Source: Anaerolineales bacterium | GTDB lineage: Bacteria > Chloroflexota > Anaerolineae > Anaerolineales > Villigracilaceae | DNA: 44,963 nucleotides | Direction: 5' to 3' | Assembly: GCA_014860805.1 (NCBI GenBank) | Contig: JACZJB010000243.1 | Location: forward strand, 1 to 44,963 | Program-made: the position numbers and the translations under genes | Shown: positions 1-44,963 of the stretch, piece by piece | Layout of the letters: each line of letters starts with the position of its first letter | Numbering within the stretch: position 1 is the stretch's first letter | The notes under the pieces: generated by a model | What the model was told of the DNA's origin: nothing | Seen by the model: the letters and a program-made list of their open reading frames with translations, nothing else | Databases searched by the model: none

Positions 1-409
1 GCACCATACCCATGCCAAAGGTCGCAGTAGTGAGCGAAAGCACCGTTCCCACAGGCCATTCGCCGCGCGCCGCAGTCACATAACTAGCCAATGGCGAGGA
101 GACAAAAGCCGTCAACCCGTAGGCAAATAGGCCAAATAAGAAAAGAGGCAGAGTCAATGCGATGCCCATGGTTAACGTGGCAAAGAGTCCCAGCAGCCAG
201 GCGCCAATCAGCAAAGGTCTGCGCCCAATCCGGTCTGCAAGGCGGCCCGCAGGGATGTGTGTGATCGCCATGAAAAAGCCGAACACGCCAAGAATCAATC
301 CGATTTCATACTTACTTAACAAAAATTGAGTATCGAGATAGATCGGCACAAAATTAAAGAACATGCCTTCGCCAAATCCCCACAGAAATAACGCGGCGGC
401 GACAAACAT
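1..409 (-). CDS. MFS transporter, N-terminal part, cut by window edge
   Basis: This is the N-terminal 136 or so residues of a major facilitator superfamily transporter; the rest lies beyond position 1. The translated frame shows hydrophobic helices and the MFS motif A (GRLADRIGRRPLLIGAW) after the second predicted membrane segment. The substrate cannot be told from this part. The ATG at 409 lies 4 nt downstream of the hydrolase stop codon, so it is probably the last visible gene of the long leftward aromatic operon. It could equally be a generic drug or sugar exporter unrelated to aromatics. The reading frame is open through to the window edge. Confidence 0.8.
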   Translation of the reverse strand, partial: MFVAAALFLWGFGEGMFFNFVPIYLDTQFLLSKYEIGLILGVFGFFMAITHIPAGRLADRIGRRPLLIGAWLLGLFATLTMGIALTLPLFLFGLFAYGLTAFVSSPLASYVTAARGEWPVGTVLSLTTATFGMGMV

Positions 410-413
410 AAGA

Positions 414-1196
414 TTACGATTCAAATTGTTTCTCCACCTTACGGATAAATTCCAAAGCCAAATCAAACACCTGCCCCCGGGCCGCGTCCCGCGTCACCAC
501 ATGGCCTGATCCAGTCACATATAGTTTTGTCTTATCTGATGCATTCACCAGCCCGGCAAAAATCTGTTCCATATTTTCAGGCAACACGTACGGGTCATCC
601 TTGGAATGGATCAACAACACAGGTTTGCGGACTTCAGGCAATGCATTTTGCATTTCATTGAGCAACAATTTCAATTGCACGGCAGAACTCAATGGATTCT
701 TTGGATAAGAGATATGAGAAGAAAAAGCATCCTTATCGAACCAGGATGCGCCAGGCATTTCTTTTGATTTTGGTGAATCCTTCACAAAAAAACTATACAG
801 TTTCATCAGCCATAGCGGATAATCTTTAGGCAAATGATACGGCGTGGAAATTCCAACGACACCCGCAACATCCAAACGCGTTGACATGAGCAAGCTTAAC
901 ACGCCGCCCATCGAAAGCCCGACAAAATAGATGCGGTCCACACTGCCGGAGAGCAGATGGAAGCCATCTTCAATGGAGGCAGTCCAATCGGTCCAGCGAG
1001 AGCGGCGCATATCTTCGGGGTTAGTTGCGTGTCCATTGAGGCGGATTCCCAAACAGGTGAGACCCTGTTTATTAAGATAATCCCCCATCCAACGCATTTC
1101 CTTGGGCGTGCCTGTAAAGCCGTGAGTTAACAGTACGCCGGTGCGGCCGCCAGGAAAAAAGAAAGGTTCGGTTGTAGGAATGATTTGATTGTTCAC
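414..1196 (-). CDS. alpha/beta hydrolase, Est30/monoacylglycerol-lipase-like carboxylesterase
   Basis: A soluble serine hydrolase of 260 residues. The oxyanion-hole segment HGFTGTP lies near residues 25-31. The nucleophile elbow GLSMGG places the catalytic serine near residue 95. An acidic residue in SKDDPY (about 200-201) and His in GSGH (about 232) complete the triad. The arrangement resembles Geobacillus Est30-type carboxylesterases, which cleave short to medium acyl esters; the natural substrate is unknown. The start is a GTG that overlaps the aroQ stop by 4 nt, indicating translational coupling. Its place at the end of an aromatic operon may be only positional, as no known shikimate step needs it. 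Confidence 0.85.
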   Translation of the reverse strand: MNNQIIPTTEPFFFPGGRTGVLLTHGFTGTPKEMRWMGDYLNKQGLTCLGIRLNGHATNPEDMRRSRWTDWTASIEDGFHLLSGSVDRIYFVGLSMGGVLSLLMSTRLDVAGVVGISTPYHLPKDYPLWLMKLYSFFVKDSPKSKEMPGASWFDKDAFSSHISYPKNPLSSAVQLKLLLNEMQNALPEVRKPVLLIHSKDDPYVLPENMEQIFAGLVNASDKTKLYVTGSGHVVTRDAARGQVFDLALEFIRKVEKQFES

Positions 1197-1645
1197 ACCT
1201 TGATTATACCCAGCGCGGATATGATATCAATAAGCCCGCGCAAACCCAGCTCATATGAATGCCAGCCAAAACCGCTGACCTTGCCCTTGCATACCGCCGA
1301 GACAAGCGACTTGTGCCGAAACTCCTCGCGCGCATACACATTCGACAAATGCACTTCGATCACAGGGATCACAATCGCTGAGATCGCATCACGTAACGAA
1401 ACCGACGTATGAGTGTATCCGCCCGGGTTGAACACCACACCATTCGCCCAAGTCCGCGCATCGTGCAGGGCGTCTATCAACGCGCCTTCATGATTCGATT
1501 GCATACAAGTTATCTCCGCGCCTAATTCTTTGCCTAACAAAACCATTTTTTCATTAATACCATCCAATGTCATCGAACCATACACTTCCGGTTCGCGTGC
1601 GCCAAGCAGATTCAAATTGGGGCCATGCAAGATTAGTATTTTCAT
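1193..1645 (-). CDS. aroQ: type II 3-dehydroquinate dehydratase
   Basis: Catalyses the third shikimate step, 3-dehydroquinate to 3-dehydroshikimate, in the cytoplasm. The 150-residue length fits the type II (dodecameric AroQ) family. The N-terminal GPNLNLLGAREPEVYG motif contains the flexible-loop Arg and catalytic Tyr, and NPGGYTHTSVSLRDAI lies in the middle. I chose the ATG at 1645 because family members begin at MKILILHGPN; an upstream in-frame start would add 18 charged residues lying in repeat-rich intergenic DNA. It is followed directly by the hydrolase (4-nt overlap) and preceded by a 119-bp gap carrying an inverted repeat. Confidence 0.95.
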   Translation of the reverse strand: MKILILHGPNLNLLGAREPEVYGSMTLDGINEKMVLLGKELGAEITCMQSNHEGALIDALHDARTWANGVVFNPGGYTHTSVSLRDAISAIVIPVIEVHLSNVYAREEFRHKSLVSAVCKGKVSGFGWHSYELGLRGLIDIISALGIIKV

Positions 1646-1664
1646 TTTCTCATCTTCTTCCTCG

Positions 1665-1722
1665 CTGAGCGGAGCGTCCTTCGACTGCGGGCTTCGCAAA
1701 AACCGCTCCGCCCTCCGCTCAG
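1665..1722. repeat. REP-like imperfect inverted repeat between aroKB and aroQ
   Basis: The gap 1646-1764 has no convincing gene. CTGAGCGGAG (1665-1674) is repeated in inverse orientation as CTCCGCTCAG (1713-1722), with GTCGAAG-type words around it. Similar words occur in the gaps at 8.5 and 14.9 kb and inside two attC sites. It may act as a REP-like element or an mRNA-stabilising hairpin within the operon; no U tract argues against a terminator. Confidence 0.55.
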
Positions 1723-1764
1723 AACGGAAAACACTCCAGGAAAGAGCGTAGTCGAAGCGCGATA

Positions 1765-3267
1765 TTATTCTATTATTACTGACTCCAAGTCACTCACATC
1801 AACCAATTCCACCCTGCCAATTTCAACAGGCAGGGCAAAGCGGATGGCTTTCGCATTCTTCTTCTTATCCACACGCATCGCTTGGATTATCTCCTCACGC
1901 GGCATTGCTTCAGGGATTTGGATGGGCAGCCCCAAGGCCTTGAACGACTCAGTCACCGCCTCCACCAACCCTTCACCTGCCAGCCCAACCCGGGCAGCAT
2001 ACTTCGCCTCAGCAACAATACCAATAGCAATTGCCTCGCCATGCCGTAGCTCAAATTTGCTCACTAATTCCACAGCATGACCAACAGTGTGGCCCAAATT
2101 CAATGCGGCACGGAATCCCTTTTCGTAGGGGTCTTCCTCGATGACTTTTATTTTGACCGCCATTGCACGCTTGACGATCTCCTCAAGATTGTTTTTTACC
2201 CAATCCATGCCGCGTGAACATAGCTCGAACAATTCAGGGTCTGAGATGATGCCATGTTTAACCACTTCCGCCATGCCAGAGATCAGTTCGCGTTCGGGCA
2301 GGGTGAGTAAAAGGCTTGGGTCCGCAAGAACCAGTTTCGGAGGATAAAAAGAGCCGATGAGGTTCTTCCCTTCAGGTAAGTCGAAACCAGTCTTACCTCC
2401 GAGCGAAGCGTCCACCATCGAAAGCAGAGTCGTCGGGATGCCGATCCAATTGATGCCGCGCATGTAGGTTGCAGCGGCAAAGCCCGCCATGTCACCGATC
2501 ACGCCGCCGCCCAGAGCAATGACCGTGCTTTTGCGGTCAAGTCCATTTTCAAGAAATGCCTTCCACAAATGTGAAATCGTTTCGAGATTTTTATGCGCCT
2601 CACCCGCAGGAATGACAACAGACTTTGAAACCTGCAAAACCGTTTGGATCTTTTCAAGATAGTGTCTCGCCACATTTTCATCGGTGACGATGATCGAGCT
2701 TGCGAAAGGCAAGGTTTTAATTTCCCCAACGCGGACATCGTACTCCCCCATCGCGGAGAGATGATGCCAGCCTAATATATCCTGAACTTGCCGAGCATTT
2801 TGCTCAGCAGTCTTTCCGTCTACGTGAATAAGCATGGAAAAAGAGTTATAGTGCTCGCCGCGTTTTGCAAGTAATGTTGAAAGTTTTTCCTGCAAGTCAC
2901 CTGTCAACAAAGGACGATTTCCAGATTCACCCTGCAGCCTTTCAAGCAAAGTAGCCAGTTCAGCCACGAGCAAAACAACTTTGCCGTTGCTCTCTACAAA
3001 AGCACGATTCTCCTGGCGCAACAAAGCGCCGCCGCCTAAAGCAACTACGCTTTCTCCTTCTGCAATAAGATCTTTCAGCGCCGCAGATTCGAGATCGCGG
3101 AAAGCAGGCTCACCCTGTTGCTCCATGATTTGTGGAATAGATATCCCCGCGTTCGTTTCGATGACACGGTCAAGATCGATGAAAGGAAGCTTCAGGTTGA
3201 GAGCAAGTTTTCTCCCAACTGTCGATTTACCCGTTCCAGGCGGGCCGTAGAGGAAGATGTGAGTCAT
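1765..3267 (-). CDS. aroKB: fused shikimate kinase / 3-dehydroquinate synthase
   Basis: A bifunctional 500-residue cytoplasmic enzyme. Residues 1 to about 165 are shikimate kinase with a Walker A GPPGTGKST at 8-16, the shikimate-binding DR segment (DLDRVIE) and GGGALLR. The rest, from about residue 175, is 3-dehydroquinate synthase with the NAD-binding GGGVIGDMAGFAAATYMRG, PTTLLSMVDASLGGKTG and the metal-ligand LNLGHTVGHAVE. The kinase phosphorylates shikimate (step 5) and the synthase cyclises DAHP (step 2), so the fused activities are not consecutive. The ATG at 3267 sits 2 nt from the aroC stop. No key motif appears missing. Confidence 0.95.
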   Translation of the reverse strand: MTHIFLYGPPGTGKSTVGRKLALNLKLPFIDLDRVIETNAGISIPQIMEQQGEPAFRDLESAALKDLIAEGESVVALGGGALLRQENRAFVESNGKVVLLVAELATLLERLQGESGNRPLLTGDLQEKLSTLLAKRGEHYNSFSMLIHVDGKTAEQNARQVQDILGWHHLSAMGEYDVRVGEIKTLPFASSIIVTDENVARHYLEKIQTVLQVSKSVVIPAGEAHKNLETISHLWKAFLENGLDRKSTVIALGGGVIGDMAGFAAATYMRGINWIGIPTTLLSMVDASLGGKTGFDLPEGKNLIGSFYPPKLVLADPSLLLTLPERELISGMAEVVKHGIISDPELFELCSRGMDWVKNNLEEIVKRAMAVKIKVIEEDPYEKGFRAALNLGHTVGHAVELVSKFELRHGEAIAIGIVAEAKYAARVGLAGEGLVEAVTESFKALGLPIQIPEAMPREEIIQAMRVDKKKNAKAIRFALPVEIGRVELVDVSDLESVIIE

Positions 3268-3269
3268 GG

Positions 3270-4439
3270 TTATTCCCAGAAGATATGCGGGATATTATCC
3301 ATCGGCAGATCATCAAGAGTTGCTTTACGCAACATCTCAAATCTTGGTTTCATTTCGTTCAATGAGTCACCGCCAATTTTTTCGAGGAGAGCATCTGCCA
3401 GCACAAAGGCAACCATCGCTTCAAGGATGGGAACCGCACGCGGCACGGGGCAGAAGTCGGAGCGTTCGTATTTGGTGGATGCATCTGCTTTTAGTGCCAG
3501 ATCAACTGTCGGCTGAGGAAGAAGCGTGGTGGCGATCGGTTTCATCGCGGCGCGGATGATGATCGGTTGTCCGTTGGATACGCCTCCCTCAGTTCCTCCA
3601 GCTCTATTCGTTGCACGTTGCAAATTGTCATGCTGCAGGTTGATTGAGTCGTGGGCTTGCGTGCCAATGCGTCTTGCATTTTCAAACGCATCGCCAACTT
3701 CCACGCCTTTGATCGCCTGCACGGACATGATAGCATGCGCGAGTTTGGCTTCGAGGCGACGGTCCCATTGCACGAAACTGCCGAGCCCAACGGGAAGATT
3801 GAGTGCAATGATCTCGAGGATGCCGCCGAGGGTGTTCTTGCCGTGAATGATCTTTTCGATCTCATCACGCATCAATTGCGCGGACTTTGGGTCTGGACAC
3901 CGCACATCGGACTCTTCTGCACGCTGAAAGCGTTCTTCGTAAGGCACATCGTTGAAGTTTGCGGTGACTTCGCCAATGGATGCAACGTAACCGCCAACAA
4001 CGATGCCAAACTGATTCAGAAAATGTTTGCAGACTGCGCCTGCAGCAACACGCATGGTGGTTTCGCGAGCGGAGGCACGTTCGAGTGCAGGACGTAAATC
4101 TTTATAGCCATATTTGACTGCACCTGTCAGGTCCGCATGACCTGGACGAGGAGCGGTCATCGGTTCCACTTCCTTGCCTTTCCATTTGACATGGTCATCG
4201 TTTTGCACAATGAGGGCGATCGGTGCGCCTGTAGTTTCACCAGCCATGACACCACCAGTGATCTGCACGGTGTCTTTTTCGATCTTCATTCGTCCGCCTG
4301 AACCGTATCCTTGTTGACGGCGGGCGAGGTCTTTGTTGATGATGTCGGGTATGAGGGGAAGCCCAGCGGGGATGCCATCGAGGATGGCAGTGAGGGAAGG
4401 TCCGTGGGATTCGCCTGCGGTGAGGAAGCGTAAGGACAT
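3270..4439 (-). CDS. aroC: chorismate synthase
   Basis: Converts 5-enolpyruvylshikimate-3-phosphate to chorismate using reduced FMN. The 389-residue product starts with the family hallmark MSLRFLTAGESHGP and carries RASARETTMR and GTEGGVSNGQPI, all family signatures. Length is normal for the monofunctional bacterial enzyme. It lies between aroE (29 bp upstream) and aroKB (2 bp downstream) in the operon, so the pathway's last common step is co-transcribed with steps 2 and 5. Confidence 0.96.
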   Translation of the reverse strand: MSLRFLTAGESHGPSLTAILDGIPAGLPLIPDIINKDLARRQQGYGSGGRMKIEKDTVQITGGVMAGETTGAPIALIVQNDDHVKWKGKEVEPMTAPRPGHADLTGAVKYGYKDLRPALERASARETTMRVAAGAVCKHFLNQFGIVVGGYVASIGEVTANFNDVPYEERFQRAEESDVRCPDPKSAQLMRDEIEKIIHGKNTLGGILEIIALNLPVGLGSFVQWDRRLEAKLAHAIMSVQAIKGVEVGDAFENARRIGTQAHDSINLQHDNLQRATNRAGGTEGGVSNGQPIIIRAAMKPIATTLLPQPTVDLALKADASTKYERSDFCPVPRAVPILEAMVAFVLADALLEKIGGDSLNEMKPRFEMLRKATLDDLPMDNIPHIFWE

Positions 4440-4468
4440 TTCAGTCTCCAGTAATCAGTAAGCAGTGA

Positions 4469-5317
4469 TCAGTTTTCAACCGCGCTCCAGAGAACATCAC
4501 GCGGAGGAGTATGTTTTGTCCAAATTTCAAAGGCAAGGGCGGCTTGTTCGATGAGCATGCCGAGCCCAGTTGTGGCTTGCAGTCCTTGTTGTTTTGCTTC
4601 TCGCACGAATTTGGTCTCGCGCGGATTATAGACGAGGTCGTAGATGATTGTACCTTGCGAAAGAATTGATCCTTTGGGGAGTGGGGATGAGTCTATGTTG
4701 GGGGTCATTCCTAAGGGAGTTGTGTTGACGGTGAGTTGAACGTTGGAAAGTTTGAAGGTTTGCAGGTCCAATTCGATGGTAGTGACACCTTCGAATTGAG
4801 AAGCAAGTTCTTCAGCCTGTTCAAGTCTGCGGGCAGCGATGGCGACGTTCCAGCCATCATTGACTAATGCATAAACCACTGCCTTTGCAGATCCACCTGC
4901 TCCTAAAACCAGAACTGACTTGTTTCTTTGTCTACTTGTTTCCCTTTCTACGAATCTCTTCAAGTCAGAAAGAAAACCTGTGGCGTCGGTGTTATCGCCG
5001 ATGAGTTTATTGCTTTTCAGGTAAATCGTATTGACTGCGCCGATGGCTTGGGCAGTTGGTGTGAGTTCGTCAATGAGTTCAATGACGTTTTGTTTGTGCG
5101 GTATGGTTACGTTGAGTCCATGGATTTCGCCAGAACGGACATGAGCAAGCAAATCCTTCAATCCTTTTTTGTCATCAGGTGCGATAGGGAACAAAGAATA
5201 GTCACCTTGTAATCCACAGGCTTTCAACGCGGCAGTGTGGATCTTGGGTGAGAGGGAGTGACCGAGGGGGTAACCGATCAATCCAAGTTTGAAAGTTGGA
5301 AGGTTGGAAGGTTGCAT
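4469..5317 (-). CDS. aroE: shikimate dehydrogenase
   Basis: NADP-dependent reduction of 3-dehydroshikimate to shikimate. In 282 residues it has the shikimate-binding SLSPKIH near residue 22, NVTIPHK with the catalytic Lys near 74, the NTDATGF segment, the nucleotide-binding VLGAGGSAKAV and NTTPLGM. The annotated ATG at 5317 has no visible Shine-Dalgarno sequence and lies 5 nt after the aroA stop, so initiation is probably coupled to aroA translation. The first dozen residues are not conserved. Confidence 0.95.
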   Translation of the reverse strand: MQPSNLPTFKLGLIGYPLGHSLSPKIHTAALKACGLQGDYSLFPIAPDDKKGLKDLLAHVRSGEIHGLNVTIPHKQNVIELIDELTPTAQAIGAVNTIYLKSNKLIGDNTDATGFLSDLKRFVERETSRQRNKSVLVLGAGGSAKAVVYALVNDGWNVAIAARRLEQAEELASQFEGVTTIELDLQTFKLSNVQLTVNTTPLGMTPNIDSSPLPKGSILSQGTIIYDLVYNPRETKFVREAKQQGLQATTGLGMLIEQAALAFEIWTKHTPPRDVLWSAVEN

Positions 5318-5322
5318 GTTGT

Positions 5323-6600
5323 TTATCGTAAAGTTTCCAGCACTTCAAAAAAGTTAGGGAACGTTTTCGAGACACAGGATGGATTCTCGATCGTGACTCC
5401 GTCAAAACGCAAACCGATCAGGGAGAACGCCATTGCCATACGGTGGTCGTTGTAGGTTTGAATGGACGCCACTCGCATCTTTTCACAGGGATAAATGGTC
5501 ATGCCATCTTCATGTTCTTCCACGCTGACGCCGAGTCGTTTGAGTTCGGTGCAGGTCGCGTTGACTCGATCGGTCTCTTTGACTCTTGCAGATGCAATAC
5601 CACGGATTCTTGTCGGTGAATCAGCAAACGGGGCAATGGCGGCGAGGGTTTGAGCAGTGTCAGGGATGTCGCGCATGTCTATGTCAATTCCAACGATGGA
5701 CGATGGACCGTGGACCGTGATTGAGCTGTCAGCTTCGCTTACACTACAGCCCATTTTTTGAAGGACATCGAGGAAGGCAATATCGCCTTGCACGGATTGG
5801 CGCGAGATGTTTTCTACTTTGACCGTCCCGCCGCAGATGGCTGGCACGGCAAAGAAGTAGGATGCGGCAGAGGCGTCGGATTCGATGGCATAGGTAGAAA
5901 GTGGCGAGTAGAAAGACGGATGAATGGTAAAGCGATTGTAGTCCTCGCGTTCGATTTCCACACCGAAGTCTTTCATGATGTTGATGGTCATGTCCACATA
6001 GGGTTTGGAGTTGAGTTCGGTTGAGAGCGTCACTGTGATGGGGCTTTGAGCATACGGGGCGACCATCAGCAAAGCGGATAAAAACTGAGATGAAATGTCC
6101 CCAGCGATTTTTGTCTTACCACCAGGCAAACCTTTTGCGAATATTTCCACAGGTGGACAGTTATTTTTGGCTTCCATTTCCACACCCAGTTGGTTGAGGG
6201 CATTCATCAAGTCACCGATAGGACGCTCTCTCATGCGTGGCTCGCCATCGAGGATGTACTCGCCATTGCCAAGAGTGAGGAAAGCAGAAAGAAATCTCGC
6301 GGCTGTCCCTGCGTTGCCGATGAAGAGTTCAGCTTTCTCGGCAGGGATCTTTCCACCGAGACCTGTGACGGTCATTTCGTGATTGGCTTCATCAAGTTGA
6401 AGGTCAAAGCCAAGCGTTTGTAGGGCTTGAGCAAAGTATTTTGAGTCGTCAGAGAAAAGAGCGTTTGTTAAACGAGTGGTTCCATTTGCGAGAGCAGCGA
6501 CCAACAAGGCACGGTTGGTCAATGACTTGGAGCCAGGCACGCGGACAGTGGTATTCAATGGATGTGGTATGGGTTCGATCTTTAATGAAGAGGATGTCAT
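5323..6600 (-). CDS. aroA: 5-enolpyruvylshikimate-3-phosphate synthase
   Basis: Transfers enolpyruvyl from PEP to shikimate 3-phosphate. The 425-residue product has VPGSKSLTNRALL near the N terminus, GNAGTAARFLSAF, DGEPRMRERPIGDL, and the C-terminal YNDHRMAMAFSLIG. These are the substrate-binding and catalytic motifs of the two inside-out alpha/beta domains. The start overlaps the tyrA stop by 4 nt. The order tyrA-aroA-aroE-aroC is a tightly packed run, consistent with one transcript. Confidence 0.96.
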   Translation of the reverse strand: MTSSSLKIEPIPHPLNTTVRVPGSKSLTNRALLVAALANGTTRLTNALFSDDSKYFAQALQTLGFDLQLDEANHEMTVTGLGGKIPAEKAELFIGNAGTAARFLSAFLTLGNGEYILDGEPRMRERPIGDLMNALNQLGVEMEAKNNCPPVEIFAKGLPGGKTKIAGDISSQFLSALLMVAPYAQSPITVTLSTELNSKPYVDMTINIMKDFGVEIEREDYNRFTIHPSFYSPLSTYAIESDASAASYFFAVPAICGGTVKVENISRQSVQGDIAFLDVLQKMGCSVSEADSSITVHGPSSIVGIDIDMRDIPDTAQTLAAIAPFADSPTRIRGIASARVKETDRVNATCTELKRLGVSVEEHEDGMTIYPCEKMRVASIQTYNDHRMAMAFSLIGLRFDGVTIENPSCVSKTFPNFFEVLETLR

Positions 6601-7472
6601 TGTGTGAGTATCTGGTATTTGGTTTGGGCGTCGTTCAAAATGGACTCGAGTTTTTCAAAATCTTCTGAAGATAAAGCAGATTCGAGTTTTGCCAATTCAT
6701 TTTGTAATCCATGCAATGCAGTCAATACATTTTCACGATTGGATTGTAAAACACCCAACATCATCGAAGATGATGTCCCTGCTACACGACTTGTGGATCT
6801 AAATCCTGTTCCAATGAATGAGGCAAAGCTATCTGGTGTGGTGAGTGCCAGCGCCGATGCAAGAACAAATGGCAAGTGACTTGTCGCTGCCAGAATGCGG
6901 TCATGTTCGGATGCATCAAGGACCGTCGCTTTTGCGCCGAGAGCTTCGATGATCTGGTTTGCAGCGGATAATGCTCGCTTGGAGGTACGCTCCAAAGGTG
7001 TGAGTAAAAACGGAGCAGCATAATACAACGTTCTTTCTGCATTCGCAAGCGAGAGTTTTTCCTTGCCGCAGATGGGATGTCCGCCGATGGGGTCGAAGCG
7101 TTCGGGCAGGCGTGACATGGAGTCAACGATCAACTTTTTCGTAGAACCCAGGTCCATGACGATGCAGGAGTTGGGCATGAGCGTTGGCAATTTCTCAAGC
7201 AGAGTCAAGATCGCGGGAACGGGAGTTGCAAGGATAATCATGTCAATGCCCTTCGACTGCGCTGACGCTCCCCTCAGGGCGGAAGTAGGATCGCTGTCAG
7301 CGTAATCGACGATGTGTTGGGACAGGGCAAGTTCGAGCGTGGGAAGATGCGGATCAATCCCATAGAGGGCGGCGCACTTGCCTTTGAGTCCCAACGCGAG
7401 CGAACCACCCATCAATCCCAATCCGATGATGGCGATCTTGGACTCTGCGAGATTAAAGTCAGGCTGTGACAT
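6597..7472 (-). CDS. tyrA: prephenate dehydrogenase (TyrA family)
   Basis: Oxidative decarboxylation of prephenate to 4-hydroxyphenylpyruvate, or the arogenate equivalent, in tyrosine synthesis. The N-terminal Rossmann motif [17 protein letters not shown] is clear, followed by DLGSTK and the active-site GGHPICGKE. At 291 residues it is the short form with no fused ACT domain or chorismate mutase; mutase activity is supplied by aroH upstream. It overlaps the end of the preceding DAHP synthase by 14 bp and the start of aroA by 4 bp. Specificity for prephenate versus arogenate cannot be settled by eye. Confidence 0.92.
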
Positions 7473-8493
7473 GTTGAGAGACGAGGCGACGATCCACCGC
7501 TTCAGCCACCGCTTTGACCTGCTTCACCATTTTGGCGAATGCTTCAGGCGTGAGCGATTGCTTGCCATCGGAGACGGCGTGCGCAGGGTCTTGATGCACT
7601 TCGACGATGACGCCATCGGCACCCGCGGCAACACCTGCTTTGGCAATGTTGGACACATATTTTGAATCGCCAGTGGAATGACTCGGGTCGATGATAACGG
7701 GAAGATGCGTAAGTTCTTTGAGAACAGGGATGGCGTTGATGTCGGTGGTGTTGCGCGTGGAGGTTTCGAAAGTGCGGATACCGCGCTCGCATAGAATGAC
7801 ACGAGTGTTGCCGCCACTGAGAATGTATTCGCTTGCCATGAGCATCTCTTCCACGGTAGCAGACATGCCACGCTTGAAAAGAACAGGGATGCGGGTTTCA
7901 CCAAGCGCACGGAGAAGATTGAAGTTCTGCATGTTGCGCGCGCCAAGTTGAAAAACATCGACGTACTTTTCCATCATCTTGATCTGCGAGACGGCCATTA
8001 CTTCTGTGACGATGGGCAGGCCCGTTTGTTCGCGAGCTTCAGCCATGTATTCAAGCCCTTCCTCACCAAGACCTTGAAATGAATAAGGTGATGTGCGCGG
8101 CTTGAACACGCCGCCGCGCAACGCATTCGCGCCCGCTTCTTTCACTGCATGTGCAATTTCCAAAATTTGTTCGCGGGATTCCACTGAACAGGGTCCAGCA
8201 ATGATCGGGATCTCGGTCCCGCCAATATGGAAACCATCGAGTTGAAAAATGGAATCGTGTTCATGGAATTGACGGGAGGCAAGTTTATACGGTTTGGAAA
8301 TGCGCTGCACTTCCATCACACCAGGCAATGCCTCGAAGATCTCTTTCGGAACGTAATGCCCGTCACCGACCGCGCCGATGATGGTTTGTTCAACGCCAAA
8401 AATGGGATGAGAAGATAAGTTCTGTTTTTCGATCTCAGCAATCACTGCGTCTATCTGCTCTTTGGGTGCACCAGGGTGCATGATGATCATCAT
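7459..8493 (-). CDS. aroF: DAHP synthase, type I-beta, copy 1
   Basis: Condenses PEP and erythrose 4-phosphate, the first committed shikimate step. The 344-residue protein has a short N-terminal ferredoxin-like (ACT-like) domain of about 90 residues, as in the Thermotoga enzyme, then the barrel with [34 protein letters not shown] and [12 protein letters not shown]. In the Thermotoga type the N-terminal domain mediates feedback by Tyr/Phe, so allosteric control is plausible. A closely similar paralog lies 128 bp upstream. The gene overlaps tyrA by 14 bp. Confidence 0.93.
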
Positions 8494-8526
8494 AATGTAT
8501 TGAGTCCTATTTGTTTATTTTTCATC

Positions 8527-8613
8527 GCTGGTTGAGTACGAAGGTATCGAAACCAGCATGTAAGCAAAACTACTTTTGTTACTGGTGGTTTCGACTGCTT
8601 GCGCTCAACCACC
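8527..8613. repeat. pair of REP-like hairpins between the two DAHP synthase genes
   Basis: Two adjacent inverted repeats fill this 128-bp gap: GCTGGTT (8527-8533) with AACCAGC (8551-8557), and GGTGGTT (8584-8590) with AACCACC (8607-8613). Both enclose TTGAG and TCGA-type words, so they look like two copies of one short palindromic repeat family. They may separate expression of the two paralogs by affecting mRNA decay. No U tract is present, so a terminator is unlikely. Confidence 0.55.
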
Positions 8614-8621
8614 GAATACTT

Positions 8622-9674
8622 CTACGCCCAACCCTGCTTGGCGTATTCGCCCTGCACAGCGGCAAGTTTGCGTCCCATCACCTGCGCGATCTGTCCGACC
8701 TGTTTGACCATCTCAGCAAACTTTTCAGGTTTCAGTGATTGCCTGCCATCCGAGACTGCTTTGGCTGGGTCGGGATGAACTTCGATAATCAATCCATCCG
8801 CGCCTGCGGCGATGCCTGCGCGGGCGATCGCGGCGACATATTCCGAGTAACCTGTGGAATGAGATGGATCAAGAATAACTGGCAAGTGAGTCAGGTTCTT
8901 CAAAACAGGAATGGCGTTGATGTCCGTTGTGTTACGTGTGGATGTTTCAAAGGTGCGGATGCCGCGCTCGCACAACATCACACGATTGTTTCCACCTGCC
9001 AAAATATACTCAGCAGACATAAGCAGTTCTTCAACAGTGGCAGAGAGTCCGCGCTTGAGCAAGACAGCGGCACGCGTCTCGCCGATGACACGAAGCAAAT
9101 TGAAGTTTTGCATGTTGCGCGCGCCCACCTGCAACACATCCACATATTTCACCATCACATCCACTTGCACCTGCGACATGATCTCAGCAACGATAGGTAA
9201 CCCCGTTTGCTCCCGCGCTTCAGCAAGAAGTTCGAGACCTTCCTCGCCAAGTCCCTGAAAGGAATAGGGTGACGTGCGCGGCTTGAAGACTCCGCCTCGT
9301 AAAGCGGATGCTCCCGCCTCTTTCACAGCCTGGGCTGTTTCTAAAATCTGCGAGCGACTCTCCACTGAACATGGTCCCGCAATGACAGCAATCTCGCCGC
9401 CACCCACTGTAAATCCATCCAATGGCAGGACAGTGTTCTCAGGGTGGAACTGCCGCGAAGCGAGTTTATACGGCTGGGTGATGCGTTGGACGATCTCTAC
9501 CCCGTCCAAGCCTTCGAAGCGTTCGGTTGGGATGCTATGCGTCTCGCCGATGGCACCGATAATCGTCGCTTCGACTCCCTGTGAGAGATGGACGTTCAAC
9601 CCCACAGACTTGACCTTCTCGATCACTGCTTCCACCTGTTGAGGGGTGGCATTGGCTTTCATAATGATCATCAT
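8622..9674 (-). CDS. aroF: DAHP synthase, type I-beta, copy 2
   Basis: Second copy of the first shikimate enzyme, 350 residues, with the same ferredoxin-like N-terminal domain and barrel motifs ([45 protein letters not shown]). It differs from copy 1 mostly in the N-terminal domain and the C-terminal tail, the places expected to change if the two enzymes answer to different end products. It is the second gene of the operon, just after aroH. Both copies start with the same MMIIM, consistent with tandem duplication. Confidence 0.93.
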
Positions 9675-9745
9675 GGTGATTCTCCTGTTTACTTTTAGTG
9701 GTTATGATACGGGCTTCGCCCTACTCGACCACCAGAGTGTTTATG

Positions 9746-10117
9746 TTATTGCGCTGCAACCAGGTCAGGTCTCAGCTTGACCGCGTCTTTCAAATACACA
9801 TGTGTGATTCCATCCTGCGGCGTTTCCGTATTCCAGTGGACGAGGACACGGATCACTCTTGGCAGACTGCCCGGCACGGGAATTTCCCTTGCGCACATCA
9901 TCGGGACAAGTCCCCAGCCCATTTGTCTGGCAGCCTGCGCGGGGAAGGTCGAAGCGAGATCCTCGGTCACGGTGAAGATGGCGCTGCCAACGTCTTCGGG
10001 ACGCATACTTTCATTTGCCTCCAAAATCGCCTCAAGTAATTCCCGCGTGGCTTCGAGAATCAGATCGGGCTTATCAGCCGATACAGTGGTTGCGCCGCGA
10101 ATCCCACGAATAGACAT
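9746..10117 (-). CDS. aroH: chorismate mutase, AroH type
   Basis: Rearranges chorismate to prephenate. The 123-residue length and motifs RGIRGATTV at the N terminus, [22 protein letters not shown], and the C-terminal [12 protein letters not shown] match the trimeric Bacillus AroH fold rather than the helical AroQ mutases. It is the first enzyme gene of the operon and lies directly downstream of the leader peptide and attenuator hairpin. A GAGGAG ribosome-binding site precedes its ATG. Confidence 0.94.
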
Positions 10118-10144
10118 ATATCATTCTCCTCGGTATTGGAACGA

Positions 10145-10184
10145 GATAATAAAAAAGAGCGAGACCGCGTGGCCTCGCTCTTTT
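10145..10184 (-). terminator. attenuator terminator in the aro operon leader
   Basis: Read on the minus strand, 10184-10171 pairs with 10166-10153 as a 14-bp stem (one G-U pair) around a 4-nt loop. It is followed at once by a run of six U residues. The stem lies 26 nt after the leader-peptide stop codon and about 35 nt before aroH, so full termination would silence the operon. A short hairpin (ACAGA/TCTGT, around 10192-10208) sits between leader stop and terminator. I could not identify a unique antiterminator partner by eye. Confidence 0.88.
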
Positions 10185-10210
10185 ACGTGAACAGATTTAT
10201 TTCTGTCTAC

Positions 10211-10288
10211 TTAAGCGCCACCAACGGCAACCGAACTTCGGAAACCGTAATAAAAGTAAAACGCAAACCAACGGGCGGACTTAAGCAT
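10211..10288 (-). CDS. aromatic-rich leader peptide of the aro operon
   Basis: A 25-codon open frame (ATG 10288, TAA 10213-10211) whose residues 7-16 read WFAFYFYYGF: one Trp, four Phe and three Tyr in ten codons. It begins about 4 nt from the predicted transcription start and is followed by the attenuator hairpin. This is the layout of classical trp, pheA and pheST leaders, where ribosome stalling at codons for a scarce aminoacyl-tRNA prevents the terminator from forming. Sensing of all three aromatic residues fits an operon that makes their common precursor. CUUAAG-U-CCGCC near its start can pair with GGUGG-CG-CUUAAG at its end, so ribosome position would change the fold. Confidence 0.85.
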   Translation of the reverse strand: MLKSARWFAFYFYYGFRSSVAVGGA

Positions 10289-10298
10289 GTTGGGCGCT

Positions 10299-10327
10299 AT
10301 TCTATGCCTGTCACGCAGATGCGTCAA
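10299..10327 (-). promoter_or_regulatory. sigma-70 promoter of the aro operon
   Basis: On the minus strand TTGACG (10327-10322) and TAGAAT (10304-10299) are separated by exactly 17 bp. The predicted transcription start, about 10292, gives only a 4-nt untranslated region before the leader-peptide ATG, which lacks a Shine-Dalgarno sequence. It would drive all genes from aroH to the MFS transporter. Confidence 0.8.
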
Positions 10328-10420
10328 GGGGCAAATCTTAAAGATAGTTTCCACAACAGTCACAGAAGACAGGGACTTTAGTAAGGTGGATTAAACCATC
10401 GATTTATTTTGTCTTGGAAG

Positions 10421-10426
10421 TATAAT
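10421..10426 (+). promoter_or_regulatory. -10 box of coaBC
   Basis: TATAAT ends 9 nt before the coaBC ATG at 10436, so the transcript should begin about 3 nt from the start codon (near-leaderless). No good -35 hexamer is seen 16-18 bp upstream. No Shine-Dalgarno sequence precedes the ATG. Confidence 0.6.
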
Positions 10427-10435
10427 CACCCTCAT

Positions 10436-11641
10436 ATGTCCGTCCTTTCAGGAAAGCACATTTTGCTTGGGGTCACTGGGTCCATTGCAGCCTACAAAGC
10501 AGCGGACCTGGCTTCCAAGTTGGCACAAGCTGGCGCAAAGGTGGATGTGCTTTTAACTGGCGCGGGAGAAAATTTCATCACACCGCTCACCTTTCAATCC
10601 GTCACTGGGCGCCGCGCATACACAGACGCTGATCTGTGGGGGAACGAAGCTCACATTCTGCATGTCAGTTTTGGTAAAACAGCAGATTTACTTGTCATCG
10701 CCCCATGCACCGCAGATACGATGGCAAAACTCGCGCATGGAATTGCAGATAATTTACTGACGGTCACTGCGCTGGCAGCGACATGCCCAATTCTGATCGC
10801 ACCCGCGATGGACGGCGGGATGTTCGATCATCCTGCAACGCAAGAGAATCTCAACACGCTTCAATCCCGCGGGGTGCTGGTTGCCGGTCCTGGGAGCGGG
10901 CACCTCGCTTCGGGTCTTTCCGGTAAGGGACGCATGATCGAGCCGATGGAAGTGCTCGGTCATATCCGCATGGCGCTTGGCAAGCACGGAAAACTGGCTG
11001 GCAAAAAAGTGATCGTCACCGCAGGCGGCACTCAGGAAGCGATTGACCCGGTTCGTGTGATTACAAATCATTCAAGCGGCAAACAAGGCTACGCTCTCGC
11101 ACAAGCCGCGTTGGACGAAGGAGCAAAGGTTACTCTCGTCACAGCACCAACCGCATTAACTCCGCCTGTGGGAACGAACGTCATCAACGTGAAAAGCGTG
11201 CAGGAAATGCTGGATGCGCTGTTGAACGAATCCGCTGATGCGTTGATCATGGCGGCAGCTGCGGCGGACTTCCGCCCGAAACAGGCTGCCAAAGAGAAAA
11301 TGAAAAAGCGGGATGGCATTCCGCAGATCGAACTCGAAGCGGCGCCTGATGTCCTTCGGACGGTATCAGGCGTACTCGGAGAAAAGAAGCGGTTCAACGT
11401 GGCGGTGGGGTTTGCAGCGGAGAGTCAATCCCTGCTTGAAAATGCAGAAGAAAAGTTAATATCCAAGGGGTTGGATTTCATCGCCGCCAACGATATCTCT
11501 GCAAAAGATGCGGGCTTTGGCGTGGAAACAAACCGCCTTACCTTGCTATTTGCAAATGGGACCAGGGAAATTTTGCCGTTGATGAGCAAGACCGAAGCGG
11601 CTGAAAAAATCATCGAGCACGTTGCAAGACTGTTGGAGTGA
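10436..11641 (+). CDS. coaBC: bifunctional phosphopantothenoylcysteine decarboxylase / phosphopantothenate-cysteine ligase
   Basis: Makes 4'-phosphopantetheine for coenzyme A. Residues 1 to about 185 are the FMN-dependent decarboxylase (CoaC) with GVTGSIAAYKAADL and the active-site PAMDGGMFDHPATQENL. The usual Asn of PAMN is Asp here. The C-terminal ligase (CoaB) carries VTAGGTQEAIDPVRVITNHSSGKQGYALA and AAAAADFRP. I chose the ATG at 10436 because conserved sequence begins there and a TATAAT lies 9 nt upstream. It is followed after 1 bp by the phosphoesterase gene, suggesting an operon of coaBC, phosphoesterase and DUF4349. Confidence 0.94.
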   Translation: MSVLSGKHILLGVTGSIAAYKAADLASKLAQAGAKVDVLLTGAGENFITPLTFQSVTGRRAYTDADLWGNEAHILHVSFGKTADLLVIAPCTADTMAKLAHGIADNLLTVTALAATCPILIAPAMDGGMFDHPATQENLNTLQSRGVLVAGPGSGHLASGLSGKGRMIEPMEVLGHIRMALGKHGKLAGKKVIVTAGGTQEAIDPVRVITNHSSGKQGYALAQAALDEGAKVTLVTAPTALTPPVGTNVINVKSVQEMLDALLNESADALIMAAAAADFRPKQAAKEKMKKRDGIPQIELEAAPDVLRTVSGVLGEKKRFNVAVGFAAESQSLLENAEEKLISKGLDFIAANDISAKDAGFGVETNRLTLLFANGTREILPLMSKTEAAEKIIEHVARLLE

Positions 11642-11642
11642 T

Positions 11643-12374
11643 ATGCGTATTTTGGTAATGTCTGATATTCATGCGAATTACACCGCGTTAATGGCCGTAT
11701 TGAAAGATGCAGGCGAAGTGGATGAGACCTGGTGTTTGGGAGACCTGGTGGGCTATGGACCTGACCCAAATGCCGTGGTGGAGGAAATTCGCGATATTAA
11801 AAACCTGACCTGCCTGCTTGGCAACCATGATGTGGCTGTGATTGGCAAAATGCCGCTTGAAACCTTTAACGGCGATGCGCGGAAATCATTGGCATATCAC
11901 GAAAAGGTTATATCTGCCAGCAACATGGATTATATGAATTCGCTGCCTTCCAAAACAAAAGTGCGCGGCGAAGCGACCATGGCGCATGGCAGTCCGCGTG
12001 ACCCGTTGTGGGAATATATTTTGAACACATTGTCGGCGCGGTTGAATTTCGATCATTTCGACACACCGGTGTGCTTTGTTGGACATTCACACATTCAATG
12101 CATGTTCGCATTGGATCAGGAGCGTGACCGTGTAACTCTTGAATCTGTAAAGCCAAATGATGCGATCCCGCTTCACCCGAAGCTAATTCTGAACCCGGGC
12201 TCTGTCGGCCAGCCGAGAGACCGTGACCCGCGCGCCGCCTACGCCATCTACGACACCGCAGCCAAGACGTGGACTCCGCGCCGCGCTGAATATAACATCG
12301 CCGAAGTACAGGAACGCATCCGCTCGGCAGGATTGCCCGAAAAGCACGCAGCCCGCATCGCAGAGGGATGGTAA
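11643..12374 (+). CDS. metallophosphoesterase, YfcE/MJ0936-like
   Basis: A 243-residue calcineurin-like phosphodiesterase. All metal motifs are visible: DIHAN near the N terminus, GDLVGYGPDPN, GNHDVAV, the MAHGSP segment and GHSHIQ. NPGSVGQPRD near the C terminus is typical of the family. Such enzymes hydrolyse phosphodiesters with Mn or similar metals; the cellular substrate is unknown. The start at MRILVMSDIHANY is 1 nt past the coaBC stop, so translation is probably coupled. Confidence 0.92.
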   Translation: MRILVMSDIHANYTALMAVLKDAGEVDETWCLGDLVGYGPDPNAVVEEIRDIKNLTCLLGNHDVAVIGKMPLETFNGDARKSLAYHEKVISASNMDYMNSLPSKTKVRGEATMAHGSPRDPLWEYILNTLSARLNFDHFDTPVCFVGHSHIQCMFALDQERDRVTLESVKPNDAIPLHPKLILNPGSVGQPRDRDPRAAYAIYDTAAKTWTPRRAEYNIAEVQERIRSAGLPEKHAARIAEGW

Positions 12375-12448
12375 GCATTGGGAACTATTTATTGAACACA
12401 TTCGTCCATTGGGTGGAGAAGTCATTTGTAGTAAAAGGAGAAGAGACC

Positions 12449-13423
12449 ATGAAAAAGATATTGCCATTTAGTTTTATCGTTATTGCCGCATTGATCCTCG
12501 CCGCATGCGGCAGCTCAGCCAGATATTCGGAAGAAGCGCCTTTACCAGGTTTTGGCGGTGGATCAGCGCCGGCAGCCGCCCCCGAGATGTATGACGCAAT
12601 GCCCGCGCCAACTGCCGGCATTGCGGATTCCTATGAAGCCAGCGGCGGCGGGAACGGTGTGCAAGCCGCAGCCGTGGAACGCATCGTCATCCAAAACGCA
12701 GATGTTGCCATTGTTGTATCCGATGTGGAAGCCCGCATGCGAGAGATCGAAATCATGGCACAGCAATTGGGCGGATTTGTTGTCTCATCCAATTTGTATC
12801 AAAGCTACACCAACAACTATGTGGAAGTTCCAGAAGCGCAGGTGGTCATCCGTGTACCCGCCGAATCGCTAGAAGATGCGTTGAAGAAGATCAAGACAGA
12901 TGTGGTTGAAGTCCGAACCGAAACCCGCTCAGGGCAGGATGTAACTGCCGAATATGTGGATCTGAAGTCTCGCCTTGTCAACCTTGAAGCTGCAGAAAAA
13001 CAGTTGAGCGAGATAATGGAAACTGCCACCGAAACCGAAGATGTGGTGAATGTCTTCAACCAGCTCGTCTACTATCGCGAGCAGATCGAGATCGTCAAAG
13101 GCCAGATGAAATATTATGAAGAAGCCGCCGCACTTTCCGCGATTACCATCACTATCATCGCAGAAGAGAAAGAGCAGCCCATTGAGATCGGCGGCTGGGA
13201 GCCGCAGGGCGTTGCCAAGGATGCCGTTCAGGACTTGATCTACTTTTATCAAGATTTTGTGAACTTCGTCATCCGCTTCGTTATCTACACCTTGCCTGTG
13301 TGGATCACCGTCGGCATTCCACTTTACCTGATCTTTATCGGAGCGCGCTTCTTATTCCGCAAATTGCGCGGAAACAAAAAGAAGGAAGTGGATGCGAAGG
13401 TTGAGGAAGATGTAAAGAAGTAA
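12449..13423 (+). CDS. DUF4349 membrane-anchored lipoprotein
   Basis: A 324-residue exported protein with a lipoprotein signal (MKKILPF..., lipobox LAAC near residue 19-22). A Gly/Ala/Pro-rich linker follows, then the DUF4349 region beginning at RIVIQNADVAIVV. That region is largely helical with a coiled-coil-prone stretch (LKSRLVNLEAAEKQLSEI). A C-terminal transmembrane helix (FVIRFVIYTLPVWITVGIPLYLIFI) is followed by a Lys-rich tail. The ATG at 12449 has an AAAAGGAG ribosome-binding site. The family is widespread but its function is unknown; a cell-envelope structural role is a guess. Confidence 0.85.
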   Translation: MKKILPFSFIVIAALILAACGSSARYSEEAPLPGFGGGSAPAAAPEMYDAMPAPTAGIADSYEASGGGNGVQAAAVERIVIQNADVAIVVSDVEARMREIEIMAQQLGGFVVSSNLYQSYTNNYVEVPEAQVVIRVPAESLEDALKKIKTDVVEVRTETRSGQDVTAEYVDLKSRLVNLEAAEKQLSEIMETATETEDVVNVFNQLVYYREQIEIVKGQMKYYEEAAALSAITITIIAEEKEQPIEIGGWEPQGVAKDAVQDLIYFYQDFVNFVIRFVIYTLPVWITVGIPLYLIFIGARFLFRKLRGNKKKEVDAKVEEDVKK

Positions 13424-13434
13424 TTGGAAATTAT

Positions 13435-13458
13435 GAGGACGGTGTCACCACCGTCCTC
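13435..13458 (+). terminator. hairpin after the DUF4349 gene
   Basis: GAGGACGGTG and CACCGTCCTC form a perfect 10-bp stem with a 4-nt loop, 12 nt past the stop codon. The following ATGTTTTATG is only weakly T-rich, so efficiency is uncertain. It separates the coaBC group from rsmG. Confidence 0.65.
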
Positions 13459-13487
13459 ATGTTTTATGCCATCGCCAACATTTGCTT

Positions 13488-13493
13488 TATAAT
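13488..13493 (+). promoter_or_regulatory. -10 box of rsmG, near-leaderless
   Basis: TATAAT followed by 7 nt and then the rsmG ATG predicts a transcript starting 0-1 nt before the start codon. No Shine-Dalgarno sequence precedes the ATG. No -35 box matching consensus is visible. Confidence 0.6.
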
Positions 13494-13500
13494 CACCTCA

Positions 13501-14211
13501 ATGGATTCGTTGATCAACGACGCGCGCTCACTCTTCAATGTCCACCTGACGGCGCGGCAGGTGATGGCGCTGATTAATTACGAAAAAGAACTGCTTGAGT
13601 GGAATCAGAAATTCAACCTGACTGCCATTCGAGACGTGGAGTCGATCCGCACCAAGCATTTTTTGGATTCATATTCCTGCGTACTGGCGTGGAAAGCCAA
13701 TCCCCCGCTTCGCCTCGTGGACGTTGGAACTGGCGCTGGTTTCCCGGGCATTCCCCTGAAAATAATTTATCCCACCATGCATGTGACACTCGTGGAATCA
13801 GTGGGCAAGAAAGCCATGTTCTGCCAGCACATCGTCAGCAAGCTGGGGCTCGAAGGTGTGGATGTGATCCACGCCCGCGCAGAAGATTTAGGGCAAAAGC
13901 CCCAGCACCGCGAATCCTATGATTGGGCTGTGGCGCGCGCCGTGGCAAACTTAAATATCTTGAGTGAGTATCTTCTTCCCTTCGTAAAAATCGGCGGGAT
14001 CATGCTCGCTCAAAAAGGTGAAAGCGGACCCGCTGAAGCGCAGTCCGCTGAAAAAGCGATGAAATTATTGGGTGGAAAATTACGTCAGTTAATCCCCGTT
14101 AATTTACCTGGTGTTGCCGACGACCGCTTCCTCGTGCTTGTGGACAAGGTCGCTGCCACGCCGCCAAAGTATCCGCGCAATGCGGGGATGGCTGCGAAGG
14201 CTCCGTTGTAA
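13501..14211 (+). CDS. rsmG: 16S rRNA (guanine-527-N7)-methyltransferase
   Basis: A 236-residue SAM-dependent methyltransferase (GidB/RsmG) that modifies G527 of 16S rRNA; loss gives low-level streptomycin resistance in other bacteria. The SAM-binding VDVGTGAGFPGIPLKI motif and the preceding WNQKFNLTAIRD segment are diagnostic. I chose the ATG at 13501 over an upstream in-frame start because conserved sequence and a TATAAT box place the start there. It ends 2 bp from the convergent response-regulator gene, with no terminator between them. Confidence 0.95.
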   Translation: MDSLINDARSLFNVHLTARQVMALINYEKELLEWNQKFNLTAIRDVESIRTKHFLDSYSCVLAWKANPPLRLVDVGTGAGFPGIPLKIIYPTMHVTLVESVGKKAMFCQHIVSKLGLEGVDVIHARAEDLGQKPQHRESYDWAVARAVANLNILSEYLLPFVKIGGIMLAQKGESGPAEAQSAEKAMKLLGGKLRQLIPVNLPGVADDRFLVLVDKVAATPPKYPRNAGMAAKAPL

Positions 14212-14213
14212 AA

Positions 14214-14846
14214 TCACAATCCATGCTGTATCGCAATGACAGCTGCTTGTGTTCTATCTGAAACTCCCAATTTTTCCAAAATAGCGCTGACATGGTTCCG
14301 CACTGTGCCTTCGGAGAGGTGCAGTTGAGCCGCGATCTCGCCATTGTTGATACCTTTTGCGATCAGGCGCAACACGTCCAGCTCACGCTCGGTGAGTTTG
14401 TCTGTGAGGATGGAGGTGGGCTGGGTTTGTTTGCTGGCGACCTGGTTGAGCAGCTTGCCTGCGACAGCGGGGTCGACGAAGGATTTGCCATCCATTGTCC
14501 CGCGGATGGCTTCCACAATTTTTTGACGCGGGGTGTCTTTGAGCAGATAGCCCGATGCACCCGCGCGGATGGCGTCGAAGACCCATTCATCATCATCGTA
14601 GGTGGTAAGAACGAGGATCTTGATATTAGGGAACTTCGTGCGGATCTCGCGCGTGGCTTCGATGCCGTTCATGATCGGCATTTTCAAGTCCATCAAAATC
14701 AAGTCTGGTTGCCTTTTGGCGGCGAGTTCAACGGCTTCGGCGCCGTCTTGCGCTGTGCCAACGACTTGGAAATCCTTCTCGAGGTTGAGAAGCATTTCAA
14801 GTCCATCACGTATCACGGCCTGGTCGTCACAGAGGAGGATTTTCAT
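14214..14846 (-). CDS. NarL/LuxR-type response regulator
   Basis: A 210-residue DNA-binding response regulator. The N-terminal receiver domain has the acidic pair DD near residues 7-8, the phospho-accepting Asp in LILMDLKMP (about 53) and the conserved Lys of LLKD (about 103). The C-terminal LuxR helix-turn-helix is visible in LTERELDVLRLIAKGINNGEIAAQLHLSEGTVRNH (shown here as key residues; about 145-180). Its partner kinase lies directly upstream, separated by 165 bp of repeats. A possible target is the ATGACA-N2-TGTCAT dyad upstream of the kinase. Confidence 0.93.
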   Translation of the reverse strand: MKILLCDDQAVIRDGLEMLLNLEKDFQVVGTAQDGAEAVELAAKRQPDLILMDLKMPIMNGIEATREIRTKFPNIKILVLTTYDDDEWVFDAIRAGASGYLLKDTPRQKIVEAIRGTMDGKSFVDPAVAGKLLNQVASKQTQPTSILTDKLTERELDVLRLIAKGINNGEIAAQLHLSEGTVRNHVSAILEKLGVSDRTQAAVIAIQHGL

Positions 14847-14860
14847 AAAATTATCTCTTC

Positions 14861-15000
14861 GTCCTGAGCGGAGCCGCAGGCACTTGGTCTTATGCGGCGC
14901 AGCCGAAGGACAGGGAAATTATGCGCCCCACGCTTCGACTACGTCGCGCATCCTTCAGTTTCATTTCACTTCGTTCAGGATCGCGGCTCCACTCAGCGAG
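14861..15000. repeat. REP-like imperfect hairpins between kinase and regulator
   Basis: This noncoding gap between the kinase and regulator contains GTCCTGAGCGGAGCCGCA paired imperfectly with TGCGGC and GAAGGAC (14861-14913). A second palindromic block with TTCGACTACG and CTCAGCGAGG words follows. The words match repeats at 1.66 and 8.5 kb. It has no convincing gene or terminator. Confidence 0.5.
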
Positions 15001-15011
15001 GAATGCAAAGA

Positions 15012-16337
15012 TTATATAGTCAGCACAACCTTCGTGCCTTTTCCTTTTTCACTGCTTATTTTCAATTTGCCACCCGCGAGTTGGGCGCGTTCATACATGC
15101 CGACGAGGCCGAAATGTCCCGTGGGTTCTGTGGATTTCGAGTCAAAGCCGATGCCGTCATCCTGGATGGTGAGCGTAGTGTGGATGTCGCTTTCAAGGAT
15201 CACACTGAAATTTTTGGCGCGCGAGTGATTGACCACATTTTCAATCGCTTCCTGCGCCACACGGAAGATGGTCTGCTGTACGTCTGGGCTAAGAGTAGGC
15301 ATGGGATTTTTAAGATCAAGCGTCAGATTAAGGTGGGAGCGCGCCGCGGCGGTTTCAGCCGCACGTTGGATGGCGAGGTTGATTCCCATGTCTTCCAAAG
15401 AGGATGAGCGTAAGGCTTTCAAGGCGCGGCGAGTTTCATCCGCACCTTTGCGAGTGGCATCGAGAGATTTGTCTATAAATTCGAGGGTCTTGTTGACATC
15501 AATATCGAAATAGGCTTTGGCGGTTTCAAGCGAGACGGAGATGGCTGTGAGGGAATGGGCAAGTGTATCATGTAGTTCGCGGGCGAGACGATTGCGTTCG
15601 CGGCTCACAGCAAGCTGCTCCAAGGTGGACGCATAATGCGAAAGGTTAGCATTCGCCTCGCGCAGCGATTCACTTTGATCACGCAGCCGGTTGACAAGCA
15701 GGTTAATGAAAATTCCTAATGCAATAAAACTGATGGTACGAATAATGGCAATAAAAAGAAAGACAAAAACACCGCGTGATTGAACCGAAGCAAAGAGGAT
15801 AAGGCCAAGCTCAAAGACGGTGGTGGAAATGCTGAAAAAGATGATGTGCGGAAGTTGATATTCCCATGCCACGAGCGCCAGCGCAACAAATAAGACAGGC
15901 AATTGGCGAAGCGCCATGCCCTCAGCATTGGAAAGCGGCCCCTGCGGGAAGCGCGGAACGACCAGCACGTTAATGATAATCGGCGCGGCGGAAATGGCGA
16001 ACAATAACAGTGGATAATAAAGACTGCCTAATTTATTTTGTATCCAACCCCAATGCGTGAAGAGCAGAAAAGATGATGCGACAAAAAAGCTCACGATGTA
16101 AAACAAAAATACAGGGGCAAAACGATTAATCGGCAGATTGGTGGGCGGAGGATTGACGGGATAATTACTCGGCAGGAGTGGCTGTATTTGGGACTGTGGG
16201 TTTTGGGCAAGGATACGCTGAACCTGTGGGGTGTACAACGCAAAATCCATCACTGCCATGGCGATGAGGTAGCCGATCCATATCCATGCGGCGATGCGGA
16301 GAAAGCGGGTAGAGTCATTCGTGGCGTGCATGAGCAA
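15012..16337 (-). CDS. sensor histidine kinase, NarX/DesK-like (HisKA_3)
   Basis: A 441-residue membrane kinase. About six hydrophobic segments occupy residues 10-210, with a Pro-rich extracytoplasmic loop (residues about 45-70) between the first two. A coiled-coil linker leads to the dimerisation box RLARELHDTLAHSL with the phospho-accepting His. The ATPase domain has ENVVNHS, DDGIGFD and GLVGMYERA. The signal is unknown. It pairs with the downstream NarL-type regulator. Two possible ATGs lie two codons apart; I kept the first. The ATGACA-N2-TGTCAT dyad lies about 60 bp upstream. Confidence 0.92.
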   Translation of the reverse strand: MLMHATNDSTRFLRIAAWIWIGYLIAMAVMDFALYTPQVQRILAQNPQSQIQPLLPSNYPVNPPPTNLPINRFAPVFLFYIVSFFVASSFLLFTHWGWIQNKLGSLYYPLLLFAISAAPIIINVLVVPRFPQGPLSNAEGMALRQLPVLFVALALVAWEYQLPHIIFFSISTTVFELGLILFASVQSRGVFVFLFIAIIRTISFIALGIFINLLVNRLRDQSESLREANANLSHYASTLEQLAVSRERNRLARELHDTLAHSLTAISVSLETAKAYFDIDVNKTLEFIDKSLDATRKGADETRRALKALRSSSLEDMGINLAIQRAAETAAARSHLNLTLDLKNPMPTLSPDVQQTIFRVAQEAIENVVNHSRAKNFSVILESDIHTTLTIQDDGIGFDSKSTEPTGHFGLVGMYERAQLAGGKLKISSEKGKGTKVVLTI

Positions 16338-16396
16338 ATCTTATCATGAAGGTTCCGTCATGCCCTGTGCATGTGGTCATGATTCGCCCGAACATT

Positions 16397-16414
16397 CCAT
16401 GACAGGTGTCATGG
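16397..16414. promoter_or_regulatory. inverted-repeat operator candidate, ATGACA-N2-TGTCAT, copy 1
   Basis: CCATGACA and TGTCATGG are perfect 8-bp arms around two bases. Extra GTCATG half-sites lie nearby, between about 16358 and 16380. The site is between the divergent kinase and glycosyltransferase genes. A second copy occurs at 18772-18785. Binding by the adjacent NarL-type regulator is inference. Confidence 0.5.
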
Positions 16415-16498
16415 GTGCGGGTGCAGGATTTCATGGAGATATAAGGAAGTTCGTGATTGGCTTCACTCTCGGTTTTTGGTGGGGGGATATAAAATCTA

Positions 16499-16594
16499 CG
16501 TCATTGCGAGGAGGGCTTTAGCCCGACGAAGCAATCCCCATCCCTGTGATGGAGATTGCTTCGGGCAAAGAACAAGAGTGCCCTCGCAATGACG
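16499..16594. mobile_element. 96-bp palindromic MITE/REP-like element
   Basis: The ends CGTCATTGCGAGG (16499-16511) and CCTCGCAATGACG (16582-16594) are perfect 13-bp inverted repeats. Inside, GAAGCAATCCCC and GGAGATTGCTTC form a second inverted pair. The element is non-coding and folds on itself. Its right end lies 23 bp before the glycosyltransferase ATG, so it may influence that gene's leader. No target-site duplication could be fixed by eye. Confidence 0.75.
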
Positions 16595-16617
16595 AAATAA
16601 CAGGAGCAACAACCAAA

Positions 16618-18756
16618 ATGACAACAGCAACCCTTCCCGCACAACCTTCTTTCTTGAAGAAAAATCTTTTCTTCGGCGTGAAAATCTCCACTCTTCTCGT
16701 CATCGCCATCATGGTATTTTCATTCGGTATTCACATGTACAACATCGAATCCATCGGCGATGCCAATGCCTATTACACGGCAGCAGTAAAATCCATGCTG
16801 GGTTCGTGGAGCAACTTCTTCTTCGTGGCGGCAGAGCCTGGCGGATCGGTCACTGTGGACAAGCCTCCGCTGGGATTATGGATCGAAGCAGTTTTCGCTT
16901 ATTTCCTCGGTGTGAGTGGTTTTAGCGTTTCGTTGCCCGGCATTCTCGCGGGTGTCTTCGGGATTCCGCTGCTGTACAGCATGGTCAAAAAATACATGGG
17001 CGAGCTTGCAGGGCTTGTCGCTGCTTTCGTCATGGCCATCACTCCCGTCTTCGTCGCCACCAACCGCAACAACACCATGGATGGGATGCTGGTCTTCTTC
17101 CTGCTTCTCGCGGCGTGGGCGTTCATCAAAGCCACCGAGTCGGGCAAAATCACATGGTTGCTGCTCGGCGCGTTCATCGTCGGCCTCGGCTTCAACATCA
17201 AAATGCTGCAAGCCTTTTTGCCGCTGCCCGCCTTTTACGCGCTGTATTTCTTCGGCTCCAAAGAAGGCTGGCTGCGCAAAATTATCAACCTCGGCATCGC
17301 CACTATTCTGCTCGTGGCAGTTTCGCTTTCGTGGGCTCTTGTTGTGGATTTGGTTCCCGCAGACTCACGTCCGTACATTGGATCAAGCGATAACAATACC
17401 GTGATGGGATTGATCTTCGGGCATAACGGCATTTCACGACTCGATAACAGTGGATTAGGCCAAGGCGCTCCGCAAAATGGGAATACGCCTCCTTCCGCGC
17501 CGATGGCTGGTACCAATCTCAGTCAGGGGACTCAGCCTCAGCAGAATCCCCGCCAAGGTCCGCCGCAGCAAGCGTTGGATGCGTGCGCCAATTTAACACA
17601 AGGCGCAGCCTGTTCATTCAACCTGCCCAATCGCGCCATTGACGGAACATGTATCGCTCCTCCCAATCTGGATCAATTAGCCTGCGCCCCCGCCAACATG
17701 ATTCCGCAAGGTCAAAGTGGACAAGTTCCCAACGGCGGCCCGAATGGACAAGGTTCACAAGGGCAAGGGAACGGAATTCCGTTCAGCCAGGAAACTGGGG
17801 TACCTGGAGTCTTACGCTTCTTCACTCAACCTTTGTCCAAACAGATGTCGTGGCTTCTTCCCTTCGCGTTGATCAATGTGCTGTTCACGCTTTTCGCTTC
17901 ACGTATCCAATTACCCATTGAATCTGGCGCGCACAAGGCTCTTGTACTTTGGGGCGGTTGGCTGCTGACTTGCGTGGTCTTCTTCAGCATAGTTTCGGGA
18001 ATCTTCCATGCCTATTACACCATCATGCTTGCTCCCGCACTTGGCGCAATGGTTGGCATTGGCTTCGCTCAACTCTGGTCATGGAGTGCGGACAAGAAAT
18101 GGGTCGGTATTCTGCTGGCCTTCTCTGCAACAGTGACCATTGGCTTTCAATATTTTGCCACAACGCAATACAACGAATTCTCGTGGTGGATGCTTGGAAG
18201 TGGCATTCTGCTTGGGTTGGGAATCACCTTCCAGTTCGCGCAGAGGCGTTTGGCATACGTCACAATTTTGGCGGCAATGATGGTCATCCCCATGTATTGG
18301 ACAATCATGACTGTGGTGTCAAGCTCGGACATCAACCTGCCCACTGCTTATACTGGCAACAATCAAGCGCAGGATGGTTTTGACCGTGCGCGCCAGCAGC
18401 AAAGTTCAAACGTAAATACTGAATTGCTTTCATATCTTGAAGCAAATACGCAAGACATAAAATATCTTGTGGCGGTGCCTTCATCACAACAAGGGTCACA
18501 GCTTGTGATCGCAACGGGACGCCCCGTTTTATACATGGGCGGCTTCGCCGGGCAGGATGAAGTTGTCACTGCGGATGACCTGGCAGAGATGGTTGCAAAC
18601 GGTGAACTGCGCTACGTGTTATACGGCAGTGATCGCAGCAACAAAGAGGACATTACAAACTGGTTGAAAACCTCTTGCGCCGTGGTGCTGGATTACAGCG
18701 AAGTAAACACAGGGGGGCCTCAAGGCCAAGCAATGACTCTTTATAGGTGCAAGTAG
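16618..18756 (+). CDS. ArnT/PMT-like membrane glycosyltransferase with a Cys/Gln-rich insert
   Basis: A 712-residue GT-C type integral membrane glycosyltransferase, expected to transfer a lipid-linked sugar on the outer face of the membrane. Signatures are the DANAYYTAAVKSML loop with an early Asp and the EPGGSVTVDKPPLG segment of ArnT-like proteins, plus about 11 hydrophobic helices. Residues about 280-400 form an exported low-complexity Gly/Pro/Gln/Asn insert. It contains a four-cysteine module (DACANLTQGAAC ... QLACAP, about 318-360) that recurs in the next gene. The C-terminal soluble part ends at CK. The ATG at 16618 has AGGAG upstream; the in-frame ATG further up lies inside the MITE-like element. 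Confidence 0.85.
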   Translation: MTTATLPAQPSFLKKNLFFGVKISTLLVIAIMVFSFGIHMYNIESIGDANAYYTAAVKSMLGSWSNFFFVAAEPGGSVTVDKPPLGLWIEAVFAYFLGVSGFSVSLPGILAGVFGIPLLYSMVKKYMGELAGLVAAFVMAITPVFVATNRNNTMDGMLVFFLLLAAWAFIKATESGKITWLLLGAFIVGLGFNIKMLQAFLPLPAFYALYFFGSKEGWLRKIINLGIATILLVAVSLSWALVVDLVPADSRPYIGSSDNNTVMGLIFGHNGISRLDNSGLGQGAPQNGNTPPSAPMAGTNLSQGTQPQQNPRQGPPQQALDACANLTQGAACSFNLPNRAIDGTCIAPPNLDQLACAPANMIPQGQSGQVPNGGPNGQGSQGQGNGIPFSQETGVPGVLRFFTQPLSKQMSWLLPFALINVLFTLFASRIQLPIESGAHKALVLWGGWLLTCVVFFSIVSGIFHAYYTIMLAPALGAMVGIGFAQLWSWSADKKWVGILLAFSATVTIGFQYFATTQYNEFSWWMLGSGILLGLGITFQFAQRRLAYVTILAAMMVIPMYWTIMTVVSSSDINLPTAYTGNNQAQDGFDRARQQQSSNVNTELLSYLEANTQDIKYLVAVPSSQQGSQLVIATGRPVLYMGGFAGQDEVVTADDLAEMVANGELRYVLYGSDRSNKEDITNWLKTSCAVVLDYSEVNTGGPQGQAMTLYRCK

Positions 18757-18771
18757 TTTTCAGATTTACCC

Positions 18772-18785
18772 ATGACACCTGTCAT
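18772..18785. promoter_or_regulatory. inverted-repeat operator candidate, ATGACA-N2-TGTCAT, copy 2
   Basis: The same 6-bp arms as at 16399-16412, with CC instead of GG in the centre. It lies between the glycosyltransferase stop and the YHYH lipoprotein, about 110 bp before that ATG. Two identical dyads flanking one gene make chance less likely. Confidence 0.5.
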
Positions 18786-18896
18786 ATCAGCTCGTGAGTG
18801 ACTGCATGGGTTTTTCACAAGTTCGATGATTTCATACACTCCTTGCATTCTTTTTACATCTGTACAATGAGGCAATCATTACAAAAGGAGAGAAAA

Positions 18897-20129
18897 ATGT
18901 TTAACAGTAAATTGTTTGCCCTGTTCGTCATCAGCTCGATCATTTTGTCTGCCTGTTTGGGAACTCCTCCGCAGGCGGAACCCACCACATCACAAGCTCA
19001 GGAAAATTCGGGTCAAGTTGCATCGGTTCAAGACCCCGCTCAACCTACCGCCACCACATCAACCGAAAATGATCACGACCATAGTGATGCAGAACATCAT
19101 TCCGATGTGGATCTGACCCACCTTGAAGTTGGCGATGGAAAGTATTCAACGATCCCACAAATTGGATATGTATATTCATGCATGACTTCCTTCAACGGCG
19201 GCGGCGCAACAGGCACTGGTTCATGGATGAACGGCGACGGCACCTGGGATGCAACCAAGAAAGCCGTTGTAGATGGGTCCGTATCATGGCCCAGCAGTTT
19301 CACCATTTCCATTCAAGGCGATCAGCGCGTCTTCACCGGCAACGACCTGCCTGATCACACCACTGGAAATTTTCCCGTTGACCCAAGCGATGATGCTTAT
19401 GCTGTGGATCGCAATCCAAATCCCATTCAGGAACAATCCATCACGTTGAGTTTGCCCGTTACTCCCACCGCAGCAGCACAGCCTAATTGTGTAGGCGGCG
19501 AAATTGGGATAATGCTCTCTGGTGTAGTTATCTTCAGCGCTTTTGATGCCGAAGGCCGTGATGCCGTTGCGCACGAAGTACAGGATAACTGCGATGGTCA
19601 TCCACAGGTCTCTGGTTTTTATCATTATCACAACCTGAGCGATTGCATCGAAGATACTGCCGCCAGCGGACATTCTTCATTGGTCGGTTACGCTTTCGAT
19701 GGATATGGAATATATGGGTATTACGGTGAAGATGGCGCGGAAGTGGAAAATGAAGATCTGGACGTATGTCACGGTCACACCCACACTGTGGCTTGGGATG
19801 GTCAGATGGTCGAGATGTATCACTACCACGCTACGCATGAATTCCCATATGTTGTTGGTTGTTTCCACGGCGAGCCTGCGGTGCGTGCGCTTTCAGCAGG
19901 CGAAGGACGGCAGGGTCAAGCTCCTGCGGACACCCAATCCACTCAAAGCAACGGACAACCTGTTGGCAGTCAGCCTCCCCAGGCGGCTATCGATGCGTGC
20001 GCAAACCTCACAGTCAATGCAGCTTGTATAATGAACACCCCGAACGGGTCACTAAGCGGCACATGTAACACGCCGCCCAACTCAAGTCAACTGGCTTGTA
20101 TGCCGTCAGGCGGGCCGCCGAATCCGTAA
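18897..20129 (+). CDS. YHYH-domain lipoprotein with C-terminal four-cysteine module
   Basis: A 410-residue exported lipoprotein with a signal peptide ending at lipobox LSAC. A Thr/Pro/Gln linker follows, then a His/Asp-rich patch (ENDHDHSDAEHHSDVDL) that could bind metal. The YHYH domain is next, with GFYHYHNLSDC, GYAFDGYGIYGYYG, CHGHTHTV and EMYHYHATHEFPYVVGCFHG. The last 45 residues repeat the cysteine module of the upstream glycosyltransferase (IDACANLTVNAAC ... QLACMP). I chose the ATG at 18897, which follows AAAGGAG and fits a signal peptide. YHYH proteins are uncharacterised; an envelope metal-related role is conjecture. Confidence 0.85.
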   Translation: MFNSKLFALFVISSIILSACLGTPPQAEPTTSQAQENSGQVASVQDPAQPTATTSTENDHDHSDAEHHSDVDLTHLEVGDGKYSTIPQIGYVYSCMTSFNGGGATGTGSWMNGDGTWDATKKAVVDGSVSWPSSFTISIQGDQRVFTGNDLPDHTTGNFPVDPSDDAYAVDRNPNPIQEQSITLSLPVTPTAAAQPNCVGGEIGIMLSGVVIFSAFDAEGRDAVAHEVQDNCDGHPQVSGFYHYHNLSDCIEDTAASGHSSLVGYAFDGYGIYGYYGEDGAEVENEDLDVCHGHTHTVAWDGQMVEMYHYHATHEFPYVVGCFHGEPAVRALSAGEGRQGQAPADTQSTQSNGQPVGSQPPQAAIDACANLTVNAACIMNTPNGSLSGTCNTPPNSSQLACMPSGGPPNP

Positions 20130-20144
20130 ATTTCCAATATAACC

Positions 20145-20179
20145 AAAAGGCGACATCGGAGTATAAGATGTCGCCTTTT
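20145..20179. terminator. bidirectional terminator between convergent genes
   Basis: AAAAGGCGACATC (20145-20157) and GATGTCGCCTTTT (20167-20179) form a perfect 13-bp stem with a 9-nt loop and T tracts on both strands. It serves the YHYH lipoprotein from the left and the glycosyltransferase remnant from the right. Confidence 0.9.
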
Positions 20180-20184
20180 GAAAT

Positions 20185-20454
20185 TTACTGTTGACGCTGC
20201 TTTTGAAGCAGTGCTTCATACACAGACTCGGGAATATCTGCTACTTTATAAATCTGTATGTACTCCAGCCCGTTGACATATATTACCTTTTCGGCCTCTG
20301 GGTGGGTGCTGCGAGTGACGGGACCCAGATAATCGGAAAACCTTATTTCATTCAGGATTGTTTTGAAATCGTCATTGATCAGATAAACCCGTTTAAAGAC
20401 AAGCACTTCACCAAGAAGATGTTCCCATGCCGTTGTAGCCGGCAAGAAATACAA
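20185..20454 (-). pseudogene. C-terminal remnant of a glycosyltransferase paralog
   Basis: The 89-residue frame matches only the last part of the adjacent 573-residue glycosyltransferase: VFKRVYLINDDF against VFKRIHLIKGDY, VNGLEYIQIYKVADIPESVYEAL against INGLDYVYIYRVADIPEEAYKEI. It has no membrane segments and no catalytic region. It begins 5 bp after the end of that gene, so it most likely remains from a tandem duplication that lost its front part. It might still be translated by coupling, but a separate function is doubtful. Confidence 0.8.
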
Positions 20455-20459
20455 ATTGG

Positions 20460-22181
20460 TTATTTCCCCTCAATCTCTTTATACGCCTCTTCTGGGATAT
20501 CAGCAACCCGATAGATATAAACATAGTCAAGTCCATTAATCACGATTTTTTTTTCAGGATTAATGTCCTGCAATGCGTTCAGCACTCTCTCTGTCTCCGG
20601 CTGTTTTCCGCGTACAATCGGATAAAGAACCAGATAATCGTTCTGCCGCATTTCCTCTGTGACTGCCGAATAATCTCCTTTAATTAGATGGATTCTCTTA
20701 AAGACCATGGTCTCGCCCGGGAAGAAAAAGGAGAACGTCCCCATCCCGCTGTACACATAAGCATGCATCTCTTTGGCATTTGGCTTTTGCGCCAGGTAAT
20801 CTGCCGCTTCAGCATACCCTTCTCCGTACCCGTACGTAGCAGGCAGGCTGGCAAAGGGACTTTTGTAATTAAAGTAATAGGGGGCATAAGGCAGGCCAAA
20901 CCCGATCTGCACAAATATCAAAAGAATCAATGCTGCCATGGCTGTATAAACACGGTTTAGACCAGCCCATCGGTTCTGCATCCACACCCATGCATACCAC
21001 CAGCCAATGCCTGCCATCACATCAAAACTGACATAGCTGCTGAGGATATAGTGCTGGGAGTCGCGTCCCTGCGCCAGCCCGAACATGAGGATGAACAACA
21101 GGCCAAGCATACCCAAATAAATAAGTGTGGATTTTGTTATCGCAGGCAATCGCTCTTTATCTTTCGAGAAAAATGCAAATGCAACAAACAATAATCCAAG
21201 CCAGGTAACAGGCGTGGAAGAGGAAGCCCATTTCTGAAAAAACTCAGCGACACCATCAAAGCTTGTGATCAGGCTAAAGCCCGAAGGCTCCAATTGTTCG
21301 GTCACATCGAGGCGCGCGCCTTGAAAGGCGTAACTGATTGCATTCCCATACACCCCAGAGAGCATTTTCCCCGGTGCAACCCACATCCCCGGCCAGAGGA
21401 CAAAATACACCAACGCCGCTGTCCCGAACCAAATTAGGAATACTCGAACTGCATCCCAAAACTTTGCGCTGAACGTTTTTTCATTTTTCTTGAACAAGCC
21501 TGCAACGAGCATCAGCCCGACCAGTCCCAGCACCACAATTGAGGAGGATTTGGACAACTGCGCCAAACCAAACGCGGCACCGGACAAAAGCAAATAAACC
21601 AATTTGCGCTCTTTGTTCAGATACAACTGCGCTCCAAGAATCGACAAAAGCACATATAGGGATAACATCCCTTCAAGGTTGAGCAAACGGGAATGTCCTA
21701 GAAAGAAGGGAGCAATGGTCGCGAGTGCAATTGAGAGAAGCGCCGCTTTTTCGCCTACCAACAATTGCAATAATAGAAAACCTGTCACAGCTAGAACTGC
21801 CAACACAGCAGCCTGTATCAGCCTGCTGTTACGGACAAGGTCAATGGCTTCCCTGCCATGCCCTCTCAGGAATTCTTCAAATTTCGGTTTTAGAGGATCA
21901 AAATATCCCTGCCCCATGCCGCGATATTCAGGAAAATAAAAATGCATGGCGGTGGCAACAATCCACATATTCGTCACCCCGGGATGATATTCATATAGAG
22001 TGTTTTCAAAATCTCCATGAGTGATTGCATAGTAATAGTTCGCTCCGCGAATCACCCAGCGCGGCTCATCGACATTAACCACCCTGGCAATATTTATTAC
22101 CCAGGAAGGCACAACCAATGCCAGCAGGATAAGGATGTGCCGCAGCCTGCTGAAGTTTGATTGAGATACGATAGTTTTCAT
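20460..22181 (-). CDS. GT-C (PMT_2-like) membrane glycosyltransferase
   Basis: A 573-residue integral membrane protein with about ten hydrophobic helices. The first periplasmic loop has the acidic motif VDEPRW (around residue 37), as in the PMT_2/GT39-GT83 group, then YEYHPGVTNMW and FPEYRGMGQGYFDP. A matching ALVYFVLWPGMWVAPGKML segment is shared with its neighbour. The likely role is transfer of a polyprenyl-linked sugar to an envelope acceptor; donor and acceptor are unknown. The start overlaps the upstream paralog's stop by 4 bp, so the two are co-translated. Confidence 0.85.
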   Translation of the reverse strand: MKTIVSQSNFSRLRHILILLALVVPSWVINIARVVNVDEPRWVIRGANYYYAITHGDFENTLYEYHPGVTNMWIVATAMHFYFPEYRGMGQGYFDPLKPKFEEFLRGHGREAIDLVRNSRLIQAAVLAVLAVTGFLLLQLLVGEKAALLSIALATIAPFFLGHSRLLNLEGMLSLYVLLSILGAQLYLNKERKLVYLLLSGAAFGLAQLSKSSSIVVLGLVGLMLVAGLFKKNEKTFSAKFWDAVRVFLIWFGTAALVYFVLWPGMWVAPGKMLSGVYGNAISYAFQGARLDVTEQLEPSGFSLITSFDGVAEFFQKWASSSTPVTWLGLLFVAFAFFSKDKERLPAITKSTLIYLGMLGLLFILMFGLAQGRDSQHYILSSYVSFDVMAGIGWWYAWVWMQNRWAGLNRVYTAMAALILLIFVQIGFGLPYAPYYFNYKSPFASLPATYGYGEGYAEAADYLAQKPNAKEMHAYVYSGMGTFSFFFPGETMVFKRIHLIKGDYSAVTEEMRQNDYLVLYPIVRGKQPETERVLNALQDINPEKKIVINGLDYVYIYRVADIPEEAYKEIEGK

Positions 22182-23899
22182 AAATTTTTCAGCGCTTCTA
22201 GTATTTCGGGAGTGAACGAATCTACCCTGTAAATTCGCACGTACTCATATCCATCCATCCATACAACATGGAATGGTTCCACCGTGGAGAGGATATCGAG
22301 ATATTTATTATACTGATCCAGCTGGACTTGATTGGCATAGTAAACAACTAAATAATCCGCAGCCTGGATGTTGCTCAATAAATCTATTGCATGTTCGCCA
22401 TCCACATAGTATGGACGAAAACTGACCGATTTACCGGGATAATAATACGAGAAACATCCGCGGCTGTAATAGACCAGCGCAGTTGAATTTTCAGCATCAG
22501 GCAATTTTGCCATATAGGCAGCGGCGATCTCCAAGGCTTCGCCGTATGGTTTCTGAGGGTATTCAGCGTACCAACCTGCGGATTGAAGAATGGGGTTGCG
22601 ATACGTAAAGTAATATGGAAAAAACGATACTGCGCTCCATGCTTGCAAAAACAACACCAGCACCAAACCTGCATATTGCATTTGCGCTTGTTTGATGGAA
22701 AAACGGGAAGCAAGCCACTCCAAAGCATACACCCACTCCAGCCCAGCCAGCAGATTCAATGAAACATAACTGGTTAAAATGTAATGCGGCGAGTTTCGTC
22801 CCTGGGCTATGCCAATAAGAAGGACAAATGCAATGGCATTTGTCAGCAGGAGGGTAAATAAAAGCCTGTTCTGGCGGGCCAGTTCACGGTTGCGAGTGAA
22901 CGGCAACGCAAATCCGAGCAGGACCCCAAGCCATGTGAAGGGAGTCGTTCTGTAAAACAGGACTCTGGCAACTTCCCAAATTTTTGCAGGAGCAGTGTTC
23001 AAACTGAATTGAGAAACATCCAAATCTTCAGTGACCTTAAGGCGCGCACCTTGAAACGCGTAACTAAAAGCATTTCCATATACTTCGTACAACATTTTAC
23101 CGGGCGCGACCCACATTCCAGGCCAGAAGACAAAATAAGTGACCATCAAAACCGCCAGCCAAATCGCAAAAGGTTTCAGGACATTCAGAAGCGCTTTACC
23201 CCATCCGTGCTGCCTATCTTGAATCATTTGTGCCAGCAACAAAATACCCACGCCTGCCAGCATGGCAATGGCAGATGATTTTGTTAATTGAGCAAACCCT
23301 GCAGCTACACCAGAGATCAGCAAAAATAAAAATCTGCGATCCTTCAGCAGATAAACGGCAAGAGCCAGCAAAGAAACCAACACAAATAACGAAACCATTG
23401 CTTCATGCGTGAGCATGCGCGTCAGTCCCAAATAGTAAGGGTCAAAGGAAACGAACGCCACGGCAAAGGCGGCGCTTGGTTTCGGAAGAAAATGTTGAAG
23501 CAAATAATAAAATAAAAGAAAAAGGACGAGAATGACAAATACCTGGATTATCCTTGAATATGCCAGCAGCGTAAGCGGCTTGTATCCATGTTCGTACATG
23601 AACGGATCGAGCCGCCCTTTTTCGTAATCGAGATACCCTTGCCCAAAGCCGCGGTATTCGGGGAAGTAAGCCATCATCCCAAATGTGATGATCCACATGG
23701 TGGTGACAGCCGGCTGGTATTCATAGACTGTGTTTTCAAATTCCCGCTGCCCAAGCGCATAATAAAAATTCGCGCCCTGGCTTAACCATGAAGGTTCATC
23801 CAAAGTTACGAACGAATCGATCTTGGGCAGGCGCGGCGCAAGGAAAACAACGATCAGAAAAAGATAGATGGCAATATCTGCTAGTTTATTTTGGCGCAT
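22178..23899 (-). CDS. GT-C (PMT_2-like) membrane glycosyltransferase, paralog
   Basis: A 573-residue paralog of the next gene, with LDEPSWLSQGANFYYALGQ near the N terminus, YEYQPAVTTMW, FPEYRGFGQGYLDYEKG and VFWPGMWVAPGKMLYEVYGNAFSYAFQGARL. I chose the ATG at 23899 because the membrane helix starts right after it and TATAAT lies 7 nt upstream. The longer frame would add 35 residues running through the divergent promoter. Two co-translated paralogs of identical length may act in sequence or as a heteromer on the same glycan. Confidence 0.85.
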   Translation of the reverse strand: MRQNKLADIAIYLFLIVVFLAPRLPKIDSFVTLDEPSWLSQGANFYYALGQREFENTVYEYQPAVTTMWIITFGMMAYFPEYRGFGQGYLDYEKGRLDPFMYEHGYKPLTLLAYSRIIQVFVILVLFLLFYYLLQHFLPKPSAAFAVAFVSFDPYYLGLTRMLTHEAMVSLFVLVSLLALAVYLLKDRRFLFLLISGVAAGFAQLTKSSAIAMLAGVGILLLAQMIQDRQHGWGKALLNVLKPFAIWLAVLMVTYFVFWPGMWVAPGKMLYEVYGNAFSYAFQGARLKVTEDLDVSQFSLNTAPAKIWEVARVLFYRTTPFTWLGVLLGFALPFTRNRELARQNRLLFTLLLTNAIAFVLLIGIAQGRNSPHYILTSYVSLNLLAGLEWVYALEWLASRFSIKQAQMQYAGLVLVLFLQAWSAVSFFPYYFTYRNPILQSAGWYAEYPQKPYGEALEIAAAYMAKLPDAENSTALVYYSRGCFSYYYPGKSVSFRPYYVDGEHAIDLLSNIQAADYLVVYYANQVQLDQYNKYLDILSTVEPFHVVWMDGYEYVRIYRVDSFTPEILEALKNL

Positions 23900-23906
23900 A
23901 AATTGG

Positions 23907-23968
23907 ATTATACCCGTCACGGGCATTCCATAACATGTCGATTTTCGGCACATTCGAGATGGTAAAAT
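23907..23968. promoter_or_regulatory. divergent near-leaderless -10 boxes
   Basis: On the minus strand TATAAT (23912-23907) ends 7 nt before the ATG at 23899. On the plus strand TAAAAT (23963-23968) ends 6 nt before the GTG at 23975. Both predict transcripts starting at, or one base from, the start codon. Neither gene has a Shine-Dalgarno sequence. The -35 elements are weak. Confidence 0.6.
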
Positions 23969-23974
23969 CACAGC

Positions 23975-25996
23975 GTGAAAGAAAAACTTAAACAACTTCT
24001 TCAAAAACCAATGACCATTCCCGCCGTGTTGCTCTTGCTTGTTGTGCTGGCATACGGTTTGCTCATCCCGTGGATGGGCTTCTACTGGGATGACTGGCCC
24101 TTTGCGTGGTTCCTGCGCTTCTTTGGCCCCACAGAATTCATCGAATCATTCCGCCCCTTCCGTCCGCTGCTGGGACCCATCTTCATGGTGACGACTTCCA
24201 TCTTTGGCGGACATCCGCTCGTCTGGCAGATTCTTGGTCTCATCATCCGCTTCCTGCTTGCGCTGGAAGTGTGGTGGCTGCTACGAAAAGTATGGCCCAC
24301 CCGACAGAGTTCCCTGCTATGGGTGGTCCTGCTGTTCACCGTCTATCCTGCCTACGGACAGCAATGGGTGGCGTTGACTCATGTCAACCAGGAACTCATT
24401 CCCCTTTTCTTTCTGCTTGCCTCTTTTATTCTTACAGTTCACATTCTTCGTAATAACAACGCGCCAAAATATTTCACTGTGCTGGCGGTTCTCCTGCAGG
24501 CGCTTGGGCTTTTTTCCACCGAATATTTCTTCGGGCTGGAAATCCTGCGCCTGTTCTTCATCCTCGCCATTTTCGCAGAGACATCAGCAGACCGCAAAGA
24601 TTTTCTAAAACAATCCATCTGGCAGTGGCTGCCTTACCTTATCGTGTGGATTATCAACGCGGCCTGGACATATTCCTATCATCAGTCCACTGCCTACAAT
24701 TCGTATGAGATCAATGCACTTTCCAGGCTTTCCCCGCTCGTGCTTCTCAACGAGTTTATTACTACACTTTCACTTTCCGGCTTCACTGCATGGCTGGGAA
24801 CGTTTAACATCTTTGCAACCGTCGATGGCTCCGCTACGCAGATTATTTCGTTCGCCATTTTTATGATCACTACACTCGTGGTTTTCTTTGTGATGCAGGC
24901 GAGAGACGATGAACTCGGTGAAAAACCTGCAACCATTTCATGGGGCGGGTGGGCTGTCGCCATTGGCCTGGTTGCAATCTTTGCAGGCAGGCTCCCCTCC
25001 TGGGCGGCGGGGCTCCCTCTCAAAATCGAATTCGACTACGACAGGTTCTTTGTTTCGATCATGTTTGGGGCTAGTTTATTTATCGTAGGGCTGGCAGATT
25101 TGACATTAAGAAAGGGGCGCGCGAAGCTCATCCTCTTAAGCATTTTGATCGGCATGTCCACGGCGTATCAATTCACCGTTGCGAACACCTATCGAAGAGA
25201 CTGGGCGAATCAGCAAAATTTCTTCTGGCAGCTTGCATGGCGGGTGCCTGCAATAAAAGAGAACACTGCCCTGCTGACGTATGAACTGCCTTTCAAATAC
25301 GTATCGGACCTGCAGCTCACCGCACCGCTCAATTTGATCTATGCGCCGCAATTAAACAGCCGCGATATTCCGTATGTGCTTTATTATCTCAAAACAAGGT
25401 TCGATACAGCGTCACTGAAAGCAAACGAACCGATTGAACTGCAGTATCGCACGGTGTATTTCAGCGGCTCCACTTCGAACAGCGTGGTGCTTTATAAAGA
25501 AGCAGATGGCTGCCTGCGCGTGCTTGACCCGCTTTATGGAAATGCTGAGACCGTCCCGGGCGCTAATGCTTATTTGATCAATGCCATCCCGCTTTCAAAT
25601 CCATCGCTTATCAAACCAGATGCGCCTGCGCTAATTCTGGATAAAACTTTTTTCGGTGCAGAACCTGCGCATGGCTGGTGTTATTTTTATGCAAAAGCCG
25701 AGATCGCGCGCCTGGAGAATAACTGGGAGGGTGTTGTTAAGTTATTTAACGAGGCGCAAAAGGATGGATACAACGCGCTCATGCCTGTGGAGAATCTTCC
25801 TTTCATCGAAGCCTTCGCCATGACAGGTGAAACGGATAAAGCCATAAAATTAACAGAGCGTACCATCAGAGGACAGGAGATTTTATGTCCCGCGCTTGCC
25901 TCTCTTTGGGAGCGTGTTTCGCAAACGCAAGGCGCATCTGCGGATGCCGAAGCCGTTCTCGATGCTGGGTGCAAGTATAAATCTTACGGAAAATAA
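23975..25996 (+). CDS. large multi-pass membrane protein, possible GT-C glycosyltransferase
   Basis: A 673-residue protein that I do not recognise as a named family. The N-terminal 400 residues hold about ten hydrophobic helices. The first extracytoplasmic loop has WDDWPFAWF, an acidic pair at the place where GT-C enzymes keep their catalytic Asp. The C-terminal 230 residues are soluble. They end in helical, TPR-like sequence (AEIARLENNWEGVVKLFNEAQKDG, then EAFAMTGETDKAIKL). The GTG start is supported by the TAAAAT 6 nt upstream. It is transcribed divergently from the glycosyltransferase pair, and a terminator follows. Confidence 0.8.
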   Translation: MKEKLKQLLQKPMTIPAVLLLLVVLAYGLLIPWMGFYWDDWPFAWFLRFFGPTEFIESFRPFRPLLGPIFMVTTSIFGGHPLVWQILGLIIRFLLALEVWWLLRKVWPTRQSSLLWVVLLFTVYPAYGQQWVALTHVNQELIPLFFLLASFILTVHILRNNNAPKYFTVLAVLLQALGLFSTEYFFGLEILRLFFILAIFAETSADRKDFLKQSIWQWLPYLIVWIINAAWTYSYHQSTAYNSYEINALSRLSPLVLLNEFITTLSLSGFTAWLGTFNIFATVDGSATQIISFAIFMITTLVVFFVMQARDDELGEKPATISWGGWAVAIGLVAIFAGRLPSWAAGLPLKIEFDYDRFFVSIMFGASLFIVGLADLTLRKGRAKLILLSILIGMSTAYQFTVANTYRRDWANQQNFFWQLAWRVPAIKENTALLTYELPFKYVSDLQLTAPLNLIYAPQLNSRDIPYVLYYLKTRFDTASLKANEPIELQYRTVYFSGSTSNSVVLYKEADGCLRVLDPLYGNAETVPGANAYLINAIPLSNPSLIKPDAPALILDKTFFGAEPAHGWCYFYAKAEIARLENNWEGVVKLFNEAQKDGYNALMPVENLPFIEAFAMTGETDKAIKLTERTIRGQEILCPALASLWERVSQTQGASADAEAVLDAGCKYKSYGK

Positions 25997-26011
25997 ATTG
26001 ATACATCAAAG

Positions 26012-26036
26012 ACACTGCTGAGGTCAGTGTTTTTTC
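26012..26036 (+). terminator. terminator after the large membrane protein gene
   Basis: ACACTG and CAGTGT form a 6-bp stem with a 7-nt loop, followed directly by a T tract, 15 nt past the stop codon. Confidence 0.7.
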
Positions 26037-26037
26037 A

Positions 26038-26066
26038 TTGAAGTCAGACCATAAACAAAGTAGACT
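26038..26066 (+). promoter_or_regulatory. sigma-70 promoter of the second two-component pair
   Basis: TTGAAG (26038-26043) and TAGACT (26061-26066) with a 17-bp spacer, immediately after the terminator. A GGAGG ribosome-binding site and then the kinase ATG at 26087 follow. Confidence 0.6.
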
Positions 26067-26086
26067 ATTCTTGGCGCGGAGGCTCC

Positions 26087-27844
26087 ATGTTCACGCTGAC
26101 CAATAACCTCATTGTTATATTAATCATAACTTCGTTGATAAATTCCTTTACCATCTATATTAGCTGGAAAAGGAGAAAAAACAAAGGCGGGCTGTATATT
26201 ACGCTGGCAATGCTGGGAATCGCTATTTGGACGCTGTTTGCCGAAGTAAATTATGCGACCGTCCCAATTCCATTAAAAGTTTTTTTTGCAAAATGGGAAT
26301 ACACTTTCTATAATATTACCTTCGCCTTCCTTGCGATGTTTTCGCTGGTGTATGGGGGTTTTGCAGACTGGTTAAAGAAAAAGTCGGTAAAGGCTTTTTT
26401 TTGGGTCATCCCAATTTCCAATATCCTGCTGGCATGGACCAATGACTGGCATGGATTACTTTGGAAGAGTTTCACGGGAAGTGATTTCGGCAATAATACT
26501 CTCATCTTCGGGCATGGGCCGGGATACTACTGGGCGGGCATCACCGGGCTCCTGATGACCCTCATCATTATCCTACCCATATGGAAGGCATCGCGCATAG
26601 GTACTGAGTTTTCACGAAGGCAAGCCCGCCTGCTTTTTATTACAAGCATGCTTTCCGTGGTAAGTGCTGTGATCTATCTACTTGCAAGTCAGAGACTCAA
26701 AGGGGTAGATTGGGCGCCTATTATCTGCTGTGTGTTAGGCATCCTATATATATTGATTCTATATGGCACGCGTCTTCTGGACCTTGTTCCCATTGCCCGT
26801 TATACAATGATCGAGCAGATGAGCGATTGTGTTTTGGTGTTGGATGAAAATAACCGCATGGTGGATTTCAACCCGGCTGCTCAGGAACTTTTCCAAATCA
26901 ATCACGATCACCTGGGAAAACCGCTCCAGACGGTCATGGTTGATCATCCAGAAATTGTCGATCTGTTTTCCCACAACTCCAACCGCAGCTCTCCATTGAC
27001 GGTGGTCCATGAAGGCGAACCAAGAATGTTCGACACCCATTTAGCCCTGTTTAAAGACAACTTCGGAAAACAATATGGGAAGTTGATGACGTTAAGCGAT
27101 GTTACAAAACATCATCAAACCGAGCAGGCGTTGGCACAGCGCTTATTCGAGATCCGTGAGTTGAATAAGAATCTTCAAGAGTCTCAGGCGCAGATCGTGG
27201 CGCAACAACGCCGGCTGGCGAAACTGGAAGAGCGCAAACGCCTGGGACGCGATATGCACGACTCGGTCAACCAATCCATTCACAGTTTAATGTTGTTCTC
27301 TGAAACGCTGGCCTCGCTGCTCAAGAAGGGTCAAGTCGCTAAAGCATTATCTGTGGCAGAAAGAATAGAGGAAAGCGGGCGGCGAGCGCTCAAGGAAATT
27401 CGCATGTTGGTGTTCGAATCCCAATCGCAAGAATCGGATGAGATCACAGATCTTCTGGCGGCTTTGCGCGATCGTTTTAGTTTCGTGGAGAACCGTGCTG
27501 GAGTACAGACAGAGATCATCCTTGACGGCACCCTGCCTTACATTCCGTCAGAGTGGAATGAAAACCTGTTTTGGATTACGATTGAGGCATTAAATAATGC
27601 CCTCAAGTATGCTCAGACAAATAAGGTCAAAATATTTTTCCGTTACAAGGATAAGCGCCTTGAAATGGAAATCGTCGACAAGGGAGTGGGGTTTGATCCC
27701 GACCATAGGAACGGCGGAGGAATGGGAATGCGCACGATGCGGGAGCGGGCAGAGTTACTTGACGGGAAGCTATTCGTTACATCATCACCCGGGTGCGGAA
27801 CAAGCGTGTTATTCAGCGCAGAAATAAAGGAACAGAATGAATAA
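26087..27844 (+). CDS. sensor histidine kinase with 7TM N-terminal domain and PAS
   Basis: A 585-residue kinase. Residues 1 to about 230 form a seven-helix histidine-kinase N-terminal domain. A PAS-like domain follows (MSDCVLVLDENNRMVDFNPAAQELF, about 245 onward). A long coiled coil leads to the HisKA_3 box RKRLGRDMHDSVNQSIHSL with the phospho-accepting His, then the ATPase domain with ENLFWITIEALNNALKYA and VDKGVGFDPDHRNGGGMGMRTM. The GGAGG site 5 nt before the ATG decides the start. Its regulator overlaps by 8 bp. The ligand is unknown, though small membrane-soluble molecules are typical for the 7TM type. Confidence 0.92.
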   Translation: MFTLTNNLIVILIITSLINSFTIYISWKRRKNKGGLYITLAMLGIAIWTLFAEVNYATVPIPLKVFFAKWEYTFYNITFAFLAMFSLVYGGFADWLKKKSVKAFFWVIPISNILLAWTNDWHGLLWKSFTGSDFGNNTLIFGHGPGYYWAGITGLLMTLIIILPIWKASRIGTEFSRRQARLLFITSMLSVVSAVIYLLASQRLKGVDWAPIICCVLGILYILILYGTRLLDLVPIARYTMIEQMSDCVLVLDENNRMVDFNPAAQELFQINHDHLGKPLQTVMVDHPEIVDLFSHNSNRSSPLTVVHEGEPRMFDTHLALFKDNFGKQYGKLMTLSDVTKHHQTEQALAQRLFEIRELNKNLQESQAQIVAQQRRLAKLEERKRLGRDMHDSVNQSIHSLMLFSETLASLLKKGQVAKALSVAERIEESGRRALKEIRMLVFESQSQESDEITDLLAALRDRFSFVENRAGVQTEIILDGTLPYIPSEWNENLFWITIEALNNALKYAQTNKVKIFFRYKDKRLEMEIVDKGVGFDPDHRNGGGMGMRTMRERAELLDGKLFVTSSPGCGTSVLFSAEIKEQNE

Positions 27845-28487
27845 AATAAAAATCCTGATCGTAGATGACCATCCCATGATGCGCGAGGCCTTACAGACGG
27901 CTTTCGAAGGCGAAGATGATCTCGAGATGATCGGCGAAGCGCCGGACGCAATCAAAGCGCTCAAAATGCTGGAAACGCTCAAACCAGATGTCATTCTGAT
28001 GGACATGCTTTTACCTGAAATGAGCGGCCTGGAAGCCATTGAAAGGATCATCGCCGCTGACCCACAGTCAAAAATTCTGGTCCTTTCCAGCATGGAAGAT
28101 GAGGAACGAGTGGTGGCAGCCATTCAGGCAGGCGCACTGGGATATTTTCCAAAAACAGCGCCGCGGACTTATTTGCTGGAAGCCATTCGTAAAGTTGCAG
28201 ACGGTGTCCCTTATATGCCGGCAGGCATTACCTTGAAATTATTCCAAGGATTACGCAGGTCAAAAATAGTACAACCTGCAAACGACACGCGGGTTTCTCT
28301 CACTCCCCGGCAGCAGGAAATCCTGTTCCTGCTGTCGGAAGGAAATTCGGATGGTGAAATCGCCAGCCTCCTGCATTTGGAAGAGTCCACAGTGCGAACG
28401 CATTTGCATCACATCTTGCAGCGGCTGGGGTTAAGAACCCGCGCTCAAGCCATAGCGTACGCGCACCAGCATCTGAAAACCGATTAA
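27837..28487 (+). CDS. NarL/LuxR-type response regulator
   Basis: A 216-residue response regulator with receiver residues DDHPMMRE near the N terminus, the phosphorylated Asp in VILMDMLLPEMSG, the conserved Lys of FPKTAP, and a C-terminal LuxR helix-turn-helix (LTPRQQEILFLLSEGNSDGE, then EESTVRTHLHHILQRLG). It is co-translated with the kinase. The nearest downstream gene is the Flp-type pilin, beyond a terminator, which could be a target; this is only positional. Confidence 0.93.
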   Translation: MNKIKILIVDDHPMMREALQTAFEGEDDLEMIGEAPDAIKALKMLETLKPDVILMDMLLPEMSGLEAIERIIAADPQSKILVLSSMEDEERVVAAIQAGALGYFPKTAPRTYLLEAIRKVADGVPYMPAGITLKLFQGLRRSKIVQPANDTRVSLTPRQQEILFLLSEGNSDGEIASLLHLEESTVRTHLHHILQRLGLRTRAQAIAYAHQHLKTD

Positions 28488-28515
28488 CCAGGCTGTAGAA
28501 ATCGATCCATGAATA

Positions 28516-28543
28516 AAAAGGCCCCGCACATGGGGCTTTTTTT
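28516..28543 (+). terminator. terminator of the second two-component operon
   Basis: GCCCC and GGGGC form the core of a stem extended by AAAA/TTTT, followed by a seven-T run, about 30 nt after the regulator stop. The rest of the gap up to 28686 shows no clear feature. Confidence 0.85.
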
Positions 28544-28686
28544 GTTTAACTCTGGCGTAAACAAAGTTTACACAGAAATTCATCACCGTATGGATGCGCT
28601 AAACAAGCTGTTCCGATAAGATTTCTCCACTACAAACAGGCAAGACGCCCATTATCCATTTTATTAAGGTTTTCAACAGGTGAAAA

Positions 28687-29133
28687 ATGAATCGAAAGTA
28701 TTCAACTAAAAAAAGCGAGAAAGGGCAGGGGCTTGTGGAGTATGCCCTCACCGCTATTCTTGCCACCCTAATAGGAGTTGCCGTTTGGATGGCTTTCGGC
28801 CCCAAAATTAAAGAGATGTCAGGCGGGCTTACAGAAAGGGTATCTGCGAGCGGGTATAGTGTTAATGAAGGAGTGGTATACATCCCAGGTATTAGCCCTA
28901 CACTCACTCCGATTGTCTCATCCTTTCCAACCGACGCGCCTACTCCAATTGCTTCATCCATTCCAACCGACGTGCCTACTCCAATTGCTTCATCCACTCC
29001 AACCCAACTCGCGTGCACTCCGGGGAATGCCACGCATGTCACGAGTAAGAGCGCATGCAAAAACTTGCGAGATGATAATAATTGTAAAAATTTTAACTAC
29101 AGCAGCAAAAAAGATACATGCTCATGGTATTAA
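28687..29133 (+). CDS. Flp/type IVb pilin-like protein with Pro-Thr repeats and Cys-rich tail
   Basis: A 148-residue small exported protein. The N terminus KKSEKGQGLVEYALTAILATLIGVAVWMAFG (key part GQGLVEYAL) is the class III prepilin signature: cleavage after Gly, Glu at +5-like position, hydrophobic helix. The middle has two 12-residue repeats (PTDAPTPIASSI and PTDVPTPIASST) encoded by a 36-bp tandem repeat. The last 45 residues hold four cysteines (ACTPG, ACKN, NCKN, TCSWY). A single such gene without visible assembly genes suggests a pseudopilin or surface protein using assembly genes elsewhere. Confidence 0.8.
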   Translation: MNRKYSTKKSEKGQGLVEYALTAILATLIGVAVWMAFGPKIKEMSGGLTERVSASGYSVNEGVVYIPGISPTLTPIVSSFPTDAPTPIASSIPTDVPTPIASSTPTQLACTPGNATHVTSKSACKNLRDDNNCKNFNYSSKKDTCSWY

Positions 29134-29184
29134 GGATAAATAAGGAAATTATCCATTACAGGATTAATATTTTAATAGCTTCTT

Positions 29185-29208
29185 AAGCCGCCATCTTGGC
29201 GGTTTTTT
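29185..29208 (+). terminator. terminator after the pilin gene
   Basis: CCGCCA and TGGCGG form a stem with a 3-nt loop, followed by seven T residues. The remaining DNA up to 29325 has no recognisable feature. Confidence 0.88.
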
Positions 29209-29325
29209 TATTCTCTGAAGGCATAAATTCGAATCCAGGCAGCTCTCGGCGCAATTCGTGTCTTCTAAGCTAAAAAGTACCACAATTTGGACCAAAGGCT
29301 ATCAAATGGCTGTGGCGACAACACC

Positions 29326-29691
29326 TTACGAGCCGCGCAAAATCTTCTCCATCTTCCTGCCCTTCGCCAACTCATCCACTAGCTTATCCAGATACCGAAC
29401 CTGCTGCGTCAAAGGATTCTCGATCTCCTCCACACGACATCCACAGATCACTCCAGTGATGAGACGCGCGTTGGGATGCAGCGAAGCCTGTTGGAAGAAT
29501 ATTTCAAAAGTTGCGTTTTCTTTTATCAGTTCCTGAAGCTTCTTATGTTCAAAGCCCGTTAACCACTCTATAACCTGATGCAATTCTTCCCTGGTTCTGC
29601 CTTTCTTCTCCACTTTTTCGAGATACAACGGATAGACTGATGAGAAGGTCATTTTTGCGATACGTTGATTGTGTGTATTGGAATTATTCAT
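29326..29691 (-). CDS. DUF2200 family protein
   Basis: A 121-residue small soluble protein matching DUF2200 along its length: RIAKMTFSSVYPLYLEKVEKKGRT near the N terminus, VIEWLTGF, NARLITGVICGCRVEEIENPLTQQVRYLDKLVDELAKGRKMEKIL at the end. Function is unknown. Such proteins are common as accessory genes. It lies 171 bp downstream of the DUF1801 gene on the same strand. Confidence 0.88.
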   Translation of the reverse strand: MNNSNTHNQRIAKMTFSSVYPLYLEKVEKKGRTREELHQVIEWLTGFEHKKLQELIKENATFEIFFQQASLHPNARLITGVICGCRVEEIENPLTQQVRYLDKLVDELAKGRKMEKILRGS

Positions 29692-29862
29692 ATATACCTC
29701 ATATTGCGGCGCTGATATTTCAAATCGGACAGTTCACCGAGACTTTACAACCCGTTGGGAATTGCTTAATCAAATAATATGCCGCAGGGCTGCTTTATTG
29801 GCTGGCTTTGCTTCCAATATAACTGTTCCTGTCATGGTGCAGCAAAACGTAGGAATAAGAGC

Positions 29863-30315
29863 CTATTTTTTAGTTTGCCATAATACTCGGTCGATATGTC
29901 CATCCTGGGATTTTATATACTCATAAGACTGCTGCACGATTTGTTCAAGGATTGGCAGGTCGATATCACTAAGCCGCTTGATATAAATACAATACCCAGT
30001 AATAGTATGTTTACCTAACTTAGCCAGCAATTCAGAGTGGCGCGCCGTGCCATCCATTAAGTAGAGGGTAATCTTACCTTTTCTTGGATAAAAACCAATA
30101 ACATGACCATCTCCTTCGCGCCCGCTGTCATATTTGTAATGGTAAGAATCAAACCCGATAGTACCTACATTCCACTTCTTTGGTTTGTGTCCGCTTATTC
30201 GCTGCATCATCTCAATCAGCACGAGACTATCTTTTGCGATTTGCTCATCATCAAGAGAAGCAATGTAGCCTTTGACTGAAGTGTTGTTTTGAGTGGCCTT
30301 GCTTTTATCTGTCAT
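29863..30315 (-). CDS. DUF1801 family protein (YdhG-like)
   Basis: A 150-residue soluble protein of the DUF1801 fold: SVKGYIASLDDEQIAKDSLVLIEMMQRISGHKPKKWN near the N terminus, a central IGFDSYHYKYDSGREGDGHVIGFYPRKGKITLYLMDG, and a C-terminal IKRLSDIDLPILEQIVQQSYEY. I preferred the ATG at 30315 with GAGGT upstream over a TTG two codons earlier. It is probably co-transcribed with the lactonase-like gene 22 bp upstream. Base composition is AT-richer than that neighbour. Function is unknown. Confidence 0.85.
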   Translation of the reverse strand: MTDKSKATQNNTSVKGYIASLDDEQIAKDSLVLIEMMQRISGHKPKKWNVGTIGFDSYHYKYDSGREGDGHVIGFYPRKGKITLYLMDGTARHSELLAKLGKHTITGYCIYIKRLSDIDLPILEQIVQQSYEYIKSQDGHIDRVLWQTKK

Positions 30316-30337
30316 GGTCAATCATACCTCTAAAGCA

Positions 30338-30961
30338 TCAAGCCTCGCGATGAGGGCGCCACGGCTCGTGCTCGTGCGTAAGCCAGACCAACTCGGGGTT
30401 GAGCGCGAACACCCGCAATTGGCCTTCGGTTTTCGGTTCGTCGAACTCGCCGAACCAAACCGCCACATCACCGCCGACGATGAGTGGACGCCCACCCGTC
30501 TCGACGACGACCATCTGCATTCCGGGTGTGTGGCCCGGCGCAGGGACGAGTCGCAGCCCGGGCAGCAGTTCGAACTCGCCATCAACCGGCACGTACCGTA
30601 CGCCGGGCGCATCGACCCACTCGCGAATCGTGTAGTCGTCCTTGCTGCGGGCATCGTCGAGTTCCCGACGCTGGACGTAGATCGGCTTGCCGGCGAAGAG
30701 GTGGTTGCCGCCACAGTGGTCGAAGTGTAGGTGCGTGTTGACAACGATGTCAATACTGGCAAGGTCGAAGCCTTCCTGCTTGTTCAGTGGACGGAGGCGG
30801 GGATCCATATCAGCCGCCGCCGGGTGCAACTCCGTAATACCAGTATCGACCAATATTCGTGCATCGGGATGGTCGATGACATGCACATAGACCGGCATCC
30901 GCTCACCCTCGGCAAGCAGATCCGCAACCTGGATTGGCGTGATGGTGATTTCCTTATTCAT
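30338..30961 (-). CDS. metallo-beta-lactamase-fold lactonase-like protein (AHL-lactonase group)
   Basis: A 207-residue metallo-hydrolase. It has NTHLHFDHCGGN (the HxHxDH metal motif), PAPGHTPGMQ, the bridging Asp in GGDVAVWF and LTHEHEPW, the arrangement of N-acyl-homoserine-lactonase-like proteins. True AiiA-type enzymes are around 250 residues, so this is a short member and the substrate may be another lactone or ester. The gene is clearly GC-richer, about 60 percent by eye, than its neighbours, suggesting transfer. The second ATG (30961) has AAGGAG at good spacing. It has a strong promoter with a LexA-like dyad and sits at the edge of the cassette array. Confidence 0.85.
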   Translation of the reverse strand: MNKEITITPIQVADLLAEGERMPVYVHVIDHPDARILVDTGITELHPAAADMDPRLRPLNKQEGFDLASIDIVVNTHLHFDHCGGNHLFAGKPIYVQRRELDDARSKDDYTIREWVDAPGVRYVPVDGEFELLPGLRLVPAPGHTPGMQMVVVETGGRPLIVGGDVAVWFGEFDEPKTEGQLRVFALNPELVWLTHEHEPWRPHREA

Positions 30962-30980
30962 GTTCATTCTCCTTCAGAGA

Positions 30981-31009
30981 ATTATAGAACATGCGTTCTG
31001 GAGTGTCAA
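30981..31009 (-). promoter_or_regulatory. consensus promoter with GAAC-N4-GTTC operator upstream of the lactonase-like gene
   Basis: On the minus strand TTGACA (31009-31004), a 17-bp spacer and TATAAT (30986-30981) give a perfect sigma-70 promoter. The spacer carries AGAAC-GCAT-GTTC (dyad 30987-30998), directly abutting the -10 box. The dyad matches the Gram-positive type LexA box. The same design occurs at 35.86 and 40.45 kb. Confidence 0.85.
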
Positions 31010-31040
31010 TATGGAAATAAACTAAATCCTGAAGAGAATT

Positions 31041-31293
31041 ACCCATTTGGGGCACAAGGCCTGCCCCGTTGTGTGGACTTGGCGAAGCCATCCAGCCAGA
31101 AAAATGCTAAGGCGTAGAAAAATGTTTGGGATGTGCGCAGATCGGGTGAGCGAGCCTCCAGCGAGCATCGCCCAGACCAAGCGCATTGGCGCTTGTTATC
31201 CCCAGCAGCCTGTCCTGAGCCTGTCGAAGGATCAGGCGCATATCATCCCCGAAGGGGATATCATCCCAGTTCTATCGGGACGCTTTGTTGGGC
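31041..31293 (-). other. integron attC site 1, last of the array, truncated
   Basis: The right core GTTGGGC (31287-31293) and most of the repeat body are present, including the GAAGCC...CCAGCCAGAAAAATG block and two hairpin inserts. The outer left core and the first 30 or so bases found in the other sites are missing, and homology starts at about 31041. It belongs to the methyltransferase cassette. Loss of the outer core should block recombination here and marks the distal end of the array. Confidence 0.8.
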
Positions 31294-31304
31294 AGTTTTT
31301 TTGC

Positions 31305-31898
31305 CTACCAGATTCTTGGCAAGAGTCTCTTCGTTCGATTTGCATATTCTTGATATGCAGAGCCGAAGTAACCCAATAATACACTTTCTTCAACATGAAT
31401 GCGATACAAAATTCCTAAAAGTGGCAACACCACCAAAACCGTCAGACCAACCCAATTCCCCAAAACCAATCCTATGCCAAACAATGACGCCAAGTATCCG
31501 AGGTAAGCAGGATGGCGTATTACCTTGTAAATTCCCGCCTCTACTATCATGTGCTTTTCAATGATAGTTACTTTAGTAATGAACTGCCGCTTAAGCGTGG
31601 CGACCGCAATAAGCCTGATTGTTACACCAAAGGCGATGAATAAACAGCCCAAGTAACCCAGAAACCGAAATTGAGTGGAGAAACTTCCAAATCCATTGGA
31701 AAAGATAAAGTGCTTCTGTATCAAATATGCAAACAAAATTGGTGGGATGGTTGAAAGCCAAACGATGAAGAAACTAAACTTGTCTGCTCCAGTAGATGAA
31801 GCCGTTGATTTATTTATAGCACTTATTAAAGTGATAATGATTTCACTAGCGCACCATATCACGAACAAAGTGATGGTCAGATATCGCAAAATTTCCAT
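31305..31898 (-). CDS. isoprenylcysteine carboxyl methyltransferase-like membrane protein (cassette)
   Basis: A 197-residue integral membrane protein with about five helices. The C-terminal half has the ICMT/PEMT-like pattern GIYKVIRHPAYLGYLAS, then YRIHVEESVLLGYFGSAYQEYANRTKRLLPRIW; the RHP, EE and Y-x-EY residues form the SAM site in the family. Bacterial members methylate unknown small molecules or lipids. I chose the ATG at 31898 with CAGGT upstream; two earlier in-frame starts exist. The stop lies 12 bp from its attC, the usual cassette layout. It is the last cassette of the array. Confidence 0.85.
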   Translation of the reverse strand: MEILRYLTITLFVIWCASEIIITLISAINKSTASSTGADKFSFFIVWLSTIPPILFAYLIQKHFIFSNGFGSFSTQFRFLGYLGCLFIAFGVTIRLIAVATLKRQFITKVTIIEKHMIVEAGIYKVIRHPAYLGYLASLFGIGLVLGNWVGLTVLVVLPLLGILYRIHVEESVLLGYFGSAYQEYANRTKRLLPRIW

Positions 31899-31958
31899 TT
31901 CAAAGACCTGTGACTTTGCGAGCATAATATTTAAAGCCTTTTTGTTTTGCAAGGAACT

Positions 31959-32173
31959 GCCCAACGGTTTGCGCCACCGTCCCCGTTAGGGGATTACCCA
32001 TTCTGGGCACAAGACCTGCGCTGTGTCTCGACAGGCTCAACAACCAGGGTGGGGACGGCGAAGCCGTCTAGCCAGAAAAATGATAAGGCGTAGAAAAATG
32101 CTTGGGATGTGCGCACGCCGTATCATCCCCGAAGGGGATATCATCCTAGTTCTGTCGGGACGCTTTGTTGGCA
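31959..32173 (-). other. integron attC site 2
   Basis: A 215-bp imperfect palindrome. The left core is GCCCAAC (31959-31965) and the right core is GTTGGCA (32167-32173). It belongs to the EAL cassette. The non-consensus right core is complementary to TGCCAAC at 33379, the other end of the same cassette. It contains the ATCCCCGAAGGGGAT hairpin insert and a TCTCGACAGGCTC insert shared with site 5. The EAL gene ends inside it. Confidence 0.88.
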
Positions 32174-33348
32174 CGCTTTTGTGATGAAGCGTAATAATCC
32201 TTCAATTTTTCAATTTCGAGATCTTGAATCAAATTCATCATAAATTTTGACTTGTTCGAAAATGCGACAATGATTCTCTCGATCTCAGCCCAATTGGCAT
32301 GCGCCAGAGACTTTTCTAATAATAAATTTGCAATATCGTGAAATTCTTTATGTTCAATGCCAAGTTGCAAGTATGATTTGTTGCCTTTATTCAGGGGTTC
32401 AATTTTTTTATACCAAATCCCAAAGCGGCACTTTTCATGGTTGAGTTCAGGTAATCGGGCAAGCGCTCTTTCTCTAAGTTCCTTTTCTTGATTCCTGTAT
32501 ATCATTAGTGATGTTCTAATCACATCTCTGCGAAAATCAATATGGTCAAATTGCGCCAGATATTCCAGCCCGAATGGATATTCCAGCCAATCAGGTGTCT
32601 TATTCAATAACTCGATAAAATGACCCAATGGCATTGGACGAGCGTAATAAAATCCTTGTGTGTGCGTACAACCTACTGCCGCCATGAGCGAGTGAGTTTC
32701 ATAATTTTCCACACCTTCAGCAATAATTGATAAGTGAAGTTGATTCGCCATACTTACCAAATGCCTAAAAAGCCTGAAATCCATTCTAGATGTTGGTGCA
32801 CGCTGAGTAACTTCCATTGCTATTTTTATGGCTTTTAATGGGAGTTGTGTCAAGGTAGAGAAAGTTGTATATCCCGCTGTAAAGTCATTCAAAACAACTG
32901 ACAACCCTTGTTCGGCAATTTCATGCAGGACTTTTTGAGTATGTGGGTCGGATGGTAAAAAAGAAGTTTCGGTAATTTCAATAAATAAGTTTTCTCGTTT
33001 CTGTAATTTTCCAGAAATCGTACTTTGGAGAGTATCCAAAAACTCTCTATCGGAAAAATCGTTAGGTGAAACATTGAGGGAGACGAAAAGGGAATCGTCA
33101 ATTTGATTAAGTGTTTCCAACCCTTGTACAACTTTTGGAAGCATGTGATGGGTAATTTCAGTAATAAACCCTTTTTCTTCCGCCAACGGAATAAATTCAC
33201 TTGGGGAAATTAATGTTCCATCAGGTTGTCTCCAACGAATTAGACTTTCTGCGCCGCAGATTTTTCCTGAAAACAAAGAAATAATCGGCTGGTAGTAAAA
33301 AATAAACTCATCGTTTACCAATGCTTTTGCAATCGTAGAAATTTTCAT
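32146..33348 (-). CDS. degenerate EAL-domain protein with C-terminal CZB-like domain (cassette)
   Basis: A 400-residue protein. Residues about 1-240 are an EAL domain: AESLIRW in place of the EAL signature, LNVSP, IEITET, NDFTAGY where DDFGTGY is usual, KIAME where KID is usual, AEGVE and TQGFYYARPM. Loss of the first metal-binding Asp suggests a c-di-GMP binder rather than an active phosphodiesterase. The C-terminal part has HEKCRFGIWYKK, then GIEHKEFHDIA, resembling the zinc-binding CZB domain found in chemoreceptors and cyclases. I chose the ATG at 33348; the longer frame would run through the upstream attC. Its last 10 codons lie inside attC 2. Confidence 0.85.
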   Translation of the reverse strand: MKISTIAKALVNDEFIFYYQPIISLFSGKICGAESLIRWRQPDGTLISPSEFIPLAEEKGFITEITHHMLPKVVQGLETLNQIDDSLFVSLNVSPNDFSDREFLDTLQSTISGKLQKRENLFIEITETSFLPSDPHTQKVLHEIAEQGLSVVLNDFTAGYTTFSTLTQLPLKAIKIAMEVTQRAPTSRMDFRLFRHLVSMANQLHLSIIAEGVENYETHSLMAAVGCTHTQGFYYARPMPLGHFIELLNKTPDWLEYPFGLEYLAQFDHIDFRRDVIRTSLMIYRNQEKELRERALARLPELNHEKCRFGIWYKKIEPLNKGNKSYLQLGIEHKEFHDIANLLLEKSLAHANWAEIERIIVAFSNKSKFMMNLIQDLEIEKLKDYYASSQKRANKASRQN

Positions 33349-33378
33349 AAATTGACCTGAGTTGTTGTGCAAGGGGCG

Positions 33379-33464
33379 TGCCAACGGTTTGCGGCAAAGT
33401 CCTCGTAGAGGATCATCCCCGATAGGGGATATCATCCCAGTTCTATCGGGACGCTTTGTTGGCT
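33379..33464 (-). other. integron attC site 3 (short)
   Basis: An 86-bp site, the shortest of the array. Cores are TGCCAAC (33379-33385) and GTTGGCT (33458-33464). It keeps both ends and the ATCCCCGATAGGGGAT hairpin but lacks the central GGGGACGGCGAAGCCGTC body. It belongs to the DinB cassette. Confidence 0.78.
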
Positions 33465-33478
33465 GGCGATTTTGGAAA

Positions 33479-34063
33479 TTACCCTTTGCCACTGGAGTCA
33501 CTAGACAAGGGTGGCAAGATAACATGACCAAACAAAGCACTTAATTCAAACGCTTCTATGCCTTGTAAGCCAAGCATAAGGGATAATTCTCCACCGTGAT
33601 GAATATCGTGATTCATCACACGCCAAATTGTCCATTGCCGAGACACATCATATATTTGTCCATTCCACTTATGCTTATAAGTTTTAGAAAGATCTGTTAC
33701 TGTCCATAATTTAAGAGATTCTTCAACTATCTGCCAAGTTAAATTGAGCCAATGTACTAATTCTGTGGGTTGCTCCGTGATGGCAATAGAAGTTTCCAAG
33801 ATGTCACTGTTACCATCGCTATCTTGTATCCACTCGCTAATTTGCTTTCCAACTTCAGCACTTCCAGGTGCGCCCATTCGCATGAGCCATGTCAGCCGTC
33901 CTAAACTAATATGTCGAACCAATTCGCCAACAGAATTGAAGTCATCTTTTGGGCGCCAAATTAATTGCTCTGGCGTCAATGGTGTAACAGCATTGACTAT
34001 GCTTTGATGATAGCCATTCCATCCGTCAAATATATTTTGCAAAGACTCGATAGATTTTGTCAC
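33479..34063 (-). CDS. DinB-like (DUF664/DinB_2) protein (cassette)
   Basis: A 194-residue four-helix-bundle protein of the DinB/YfiT group. Putative metal ligands are the His of VRHISLGRLTWL and the HDIHHGGELSLMLGLQG motif near the C terminus. Relatives include thiol-dependent (bacillithiol or mycothiol) transferases and DNA-damage-induced proteins, but the activity here is unknown. I chose the GTG at 34063, which has AAAGGTGA 7 nt upstream; the longer ATG frame starts inside attC 4. The leader overlaps a 17-bp stem palindrome at 34086-34126. Confidence 0.8.
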   Translation of the reverse strand: MTKSIESLQNIFDGWNGYHQSIVNAVTPLTPEQLIWRPKDDFNSVGELVRHISLGRLTWLMRMGAPGSAEVGKQISEWIQDSDGNSDILETSIAITEQPTELVHWLNLTWQIVEESLKLWTVTDLSKTYKHKWNGQIYDVSRQWTIWRVMNHDIHHGGELSLMLGLQGIEAFELSALFGHVILPPLSSDSSGKG

Positions 34064-34085
34064 TTTGTATTCACCTTTAATTGTG

Positions 34086-34126
34086 AGCGGATAACGCCAG
34101 CCAGCCAACGGCTGGCGTTATCCGCT
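34086..34126. repeat. perfect 17-bp inverted repeat around the left core of attC 4
   Basis: The arms 34086-34102 and 34110-34126 are exact reverse complements around the 7-nt loop AGCCAAC, which is itself the attC core. The outer left flank, AATTGTGAGCGGATAAC (34079-34095), matches the E. coli lac operator O1 over 17 bases. The palindrome sits just upstream of the DinB-like GTG start and could act as a hairpin or operator. Confidence 0.75.
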
Positions 34127-34231
34127 TGGGGTGGGAGCGTAGACTCGCCGTCGAAACGGGAAAAACTGAAAGCCAGGAAAATGCCTGAAAACGCGGCGCG
34201 TGCCCCAAGTCGGCTGCACGCTTTGTTGGGC
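34103..34231 (-). other. integron attC site 4 (divergent subtype)
   Basis: 129 bp with cores AGCCAAC (34103-34109) and GTTGGGC (34225-34231). The left end resembles the GCGTTACCCGC subtype of sites 11, 13 and 14, but the middle is different, so it is the most divergent site. It belongs to the AAC(2')-like cassette. The left core matches the right core of site 3 as expected for one cassette. Confidence 0.78.
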
Positions 34232-34268
34232 AGATTGTGGGGAAAGAGGCAAAGTCTTGATCCAATTA

Positions 34269-34820
34269 TTACCACAATTCTCCTTCTCGCCATTCTGCTG
34301 AAAGCGGAGCGTTTAAGTCTAAGATAGGTGTTTGAGACAGTCGATAAATCATAACTTCTTCATCATCGAGACAGGGCATGAGCTTGTCTTCTTTTGTTCT
34401 GATGAATAGTGGTCCACTCCAGCGTTCCCATCCGAGACGTTCATAGTATTCAACACTAAAAGGGGAAAGCGCTGCCAACTCATGATCTTGAACTTCACGA
34501 ATTGTATACTTCATAATTGCTGATGCAAAACCGCGACGGCGATACGGTGCGTCTGTGGCTACTGCTTCTACATAAGCCGTGCGCATCATTGGATTTGTTC
34601 CAGCCTGCAAGTAGCGTGTGACCCACAAAGCATGACAAACTAACAAATCATTGTAGTAGCCCAGAACATGCGTCGCATCAACGAACGTTTCCAAGATGGG
34701 CTGCATGTCTTTTTCATAGGCACGATTGCATAGCGAGACAATATCTTTTCTTATTATCTCAGGAATCAGTTTGCTATGCAGAACCTTGATATTGAATTGT
34801 TCCATTTGATCTGATGACAT
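34269..34820 (-). CDS. AAC(2')-I-like GNAT acetyltransferase (cassette)
   Basis: A 183-residue GNAT protein. The acetyl-CoA loop is in VEAVATDAPYRRRGFASAIMK. The C-terminal half follows the aminoglycoside 2'-N-acetyltransferase pattern: AALSPFSVEYYERLGWERWSGP, then a C-terminal LDLNAPLSAEWREGELW. That tail parallels LDTSAELMCDWRAGDVW, the end of mycobacterial AAC(2')-Ic as I recall it. The family acetylates the 2' amino group of gentamicin-type drugs, and chromosomal members may have other substrates. Activity on aminoglycosides is inference. It is the clearest resistance-type cargo in the array. Confidence 0.8.
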   Translation of the reverse strand: MSSDQMEQFNIKVLHSKLIPEIIRKDIVSLCNRAYEKDMQPILETFVDATHVLGYYNDLLVCHALWVTRYLQAGTNPMMRTAYVEAVATDAPYRRRGFASAIMKYTIREVQDHELAALSPFSVEYYERLGWERWSGPLFIRTKEDKLMPCLDDEEVMIYRLSQTPILDLNAPLSAEWREGELW

Positions 34821-34833
34821 TCATTTCAAATCT

Positions 34834-35119
34834 GCCCAACGGTTTGCGCCACCGTCCCCGTTAGGGGATTACCCATTCTGGGCACAAGACCTGCGCTGTG
34901 TCTCGACAGGCTCGACAACCAGGGCGGGGACGGCGAAGCCGTCCAACCAGAAAAAAGCTGAGGCGTAGAAAACTGCTTGAGATTTGCGCACGCCGTATCA
35001 TCTCCGAAGGGAGCGAAGCGACAGTCCCCAGCAGCCTGTCCTGAGCCTGTCGAAGGATCAGGTGCATATCATCCCCGAAGGGGATATCATCCCAGTTCTA
35101 TCGGGACGCTTTGTTGGGC
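34834..35119 (-). other. integron attC site 5 (longest)
   Basis: 286 bp with cores GCCCAAC (34834-34840) and GTTGGGC (35113-35119). It carries three hairpin inserts: TCTCGACAGGCTCGACAACC, a CCTGAGCCTGTCGAAGGATC module and the ATCCCCGAAGGGGAT module. It belongs to the first VOC cassette; here the two cores of that cassette differ at one base. Confidence 0.88.
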
Positions 35120-35232
35120 GTTTTTTGCGGAAGACTCGATGGCGAAAAAAGACGCTTATGTTTGAACAACGAGATTATGGCATATTACTCAATCTTTGAC
35201 AATCACCAAAAACAAAGAATAAAAGCTAACAA

Positions 35233-35256
35233 AACAGGGCATGTACATGCCCTGTT
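35233..35256 (-). terminator. palindromic terminator of the first VOC cassette
   Basis: A 24-bp perfect palindrome centred on GGCATGTACATGCC lies 40 bp past the VOC stop. On the minus strand it is followed by the T-rich TTTTGTTAGCTTTTATTC. Within the 475-bp gene-free stretch 34821-35295 the rest is attC 5 and an unannotated cassette tail. Confidence 0.7.
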
Positions 35257-35295
35257 GAGGTATTCTTTGAACAATGTTCAGCATTTATAGTTAAA

Positions 35296-35784
35296 TTATT
35301 GTTCGCCTTTATAGGCTTTTTCGAGTTCTCTTAGATTCAGTTTCTCCATACCAAGCATAGCCTCGCTAACCCGATCAGCTTTAGCAGGGTCTGGATCACG
35401 CATCATGATATCCAGACTTTCCGGCATAATCTGCCACGTTAAGCCATATTTATCTTTAAGCCATCCGCAAGACATTATTTCGCCACCTTTGGATAGCGCT
35501 TCCCAAAGCTTATCAATCTCTTCCTGATCTTTGCAGTTTACCGCTATTGAGATAGCCTCACTAAACTTATACATCGGACCACCATTTAGCGCAGTAAAGT
35601 TTTGGCCATTCAATTCAAAGTCTATTGTTGATACAGTTCCGGCTTTTATTCCAGCTGCTTTTGCCACTGACTCTGTGACATACGATGTGTTTACTATTTT
35701 TGCATCTTTAAACAGTGATACATACAAATCTACCGCTTCCTCTGCGTGGCCCTCAAACCAAAGAAAAGTTACTATTTTTCTCAT
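35296..35784 (-). CDS. PhnB-like VOC-fold protein (cassette)
   Basis: A 162-residue vicinal-oxygen-chelate protein of the PhnB/3-dmu-9_3-mt type: KIVTFLWFEGHAEEAVDLYVSLF at the N terminus, FELNGQNFTALNGGP in the middle, CGWLKDKYGLTWQIMP near the end. Such proteins bind or modify small molecules and are often induced under stress; no substrate can be given. AAAGGA precedes the ATG. It has its own promoter with a GAAC-N4-GTTC dyad and its own terminator, so this cassette does not depend on the integron promoter. Confidence 0.9.
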   Translation of the reverse strand: MRKIVTFLWFEGHAEEAVDLYVSLFKDAKIVNTSYVTESVAKAAGIKAGTVSTIDFELNGQNFTALNGGPMYKFSEAISIAVNCKDQEEIDKLWEALSKGGEIMSCGWLKDKYGLTWQIMPESLDIMMRDPDPAKADRVSEAMLGMEKLNLRELEKAYKGEQ

Positions 35785-35852
35785 ATGAATTTTCCTTTCT
35801 TGTTAGTTTAGTAAGAGTATTTTTACTATATCTGCTTTTGAAGAACCACGCC

Positions 35853-35881
35853 AGTGTAGAACCCCTGTTCTAGTTTGTCAA
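35853..35881 (-). promoter_or_regulatory. promoter with GAAC-N4-GTTC operator, first VOC cassette
   Basis: On the minus strand TTGACA (35881-35876), 17 bp, TACACT (35858-35853). The spacer ends with AGAAC-AGGG-GTTC (dyad 35859-35870) touching the -10 box, the same register as at 30.99 and 40.44 kb. Predicted start is about 35846. Confidence 0.8.
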
Positions 35882-35986
35882 GAGGCGTTTACTGAAAATT
35901 ACTTGACGCATTCTATAATCTTAGTCATTGATTCGTGCAAAAAATTGTTGCAGATACAAGGGGAACTGATTGCTTCTGAGCCAAAC

Positions 35987-36161
35987 GCCTAACGGTTTGC
36001 GATATCATTCCCGCAGCGTAGCGAGTGGGACATTGTCCCCGAAGGGGGCGAAGCCGCAGTCCCCAGCGTCAGGCAGTTCGCCCCGCGAACAAAGTGAGAC
36101 GGGGTGCATATCATCCCCGAAGGGGATATCATCCCAGTTCTATCGGGAGGCTTTGTTGGGC
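35987..36161 (-). other. integron attC site 6
   Basis: 175 bp with cores GCCTAAC (35987-35993) and GTTGGGC (36155-36161). It keeps the GTCAGGCAGTTCGCC and ATCCCCGAAGGGGAT modules but lacks the GAAAAATGCT block. It belongs to the four-helix membrane protein cassette. Confidence 0.85.
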
Positions 36162-36186
36162 AGTGCTTTGGGAACAACTACTCAAT

Positions 36187-36933
36187 CTATTGCACTTTCC
36201 CTTTTTCTTTCAATTGCCTTTTAAACAAAATACTTAAAAGGATTCCGTTTATTATCAATATCAACCAATTTATAGATATTACTGCAACTTCAAAACGATC
36301 CTGTCTGTCTAATCCATAATTGATCGAAACCATAATCAGAGAAATAATTGCTAGAACAAAACCTATGACAAATACCCATCGAATTGCATTCTCTAAACGG
36401 TTTTTGTTGGTAAACACGGGGGCTACAAACAAAAAAGAGAGATTCATTATCAAATAGCCTAATTCTTCTAAAGCAATGAATACTCCATGTGGATTGTATT
36501 GTGTTAACAATGGTATACCTTCTGTTTCTCTGTTCATTAAACTAACTGGGATTATGGAATACTGAATAAAATAATCACTTAAAAGCGTTAATGCCGCAAT
36601 GATGGCAAAGGACACACCAATTTGACCAAATATCTTGTTTTGCTGAGAAGCATAAGAATGAATAGAAATCATGAGTATTACATAGGATAAGATCAATATT
36701 GTTGCAGGATACATCCAAAGATAGTCTTTCGGGAATTGTGATATCGTATCTAAATATGGATACTCGATACATCCTTCAAGACAGTTTGCGCCAGATATTG
36801 GCATGGCGGTTATTGCAAAACTGAATGTTACAACGGTCATTATGGTTGTAAAAACTGCTGAATAGAAACCAACCAAAATTGAAGTCGTTGGGGTTGATAC
36901 TGTGTTTGCCGCGAGATTATCTTTGTCCGTCAT
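36187..36933 (-). CDS. multi-pass membrane protein of unknown function (cassette)
   Basis: A 248-residue integral membrane protein with about six hydrophobic segments. The first (TSILVGFYSAVFTTIMTVVTF) follows a polar 20-residue N terminus. GANCLEGCIEYPYLDTISQFPKDY forms a cysteine-containing outer loop. It resembles DUF998-like small membrane proteins only in general layout; I cannot assign a family. I chose the ATG at 36933 (AAAAGAG upstream) over one 12 codons earlier near attC 7. AT content is higher than in the left part of the window. Confidence 0.75.
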   Translation of the reverse strand: MTDKDNLAANTVSTPTTSILVGFYSAVFTTIMTVVTFSFAITAMPISGANCLEGCIEYPYLDTISQFPKDYLWMYPATILILSYVILMISIHSYASQQNKIFGQIGVSFAIIAALTLLSDYFIQYSIIPVSLMNRETEGIPLLTQYNPHGVFIALEELGYLIMNLSFLFVAPVFTNKNRLENAIRWVFVIGFVLAIISLIMVSINYGLDRQDRFEVAVISINWLILIINGILLSILFKRQLKEKGKVQ

Positions 36934-36963
36934 TTTTCTCTTTTCAATAATCCTACACGAACT

Positions 36964-37216
36964 GCCCAACGGTTTGCGCCACCGTCCCCGTTAGGGGATT
37001 ACCCATTCTGGGCACAAGACCTGCGTTGGGGTGGGCGTAGATAAAACTCCAAGAGCAGGATTCTGTTCGGGTGTAGAAAAAGCCCGAAAATGCCGCACGC
37101 CGCGAAGCGGCAGTCCCCAGCGTCAGGCTACTCGCCCCGCGCAGCGAAGTGAGACGGGGTGCATATCATCCCCGAAGGGGATATCATCCCAGTTCTATCG
37201 GGACGCTTTGTTCGAC
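36964..37216 (-). other. integron attC site 7
   Basis: 253 bp with cores GCCCAAC (36964-36970) and GTTCGAC (37210-37216), the latter degenerate. It has the GGGGTGGGCGTAGATAAAAC variant body plus the ATCCCCGAAGGGGAT module. It belongs to the toxin-antitoxin cassette. The two cores of this cassette differ at two bases. Confidence 0.82.
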
Positions 37217-37228
37217 GCGCTTTTTGCT

Positions 37229-37714
37229 TTAAGACTCGCCCGCCAAAACAAGAATACGTTGTTTCACTTCGGCGGAAACCCACATGCCTGCATCACTTAA
37301 TTTTTTGATGAAAGGTTCAATCTTTTCGATTGAACCTTGAGATTTTGCTTCCAGTAAAACTTTCAAAGTTCCCCAAACTTGCAAACCTGCTACCTGTGCG
37401 GTACGGCGTGCAAGCATATCATCAAGCAAAACAATACGGTCTGGATTTTCTAAAGCCAAAGCCATTGCACCAAGTTCACCCGCTCCCAAATCTAATGCAA
37501 GCCATTCAGAAGGCATAGATTTTGGATTGACGATATTCAACCAAGGATAATCTGCTGGGTTTGGAACGTCATAGCCTTTACTCCGCCCAGCCAATAATTC
37601 ATTTTTGACGGATTCGGCTGTCCAAACTTCATCGAATATTTTTGGAAGTAAATTGATTGCGCCAATCTTATAAAGATAAAGCAATGGGGAAGTATTACTG
37701 ATGGCTTTAGGCAT
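37229..37714 (-). CDS. DUF3368 PIN-domain toxin (cassette)
   Basis: A 161-residue PIN-type RNase candidate: AISNTSPLLYLYKIG at the N terminus (SNTSPL replaces the usual D-containing start in DUF3368), VKNELLAG with the second acidic residue, DLGAGELGAMALA and RIVLLDDMLARRTAQ with the later acidic residues. PIN toxins cleave RNA when not held by a partner. It overlaps the UPF0175 gene by 8 bp and is translated after it, the usual order. As one cassette the pair could stabilise the array. Confidence 0.88.
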   Translation of the reverse strand: MPKAISNTSPLLYLYKIGAINLLPKIFDEVWTAESVKNELLAGRSKGYDVPNPADYPWLNIVNPKSMPSEWLALDLGAGELGAMALALENPDRIVLLDDMLARRTAQVAGLQVWGTLKVLLEAKSQGSIEKIEPFIKKLSDAGMWVSAEVKQRILVLAGES

Positions 37715-37958
37715 GGAGGTTTTCTAAATCATCGAGTTCGGCGGCAAAGGGAAAAACCTTGTAGCGATTTAAGTTGAGCAAAAACTCAATTCTGGACATT
37801 CCCGCAAGTTCGGATGCTCGCCCAGACGAAAGCCTACCAATTTCAAACAACTTGACTGCCGCTAAAATGAGAATTTCGCGCCCAAAAGATTCAACGTCCG
37901 TCTTTTCTGCGAGAAGTACCTTTTCTGGGATTTCGATAGTAATTTGTTGGAGAGTCAT
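37707..37958 (-). CDS. UPF0175 antitoxin (cassette)
   Basis: An 83-residue protein of the UPF0175 family. The N terminus ITIEIPEKVL is followed by a helix-turn-helix-like FEIGRLSSGRASELAGMSRIEFL. The family is the regular partner of DUF3368 PIN toxins; it should bind the toxin and its own promoter. AAAAGGAG precedes the ATG. No strong promoter was found in the 78 bp between it and attC 8. Confidence 0.88.
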   Translation of the reverse strand: MTLQQITIEIPEKVLLAEKTDVESFGREILILAAVKLFEIGRLSSGRASELAGMSRIEFLLNLNRYKVFPFAAELDDLENLHA

Positions 37959-38036
37959 TTTTACTCCTTTTATCCACCGCTAATTTTACTCGCTTCAACT
38001 TCGATTTTTATTGCAACTTTAGTTTTGCAAGGAAAC

Positions 38037-38249
38037 GCCCAACGGTTTGCGCCACCGTCCCTGAGCGGAGCGAGTGGGTTACCTGCGCTGGGGCAGGGAC
38101 GGCGAAGCCGTCCAGCCAGAAAAATGACAAGGCGTAGGAAACTGCTTGAGATTGCCGCAGATCGGGCGAGTGAGCTTCCAGCGAACATCGCCCAGAGCAA
38201 GCGCATTGGCGCTTGCCATCCCCAGCGTCAGGTGCACGCTGTGTTAGGC
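38037..38249 (-). other. integron attC site 8
   Basis: 213 bp with cores GCCCAAC (38037-38043) and GTTAGGC (38243-38249). It has the standard GGGACGGCGAAGCCGTCC hairpin and a paired insert (GGGCGAGTGAGC...CATCGCCC, then GCAAGCGCATTGGCGCTTGC). It belongs to the two-gene lipoprotein cassette. Confidence 0.9.
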
Positions 38250-38293
38250 GCATTACTCCACGAAGTGTTTTGTGGTGGGTGGAATATTACAAA

Positions 38294-38912
38294 TCACCAC
38301 CAGGCAAAACGTTTCTTGGCAAGATCATTTAGAAGAGCGAGAACTATCACCACTATCACAATTCCTGCATATCGCAGAAAAACTGCTAATTTTTTGGATA
38401 GAGAATCGTTTGTGATCTTATTTGAAATCGTTGTTATCTCTTCCTGTGTGGTGATATGCAATATTACTGGCGCATCTATGTTTTTATGGGATTCATAAAA
38501 ACCATGTTCTCCCCGAATAGGTACTTTAACTTCACCTTTTAGTGATCCAGACCATTTGGACGGAACTGCTGCATTAGCAGGGATAAAAATTTCAACAGGT
38601 ATGATCAGAACTTGAATTTCATCCTTTAATTGAGTTGCTTTTACATAATTTTTTGTAATAGTAGCAGTTATTTCTTCCCCGCTTACCGAATCATGGAGAG
38701 ATAATTTCAATGAACCACTTAACCAAGACCCCACTAGACTCTCTACGCCTGTATTGACTTCAACAATGATCTTTTCACCTGGAAGTCCATAGGATTCGTT
38801 TTCATAGGTGACATATCCCGAGTCACTAGTGGTATATTCTGTGTTGCTACATGAAATTAGAAAAAAACAAGCAAGTAATGGAGAAAAATAAGAAGATTAG
38901 CTTTTTATGCAT
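38294..38912 (-). pseudogene. frameshifted lipoprotein with C-terminal membrane helix (cassette)
   Basis: The frame from 38294 upward reads a mature lipoprotein: LLACFFLISC (lipobox), then SNTEYTTSDSGYVTYENESYG, a beta-rich domain, and a C-terminal helix (LAVFLRYAGIVIVVIVLALL). It has no start codon in its own frame after a TAA. The ATG at 38912 begins MHKKLIFLFFS in the next frame; removing one base near 38880-38886, a run of five A on the plus strand, joins the two. It is either a real decay mutation or a homopolymer error. No family was recognised. It shares a cassette with the gene upstream. Confidence 0.65.
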
Positions 38913-39004
38913 AAGTTTCTTTCTTAGTTTTGTTTCGTGAAACGCCCAAAAAGAGAATGCTTCCGATGAGAAAGAGTCTGCTTTATTCAACGAAGGCAGA
39001 GCGT

Positions 39005-39520
39005 CTAGCGAAACCAACTAGCAATCAGCCCAAGAAAAATACAGGCCGCTGGAACAACAGCAACTACAGATAAATATAGAAAAATATCCGCACGTTTCAT
39101 TTTTTTATTTAGGTCATGATTCGGCGGGGTAAGGTCGGATGTCAGTTTCGTGTCAAATTCAGGATCGTGAGGAGGAAGATTACCGTATTGGATACCGACA
39201 ATTTCTTTTCCAACAACACAGCATTTAATGGGTATCGTAAACAGGTGTGCATCCCAGTTAGAATCCTTCGGAAATAACTTCTTTAAGTAGTTGTAATCAT
39301 TAGGCAAAAGTAGATTCACCTCATGACCTTCTATTTCCAACGGCAGATATAGTTCGGATTTTGCCCCTTCTCCCTGACGAAAAGTTGGTTTGGGTTTTGC
39401 GGTAAACCAAAGCTCACTTTGCTCCCAAATAGGTTTAAAAACATTGCGTCGCGTTGAGCGATGCAACCCATAGAGCGACAAACCGCACAGGATACTGATT
39501 ATCAGAATGATAATTTCCAT
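39005..39520 (-). CDS. two-helix membrane protein of unknown function (cassette)
   Basis: A 171-residue protein with an N-terminal helix (IIILIISILCGLSLYGL), a central soluble domain of about 110 residues rich in beta-type sequence (SELYLPLEIEGHEVNLLLP), and a C-terminal helix (IFLYLSVVAVVPAACIFLGLIASW). I recognise no family. It precedes the frameshifted lipoprotein by 92 bp with no attC between them. The cassette boundaries (sites 8 and 9) have matching GCCTAAC/GTTAGGC cores, so the two genes travel together and may act together at the membrane. Confidence 0.7.
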   Translation of the reverse strand: MEIIILIISILCGLSLYGLHRSTRRNVFKPIWEQSELWFTAKPKPTFRQGEGAKSELYLPLEIEGHEVNLLLPNDYNYLKKLFPKDSNWDAHLFTIPIKCCVVGKEIVGIQYGNLPPHDPEFDTKLTSDLTPPNHDLNKKMKRADIFLYLSVVAVVPAACIFLGLIASWFR

Positions 39521-39763
39521 CGGGTCTCCTTATTTTCAAAAAGCCAAAATTATGCGAAGTGCCCTGTAGGTAGCGGCGGCTAAGCGGAGTGTAGAATCAC
39601 TGTTGATTGCGAAACATCCCCGAAAAGGAGAGAGGAAAACTCACAGGTATGAGCCTTATCCCACCGATTTGACAAAACTGTACCACCTCATTGAGACTCT
39701 TGTAATTGATAAATGTCCTAATTTACTAACAAAAACGGTGGGCTGATAACCTGGCGTAAATGC
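39521..39763. other. noncoding cassette leader
   Basis: A 243-bp stretch between attC 9 and the two-helix membrane protein gene. CCCACCG (39660-39666) and CGGTGGG (39736-39742) are inverted repeats 69 bp apart, probably chance. A weak minus-strand TTACAA-17-TACAGT pair may be its promoter. No gene is supported. Confidence 0.4.
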
Positions 39764-39967
39764 GCCTAACGGCTTGCGCCACCGTCCCCGAAGGGGATAC
39801 CTGCGCTGGGGCGGGGACGGCGAAGCCGTCCAGCCAGAAAAATGATAAGGCGTAGGAAACTGCCTGAGATGTGCGCAGATCGGGCGAGTGAGCCTCAAGC
39901 GAGCATCGCCCAGAGCAAGCGCATTGGCGCTTGCCGTCCCCAGCGTCAGGTGCACGCTTTGTTAGGC
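39764..39967 (-). other. integron attC site 9
   Basis: 204 bp with cores GCCTAAC (39764-39770) and GTTAGGC (39961-39967), both strict RYYYAAC/GTTRRRY. It closely resembles sites 8 and 12, including the GATCGGGCGAGTGAGCC and GCAAGCGCATTGGCGCTTGC hairpins. It belongs to the second VOC cassette. Confidence 0.92.
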
Positions 39968-39973
39968 GTTTTT

Positions 39974-40384
39974 TCATTTCAGCTTAAGATTAAGCTGCCA
40001 AGATACCCCAAATCGATCCTGCACCCATCCGAATCTTGGGCTGAACCCATAATTATCTAAAGGCATAAAAACTTTCCCATTACTTGAAAGAACTTCAAAT
40101 GCATGATTAAGATCGGCAGTATCTTCGAAATCGACAAATAGTGATATTGCAGGTGTAAATGTAAAATCATGCACAGGCGGGCTATCAATAATTATCAAAT
40201 CATGATCTGCAAATTTCACTTTTGCAATTTTAATTTTTCCCGCCATTTCCCCATCAGAATCCCCATACTTAAGGATTTCCTGAATCTTAAATTCATCGAA
40301 TTCGGATTGATACAGTTCCATGGCTTCGCTAGCTGCACCAAAGAACATTAAATGAGTTGAAACGGAATTGTTAACTTTGCTCAT
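39974..40384 (-). CDS. PhnB-like VOC-fold protein, second copy type (cassette)
   Basis: A 136-residue VOC-fold protein: VSTHLMFFGAASEAMELYQSEF at the N terminus, ISLFVDFEDTADLNHAFEVLSSNG in the middle and GFSPRFGWVQDRFGVSWQLN at the end, matching the PhnB group. It is not a close copy of the VOC protein at 35.3 kb but belongs to the same broad family. The ATG at 40384 has AGGAGA upstream; the longer frame would start inside the untranslated leader. It is driven by a private promoter with a GAAC-N4-ATTC dyad. The stop lies 6 bp from its attC. Confidence 0.9.
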   Translation of the reverse strand: MSKVNNSVSTHLMFFGAASEAMELYQSEFDEFKIQEILKYGDSDGEMAGKIKIAKVKFADHDLIIIDSPPVHDFTFTPAISLFVDFEDTADLNHAFEVLSSNGKVFMPLDNYGFSPRFGWVQDRFGVSWQLNLKLK

Positions 40385-40433
40385 GATTAAAGTCTCCTGT
40401 TTGAATGTGATAACCATTAATGTCAAGAATCAC

Positions 40434-40462
40434 ATAATAGAACGCATATTCTATTTTTTCAA
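40434..40462 (-). promoter_or_regulatory. promoter with GAAC-type operator, second VOC cassette
   Basis: On the minus strand TTGAAA (40462-40457), 17 bp, TATTAT (40439-40434). The spacer ends with AGAAT-ATGC-GTTC (dyad 40440-40451, one base off the GAAC-N4-GTTC pattern) touching the -10 box. Predicted start is about 40427. Confidence 0.78.
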
Positions 40463-40541
40463 GATGGAATAAATTGATTTCTGAACTCACGAAACCTAAA
40501 ATTGAATTTGAAAACAGATACCACAATTTTGCAAGACAAAC

Positions 40542-40690
40542 GCCTAACGGTTTGCGCCATCGTCCCCGATAGGGGATACCTGCGCTGGGGCGGGGACGGC
40601 GAAGCCGTCCAACCAGAAAAATGCTGAGGCGTAGAAAAATGCTTGGGATTTGCGCAGACTCCCCAGCGTCAGGTGCACGCTTTGTTGGGC
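40542..40690 (-). other. integron attC site 10
   Basis: 149 bp with cores GCCTAAC (40542-40548) and GTTGGGC (40684-40690). It is the basic form without the larger inserts: GGGGACGGCGAAGCCGTCC hairpin, GAAAAATGCTGAGGCGTAG block, then CCCCAGCGTCAGGTGCACGC. It belongs to the 222-residue lipoprotein cassette, whose two cores differ at one base. Confidence 0.92.
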
Positions 40691-40701
40691 AGTTTTAATT
40701 T

Positions 40702-41370
40702 TTACTCATCTTTAGTCCCAGGCCAAGATACTCGAGTGCAGCACGTGCCTAGTTTTCCATAATCATCGAAAGAGTAATATGTAATTGAATCCACAATAAG
40801 GGTTGGTGATATGCGATTACCTTCAATAATGCTCTCGCATTCATTGTACCTTCGGTTATCATTTATCGTTACTGACATACCATAGTCAGTCCACATCAAA
40901 CTAAAAGAACATTTACCAGAAATGCTTGGCCATTCGTATTCTACAAAGTCTGGAGAACCAAGTTTGTCAACTGTATTTTTTATGGTTAAGTCGTACTCTG
41001 GATAAATCCAAACTACCCTTAAGATATTGTCAGATAGTAATACGCCTCCACACGTGACAGCGTAATGAGAAGCACATTTAAAGAAAATCTCTATTGCAGG
41101 TATGTCGTTCATCCATAGGGAGGAGTACTCTTTATATGTATTGTGCTCAACAAAGGGAAGGCTATTCAGAGTGGCTGTGACATCATCTTTTGTAGATTTA
41201 TTTATTATCAGTCCGTGCCAACATGGCAAGGTACAAGATTCTCCTTCTAAAAAACTTTTGTCAATATTTTCTTGGGTTGGCGGAGGATATGAAATACAAC
41301 TGGACAAGACGGACAATGACAATGCGAGTGCGAACAATTTTGGAATCAGTTGCCGTCTTGGTGAGTTCAT
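40702..41370 (-). CDS. lipoprotein of unknown function (cassette)
   Basis: A 222-residue exported lipoprotein with signal KLFALALSLSVLSSC (lipobox LSSC). A conserved-looking CTLPCWHGLIINKSTKDDVTATLN segment follows, where a Pro-Cys-Trp-His-Gly start is common in uncharacterised Chloroflexota lipoproteins that share a BamE-like repeat. Several further cysteines (CASHY, TCGG, GKCS, TCCT) may form disulfides outside the cell. No strong ribosome-binding site is visible. Function is unknown. Confidence 0.8.
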   Translation of the reverse strand: MNSPRRQLIPKLFALALSLSVLSSCISYPPPTQENIDKSFLEGESCTLPCWHGLIINKSTKDDVTATLNSLPFVEHNTYKEYSSLWMNDIPAIEIFFKCASHYAVTCGGVLLSDNILRVVWIYPEYDLTIKNTVDKLGSPDFVEYEWPSISGKCSFSLMWTDYGMSVTINDNRRYNECESIIEGNRISPTLIVDSITYYSFDDYGKLGTCCTRVSWPGTKDE

Positions 41371-41404
41371 GGTTACTTTGGATCTCTTTATTTATTGAGG
41401 AACT

Positions 41405-41534
41405 GCCTAACGGTTTGCGTTACCCGCGCTGGGGCGGGCGGCGGAACGCCGTCCGACTGGAGAAATGCTGAGGCGTAGAAAACTGCTTGGAATCGCGCCA
41501 GAATCCCCAGCGTCAGGTGCACGCTTTGTTCGGC
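41405..41534 (-). other. integron attC site 11
   Basis: 130 bp with cores GCCTAAC (41405-41411) and GTTCGGC (41528-41534). It is the GCGTTACCCGC subtype, nearly identical to site 14. It belongs to the DUF5677 cassette. Its unusual right core is exactly matched by GCCGAAC at the other end of that cassette. Confidence 0.9.
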
Positions 41535-41549
41535 GGCGTCGCCGTCGTT

Positions 41550-42455
41550 CTATTGTAATTCTTTCGCTATCTCTTCAAGTGTTTGTGAGATAACATCTTG
41601 TCCAAGGCGTAACGACTCAAACGTGTTTGTCAATTCAAATCGAATGGCAAAGCCGCTTGCAACCATAACAAAGTACTCAACTGCATAATATAGCATAAGG
41701 CGACTGAAGTTGACCGTATCAATCGCGGTTTTCTCTATCAGTTGTTGGTCATCACTTAAAGTTGCGAAAAAATAATTGAGCAAATCTTCGGCGTCGTTGT
41801 GTGTTTGCGAACACAACGCTGCGTATACAGTTCGATATGCCACATCTAACTTCAAAAGCTCGAATCTTTTTGATATAGGCGGAAACTTTACTGCTAAGTC
41901 TTTAGTTGCTGGCAGTCCTATTTGTAAAAGAGAATAATCTGTAGCCTTTTGTAGTTCATTGATTTGTTTTCTTTTTTCTGTTGTTGCTGCTTGATGAACC
42001 TTTTGTGCTTTACCAGTTAATTGAGAAGTTGCCTTCGCCCAATTGTCAATTTCTTTCTGTTCATTTTCAAAGTAATGTGCGAAATATTGAGTAAGGCGAT
42101 TTCCTTTTCTGTCATCAACGAGAATAAATAAAAGATTTACTGCCGATTCGACAACAGTTCTGGAAATTATTTCAGATGATGCTGTTGAACCAGTAACATA
42201 TGCCACGATAGCTCCTTCAACATATTCAAATATGCGGTCAAGCATAGACCGTAACAATCCCCACAGCGGGTCTAAATGGTCAAGTTTTTCTGCGTGATTA
42301 TTAAGGTCGTTATCTATTTCAAGTTTTGAGCGAATTGTCCAGTAAATGGCATTTAATTCACGCTTTACAAACGGCGTTGCGGTAATATTGTGACGATGAA
42401 TAAAATCGTCCAACAAGGTATCGGGGTTGTCAAAGTTGCTTTCTTGGTTTGTCAT
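41550..42455 (-). CDS. DUF5677-like protein (cassette)
   Basis: A 301-residue helical soluble protein. SRTVVESAVNLLFILVDDRKGNRLTQYFAHYFENE in the middle and VYAALCSQTHNDAEDLLNYFF near residue 220 give the pattern I associate with DUF5677. The family is of unknown function and often found among accessory and defence-like genes. The N-terminal 90 residues are helical and polar. The ATG lies close to the attC 12 core, so there is little room for a private promoter. The assignment rests on pattern memory and needs a profile search. Confidence 0.65.
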   Translation of the reverse strand: MTNQESNFDNPDTLLDDFIHRHNITATPFVKRELNAIYWTIRSKLEIDNDLNNHAEKLDHLDPLWGLLRSMLDRIFEYVEGAIVAYVTGSTASSEIISRTVVESAVNLLFILVDDRKGNRLTQYFAHYFENEQKEIDNWAKATSQLTGKAQKVHQAATTEKRKQINELQKATDYSLLQIGLPATKDLAVKFPPISKRFELLKLDVAYRTVYAALCSQTHNDAEDLLNYFFATLSDDQQLIEKTAIDTVNFSRLMLYYAVEYFVMVASGFAIRFELTNTFESLRLGQDVISQTLEEIAKELQ

Positions 42456-42470
42456 AATTTTTGTGTAGCC

Positions 42471-42697
42471 GCCGAACGGTTTGCGGCATCGTCCCCGCTA
42501 GGGGATACCTGCGCTGGGGCGGGGACGGCAAAGCCGCCCAACTGGAAAAATGCTAAGGCGTAGAAAACTGCTTGGGATGTGCGCAGATCGGGCGAGCGAG
42601 CCTCAAGCGAGCATCGCCCAGAGCAAGCGCGTTGGCGCTTGCCATCCCCAGCGTCAGGTGCATATCATCCCAGCTCTATCGGGACGCTTTGTTAGCC
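42471..42697 (-). other. integron attC site 12
   Basis: 227 bp with cores GCCGAAC (42471-42477) and GTTAGCC (42691-42697). It has the GATCGGGCGAGCGAGCC and GCAAGCGCGTTGGCGCTTGC hairpins and only the second half of the ATCATCCCAGCTCTATCGGG module. It belongs to the HEPN-like cassette; the odd core GTTAGCC is matched by GGCTAAC at 43566. Confidence 0.9.
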
Positions 42698-42724
42698 TGC
42701 GTTTTTGGAATGTTACCACTGCTT

Positions 42725-43534
42725 TCAAAATACGGTTTTAATAATTTTCATCGTACCAGCAATTAATTCATCAACTTGCTCTGGCGTTGGTTCAATCTTT
42801 TTGTCGTGGTCGCATAAATTTCGAATATCGCCCAAGTGTTGTATAAAACGCCATTGTACAATTTCAATTACTTCAGATTCTTTTAGTGCGTTATTTAAAT
42901 CAGCAATGCCAGGGTTTTTCTTCGTGATTTTCACATCATGATTTTCGCAAACTTGTCCAAGATGACGTTCAAGAACAACACCAGCAAGTGCGCCCGCTGC
43001 CCGTGTAAATTTATGTTTACTTAATTCCTTTGCGGCTTCTAACTCAGAGTCAAACAAATCTGCTTGAACTAATTGGCGAATATCAAAAAGCGAACTTTCA
43101 AAACGCGCTTTTACCGAATCTAATATTGCCAACTGCTGGCGAAAATTTGGTATTGCTGCTTCGGGTCCTACAATCTTTTCTTGTGTGTATGTTCGAGTGA
43201 TATGTAGCCCTTGTAAATAATCTTCGATTCTGTAAGACTCAAATGAAATCTCCTTTCTCCCTTTTGGCTTTTCGTACTATCGGATAAAGTCTGACAGGCG
43301 ATCAGGAAGCAGTTGTTTCACCAATATCTGTGCTTCAGAATACCATGCTTGATATTCTTCTCTAAAAGATGGAATGTCTGACAAAATCTTTTTTGCTTTT
43401 TCACCATACTGGTCTTTTATTTTCTTTTTTACTTCTTGAGGGAAACAATCCAATTGCATTGCAATGTGAAGTTTGTTTCCTTTTGAAATTAATCTGTCAA
43501 GGTCATTCTTGTAACGGTCTAAATTTGTTGTCAT
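42725..43534 (-). pseudogene. HEPN-like protein split by an in-frame amber codon (cassette)
   Basis: The 85-residue frame at 43534-43280 ends at TAG (43279-43277). The same frame stays open afterward for 48 codons without any usual start codon, then runs through the previously separable 135-residue part to 42725. Read as one gene it is 269 residues. The C-terminal part has RAAGALAGVVLERHLGQVCENH and ends with IRNLCDHDKK, an R-N-x3-H motif as in HEPN RNases. Changing TAG to TTG would give Leu. It could be a recent nonsense mutation, a read-through site, or two coupled pieces with a non-standard ATT start at 43249 after AAAAGGGAG. Confidence 0.75.
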
Positions 43535-43565
43535 TCTTTCACCCTTGAATTCATTTGATAAGCAG

Positions 43566-43693
43566 GCTAACGGCTTGCGTTACCCGCAAGTGGGCGGGTG
43601 TGGATTCCGTTTGAGAGCAGTATAAACCCGAAGGGAGAAAAAGGCTTGTAAGTCGCGCAGACTCCCACTTGTCGGGTGCACGCTTTGTTGGGC
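43566..43693 (-). other. integron attC site 13
   Basis: 128 bp with cores GGCTAAC (43566-43572) and GTTGGGC (43687-43693). It is the GCGTTACCCGC subtype with a divergent middle (GTGGATTCCGTTTGAGAGC, AGAAAAAGGCTTGTAAG). It belongs to the last complete cassette, the 352-residue membrane protein. Confidence 0.88.
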
Positions 43694-43708
43694 TGATTTT
43701 GGAATACC

Positions 43709-44767
43709 CTAAACAAGAATATCTTTAATAATACCAATGACTAACGGAAGAATTGGCGAAATAATAGACAAGTAAAAACCTTTAATATTTCTATACTGGA
43801 ATGGCCACACTGGAAACTTCTCAGTCATCTTATAAAACTCTTCAATCTCTTTAAGCTTATCAGTGGTTATTTTCAGATCTAGTGACTTATTAATCAAAGC
43901 ATCTTGTGCTAATTTATATTCTTGTTCATATTGTTTTGAAATAGCCAATAAAAGTTTGTTTTTTGAAGAAGCCATTGCTTTATGAGCGCTATTTAGAGGT
44001 GTAAAAAAACTTATGATTGCTCCAATTAAATATATTGGAATTATTAGGTGGAAGTACCAATAGTCATCAGTAAGTTTTTGAACAATAAATTTATATTCGG
44101 TAATTCCTATAAGGAAGCCAGTTACTGCGGCTAGGTAGGTAACTCCTATTGAGTAATCTAATATGAATTTGAATCCACCACAACCATCAGGATGTAATGG
44201 TTTTAGCATAATATTTTTTCCAGAAAACGCTTTGTTTAGCACAATAACATTGATAATCAAAGTCGATGCCATGTCAGTGACAATATAGCCCCCAATGAAA
44301 AAGGCTATCATAAATAAAATTAGTTTAAAAGTAGAGAAGTCAAACCAATAAGGACTTATTGACCTTGTAATGTAAGTTAATAAAACTAAAACTAGTCCAC
44401 CCGCCCATAACATCACAAATCTAAAGCGACTATTGCGAAACTTAACCCCAATCTCGATTTCATCGGGAGAAACATCGATTGTATCTGACAGCAAGAGGGA
44501 TTCTGTTAGTTTATCTGATTGAGTTGGTATCCATAAAAAATAATAAGCCATTACTGGAATATAAACCAAATTCCAAAGCCAACTTGTTACATATTGTAAA
44601 ATTTCGTTTGGCGTGTTTACATTTGGAAATGTTTGTAAATGATAAAAGTAACCAATTATTGAAGAAATAACAAATACAGATAGACCAAATAAACTTGGTT
44701 TCACGCGAAAATTATCTAGTAGTAAATCTGCCAGCAGATTATTTCTTATTGATGTTTTTTTTGTCAT
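43709..44767 (-). CDS. multi-pass membrane protein of unknown function (cassette)
   Basis: A 352-residue AT-rich gene. The protein has about six helices (for example LFGLSVFVISSIIGYFYHL, LWNLVYIPVMAYYFLWIP, FVMLWAGGLVLVLLTYITR and YFHLIIPIYLIGAIISFF). A conserved-looking LKPLHPDGCGGFKFI loop lies between helices 4 and 5. A cytoplasmic coiled coil at residues about 265-315 (YEQEYKLAQDALINKSLDLK) precedes a final C-terminal helix. I recognise no family. It ends 16 bp before its attC and starts 18 bp after attC 14. Confidence 0.75.
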   Translation of the reverse strand: MTKKTSIRNNLLADLLLDNFRVKPSLFGLSVFVISSIIGYFYHLQTFPNVNTPNEILQYVTSWLWNLVYIPVMAYYFLWIPTQSDKLTESLLLSDTIDVSPDEIEIGVKFRNSRFRFVMLWAGGLVLVLLTYITRSISPYWFDFSTFKLILFMIAFFIGGYIVTDMASTLIINVIVLNKAFSGKNIMLKPLHPDGCGGFKFILDYSIGVTYLAAVTGFLIGITEYKFIVQKLTDDYWYFHLIIPIYLIGAIISFFTPLNSAHKAMASSKNKLLLAISKQYEQEYKLAQDALINKSLDLKITTDKLKEIEEFYKMTEKFPVWPFQYRNIKGFYLSIISPILPLVIGIIKDILV

Positions 44768-44784
44768 AATTATCGTCTCTATCT

Positions 44785-44914
44785 GCCCAACGGTTTGCGT
44801 TACCCGCGCTGGGGCGGGCGGCGGGACGCCGTCCGACTGGAAAAAAGCTGAGGCGTAGAAAAATGCTTGGAATCACGCCAGAATCCCCAGCGTCGGGTGC
44901 ACGCTTTGTTGGGC
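44785..44914 (-). other. integron attC site 14
   Basis: 130 bp with cores GCCCAAC (44785-44791) and GTTGGGC (44908-44914), the GCGTTACCCGC subtype and almost identical to site 11. It belongs to a cassette whose gene lies beyond the right edge, so the array continues toward attI and the integrase outside the window. Confidence 0.92.
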
Positions 44915-44963
44915 AGTTTTTAGATTTCAAAGACCTGACTTGTTGACCAGTTTACTATATATG
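44915..44963 (-). other. 3' tail of the next cassette, cut by window edge
   Basis: These 49 bases after attC 14 must belong to the next cassette. They show no stop-terminated frame that I can assign; they are probably the 3' untranslated end of its gene. Confidence 0.5.

Follow-up and report, generated by a model that had tools for sequence, protein, structure and literature searches.

In this study, we show that the shikimate pathway genes in the analysed window (the whole stretch of 44,963 nt from an Anaerolineales bacterium) are preceded by a short open reading frame crowded with aromatic codons, an intrinsic terminator and an antiterminator excluding it, and that this arrangement is conserved among relatives. 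The best reading, which we consider very likely, is a ribosome-mediated transcription attenuator with a near-leaderless start, putatively sensing the charging of tRNA-Phe and tRNA-Tyr and, in this genome, also of tRNA-Trp; this reading is inferred from the sequence, without expression data.

The leader lies on the minus strand. A sigma-70-type promoter (10327-10299) consists of the -35 box TTGACG at 10327-10322, a 17-nt spacer and the -10 box TAGAAT at 10304-10299, agreeing with the consensus at 10 of 12 letters; the chance expectation for sites this good has a mean of 1.0 in the scanned kilobase. The leader ORF of 25 codons (MLKSARWFAFYFYYGFRSSVAVGGA, 10288-10211) runs from an ATG at 10288-10286 to a TAA stop at 10213-10211, and its codons 7-16 (10270-10241) form the regulatory run WFAFYFYYGF, with 8 of 10 residues aromatic. 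When the 330 nt preceding the aroH match were dinucleotide-shuffled 5,000 times, a best frame with 7 aromatics arose three times and one with 8 never did. Four RNA segments were defined. Segment 1, the early codons (10287-10274), pairs with 10222-10208 in the ribosome-free fold. Segment 2, the end of the ORF reaching its stop codon (CCGUUGGUGGCGCUU, 10227-10213), is the 5' strand of the antiterminator, and segment 3 (10182-10165) is both the antiterminator 3' strand and the 5' arm plus loop of the terminator, segment 4 being the 3' arm. Segments 3 and 4 together make the intrinsic terminator (10184-10153), with a stem of 14 pairs (7 GC), a loop of 4 nt and a U tract after it; it lies 26 nt beyond the leader stop, and its stem end (10153) is separated by 35 nt from the aroH ATG at 10117. 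The leader RNA folds at -56.9 kcal/mol (z -6.2, equalled by 0 of 200 shuffles) and the antiterminator fold at -22.3 kcal/mol (z -3.8, 0 of 200 shuffles). The upstream neighbour, a coaBC-like gene (from 10409), is divergent from the leader, thus the terminator has no upstream gene on its own strand to serve. The first-pass annotation had described this promoter, a 25-codon frame with eight aromatics in ten and a 14-bp terminator with a U tract, all of which held, whereas its placing of the terminator directly before aroH failed because of the 35 nt between stem and start codon.

No Shine-Dalgarno sequence was seen upstream of the leader ATG in the window, and 10 nt separate the -10 box from that ATG, therefore the leader message is likely to be near-leaderless, the transcription start being inferred from sequence alone. 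A survey that detected leaderless genes in 4 of 12 Chloroflexi genomes recognised such genes in bacteria by a TA-rich signal some 10 bp ahead of the start (PMC3160421). A -10-like hexamer no more than about 15 nt from the ATG was found in 68 of 71 leaders of the order, exactly 10 nt away in 51 of them.

Conservation was examined in 101 genomes of the order, 79 of which carry chorismate mutase type I (CM_1), with 80 matches. Two matches at contig ends were left out, and two of the 77 aroH loci examined (L030, L044) had too little upstream sequence, leaving 75 scorable loci. An aromatic leader was present upstream of aroH in 71 of these, with at least 6 aromatic residues in 10 codons in 69 of the 71; none was found at threshold in four (L006, L020, L051 and L057, the last with only 179 nt upstream). 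Every one of the 71 leader stops was followed, at a distance of 18-34 nt, by a terminator (a first finder detected 65 of these, and a second one the 6 that it missed), and the terminator lay 24 to 140 nt from the start of the chorismate mutase match. Leader and terminator were also present at one additional order locus outside the 77 (G002, L388). A scan of named genomes covered 39 loci, mostly titled Chloroflexi, Anaerolineales or Anaerolineae bacterium and one Villigracilaceae, many of which probably overlap the order set; 34 of the 37 loci with at least 170 nt upstream had a leader with at least 5 aromatics in 10, and none was found by that measure at L170, L185 and the Ktedonobacter locus L188. 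Among the carriers is Pelolinea submarina MO-CFX1 (L184), a named strain with a complete chromosome, with the leader MNNSYRFFFSYYFYYGSSHRTPFVALKR.

In a class sample of 150 genomes, 106 had CM_1 (107 matches) and 44 had no match; two matches lacked upstream sequence, leaving 105 loci. A leader with at least 6 aromatics in 10 was found at 86 of these, with a terminator in 80 of the 86, and was missing at this threshold at 19, 7 of which score 5 instead of 6; in G111 and G146 the leader stands about 1 kb upstream, ahead of another gene. The same frame test was positive at 0 of 70 control loci (pheS 0 of 27 and lysC 0 of 30 in the class, trpE 0 of 13 in near relatives). These controls were the best-scoring loci in the searches and not a random draw, and left out three of 30 pheS loci (L237, L243, L244) and one of 14 trpE loci (L221), each with less than 420 nt upstream.

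A covariance model built from the order leaders, R1, matched 40 of 400 phylum genomes at E <= 1e-4, 12 of them outside the class. Eight of these 12 were examined, belonging to three families (f92, f118, f144), and all eight had aromatic frames, with 5, 6 or 7 aromatics in 10. At the five f92 loci and at L326, the leader was followed by a recognisable chorismate mutase start; L324 and L325 were counted as aromatic leaders without an identified downstream gene. We infer that the aromatic leader system is not confined to the class and occurs in some Chloroflexota genomes outside it. Over 396 class genomes, R1 matched 135 at E <= 0.01, many of the matches being partial (about positions 77-142) and possibly plain terminators. 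Forty class matches, mostly the best full-length ones and not a random choice, were inspected. Chorismate mutase or DAHP synthase follows within about 3 kb in 29 of them, aspartokinase in 5 and pheS in 1; of the remainder, two run into contig ends (L140, L147) and three lack any of these neighbours (L143, L144, L149). At L131, L133 and L135, longer aromatic leaders of related pattern (L131: FAGVFYFFGYYFWGDLWRVLAGG) stand directly before DAHP synthase, with no chorismate mutase ahead.

The first-pass annotation had proposed that one leader senses Trp, Phe and Tyr together, and this was borne out only in part. Codons for Phe and Tyr both occur in all 71 order leaders, and Trp occurs anywhere in the peptide in 44 of the 71; among the 86 class leaders, the runs of 48 hold F and Y, and those of the other 38 have W in addition. 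The main type in the genus, defined by 25 codons, RW at positions 6-7 and G15, accounts for 30 of 47 genus leaders, and in these 30 codons 10-14, which were outside the selection criteria, are only TTT, TTC, TAT or TAC. Phe and Tyr thus interchange position by position, which is consistent with a sensor of either one, to which Trp may be added as a third input; the sensing itself, and the view of a single leader acting as an OR gate, are inferred from sequence alone.

The coupling of the helices was examined in two ways. The terminator is supported by column covariation, with double changes at 7 of 9 consensus pairs in 36 sequences. For the antiterminator, such support is weak and hardly above shuffles: 80.0% of cells are paired in the alignment columns of the order against 78.2% in shuffles (11 of 500 reach the observed value), and 4 pairs show a double change against 3.8 in shuffles (293 of 500). 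Sliding the antiterminator partner lowers pairing to 32-49%, and RNAalifold on the order alignment recovered only the terminator. Because of this weakness we added an own-versus-cross duplex test, in which a truly pairing segment is expected to pair better with its own partner than with the partner from another species. In 21 genera of the order, the test gave z -8.3 for 1:2 (0 of 20,000), z -2.9 for 2:3 (59 of 20,000) and z -10.9 for 3:4 (0 of 20,000), and the control pairings 1:3, 1:4 and 2:4 were not significant. In 74 class loci outside this first set, the three pairings gave z -5.6, -7.5 and -19.5, each with 0 of 10,000 permutations, against 830, 682 and 5858 of 10,000 for the control pairings, and after thinning to 53 dissimilar class loci the values were -4.5, -6.7 and -16.9, again each 0 of 10,000, against 2018, 586 and 5457 of 10,000. 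The pairings 1:2, 2:3 and 3:4 are thus coupled across species; the position of the 1:2 helix shifts between species, and antiterminator and terminator are mutually exclusive. Conservation of a competing antiterminator helix, which had been put forward beforehand as a check, was met by the duplex tests and is weak by alignment columns; the wider check, that relatives keep the aromatic frame, the terminator and the competing antiterminator, was run and passed, supporting the attenuator reading.

To model the switch logic, the ribosome was assumed to cover 16 nt upstream and 14 nt downstream of the A site, and an antiterminator was counted when at least 6 of the 2:3 pairs could form. In all 71 leaders the antiterminator formed at some stall codon, and a ribosome at the stop codon allowed it in none of the 71; without a ribosome it formed in 13 leaders and was absent in 58. 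Stall codons giving the antiterminator were aromatic in 462 of 954 cases, against 64 of 725 for other codons, an enrichment explained in part by the early position of both kinds of codon in the ORF. In the window, the antiterminator results from stalls at W7, F8, F10, Y11, F12 and Y13, and also at the non-aromatic codons 2-6, 9, 17 and 18; stalls at Y14, G15 and F16 gave none in this model. Across the class, the 10-codon stretch richest in aromatics has its final aromatic codon beginning 30 nt or more ahead of the stop in every one of the 86 leaders.

The proposed mechanism, in which translation, termination and the response to starvation are all inferred, would run as follows. RNA polymerase would begin the transcript a few nucleotides ahead of the AUG, and a ribosome would load on its near-leaderless end. 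With charged aromatic tRNAs at hand, it would reach the stop codon at the end of segment 2 and cover that segment, so that the 3:4 terminator would form before aroH. A shortage of Phe or Tyr (or Trp) would make the ribosome stall on the aromatic run, blocking segment 1 and leaving segment 2 free for segment 3; with 2:3 paired, no terminator would form and the shikimate genes would be transcribed. Without translation, 1:2 would compete with 2:3, and the terminator results in most modelled species. The hallmarks of a trp/phe-type attenuator are met: a short ORF rich in cognate codons, an intrinsic terminator before the first gene, an antiterminator excluding it, a 1:2 helix (with the 13 exceptions among 71) and a stop codon placed to let a ribosome that has finished mask segment 2.

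Leaders with other codons bear on this model. R1 also matched leaders with Thr/Met runs (e.g. MFEQRDSWMTTTMMTTTPKRVAVASS) and a similar segment 2 and terminator at five loci (L112, L113, L114, L123 and L125), where the gene that follows is aspartokinase by Pfam (L112, L113) and by TIGR00657 at the same place (L112, L114, L123, L125). Among aspartokinase loci of the class, 6 of 30 (L269, L270, L278, L279, L280, L282) had Thr/Met/Ile runs of at least 7 in 10 together with a terminator; L279 is the L125 locus, giving ten Thr/Met aspartokinase leader loci in all. At L130, a Phe-only leader (MNAEAQARFFSFFFFTNTHHAARAKGVVCA) with a terminator precedes pheS, at about 230-320 of the oriented stretch. 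None of 30 other class pheS loci exceeded 4 aromatics in 10 codons, and a pheS leader as a general feature of the class was rejected, L130 being the only positive. In 25 near relatives, nothing convincing was found for Thr/Ile/Met leaders before homoserine dehydrogenase (18 of 24 loci scanned) or for Trp leaders before trpE (13 of 14 loci scanned). The codons track the operon, which supports the sensing model. A bolder reading, which we offer tentatively and would narrowly bet against, is that these are old, phylum-wide cassette attenuators of Chloroflexota, with one RNA core and an exchanged codon run: Phe and Tyr (with or without Trp) before aroH or DAHP synthase, Thr and Met before aspartokinase, and Phe alone before pheS. 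The cores may share ancestry. In this reading the aromatic version would be an OR gate for shortage of Phe or Tyr, because codons for the two swap by position while both are always kept.

Downstream of the leader, nine frames on the minus strand are shikimate pathway genes, followed by a hydrolase and the start of an MFS protein, eleven in total. The first structural gene is aroH, a type I chorismate mutase (10117-9746; PF07736, E 1.8e-45), and the others, all assigned by Pfam, are two copies of DAHP synthase (9674-8622 and 8493-7459), tyrA (prephenate dehydrogenase, 7472-6597), aroA (EPSP synthase, 6600-5323), aroE (shikimate dehydrogenase, 5317-4469), aroC (chorismate synthase, 4439-3270), an aroK-aroB fusion joining shikimate kinase and 3-dehydroquinate synthase in one frame (3267-1765), and aroQ (type II dehydroquinase, 1699-1193), whose membership in the same transcript is uncertain. 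A terminator-like hairpin at 1729-1706 lies between the aroK-aroB fusion and aroQ, and a promoter-like site with 11 of 12 letters at 1230-1203 lies near the distal end of the array, both on the minus strand. A scan of 1-10130 gave 17 terminator-like and 12 promoter-like sites, and shuffles gave 11.6 and 8.3, so single sites of either kind mean little; it is possible that these two mark the distal limit of the operon. The length of the operon is inferred: the leader likely gates eight or nine genes. That it gates eleven, as claimed in the first reading, remains possible and was not shown, nine of the frames being shikimate genes and the two sites just described lying close to the end of the array. 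Both DAHP synthase genes (7459-9674, minus strand) belong to the same family and stand in tandem, and double DAHP synthase matches were also seen at some other class loci, e.g. L115 and L120.

Several rival readings were considered. In the first, a TnaC-type arrest peptide, the nascent aromatic peptide, perhaps together with a free amino acid, would stall the ribosome at a fixed place. In its favour, leaders of the genus repeatedly end in VAVGGA or a close variant. However, L008, L021 and L075 read the 3' part in another frame (e.g. APNRLPLVALK) with the RNA there kept, thus it is the RNA and not the peptide end that is conserved; the recurring VAVGGA reflects the RNA helix and therefore speaks against arrest. 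F and Y also swap position by position, and no peptide ending common to the class was seen by eye. A conserved nascent peptide at the stall site, as a TnaC-type system demands, is not met given the frame-swapped 3' halves and the lack of a common class ending, and we regard this reading as very unlikely. Equally hard to sustain is a leader that controls translation of aroH by masking its ribosome-binding site, or that works by Rho-dependent polarity, instead of intrinsic termination. Variants of this sort are mentioned in work on his attenuators and have been suggested for cys leaders (PMC9413887, PMC1262725), but a stem and U tract are present in 71 of 71 order leaders, with double changes that preserve pairing, and the distance from terminator to chorismate mutase match varies from 24 to 140 nt, so that there is no fixed link to the aroH start codon. 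A chance aromatic frame beside an ordinary terminator, for which it can be said that the promoter-like site alone is at chance level, is all but excluded by the 0 of 5,000 shuffles reaching 8 in 10 and by the 86 of 105 class loci against 0 of 70 controls. A T-box riboswitch was rejected, the window having no Rfam match at gathering and 10100-10340 giving, at E up to 5, three weak hits, none of them T-box. No covariance-model match to the Rfam amino acid operon leaders was found, the best weak hit (E 0.042) falling below the family cut-off.

The preferred reading, a transcription attenuator, shares with the trp, pheA and pheST leaders of Proteobacteria a short ORF of cognate codons, regions I-IV with mutually exclusive hairpins and a terminator before the first gene (PMC1183508); the details of the pheA and pheST leaders are general background. 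Unlike these, the Chloroflexota leader mixes Phe and Tyr codons with Trp optional, has a near-leaderless start (inferred), heads the common pathway and not one branch, belongs to another phylum and has no Rfam match. Actinobacterial trp and ilv leaders likewise have candidate leader peptides and terminators, with antiterminators for trp, but no aromatic mix was found in the relevant sections of that report (PMC1262725). Some actinobacterial leaders are leaderless. Mixed-codon leaders are familiar from ilvGMEDA (Ile, Val, Leu) and thrABC (Thr, Ile), where a single leader likewise responds to more than one product of a common pathway, though the amino acids are others. The histidine leaders of Firmicutes are also classical, outside Proteobacteria and found by comparative genomics, but carry His codons and belong to another phylum (PMC9413887, PMC2965389). 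According to a 2010 survey, which itself added Firmicutes, Proteobacteria and Actinobacteria were to its authors' knowledge the only groups in which leader-peptide systems had been demonstrated, apart from an atypical erm leader (PMC2965389). The first-pass annotation knew of no described attenuator mixing all three aromatics in Chloroflexota; we found no description of aromatic leader attenuators in Chloroflexota in the open-access literature searched, Trp being only optional here, and two works that perhaps cover more phyla (Vitreschak 2004, Lopatovskaya 2010) were outside the reach of this search. To our knowledge, Phe and Tyr specificity at the head of the common pathway has not been described before. 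The mechanism is thus classical, and its Chloroflexota setting and Phe and Tyr specificity are new as far as searched, the starvation response being inferred.

Taken at this strength, leader-peptide attenuation appears to extend across a Chloroflexota class and into some genomes outside it. Placed at the head of the shikimate pathway, the leader apparently responds to two or three end products at the same time, and it would give a means of regulating aromatic synthesis in bacteria that are familiar chiefly through metagenomes. Since Pelolinea submarina MO-CFX1 carries it, the system is directly testable. The leaders may also provide a natural series for how a codon-reading switch changes its specificity.
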